Of a DNA stretch of 12,445 nt, positions 1 through 12,445 are shown one piece after another. Both the position numbers and the translations under genes were made by a program. Under the pieces are notes generated by a model that saw only the letters and a list, made by a program, of their open reading frames with translations, had not been told where the DNA came from and made no database searches. This DNA is from Bdellovibrionales bacterium CG10_big_fil_rev_8_21_14_0_10_45_34 (GTDB lineage Bacteria > Bdellovibrionota > Bdellovibrionia > Bdellovibrionales > 1-14-0-10-45-34), in the NCBI GenBank assembly GCA_002778785.1, contig PEZS01000002.1, forward strand, positions 193,625 to 206,069, read 5' to 3'. Position 1 is the stretch's first letter, and each line of letters opens with the position of its first letter.

Positions 1-162
1 TGGCGTTGGCGTCGGCGTTGGCGTTGGCGTTGGCGTCGGCGTTGGCGTTGGCGTTGGCGTCGGCGTTGGCGTTGGCGTCGGCGTTGGCGTTGGCGTTGGA
101 GTCGGAGTTGGCGTCGGAGTCGGAGTCGGAGTCGGAGTCGGAGTCGGAGTCGGCGTTGGCGT
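1..162. repeat. Hexanucleotide repeat encoding (Thr-Pro)27
   Basis: Read on the minus strand this is 27 tandem copies of a hexamer of the form ACN-CCN. Only three variants dominate: ACTCCG, ACGCCA and ACGCCG. The copies nearest the unique part of the gene are mostly ACTCCG (about 97-150). Those toward the window edge are ACGCCA with periodic ACGCCG, giving 18-24 bp higher-order units, which suggests recent local duplications. Because the unit is 6 bp, gain or loss of copies changes linker length without changing frame. The tract continues past the window edge. The Ala/Leu/Ser/Glu-rich reading on the plus strand is an artefact of the repeat. Confidence 0.93.
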
Positions 163-657
163 CGGACAAGGTACTGGCTCTGGAAGCGGACCTGGGTTTG
201 GATCTGCTACGCAGTTAACAACGTAAACGCCGGTTCCCCGCTGAATTGTACAAATGGAAAAACTTCCGACTTGGGCAAATTCGGGGCAATACAGTGCAGG
301 AAGAAGCGTGACTCTATCGGTGATAGTGCGGCAATTTTTTGTAGCGGAAAAATACAATGCAAATTCTGATTCTAACTGACTGTATGCTGAACTCACATCA
401 GGACAAACGCCAGGGTCAGGAACTGGAATTGGATTATAATCAACCTCGCAGGAAAGTCTTAACCCGCCAGCTACATTTCGCGACGTGCAAATTGCATATT
501 CATTGGCAGGGGTAATGCCCGGACACAAAAGCCCTTCTGTGTTTGTAACTTGATCATAAAATCCACGACATTTTGAAGATATTTGCGCGTAAGCCGAATC
601 GAGAATCAACATGGATAGAGCTGCAAATAACCCGAATCGCAGAGCGAAAAAAATCAT
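1..657 (-). CDS. Secreted cysteine-module protein with Thr-Pro repeat tail (3' end beyond the window)
   Basis: I do not recognise a family. The frame is open from an ATG at 655-657 to the window edge (219 codons, no stop), so the C-terminus is missing. Residues 1-24 form a Sec signal peptide (hydrophobic core about 2-20, likely cleavage after the SAYA motif, before Gln25). Residues 30-85 and 109-164 are two homologous modules with the same cysteine spacing, C-x14-C-x11-C-x12-C-x14-C. Each has CP after the second cysteine, an IC-T motif, a DxNP motif after the fourth cysteine and a final CP. From residue 166 the protein is pure Thr-Pro, 27 dipeptides up to the edge. The even number of cysteines is compatible with disulfides in the periplasm or outside the cell. 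The Thr-Pro stretch probably works as a stiff linker or stalk to a distal domain that is not seen. The start is supported by the signal peptide and a GGGGGGA ribosome-binding site 5 nt upstream. Exported and partial are sure; the function is unknown. Confidence 0.82.
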   Translation of the reverse strand, partial: MIFFALRFGLFAALSMLILDSAYAQISSKCRGFYDQVTNTEGLLCPGITPANEYAICTSRNVAGGLRLSCEVDYNPIPVPDPGVCPDVSSAYSQLESEFALYFSATKNCRTITDRVTLLPALYCPEFAQVGSFSICTIQRGTGVYVVNCVADPNPGPLPEPVPCPTPTPTPTPTPTPTPTPTPTPTPTPTPTPTPTPTPTPTPTPTPTPTPTPTPTPTP

Positions 658-685
658 AATTGTCCCCCCGAAAAAATACCTTCTA

Positions 686-714
686 TTTCTAAGCCTTGAG
701 TGTAAATATTACAA
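686..714 (-). promoter_or_regulatory. Possible sigma70-type promoter for the cysteine-module gene
   Basis: On the minus strand a TTGTAA element (-35-like, 4 of 6 consensus) is followed after 17 nt by TAGAAA (-10-like, 4 of 6), about 30 nt upstream of the start codon. The spacing is ideal but both boxes are degenerate, so this is only a plausible candidate. The rest of the gap between this gene and the next (about 720-906) looks GC-richer than its surroundings. I see no gene or convincing terminator in it. Confidence 0.25.
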
Positions 715-906
715 TCTATAATGGCTAGGTCGGGGCTGGATTGCCTCTAGCGGCAGCACCCACGCTTTAAGAGTAAAATCCGATCGCCACACCCCGCCGC
801 TCGCCAGCAATCTTTCGAACGCCTAAAATTGCGTGCTGCGTCACAGAGAGACGCGCCCCTTATCGTTCCAGCTGCTCTGCCCCGGTCTCAATAATACGCG
901 CAAATG

Positions 907-2166
907 TTAAGGGTTCAAAACCTCGCCAAAGAGCATTTGCTCCACGAACTGGTGTTCAACTCTAGGGTTCTCTCCGCGACATTTCATTTGATTGAGCGGA
1001 ATCCAAACAAAGTCCGGGTTCGATTCGCCTCTCTTCCACTCACCTTTTAGAATATTGCCCTGATCATCGGTCCACAAGTAGTAGTCAAAATACGGTTCAA
1101 AACTGCGCGCCTCTCCAACTTTGTTATCGATATCACGATCGTATACATGAACCTTCAATCTAGCTCTCACGCTAACCCTGCCCTCATTATTCTTCTTGCT
1201 GATTTTAAACTCGTACCGAGAGATGACATAGTTATCGACCTTGTCGTCATTGTAACGATCATAGGCGATGGGCCGCCGGAGCACCTTGATAGAATAAATA
1301 AGCGCTTTATGAAAAAGCTCTGCTGAAATGTCGGTAAAGTCTGGCTGCCTAGAGTTGTTTCGACTTCCGTAAAACAACCAGTTCGCACAATAACTGGCTT
1401 CGTTGAGTAGGCCCTTTTGGTCCCAAACACTCAAACTTACTCCCAGCTCCGGCAGGTATACTGGCTTTTTAGGCTCGGGGTACAAGATACTTGCTGCTGC
1501 CCAGCCATTACAGTGCCCGCCCCATTCTACGTCGTCCAACGAGTGAATCTCTAATTCCCAGTCGACACTTTTGGGATTCACACCCGTTTTCAGATTAACC
1601 CACTGATCGTAAAGCGATAACGGAGGATTCGATCCGGCAGCAAGTGGCGCATCTTTATATGGATACCAGTAACCTCGCCAAGGGCGATTCTCTTTTGGCA
1701 ACTCTTCTTTGTATTTACCTGGTAGAACGAGATAGAGATTTTTACTTACGTTTTTTGTAGCAATCCGAAACGCATGTGCTGCAATCAAAACACTATCCCA
1801 GGGCAAAGTGATTTCTGAAATCTTCTGTGCAACTACTTTTTCACTTTGGCGCGGAAGTTGAGGCACCAACAGTTCTGCTGGTATTGCGTCAAATTGTAGT
1901 CTTTGGGAGTTCCATAGTCCTGCCTTAAAAATGTCTTCTTGAAGAGTGACAAACTGAATGTCTGTAGATTCCGCCATCTTCCAAAAAGTAAAGATGTCGT
2001 GTTTAAGCTGGCACCAAATCTCTTGTTCGTTCAAAACTTGATTGATACGCAAAAAATTACACGACCAAGATGGCTGATGCATCTCGAGAGTGTGACGTGA
2101 AAATTGAGTTGGCGTTTGAAACGAACTTGATACGACCAATCCAAGTGATACAAGCCAAGAATGCAT
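907..2166 (-). CDS. Exported transglutaminase-elicitor-like protein (GP42-type)
   Basis: This is probably a member of the transglutaminase-elicitor family, first known from the Phytophthora GP42 elicitor and also present in bacteria. Such enzymes form isopeptide bonds between Gln and Lys side chains using a Cys nucleophile. Visible support: WGGHCNGWAAASIL around residues 215-228 with the candidate nucleophile Cys219, and PEP directly after it. WRGYWYPYKD (163-172) lies upstream. LWTDDQGNILKGEW (364-377) followed by NPDFVWIPL (383-391) resembles a C-terminal family signature. There I recall HPDF as usual, so the Asn383 here may be a departure. The N-terminus (residues 1-16) is a short hydrophobic stretch compatible with a signal peptide, but weakly charged. 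The ribosome-binding site AAGGGG lies close to the ATG. It is divergent from the trehalase gene. Membership is from recalled motifs; activity and substrate are unknown. Confidence 0.62.
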   Translation of the reverse strand: MHSWLVSLGLVVSSSFQTPTQFSRHTLEMHQPSWSCNFLRINQVLNEQEIWCQLKHDIFTFWKMAESTDIQFVTLQEDIFKAGLWNSQRLQFDAIPAELLVPQLPRQSEKVVAQKISEITLPWDSVLIAAHAFRIATKNVSKNLYLVLPGKYKEELPKENRPWRGYWYPYKDAPLAAGSNPPLSLYDQWVNLKTGVNPKSVDWELEIHSLDDVEWGGHCNGWAAASILYPEPKKPVYLPELGVSLSVWDQKGLLNEASYCANWLFYGSRNNSRQPDFTDISAELFHKALIYSIKVLRRPIAYDRYNDDKVDNYVISRYEFKISKKNNEGRVSVRARLKVHVYDRDIDNKVGEARSFEPYFDYYLWTDDQGNILKGEWKRGESNPDFVWIPLNQMKCRGENPRVEHQFVEQMLFGEVLNP

Positions 2167-2336
2167 CGCCCCCCCTTCTCAGATTCTTTAATCTAGCTGA
2201 ACACTACTAAAAGATGCTCTCACTTTGCCACTGCCGGGGGCAATCTAATTTGCTTCTTTTGGCGTACCCTGGCCTCTGTTCCTAGACATACAGTTGAGAA
2301 GGTGTTACTCAGAATCTTCACATTGAATTCATTCAA

Positions 2337-2370
2337 TGGTCTCGGCCTTAGGAGTCTGGATCTGAGACCA
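2337..2370 (+). promoter_or_regulatory. Leader stem-loop upstream of the trehalase gene
   Basis: Seven-base perfect arms (TGGTCTC at 2337-2343, GAGACCA at 2364-2370) enclose a 20-nt loop. Directly before it is a second palindrome, ATTGAA-TTCA-TTCAAT (2322-2337), which shares one base with it. Both lie 58-106 nt before the trehalase start, inside the 261-bp divergent intergenic region that must hold promoters for both flanking genes. They could be operator sites or mRNA leader structure. No T-run follows, so a terminator is unlikely. I could not place convincing -35/-10 boxes. Confidence 0.3.
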
Positions 2371-2427
2371 AACCAAATTCACAGCAGTTCTTTGAGTTGA
2401 GTTAGAAACAAATTAAGGAGATCTCTT

Positions 2428-4374
2428 TTGCCAACTTTGAACCATTTTCACATGTTAATTTTGTTATCGCTTTTTAGTTCACTATTCGGTTGCAGCACCG
2501 CTCCAGTGAAATTTCAAAATGCTGAAACCAACGCAATGACTTTTCAAGTTAGCTCTCTGCTGACTCAATTAAAATCTTTTGATACCGACCGAGACACCAA
2601 GATCACTGTACTCGACACGGTTTCTTTTCCGTCGATCCTTACAAACTCACAGGGTGAGACTTTACAGATTAACGGGATCTACCCACTTTCTATTGCTTGG
2701 CAAGAGACTGCTCTCGCCATAGAGGCAAAGCAAAGCGAAGTCACGCTTGATAAAAATAAGCTAACTCAAAAGCCACTAAAAAGAGCGCGTGACCTCATAT
2801 CGAAGTACTACTGGGATAACCTTACACGCCGGCTCGATAAAGAGGGCGTGCTTGCGATGATAGATTCTAAGACAAACAATGCGGGACTACATATCTATGT
2901 ACCAAACAGTGATTCCGTTCAGTTCAATTACTACAGAAAGCTTTTGCCTTATTGGCGAAGCCAAAATGTTCGCGTGTATCTTCACCGCCTGCCGCAAAAA
3001 ATAACAGCTGGGTTTGTGCGCAACCTTGACGGCCAGCATGGGATTCTCGCTCTTGGATATCGCCAAATGGGTAATGGAAGCATCGAACCTCTACCTTTTG
3101 TAGTACCGGGCGGTCGATTTAACGAAATGTATGGTTGGGACAGCTACTTCATTGCACTTGGACTCATTGAAAGCGGTAAAATCGAGCTGGCCAAGGCGAT
3201 GGTTGATAACTTCGTTTATCAAACCAATCACTACGGAAAGATCCTCAACGCCAATCGTAGTTACTATCTCACTCGCTCACAGCCACCCTTTACAACATCA
3301 ATGATCCGAGCGGTGTACGAAAAACTACCGAACAACCAAGAAAGTCGAGAGTGGGTTGCAGGAGCTATGAGAGCCGCCCTCAAGGAGTACAACAAGGTGT
3401 GGATGAGTCCGCCCCGGCGAGATGCTGTTACGGGGCTCAGTAGATATTATGCTGAGGGGCTGGGGCCATGCCCTGAGGTTGAACGAGGGCATTACAACGA
3501 AGCACTCGTTTCTTTTGTAGGAGATAAGCAATTCCCTCAAGCGAAAAATGTGCAAGAGCTGATAGATATTATCACGAACTCTTTTCAAAAAAATCCGAAG
3601 TTTAAAATTCAAAATAAACAATTAGCAGACTTCTTTCTTCATGATCGCACTATGCGAGAATCTGGACACGACACGACCTTTCGTTGGCACGACAAAGCTG
3701 CTGACTATGCGACAGTCGATTTGAACTCCCTACTCTTTAAGTACGAACAGGATTTTTTGGATCTCGTTCAAGAAGGAGTCCTATCTTCTGAGGAATTCGG
3801 GATTGCAGAATATTGGCGGAACGCGAGGAACTCGAGAAGATTAGCCATGTTTAAACATATGCATGAGCCAACAAGCGGACTCTTTTACGATTACAATCTT
3901 GCCGAAAAGAAGCGATCGGACTTTCTGTCGGCAACTGTTTTTTACACACTTTGGGCCGGTATTGTTGACCAAACTCAGGCCAGAAAGTTGACTCGATCTG
4001 CATTGTTGGAGCTTGAGCAACCCGGAGGACTTGCATCCACTTCTTTGTCTTCACTAAAAAAGTACGGTTACCCGCCAGGGCAACGTCAATGGGATTATCC
4101 AAATGGATGGGCTCCACATCAGATACTTGCCTGGAAGGGCCTTGAACAAATGGGTTTTCCTGGGGACGCAGGGCGCCTGAAGCAAACGTGGACAGAAATG
4201 CTTGCCAAGGGAATTAGTGATTACAACGGAACCATTCCGGAAAAATATGATGTAGCTAATCGATCCCACAAAGTATTTGCCGAGTACGGAAATGTGGGCA
4301 CCGACTTCAGCTATATTACCAAAGAAGGTTTTGGCTGGATGAACACTTCCATTCTTTTAGGTTTAAAAAAATAG
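2428..4374 (+). CDS. Trehalase, GH37 family, lipoprotein with EF-hand-like Ca2+ loop
   Basis: Trehalase hydrolyses alpha,alpha-trehalose to two glucose. Both family signatures are present: PGGRFNEMYGWDSY (227-240) and QWDYPNGWAP (554-563). The predicted acid/base pair is Asp415 (ESGHDTTFRW) and Glu605 (IPEKYDV). The start is TTG, chosen because AAGGAG sits 7 nt upstream; an ATG at 2452 would remove 8 residues. A lipobox LFGC puts the lipid anchor on Cys22, and Ser at +2 fits outer-membrane sorting, so the enzyme probably faces the periplasm or outside. Residues 52-63 (DTDRDTKITVLD) form an EF-hand-like loop, with the order and spacing of the Ca2+ loop of fungal neutral trehalases such as yeast Nth1. 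The late motifs ATVDLNSLLFKYE and YGNVGTDF-EGFGWMN also match my memory of that subgroup better than the Gly-rich GGGGEY of E. coli TreA/TreF. Length (648 aa) is complete. The 3' end overlaps the convergent gene by 12 bp. Confidence 0.93.
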   Translation: MPTLNHFHMLILLSLFSSLFGCSTAPVKFQNAETNAMTFQVSSLLTQLKSFDTDRDTKITVLDTVSFPSILTNSQGETLQINGIYPLSIAWQETALAIEAKQSEVTLDKNKLTQKPLKRARDLISKYYWDNLTRRLDKEGVLAMIDSKTNNAGLHIYVPNSDSVQFNYYRKLLPYWRSQNVRVYLHRLPQKITAGFVRNLDGQHGILALGYRQMGNGSIEPLPFVVPGGRFNEMYGWDSYFIALGLIESGKIELAKAMVDNFVYQTNHYGKILNANRSYYLTRSQPPFTTSMIRAVYEKLPNNQESREWVAGAMRAALKEYNKVWMSPPRRDAVTGLSRYYAEGLGPCPEVERGHYNEALVSFVGDKQFPQAKNVQELIDIITNSFQKNPKFKIQNKQLADFFLHDRTMRESGHDTTFRWHDKAADYATVDLNSLLFKYEQDFLDLVQEGVLSSEEFGIAEYWRNARNSRRLAMFKHMHEPTSGLFYDYNLAEKKRSDFLSATVFYTLWAGIVDQTQARKLTRSALLELEQPGGLASTSLSSLKKYGYPPGQRQWDYPNGWAPHQILAWKGLEQMGFPGDAGRLKQTWTEMLAKGISDYNGTIPEKYDVANRSHKVFAEYGNVGTDFSYITKEGFGWMNTSILLGLKK

Positions 4375-5142
4375 ACTCGCTACCTTTCTCAAAGCGTCTC
4401 TCGTCTTAGCATTAACTTTGGCAGTACGGTGCCTGATTTTAAGACGCGTATTTAGAGCCGACGGAAGCCAGCGAAAAACGTCGCAGATCTGCCGCCATAA
4501 GTAATCAAAAGTAGATTTCATAAGTCGCGAGGGGCGATCAACCTTTTCAGTTACGATATTGATCGTCTCGAGCTTTAGACCGCGAAGGAGACTCCAAATT
4601 AAAGTCTCTAGTGTGTAAGTGTATGTGGCTTTAGCTGGGAAGTGCGCGAAATCACTGAGGCGAAATACTCTAAAACCCGATACCAAGTCGATAGGTTTTG
4701 ATCGGAAGCACTTTGACAACAACCAAGATCCAAACGTCAGCAATGTTTTTTTGGTTCGGTTAAGGTTTTTGTCCAACAAGCGATCGCGATTGCCTATAAC
4801 AAGGCTTGCCTCGCTGGATTCAAGCTTTGCAAGAAGCCTTGGTATTTCAAATGCAGGATACTGCCCGTCGGCATCAAAGACAACAAGTGCGTCGAAGCCG
4901 TGATCTCTTGCAAACCTCAGACCTGTTTTAAAAACCTCTGCAAGACCTTTATTTTTATCATGCCGGATCACATGATCAATGCCCATACTCTTTGCAATGG
5001 TTGCTGAACCATCCGTAGAGCCGTCGTCTATAAGCAATAAAAACGGTGCATTGTCGTGGCTCGAAAAAGATTGTAGCGCCTCTATGGTCTTTGAAAGTGT
5101 TTCTGCCTCGTTGAAGCAGGGAATCATTATGCAGATTTGCAT
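4363..5142 (-). CDS. Family 2 glycosyltransferase, polyprenyl-phosphate sugar transferase type
   Basis: This is a GT-A fold transferase that moves a sugar from a nucleotide donor, probably in envelope polysaccharide or lipid-linked sugar synthesis. The sequence opens at once with IMIPCFNEAETL (5-16). It then has the nucleotide-binding DDGSTDGS (39-46), the metal-binding DADGQYP (90-96, DxD) and SGFRVFR (155-161). This is the order seen in dolichyl/undecaprenyl-phosphate mannosyl- or glucosyltransferases. At 259 aa it is the catalytic domain only; I see no C-terminal membrane segments, so it is cytosolic or peripheral through its basic C-terminal part. No strong ribosome-binding site precedes the ATG; Met6 is an alternative start. 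The 222-bp gap to the next upstream gene on this strand argues for its own promoter. Acceptor and sugar are unknown. Confidence 0.88.
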   Translation of the reverse strand: MQICIMIPCFNEAETLSKTIEALQSFSSHDNAPFLLLIDDGSTDGSATIAKSMGIDHVIRHDKNKGLAEVFKTGLRFARDHGFDALVVFDADGQYPAFEIPRLLAKLESSEASLVIGNRDRLLDKNLNRTKKTLLTFGSWLLSKCFRSKPIDLVSGFRVFRLSDFAHFPAKATYTYTLETLIWSLLRGLKLETINIVTEKVDRPSRLMKSTFDYLWRQICDVFRWLPSALNTRLKIRHRTAKVNAKTRDALRKVASLFF

Positions 5143-5364
5143 TTCGTAAGATTAACATGTTTGCTGAATTTACGGCGGTCCAGGTGAACTATCTTCATTC
5201 AAATTTAACGAAACTCGCCAAAGGCCTAAGTTCGGAAACTAATAGGCAAACTCTGGTTATAAAAGAATGAAATCTAAGGGTACCAACTTAATGGGCGGGC
5301 CTATAGAGAGTAGTGCCTCTTTCAGCTTCTTCCCAGCAGCACAAACTACAGGGCCGTGCCTATG

Positions 5365-6207
5365 TTAATTCAATGAAAGCGAATAAGTAATCGCATCCAT
5401 TTCGAACTGCCGTTCGGATTCGGTTGCTCCAATGTGGCTTCGTGCTTTGGTATTGATTTTCAGTTTTGTCACAAAGTTGACCTCTTCGATTTCACTGCGC
5501 TTTGCAGGTAGCTCGTAACGATCTTTCGCTCTTATGATATTTTTGGAAGGGGTTACTTGAAATAGTTCGCCATTGGAATCATTATAAAAGGCGGACCAAG
5601 GGAGGCGCGGGCCGACCTGCACTCTTGCTCTGCTATTTGGCTGATTCGAAGCATAAGCTCCTAAAAAGTAAAGCTCGGAGTTGACCTCATATGCCGATAT
5701 CTTCGAGTTGTAGGTGAAAAATAAATCAGCACCAACCGACAACTTTTCGGCGGTTTTGTTCACGCCTCCATCAAAACTACCTTCGGAGCGATTCACCAAA
5801 AATTCACCGCCTAGATCAAGTGGTTGGTATCTGCAAACAATATTTTTTTCAAGAATGAGAGTCATCCCCTTAGCTAACCCAAGTTTTCGTTTAATGAGAG
5901 AGCCATATGCCTCATCACCGGTTAGGCCCAAAGAATGAGACTCTAAACGCATCTGTTCGGAGGAAGAGAAGAGAACCCGAATGTAATGAAGAGTTGCCGC
6001 TATAGCAGTGTGCCCGATAGGGCTGGGGGTCTGAGTTTGACTGAAGGAATAACTAAACTCCCCTTTTGGCTCGAGTTTCTTCACCGTGACGGAAAGACTT
6101 TTTGGGCACTCAAAAGCTCTTGCTCGATCAACATTTTGAGCTTGGGCGACCGAAAAAGCGGCAAGTATTGTAGAGGCAAGGGCAATCAGGCCAAATCTGT
6201 TTTTCAT
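5365..6207 (-). CDS. Secreted/periplasmic protein of unknown function
   Basis: I do not recognise this 280-residue protein. Residues 1-23 are a clear Sec signal peptide (KNR n-region, hydrophobic core, AQA cleavage site before Gln24). The mature part has only two cysteines (Cys34 and Cys125), possibly a disulfide. It has many alternating polar/hydrophobic stretches that suggest beta structure, and no obvious catalytic motif or membrane segment. The C-terminus ends in SLSLN, not in the aromatic residue typical of outer-membrane barrels, so a soluble periplasmic or secreted protein is more likely than a porin. The start is well supported: AGGAG 8 nt before the ATG. It stands alone, with 222 bp to the next gene downstream and the tRNA-His gene upstream. 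Confidence 0.78.
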   Translation of the reverse strand: MKNRFGLIALASTILAAFSVAQAQNVDRARAFECPKSLSVTVKKLEPKGEFSYSFSQTQTPSPIGHTAIAATLHYIRVLFSSSEQMRLESHSLGLTGDEAYGSLIKRKLGLAKGMTLILEKNIVCRYQPLDLGGEFLVNRSEGSFDGGVNKTAEKLSVGADLFFTYNSKISAYEVNSELYFLGAYASNQPNSRARVQVGPRLPWSAFYNDSNGELFQVTPSKNIIRAKDRYELPAKRSEIEEVNFVTKLKINTKARSHIGATESERQFEMDAITYSLSLN

Positions 6208-6373
6208 AGAAAGTACTCCTAAGACAGCGGTTACGTTTCAAAATTATTTAAAACAAACCTGGTAAAGTACGGTTTGTAGTTAGGCACAATTCCGAAGGTA
6301 GTTTAAAAACTCACCTAACAAAATAACACTTCATAAGAATCTAATTTTATCAGCTCCGGCGCGAGAGCGTGAG

Positions 6374-6413
6374 GGTAAATATTACCAACAAGGGTGTCGA
6401 ACTCTTTGACACC
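6374..6413. other. Two adjacent small inverted repeats downstream of tRNA-His
   Basis: The first is GGTAA-ATA-TTACC (6374-6386). The second is GGTGTCGAA-CTC-TTTGACACC (6393-6413), nine pairs including one G-T. They lie in the 283-bp gap between the tRNA-His gene and the start of the secreted-protein gene. Neither is followed by a clear T-run on either strand, so they are not textbook intrinsic terminators. They may shape the tRNA 3' trailer, or be operator sites or part of a small RNA. Nothing else is evident in this gap. Confidence 0.35.
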
Positions 6414-6490
6414 ATCGGCAAGTACCTAGGTGATGATTAGATGGGTCGAGGCCGCTACCTTTCCTGTCATTAAGATAAGCTGGAAAAAAT

Positions 6491-6567
6491 TGGGGTGACC
6501 GACGGGGATCGAACCCGCGACCACAGGAGCCACAATCCTGTGCTCTACCGACTGAGCTACGGCCACC
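6491..6567 (-). tRNA. tRNA-His (anticodon GTG)
   Basis: The minus strand folds into a full cloverleaf: acceptor GTGGCCG/CGGTCAC, D arm GCTC-AGTCGGTA-GAGC, anticodon stem CAGGA/TCCTG with loop TTGTGGC (anticodon GTG), a 5-nt variable loop, and T arm GCGGG-TTCGATC-CCCGT. An extra 5' G (G-1), characteristic of tRNA-His and needed by histidyl-tRNA synthetase, faces C73. The 3' CCA is encoded. Length is 77 nt including G-1 and CCA. There is one G-T pair in the acceptor stem. It lies between rmuC and the secreted-protein gene on the same strand. I find no repeated 3' tRNA end nearby, so there is no sign of an integrated element here. Confidence 0.97.
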
Positions 6568-6652
6568 ATAACTGGGGTGAAATGACAACTAACTGGATCT
6601 CACAAGAAAGCGCTAAAAGCCCCACTCAGGCAATCCCATTAAGCCCAAGATA

Positions 6653-7879
6653 CTAAGGCGTTCTTGGCGAGCGCGCAAGGGTTTCGATAGCTGGCGCCTC
6701 TTTTAAATCCGGCGCATCCTTTATACCCAGCTCCTTTAAACGCCTCGCCGACGGTAAAACCCTCGACTCCAGGGAGCTGGTCGACTGATTGTAGGACTGC
6801 ACGGCCGAATCAAGCTTCTTACCCACCTCAGAGAAATGCTCCAGCCACGGAGCCAGCCTTTGATAGAACTCTTTGGCAGAGTCGACAATTTTGTAGGCGT
6901 TCTCAGCGATTTCCTGCTGCTGCCACCCATACGCAACGGCCTTAAGCAATGAAACAAGCTGGGTCGGCGTAGCAATCATTACCCGGCTCTCAAGCGCTGT
7001 CTCTATAAGCGCGGGGTCGATCTCCATGGCCGAATAGAGCATGGCCTCATTAGGCAAAAAGAGCACAACGAAGTCGGGACTCTGAGGGAACTGCTCCCAA
7101 TAGGACTTTTTTGAAAGTTCCGTAACGCGTGCTTTCAGCTGCCGAGCATGCTTTTCTCTTGAAACCTTTCGATCGGCCTCAGTCACGGCATTGATCGACT
7201 CTAAAAAGGCATCCATCGGAGCTTTAGCGTCTACAACCACCATCCTCCGGTTCGGAAGATGAACCACAAGATCCGGCCTAAGGATTCGCTCACCATCGGT
7301 AATAGTTTTTTGCTCTTCGAAATCACAATGTTCGCTAAGCCCCGCCAGCTCTACCACCCTTCGCAGCTGAAGCTCGCCCCAGCTACCTCGAACTTCGGGC
7401 CGCCTAAGAACGCTTGCAAGTTGTGACGCCTCTTTTCGAACAAGCTCACTCGCCTCAACAGAACTTTTTAGAAATTGGTGGATTTCGCCGAACTGCTGAG
7501 AGCGCTGAGTCTCTACTCGCGCCATATCGCCTTCTACCTTCGTTAGAAGCTCGCGGATGGGCCCCACAAGAGTCTGAAAGTCTTTCGACTTCTTTTCTAA
7601 AACATGTGAAGCCTCTTGAGACTTTAAATCAAATCGCTCTGTCGCTAACTTTAAAAAAGAATTGGTTTGTTTTTCGAGCACCTCGAACGAGATTGACTGA
7701 AACTGGCTTTGAACTTGCTTGAGGCTTTGCTCAAAAAAAACTTCTCTAGCCGAGTAGTCAGCTTTTTGTCTCTCTAACTCTGATTGCAACAATTGCGATT
7801 TCCATCGGCTTTTTTGCCATAACCAAAAGAATGCTAACGCCGATACTCCAGCTCCAATTGCAAGCACATTTACTAGCAT
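6653..7879 (-). CDS. rmuC: DNA recombination protein RmuC
   Basis: RmuC limits recombination at inverted repeats; its core resembles restriction-type nuclease folds. The architecture is typical. Residues 3-21 are one membrane segment, about 27-155 a long heptad-rich coiled coil, and about 160-350 the RmuC core. The core holds VRGSWGELQL (163-172), CDFEEQ (185-190), RPDLVV-LP (201-209), VVVDAKAP (214-221, with the nuclease-like Asp and Lys), DFVVLFLPNEA (269-279) and MIATPTQLVSLL (301-312). At 408 residues it is full length. The start is supported by AAGGGG 5 nt before the ATG. The start region overlaps by 7 nt the end of a possible 38-residue ORF, compatible with translational coupling. It lies downstream of the WaaE-like glycosyltransferase gene on the same strand and may be cotranscribed with it. 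Confidence 0.96.
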   Translation of the reverse strand: MLVNVLAIGAGVSALAFFWLWQKSRWKSQLLQSELERQKADYSAREVFFEQSLKQVQSQFQSISFEVLEKQTNSFLKLATERFDLKSQEASHVLEKKSKDFQTLVGPIRELLTKVEGDMARVETQRSQQFGEIHQFLKSSVEASELVRKEASQLASVLRRPEVRGSWGELQLRRVVELAGLSEHCDFEEQKTITDGERILRPDLVVHLPNRRMVVVDAKAPMDAFLESINAVTEADRKVSREKHARQLKARVTELSKKSYWEQFPQSPDFVVLFLPNEAMLYSAMEIDPALIETALESRVMIATPTQLVSLLKAVAYGWQQQEIAENAYKIVDSAKEFYQRLAPWLEHFSEVGKKLDSAVQSYNQSTSSLESRVLPSARRLKELGIKDAPDLKEAPAIETLARSPRTP

Positions 7880-7989
7880 TTTAACCCCTTCAGCATTCGC
7901 TTTAAGTTTTCGATCACTTTCGTGATCGGATCGGTTTTGTCATAACATATTGTCTTAGCAATGGTTAAACTTTCGCATTCGCTTTTCAT
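7873..7989 (-). CDS. Possible 38-residue small protein overlapping the rmuC start
   Basis: An ATG at 7987-7989 opens a 38-codon frame ending in TAG at 7873-7875, so it overlaps the rmuC start in an ATGCTAG arrangement. The C-terminal half (ITKVIENLKRMLKGLKC) reads as a basic amphipathic helix, unlike typical shadow frames. The rmuC ribosome-binding site lies inside this frame, the usual layout for coupled genes. It contains cysteines at 5, 15 and 38. Against it: no convincing ribosome-binding site precedes the ATG, the size is small, and I know no homologue. It could be a real microprotein, a leader peptide regulating rmuC, or chance. Confidence 0.33.
   Translation of the reverse strand: MKSECESLTIAKTICYDKTDPITKVIENLKRMLKGLKC
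7911..7928 (-). promoter_or_regulatory. Perfect 7-bp inverted repeat upstream of rmuC
   Basis: On the minus strand CGATCAC-GAAA-GTGATCG forms a stem of seven perfect pairs closed by a GNRA-type GAAA tetraloop. It ends about 20 nt before the rmuC ribosome-binding site. It sits within the small overlapping ORF. No T-run follows on the minus strand, so it is not an intrinsic terminator. It could be an mRNA structure tuning rmuC translation, or an operator. Confidence 0.4.
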
Positions 7990-8021
7990 ATTGAATATCG
8001 TGAACACCACTAATTTAAATC

Positions 8022-8891
8022 TTAAGAGTAATTTGGGGTAGCGTCCGCCGTCGAATCGGTGTTGGTATTCTCAAAATCGCTTTTGCTCACGTTACCTTTA
8101 CCTAATCTTTCCTTCATCACCGTGTCGGGTAGCTGCTCTTGCCGAACCTTTTTGATCTCCCACAACTTGGCGTACTTGAGAAACATAGAATAGCCGGCAC
8201 TTACAGAGATGATAAATCCCGCTAACCCATCTAAAAAACCGAGCTTCAATATATAAGTTTCAACGAACTTCGAAATAGGCTTAGTCACCATTCGAAACAA
8301 AGAAGCACTTCTGCTCGCACGTGCCAAATCTCTCGCACCAAGAGAAGAGTAGAGATTGTTCATAGCAACCTGATGAGAGATATCTTTAAATACCCAGTGT
8401 TCGATTGGGTTTGCGAAACGTGCAACTTGCTTACTCGTTACCCTCTCGTGCACTTCACCGCCTGCCCACTCCGCGTTTTTGCGATCGAAAAATCGAAGTT
8501 GATAATCTGGATACCAACCACCATGCCGTATCCACTTACCCAAATAGTGCGATATCCGCGGCGCCTCAAATCCGTCAGCGTAAGGTTCGCCATCTTCGAG
8601 CATTCTTTGGATTTCTTTACTTAGCCCCTCTGAAAGGGCTTCGTCGGCATCGAGAGACAGTATCCAGTCATTGCTTGCCAGCTCAACGGCGCGTTGCTTT
8701 TGGGCGCGATACCCTCTAAAAGCCTCCACATATAACTTGGCGCCCAGCTTTTTGCTGAGCTCACAAGTGTTGTCGCGACTTCCGCTATCTAAAACAACGA
8801 TCTCATCGACCCACTTCGCACTTCGTAGGCACCGCTCAATATTATCGGCTTCGTTGAAAGTGATTACAACCAGTGAAACTTTTGTCTTCAT
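8022..8891 (-). CDS. LPS-core type glycosyltransferase, WaaE/KdtX-like (GT2)
   Basis: This resembles the WaaE/KdtX group, family 2 transferases that add a glucose to the inner heptose of the LPS core on the cytoplasmic face. Motifs in order: VSLVVITFNEADNIERCL (5-22), the LDSGSRDNT nucleotide site (34-42), FRGYRAQKQRAVELASNDWILSLDADE ending at 84 (DAD metal site 81-83), GGWYPDYQLRFF (124-135) and the VHER motif (147-150). The C-terminal hydrophobic region about 215-245 (FLDGLAGF, then YSMFLKYAKLWEIKK) is typical of this group and probably contacts the membrane. The last 20 or so residues are Asn/Thr/Asp-rich, variable and probably disordered. The gap of 142 bp to rmuC holds a possible small ORF. 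The exact sugar and acceptor cannot be read from sequence. The ribosome-binding site is weak. Confidence 0.9.
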   Translation of the reverse strand: MKTKVSLVVITFNEADNIERCLRSAKWVDEIVVLDSGSRDNTCELSKKLGAKLYVEAFRGYRAQKQRAVELASNDWILSLDADEALSEGLSKEIQRMLEDGEPYADGFEAPRISHYLGKWIRHGGWYPDYQLRFFDRKNAEWAGGEVHERVTSKQVARFANPIEHWVFKDISHQVAMNNLYSSLGARDLARASRSASLFRMVTKPISKFVETYILKLGFLDGLAGFIISVSAGYSMFLKYAKLWEIKKVRQEQLPDTVMKERLGKGNVSKSDFENTNTDSTADATPNYS

Positions 8892-9145
8892 TTGCGAAAA
8901 CTTAACCCATACGAGGCTTGTTTGTCGTCGATTTTTTACATCAAAGTGGGCTCTAAAAGTTCAGCCTGTATGGCCCTCTTACCCGATTTGAGCCTTTCAA
9001 AAGCTGTGCATGTCCCAATAAACCCCGAAGTATGACATAGCTCTGCCACTGACCAGCTATAAAAATTTATCGCCGGGTTTTGTAGAGGTTCGAGTTGTCA
9101 AAACGGATTATCAGATCTAGGCTTGCCCATGCAAGGAGATCAATC

Positions 9146-9790
9146 ATGTCTTTCGCAATCAAAACTCGATGTGTTTTTGGCCGACTAACGGCTGTCTTAG
9201 TTACTAGTTTCTTTTCGGTAACATCTTTAGGTTATTTTAGCACCATGGATACGGGTGAAGTCTTACCTTCTAACAACTACCGCATACAACTTGAGCCTCA
9301 GCTGATTACAACTGCTCCCAGCGGATTAAACCTCAATGCCAGGTTCGATGCAGGTGTTAATGAAAGTTCGAACGTGCGAGCTATCCTAGGATTTGGGCGC
9401 ACGGATTTTCATTGGGGTCTTATGTACAAGTGGGTTCCTATTCCAGATTACGAAGGGCAACCTGCACTTGGAATAATGGGTGGATTTGAATGGGCACGGG
9501 ACGACGATAAATCAGTTCTTACGGCCCGAATACATCCAATTATTAGTAAAGAGTTTGGAACCGATATCGGAAAACTAACTCCCTACGCGTCTGTTCCTAT
9601 CGGACTTTCCGGCGGAGACGGCTCATCAAAAACGCCCATCCAACTTGCACTCGGAACAGGGTGGAAGCCTACAGATTTAAACAAAGTCTCTTTCTTAGCG
9701 GAAGCTGGGCTTGAGCTCAATGATTCCTTTTCTTACGTATCCGTTGCGGCACAAATTGCCTTCGACGAAGAAGGCATCGCCTTCGAATAA
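9146..9790 (+). CDS. Probable small outer-membrane beta-barrel protein
   Basis: I know no named family. The frame is open from a TTG at 9095, but the ATG at 9146 is preferred because AAGGAG lies 7 nt upstream. This gives 214 residues. Residues 1-29 look like a Sec signal peptide (basic n-region, core LTAVLVTSFFSVTSLG). The rest alternates polar and hydrophobic residues in short stretches divided by Gly/Asp/Asn turns, as in the strands NYRIQLEPQLITT, NVRAILGFG, FHWGLMYKWVPI, LGIMGGFEW, PIQLALGTGW, VSFLAEAGLEL and YVSVAAQIAF. This fits an 8-10 stranded barrel. It ends in FE, close to the usual terminal aromatic. A TATAAA at 9058-9063 could be its -10 box. It is divergent from the glycosyltransferase gene and is followed by the lipoprotein after 209 bp. 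Export is likely; barrel is an inference; function is unknown. Confidence 0.75.
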   Translation: MSFAIKTRCVFGRLTAVLVTSFFSVTSLGYFSTMDTGEVLPSNNYRIQLEPQLITTAPSGLNLNARFDAGVNESSNVRAILGFGRTDFHWGLMYKWVPIPDYEGQPALGIMGGFEWARDDDKSVLTARIHPIISKEFGTDIGKLTPYASVPIGLSGGDGSSKTPIQLALGTGWKPTDLNKVSFLAEAGLELNDSFSYVSVAAQIAFDEEGIAFE

Positions 9791-9999
9791 TTTTAGATGA
9801 AGAACGCAGCGCTTTGATTCCACACCTCCCCCAATCTCATTGGGCGCCGACTTAGAGCTGAGGCGTGAGACCAAGGCCTTCTCTTACTATAGGCCATCGT
9901 CTGGTAATCGTACTTTTCACCTAAAGGTTCTGACTTACTTCTTGGTTCCACTGATAATAGTGACTACAAAATTATCTAAACCAAAAGGGGAGAAGTCAG

Positions 10000-10476
10000 A
10001 TGCGAACAAGCATTGCACTGAGAGGAAGTCTATTTGTCATTTCAATGACAACGATTCTAGTTAATTGTTCCGGCAGCGGAGGTGTTGGCACCACAGCGTC
10101 AAGCACACTATCAAGTTTTGCCAGCACTATGGCCGAAGATATTGTTGTGGCATCGCCAACAGCAAGTACGTCTTCGACGCTTGCATTCACCTTTTTAGAA
10201 AACGCTGCAGATACCGGAGCCTTCGCCGCACCTAGTGCAACTGATACCGCAGCTACAAAAAAAACGTCGCTCGCAACACTTCTTGCCGCAACAGCACCTG
10301 CTACTTGCGGCATTTCGATAACTTTGTCGGCGCGGCAACACGAGCAAATTGTTACGGGCCTAGTGTCAACTATACGAACCATGAGATGGGCAATGGCAGC
10401 GGCAACTGGCCTGGCGGCGATCTTGGTATTTGGGAAGAGTCTGTTGACGGCGAAGCCTGTGCTTCTGCGCAGTTAA
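10000..10476 (+). CDS. Lipoprotein, N-terminal part before a -1 frameshift
   Basis: The first about 105 codons are the true N-terminus of a lipoprotein. AGGGGAG lies 7 nt before the ATG. A basic n-region (MRTSIALR) and hydrophobic core lead to the lipobox LVNC, with Cys23 as the lipid-bearing residue. After it comes a Ser/Thr/Ala/Gly-rich tether. Beyond about 10305-10320 the reading becomes a shadow frame (basic, Arg/Met-rich) and stops at 10474-10476, while the protein-like reading moves to the -1 frame. The switch must lie after the TGA of the other frame at 10242-10244. Inside that window is an A8 run (10257-10264) placed as ACA AAA AAA, a perfect slippery heptamer for -1 slippage. A simple 1-nt deletion near 10305-10320, or a sequencing error, are alternatives. 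The surface location is inferred from the lipobox. Confidence 0.7.
   Translation: MRTSIALRGSLFVISMTTILVNCSGSGGVGTTASSTLSSFASTMAEDIVVASPTASTSSTLAFTFLENAADTGAFAAPSATDTAATKKTSLATLLAATAPATCGISITLSARQHEQIVTGLVSTIRTMRWAMAAATGLAAILVFGKSLLTAKPVLLRS
10257..10264 (+). other. A8 homopolymer, candidate slippage site
   Basis: Eight adenines read as (AC)A AAA AAA in the lipoprotein frame. A -1 slip here would pass translation straight into the long downstream frame (to 11457), which is open from 10245. I see no obvious strong stem-loop 5-10 nt downstream. Transcriptional slippage or phase variation by tract length is as likely as ribosomal frameshifting, and the tract may also be incidental. Confidence 0.4.
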
Positions 10477-11459
10477 CAGCTCAAATGCGAGGAGTAATCT
10501 CTTACATCGACATGGCCCAGTTCATTGGTGCCGGAATGAGCTGCACAGCCAACAAAAATAGTCTAACTCTTCCGGGAGTTGGCGAAAGCTTGGATCTTGC
10601 AAGCGCTTTAGCAGGGTTAGTTACAATTGATTCTACGGCTGTTACAATTACAACTGCAACCTTAGCACGCGCTGCAAATGATTCTTCTGGGAATCCCGTA
10701 TACATATCTACGCTTGAGGGAACTGCCGGATCAAACTCTTACTTTATTAGAATCAAACACGTGCCCACTGCGGCAGATGATTCTACGAACAAAGGGAAGA
10801 TCTCTGTAAAGATCACAACAGGCTCTGCTACAGACGGGGTTTCACTCGACTACGAAAAGACATCCGCAACAGCCGCTCGAATGTTGTTGAGAAAAATTAA
10901 TTTCTCAAGCACTGGCCAAGATCCGTTTGCATCTGCAACCGACTTTACAGTCGATTATGCGAAGTCTTGGAACAATAATGCCGACCACTTCCTCGCTGAA
11001 ATCAATCCAGCCGACTACACCGGAAAGTATTCCTACGCTTGGCAAGCAGGCACTGGCGACTCTCATACACGCGTATTTAACGCCACCGTTGCGACAGCAT
11101 CTGGCGCAACAACCGGAACTGCTTTTTTTGGATTTGGTCCAACAGTACAAACTGGGGCTGGAGCGATTTCTGGAATGATCTGTGCCTGGACGGGGCCAGA
11201 CTCAAACCACACTCCTGTTAGTAAAGTACAAAGGCAAGACATAGTACTTACCGCCGGCAAGTTTGCAGTTTCTGGAACTTCAAAGACCGTTTTTGATCCT
11301 GTAGCAGACTGTGAAGCAGCTGGGGCCATGAGTATGAACTGGAATAGTGGGGCGAGCACTCGCGCGGCAAGCTCTACTACTGAAAATCTAGAACTTTTAA
11401 CAGCTGTCTCCGCTGTATTCGGAAGCCAACCGACAGCTCCCGCCAACGTCGATCTGTAA
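10305..11459 (+). CDS. Lipoprotein, main body after the frameshift
   Basis: This frame has no plausible start of its own; the first ATG is well inside, with no ribosome-binding site. It reads as the continuation of the lipoprotein begun at 10000. Its clear protein-like part begins FDNFVGAATRANCYGP, then NYTNHEMGNGSGNWPGGDLGIWEE and EACASAQLTAQMRGV, a style I associate with lipoproteins of Bdellovibrio-like bacteria (memory, not a search). The body is Ala/Thr/Ser/Gly-rich with many beta-type stretches. Cysteines recur at RANC, EAC, MSC, MIC and ADC. No catalytic motif is recognised; it is likely a surface or periplasm-facing structural or binding protein. The joined product would be about 480 residues. 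The frame stays open for 1.1 kb with coherent composition, so any mutation is recent, or the shift is real recoding, or it is an assembly error. A hairpin terminator follows 22 bp after the stop. Confidence 0.72.
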   Translation: MRHFDNFVGAATRANCYGPSVNYTNHEMGNGSGNWPGGDLGIWEESVDGEACASAQLTAQMRGVISYIDMAQFIGAGMSCTANKNSLTLPGVGESLDLASALAGLVTIDSTAVTITTATLARAANDSSGNPVYISTLEGTAGSNSYFIRIKHVPTAADDSTNKGKISVKITTGSATDGVSLDYEKTSATAARMLLRKINFSSTGQDPFASATDFTVDYAKSWNNNADHFLAEINPADYTGKYSYAWQAGTGDSHTRVFNATVATASGATTGTAFFGFGPTVQTGAGAISGMICAWTGPDSNHTPVSKVQRQDIVLTAGKFAVSGTSKTVFDPVADCEAAGAMSMNWNSGASTRAASSTTENLELLTAVSAVFGSQPTAPANVDL

Positions 11460-11481
11460 ACGAAATTTTAAGACTTCGAAT

Positions 11482-11507
11482 GCGCTGGTTTGCAATAAAG
11501 CCAGCGC
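11482..11507. terminator. Probable bidirectional terminator between convergent genes
   Basis: Arms GCGCTGG (11482-11488) and CCAGCGC (11501-11507) pair perfectly around a 12-nt loop that can add three A-T pairs with one bulged G. It lies 22 bp after the lipoprotein stop and 33 bp after the stop of the opposing DUF1304 gene, the right place for both. T-runs are weak (TTCAATCT on the plus side), so termination may be partial. Confidence 0.55.
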
Positions 11508-11540
11508 TTCAATCTAGGCGAACTTCGCTATCACCATGCA

Positions 11541-11900
11541 TTATGCAAACCATGCCGCAATCAGCGCCAAAAGGGCTGGTATTCCTTGAACAAGTAAAAT
11601 GCGACGGCTCACTGAATAACCCCCATAAATGGCAGCTACTAATATGCAAATCAAAAAGAAAAGAGCTAATTGCTTTGAAACCTGTGAATCAGGATGAAAG
11701 ATTGCCCATATCAATCCAGCCGCCAAAAATCCATTGTAAAGCCCTTGGTTCGCTGCCAAAACAGCGCGATCTTTTGCCTGCTCTTGCGTCATCCTAAATA
11801 TTTTTCGACCGGTCGGCTTAGTCCACAGAAACATTTCAAGAATCAAAAAATAGATATGAAGAATCGCAACACCACTGAGCAGAAAGTTTCTAATAACCAT
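11541..11900 (-). CDS. DUF1304 family small integral membrane protein
   Basis: This is a four-helix inner-membrane protein of the DUF1304 family, whose biochemical role is not known. The 119-residue protein has membrane segments at about 6-24, 52-68, 76-96 and 101-118. Family hallmarks visible are a His and a Glu in the first helix (H15, E22, in HIYFLILEMFLW), GRKIF (31-35), and the conserved NQGLYNGFLAAGL at 51-63 leading into helix 2. The frame extends two codons upstream to a TTG at 11904-11906. I chose the ATG at 11898-11900, preceded by a weak GGA. It is convergent with the lipoprotein gene, with a shared hairpin between. It is divergent from the small membrane protein downstream, so the 137-bp gap must contain promoters for both. 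Confidence 0.85.
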   Translation of the reverse strand: MVIRNFLLSGVAILHIYFLILEMFLWTKPTGRKIFRMTQEQAKDRAVLAANQGLYNGFLAAGLIWAIFHPDSQVSKQLALFFLICILVAAIYGGYSVSRRILLVQGIPALLALIAAWFA

Positions 11901-11956
11901 TTCCAAAAAGTATATCTGTTCTTACAGTCGGTCATTTAAAAAGTCTGCTCTGTCTA

Positions 11957-12018
11957 CCTGAGAGCAAGTAAGTGCCGGGTGGACAAGTGCCAATTCTTCT
12001 TTCATGCTATCTCTCAGG
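11957..12018 (+). promoter_or_regulatory. Inverted repeat in the leader of the small membrane protein gene
   Basis: Perfect 8-bp arms CCTGAGAG (11957-11964) and CTCTCAGG (12011-12018) enclose 46 nt, ending 5 nt before the AAAAAGGA ribosome-binding site. The enclosed part has two copies of AAGTGCC. If transcribed, it would form a long-looped hairpin right before the ribosome-binding site. It could equally be a split operator. No function is recognised. Confidence 0.3.
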
Positions 12019-12037
12019 CACATAAAAAGGATCCCTT

Positions 12038-12223
12038 ATGGTTTATATTTTACTCATCGCTACACTATTTACTGTTTTACCAGTTGCTTACTTCCTTGAT
12101 CAGCCGGAGCCGATACTTGTCCTCATCCAAGAGGATTGGAGTAAAGTCGCAATATTATTCTTTGGGATATCTTTCGTTGCACTTGCCCTGTGGGGTTACT
12201 TCAGGCAAAAACGCTCTAATTGA
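12038..12223 (+). CDS. Small two-TM membrane protein of unknown function
   Basis: This 61-residue protein has two hydrophobic helices (about 3-19 and 36-54). They are joined by an acidic/proline loop (FLDQPEPILVLIQEDW) and followed by a basic tail (RQKRSN), which predicts both termini inside the cell. The start is well supported: AAAAAGGA 6 nt before the ATG, and the hydrophobic pattern begins at once. I recognise no family. The frame stays open for 57 codons after its TGA stop (to 12397) without a new start codon near the beginning, so the gene may once have been longer. Confidence 0.6.
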   Translation: MVYILLIATLFTVLPVAYFLDQPEPILVLIQEDWSKVAILFFGISFVALALWGYFRQKRSN

Positions 12224-12445
12224 AGACCTATTCACGCCGTTCGACATACCGGCAGAAATGTTATCATTGTTGTCGATACTCTTGAGGCGAAAAAGAACAC
12301 TGGCTTTCGCTCAAAGGAGATCAAGCTCTTACAGGAAAAGGTTCAAGAGCATCGTATTGAATCATTGCAAAATGACACCGAGGGAGTGGGAGTTTGATTA
12401 CCCCGCCTCTGACTGAACTTTTGCTCTAATCTCGGCTATTCGGAA
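12224..12445. other. Right-edge region without a firm gene
   Basis: On the plus strand the frame of the preceding small protein continues to a TGA at 12395-12397. It contains protein-like, Lys/Glu-rich sequence (GRNVIIVVDTLEAKK, then SKEIKLLQEKVQEH), but no ATG/GTG/TTG start precedes it after the stop. On the minus strand, only one frame entering from the right edge is open, ending in TAA at 12398-12400 (last residues AEIRAKVQSEAG). It could be the C-terminus of a gene outside the window, but 15 codons are too few to call. Confidence 0.3.

Follow-up and report, generated by a model that had tools for sequence, protein, structure and literature searches.

In Escherichia coli, trehalose is split by the periplasmic TreA, which recovers external trehalose, and by the cytosolic TreF, two enzymes that lack a Ca2+ domain and have a Gly-rich lid over the active site. 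The closest described relative of the trehalase considered here is the yeast neutral trehalase Nth1, in which D114, D116, N118, Q120 and D125 are the Ca2+ ligands (Q120 through its main chain) and D478 and E674 the catalytic residues. Nth1 has an N-terminal tail of roughly 100 residues that carries Ser60 and Ser83, and a 2024 review sets the control of Nth1 by Ca2+ and 14-3-3 apart from prokaryotic trehalases, counting Ca2+ binding towards a mechanism that only yeast Nth1 has (PMC10847541). The secreted trehalase FsTreA of Fusarium sacchari, a relative of the neutral trehalases, has no Ca2+ domain and does not depend on Ca2+ (PMC13274424). We found no paper on bacterial Ca2+-loop trehalases among the open-licence papers searched.

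The window, by which we mean the whole stretch of 12,445 nucleotides analysed here from a Bdellovibrionales genome, encodes a trehalase (Table 1) with two possible starts, TTG at 2428 or ATG at 2452, and the gene is present in one copy in its own genome (3.06 Mb, 16 contigs). The protein belongs to family GH37, having both a Trehalase domain above the gathering score (PF01204, residues 104-647, 2.3e-119, 400 bits against a cut-off of 21) and the aligned catalytic Asp and Glu. The late motifs ATVDLNSLLFKYE, GNVGTDF and EGFGWMN, which the original prediction had also taken to point to the neutral-trehalase branch, are all present in the translation. The best PDB matches were Nth1 entries, with E values of 1e-139 for the three longest constructs and alignments running from residue 41 or 44 to 647, which puts the similarity well outside chance; E. 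coli-type periplasmic TreA in the PDB matched at about 1e-40, in an alignment beginning only at residue 221. With TreA and TreF the window protein shares the barrel and the catalytic residues, the similarity being confined to the catalytic part (about 30% identity), and the NCBIfam TreA/TreF models gave 178.7, 168.8 and 161.6 bits against cut-offs of 941, 560 and 512. The loop HKVFAEYGNVGTDF aligns at the position of the Gly-rich GGGGEY loop of TreA/TreF and, by analogy with TreA and Nth1, would be the active-site lid; catalytic and lid residues are retained. A promoter and terminator scan found nothing useful.

Table 1. Features of the trehalase gene and of its neighbours, in positions of the window.
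Feature	Position	Strand	Basis or remark
GH37 trehalase, neutral (Ca2+-loop) branch, 648 aa	2428..4374	+	Pfam, PDB matches, trees
Shine-Dalgarno-like AAGGAG	2415..2420	+	7 nt before TTG start; read from sequence
Signal peptide, LFGC as its possible lipobox; Cys22 (2491-2493) candidate for lipidation	2428..2493	+	rule of thumb
N-terminal Ca2+-binding-domain equivalent, residues ~34-112	2527..2763	+	high-confidence model; superposes on Nth1
EF-hand-like loop DTDRDTKITVLD, residues 52-63	2581..2616	+	aligned to Nth1 D114-D125; kept in 94/94
GH37 (alpha/alpha)6 catalytic domain, residues 113-648	2764..4371	+	Pfam, structure comparison
Asp415, equivalent of Nth1 Asp478	3670..3672	+	alignment; invariant among relatives
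Glu605, equivalent of Nth1 Glu674	4240..4242	+	alignment; invariant among relatives
Putative active-site lid loop HKVFAEYGNVGTDF	4267..4308	+	alignment; low pLDDT at residues 618-627
Divergent neighbour, 419 aa	907..2166	-	weak PF16683 transglutaminase elicitor match, 30.2 bits vs cut-off 25
GT2 glycosyltransferase	4363..5142	-	3' end overlaps that of the trehalase gene by 12 bp
GT2 glycosyltransferase	8022..8891	-	
Possible outer-membrane-type protein (by eye), 231 aa	9095..9790	+	no Pfam match
Ala/Thr/Ser-rich protein, 384 aa	10305..11459	+	no Pfam match

The feature that ties the window protein most closely to Nth1 is the loop DTDRDTKITVLD at residues 52-63, whose Asp residues at positions 1, 3, 5 and 12, with Ile in position 8 and Thr in position 9, are as the original prediction had them. 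It aligns gap-free to DTDKNYQITIED of Nth1, so that the proposed parallel to the yeast Ca2+ loop holds column for column: D114, D116, N118, Q120 and D125 of Nth1 correspond to D52, D54, D56, K58 and D63, position 5 being Asp in the window protein and Asn in Nth1. The original prediction had also allowed that the loop might be missing from close homologues. We collected 97 distinct proteins, and 94 of them have it, the exceptions being the N-terminally truncated L087 and L114, and L123, which belongs to a loop-less sister clade. Among the 94 N-complete bacterial proteins, which include the window protein, positions 1, 5 and 12 are always D and position 8 always I, positions 3 and 9 are D and T in 99%, and positions 4, 6 and 11 vary. 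Conservation of the Asp residues next to freely varying positions is the signature of a working metal site, which suggests that the loop binds Ca2+; the loop pattern arose anywhere in only 0.1% of shuffles of the window protein. The Pfam model of the Ca2+-binding domain (PF07492, Trehalase_Ca-bi) gave no match to the window protein up to an E value of 10. Five relatives scored 36-48 bits against its cut-off of 25, a gathering score that is a database criterion and not a biochemical one, so that the databases implicitly already carry the fact of a bacterial Ca2+ loop.

An AlphaFold2 model of the protein, built from 34 window and locus sequences, had a mean pLDDT of 88.6, with low confidence in the leader (residues 1-32) and the lid tip (618-627). 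Block means of 76-96 across residues 31-112 indicate a Ca2+ domain that is predicted to be confidently folded, and the loop sits within this ordered domain. When compared by VIA-align with chain C of 5n6n, which is Nth1 bound to 14-3-3, the superposition of the model took in both domains (model 32..648 on Nth1 92..719, with an rmsd of 2.1 Å across 584 residues and Z 45), while the remaining Nth1 entries aligned only from about residue 114, that is, over the catalytic domain; Foldseek agreed with this result. AlphaFold was probably trained on the Nth1 structures, and the domain placement could thus be remembered from training, so the superposition supports an arrangement like that of the 14-3-3-bound enzyme and does not prove it.

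The window protein therefore resembles Nth1 (5n6n, 5jta, 5nis, 5m4a) in its two domains, its Ca2+-ligand positions, its catalytic Asp/Glu pair and its lid motif, and differs from it at the N-terminus. It lacks the segment with the PKA, CDK and 14-3-3 sites: the loop is preceded by 51 residues, of which the signal peptide takes up about 22, and the 29 residues between Cys22 and the loop leave no room for a tail of about 100 residues. In place of the leader-free N-terminus of a cytosolic enzyme, this bacterial protein has a hydrophobic leader ending in LFGC, in line with the exported form that the original prediction had considered. The lipobox claimed with it stands as far as the motif goes (SLFGC at residues 18-22), but the leader MPTLNHFHMLILL has His only, and neither start puts a Lys or Arg ahead of the hydrophobic stretch. 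Judged from the motif, lipidation at LFGC is plausible, and because of the missing basic residues an ordinary Sec signal or anchor is possible as well. Clear lipoboxes occur in the relatives L003 (TVGC) and L023 (ISGC). A rough hydrophobicity rule sorts the 94 proteins into 48 without a leader, 31 with one and 15 whose leader carries a lipobox, so that exported or lipoprotein forms are by no means rare in this clade.

The original prediction had further considered a Ca2+-dependent exported enzyme of this subgroup to be unusual, and here the survey of genomes disagrees. At least 573 confirmed relatives came out of a scan of about 85,000 species genomes, which makes the Ca2+-loop trehalase a common bacterial type. 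Members that look like lipoproteins are frequent as well, a lipobox being found by eye in about 19 of the 94 proteins. The window gene is one member of this large bacterial clade, the best 80 of the relatives spanning Bacteroidota (mostly Flavobacteriaceae), Ignavibacteriota, Calditrichota, Elusimicrobiota, Riflebacteria, Neomarinimicrobiota, Myxococcota, Deferribacterota, Verrucomicrobiota and Bdellovibrionota. Genes of the neutral type were present in about 10 of 368 Bdellovibrionota genomes, in 16 of 296 sampled Bacteroidota genomes and in 1 of 194 Verrucomicrobiota genomes, that one having served as centre. Neutral-type genes of Bdellovibrionota also came up, independently, in records from Bacteriovoracaceae, Bdellovibrionales and Oligoflexia (L017 = L037, L002 = L072, L003 = L093, L021 = L070, L023 = L089). 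The loci from Winogradskyella, Melioribacter and Salinimicrobium (L056, L039, L051) share the clade, the loop and the lid motif with the window protein; unlike it, many bacterial relatives are leaderless. The window protein, which sits on a long branch, is without the short tail found at the C-terminus of its relatives. No relative was found in viral contigs, and the plasmid matches were partial and TreF-like, none covering 80% of the protein, so that phage and plasmid carriage were both set aside. None of the eight neighbouring window genes had a match in the relatives' loci, many of which have short flanks, and we rejected a conserved gene neighbourhood. Beside the trehalase, the divergent neighbour with the PF16683 match possibly belongs to another cross-kingdom family, the Pfam family being named after an oomycete protein.

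Phylogenetic placement was examined in three trees of 64, 62 and 48 rows (IQ-TREE, mixture model), with two very long rows (L005, L009) included in the first and dropped from the later ones; Nth1, taken from the PDB, was the only fungal neutral trehalase, and long branches are in play. TreA and TreF formed one clade with 100% support, and the window gene fell with Nth1 in a separate Ca2+-loop clade (97/100, 99/100 and 100/99 in the three trees, 97-100% bootstrap). The assignment to the neutral-trehalase branch was thus upheld, and the alternative of a position deep among ordinary TreA/TreF proteins was not borne out. The sister of the loop clade is a loop-less clade (L123, L152, L153, L156, L173, L179 in the trees). 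Yeast Nth1 lies inside the loop clade, in a subclade of Bacteroidota, Ignavibacteriota and Calditrichota (100/100, 100/99, 100/99); its nearest kin there are mostly leaderless (L042, L142, L166, L167, L168), L046/L170 being of the lipoprotein form, and by BLAST it is closest to L168, L058 and L142, at 50-51% identity. The window gene is a long branch (1.2-1.4) that never comes near Nth1: the 48-row tree groups it with other Bdellovibrionota (100/97), and otherwise it branches off deep in the clade. The loop-less sister clade (L123, L152-L156, L171-L183) has members from one Bacteroidota class and from Verrucomicrobiota, several of them with signal peptides, and may parallel the secreted FsTreA.

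We consider it quite probable that the window gene encodes an exported trehalase in which the Ca2+ domain gives the active-site lid a static support, with no need for 14-3-3. Working in the periplasm or on the cell surface, the enzyme would split trehalose to two glucose molecules. Outside the cytoplasm Ca2+ is abundant and would permanently fill the loop, and the filled loop would keep the N-terminal domain in place on the catalytic barrel with its flexible lid, an arrangement into which yeast Nth1 comes only on binding 14-3-3. With the site permanently occupied, the enzyme would be constitutively assembled, stabilised by Ca2+ and always on, and would be under neither phosphorylation nor 14-3-3 control. 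The organism can probably make trehalose: on contig C13 of its own genome (L163), a gene for OtsA (trehalose-6-phosphate synthase, TPS, with an N-terminal hydrophobic extension) overlaps one for an OtsB-like phosphatase. Given this otsA-otsB pair, the window enzyme could recover trehalose that has leaked or is met outside.

Other readings of the same locus have to be weighed. Transfer from a fungus into this bacterium, with a cytosolic neutral trehalase moving in and gaining a leader, had been raised as a possibility in the original prediction, and the high similarity of the window protein to Nth1 and the sporadic occurrence of neutral-type genes in Bdellovibrionota would fit it. The trees contradict it, however, as Nth1 falls inside a bacterial subclade that excludes the window gene, and the window gene lies elsewhere, either deep in the clade or among other Bdellovibrionota. 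The window protein is also closer to bacterial sequences (47-49% identity to L017) than to Nth1, and an AU test rejected trees holding the bacterial members together without Nth1 (p 0.012 with 62 rows and, marginally, p 0.048 with 48 rows). On this placement, with Nth1 as the one fungal sequence, we rejected a fungal origin of the gene, which we regard as exceedingly improbable.

It is also unlikely, although somewhat less so, that the loop is a relic in which Ca2+ is unbound or irrelevant, the enzyme acting as an ordinary periplasmic trehalase. TreA, whose periplasmic location the window enzyme would share, works without any such domain, the loop-less sister clade exists, and FsTreA, exported and of GH37 like the window protein, manages without it; in the 94 proteins, however, the Asp ligands change hardly or not at all and positions 4, 6 and 11 do so freely, as one expects of a metal site in use. 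A reversible switch, by which the enzyme would respond to Ca2+ outside the cell (that of prey or of sea water, say) and be off at low levels, seems to us a slim prospect, ranking between these two. External Ca2+ usually far exceeds the affinities of EF loops, and many relatives with the same loop are leaderless and presumably cytosolic, so that the clade has no shared setting for such sensing. Static propping of the lid by a permanently filled Ca2+ site is thus the reading that we prefer for the window enzyme.

Since the loop is standard in a broad bacterial branch that contains the yeast enzyme, the Ca2+ site is probably older than the yeast regulation. The Ca2+ domain would be ancestral to the clade and bacterial, and fungi seem to have added the 14-3-3 switch later. 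If there was a transfer, bacteria were more likely the donors and fungi the recipients, a direction read from one fungal sequence and long branches. We lean slightly towards the view that the neutral trehalase of fungi goes back to a Ca2+-loop enzyme of bacteria, among the mostly leaderless kin in Bacteroidota, Ignavibacteriota and Calditrichota, with the Ca2+ module, so far taken for a regulatory device of yeast, as an ancient bacterial structural site to which fungi added a phosphorylatable 14-3-3 tail, and with the exported bacterial enzymes in the ancestral, 14-3-3-free state. A Ca2+ loop that is invariant across a broad bacterial clade without the 14-3-3 tail, with Nth1 inside the same tree, makes it testable whether the Ca2+ site belongs to a signalling switch or is structural and of ancient origin, and provides naturally 14-3-3-free enzymes for studying how the Ca2+ domain controls the active-site lid.
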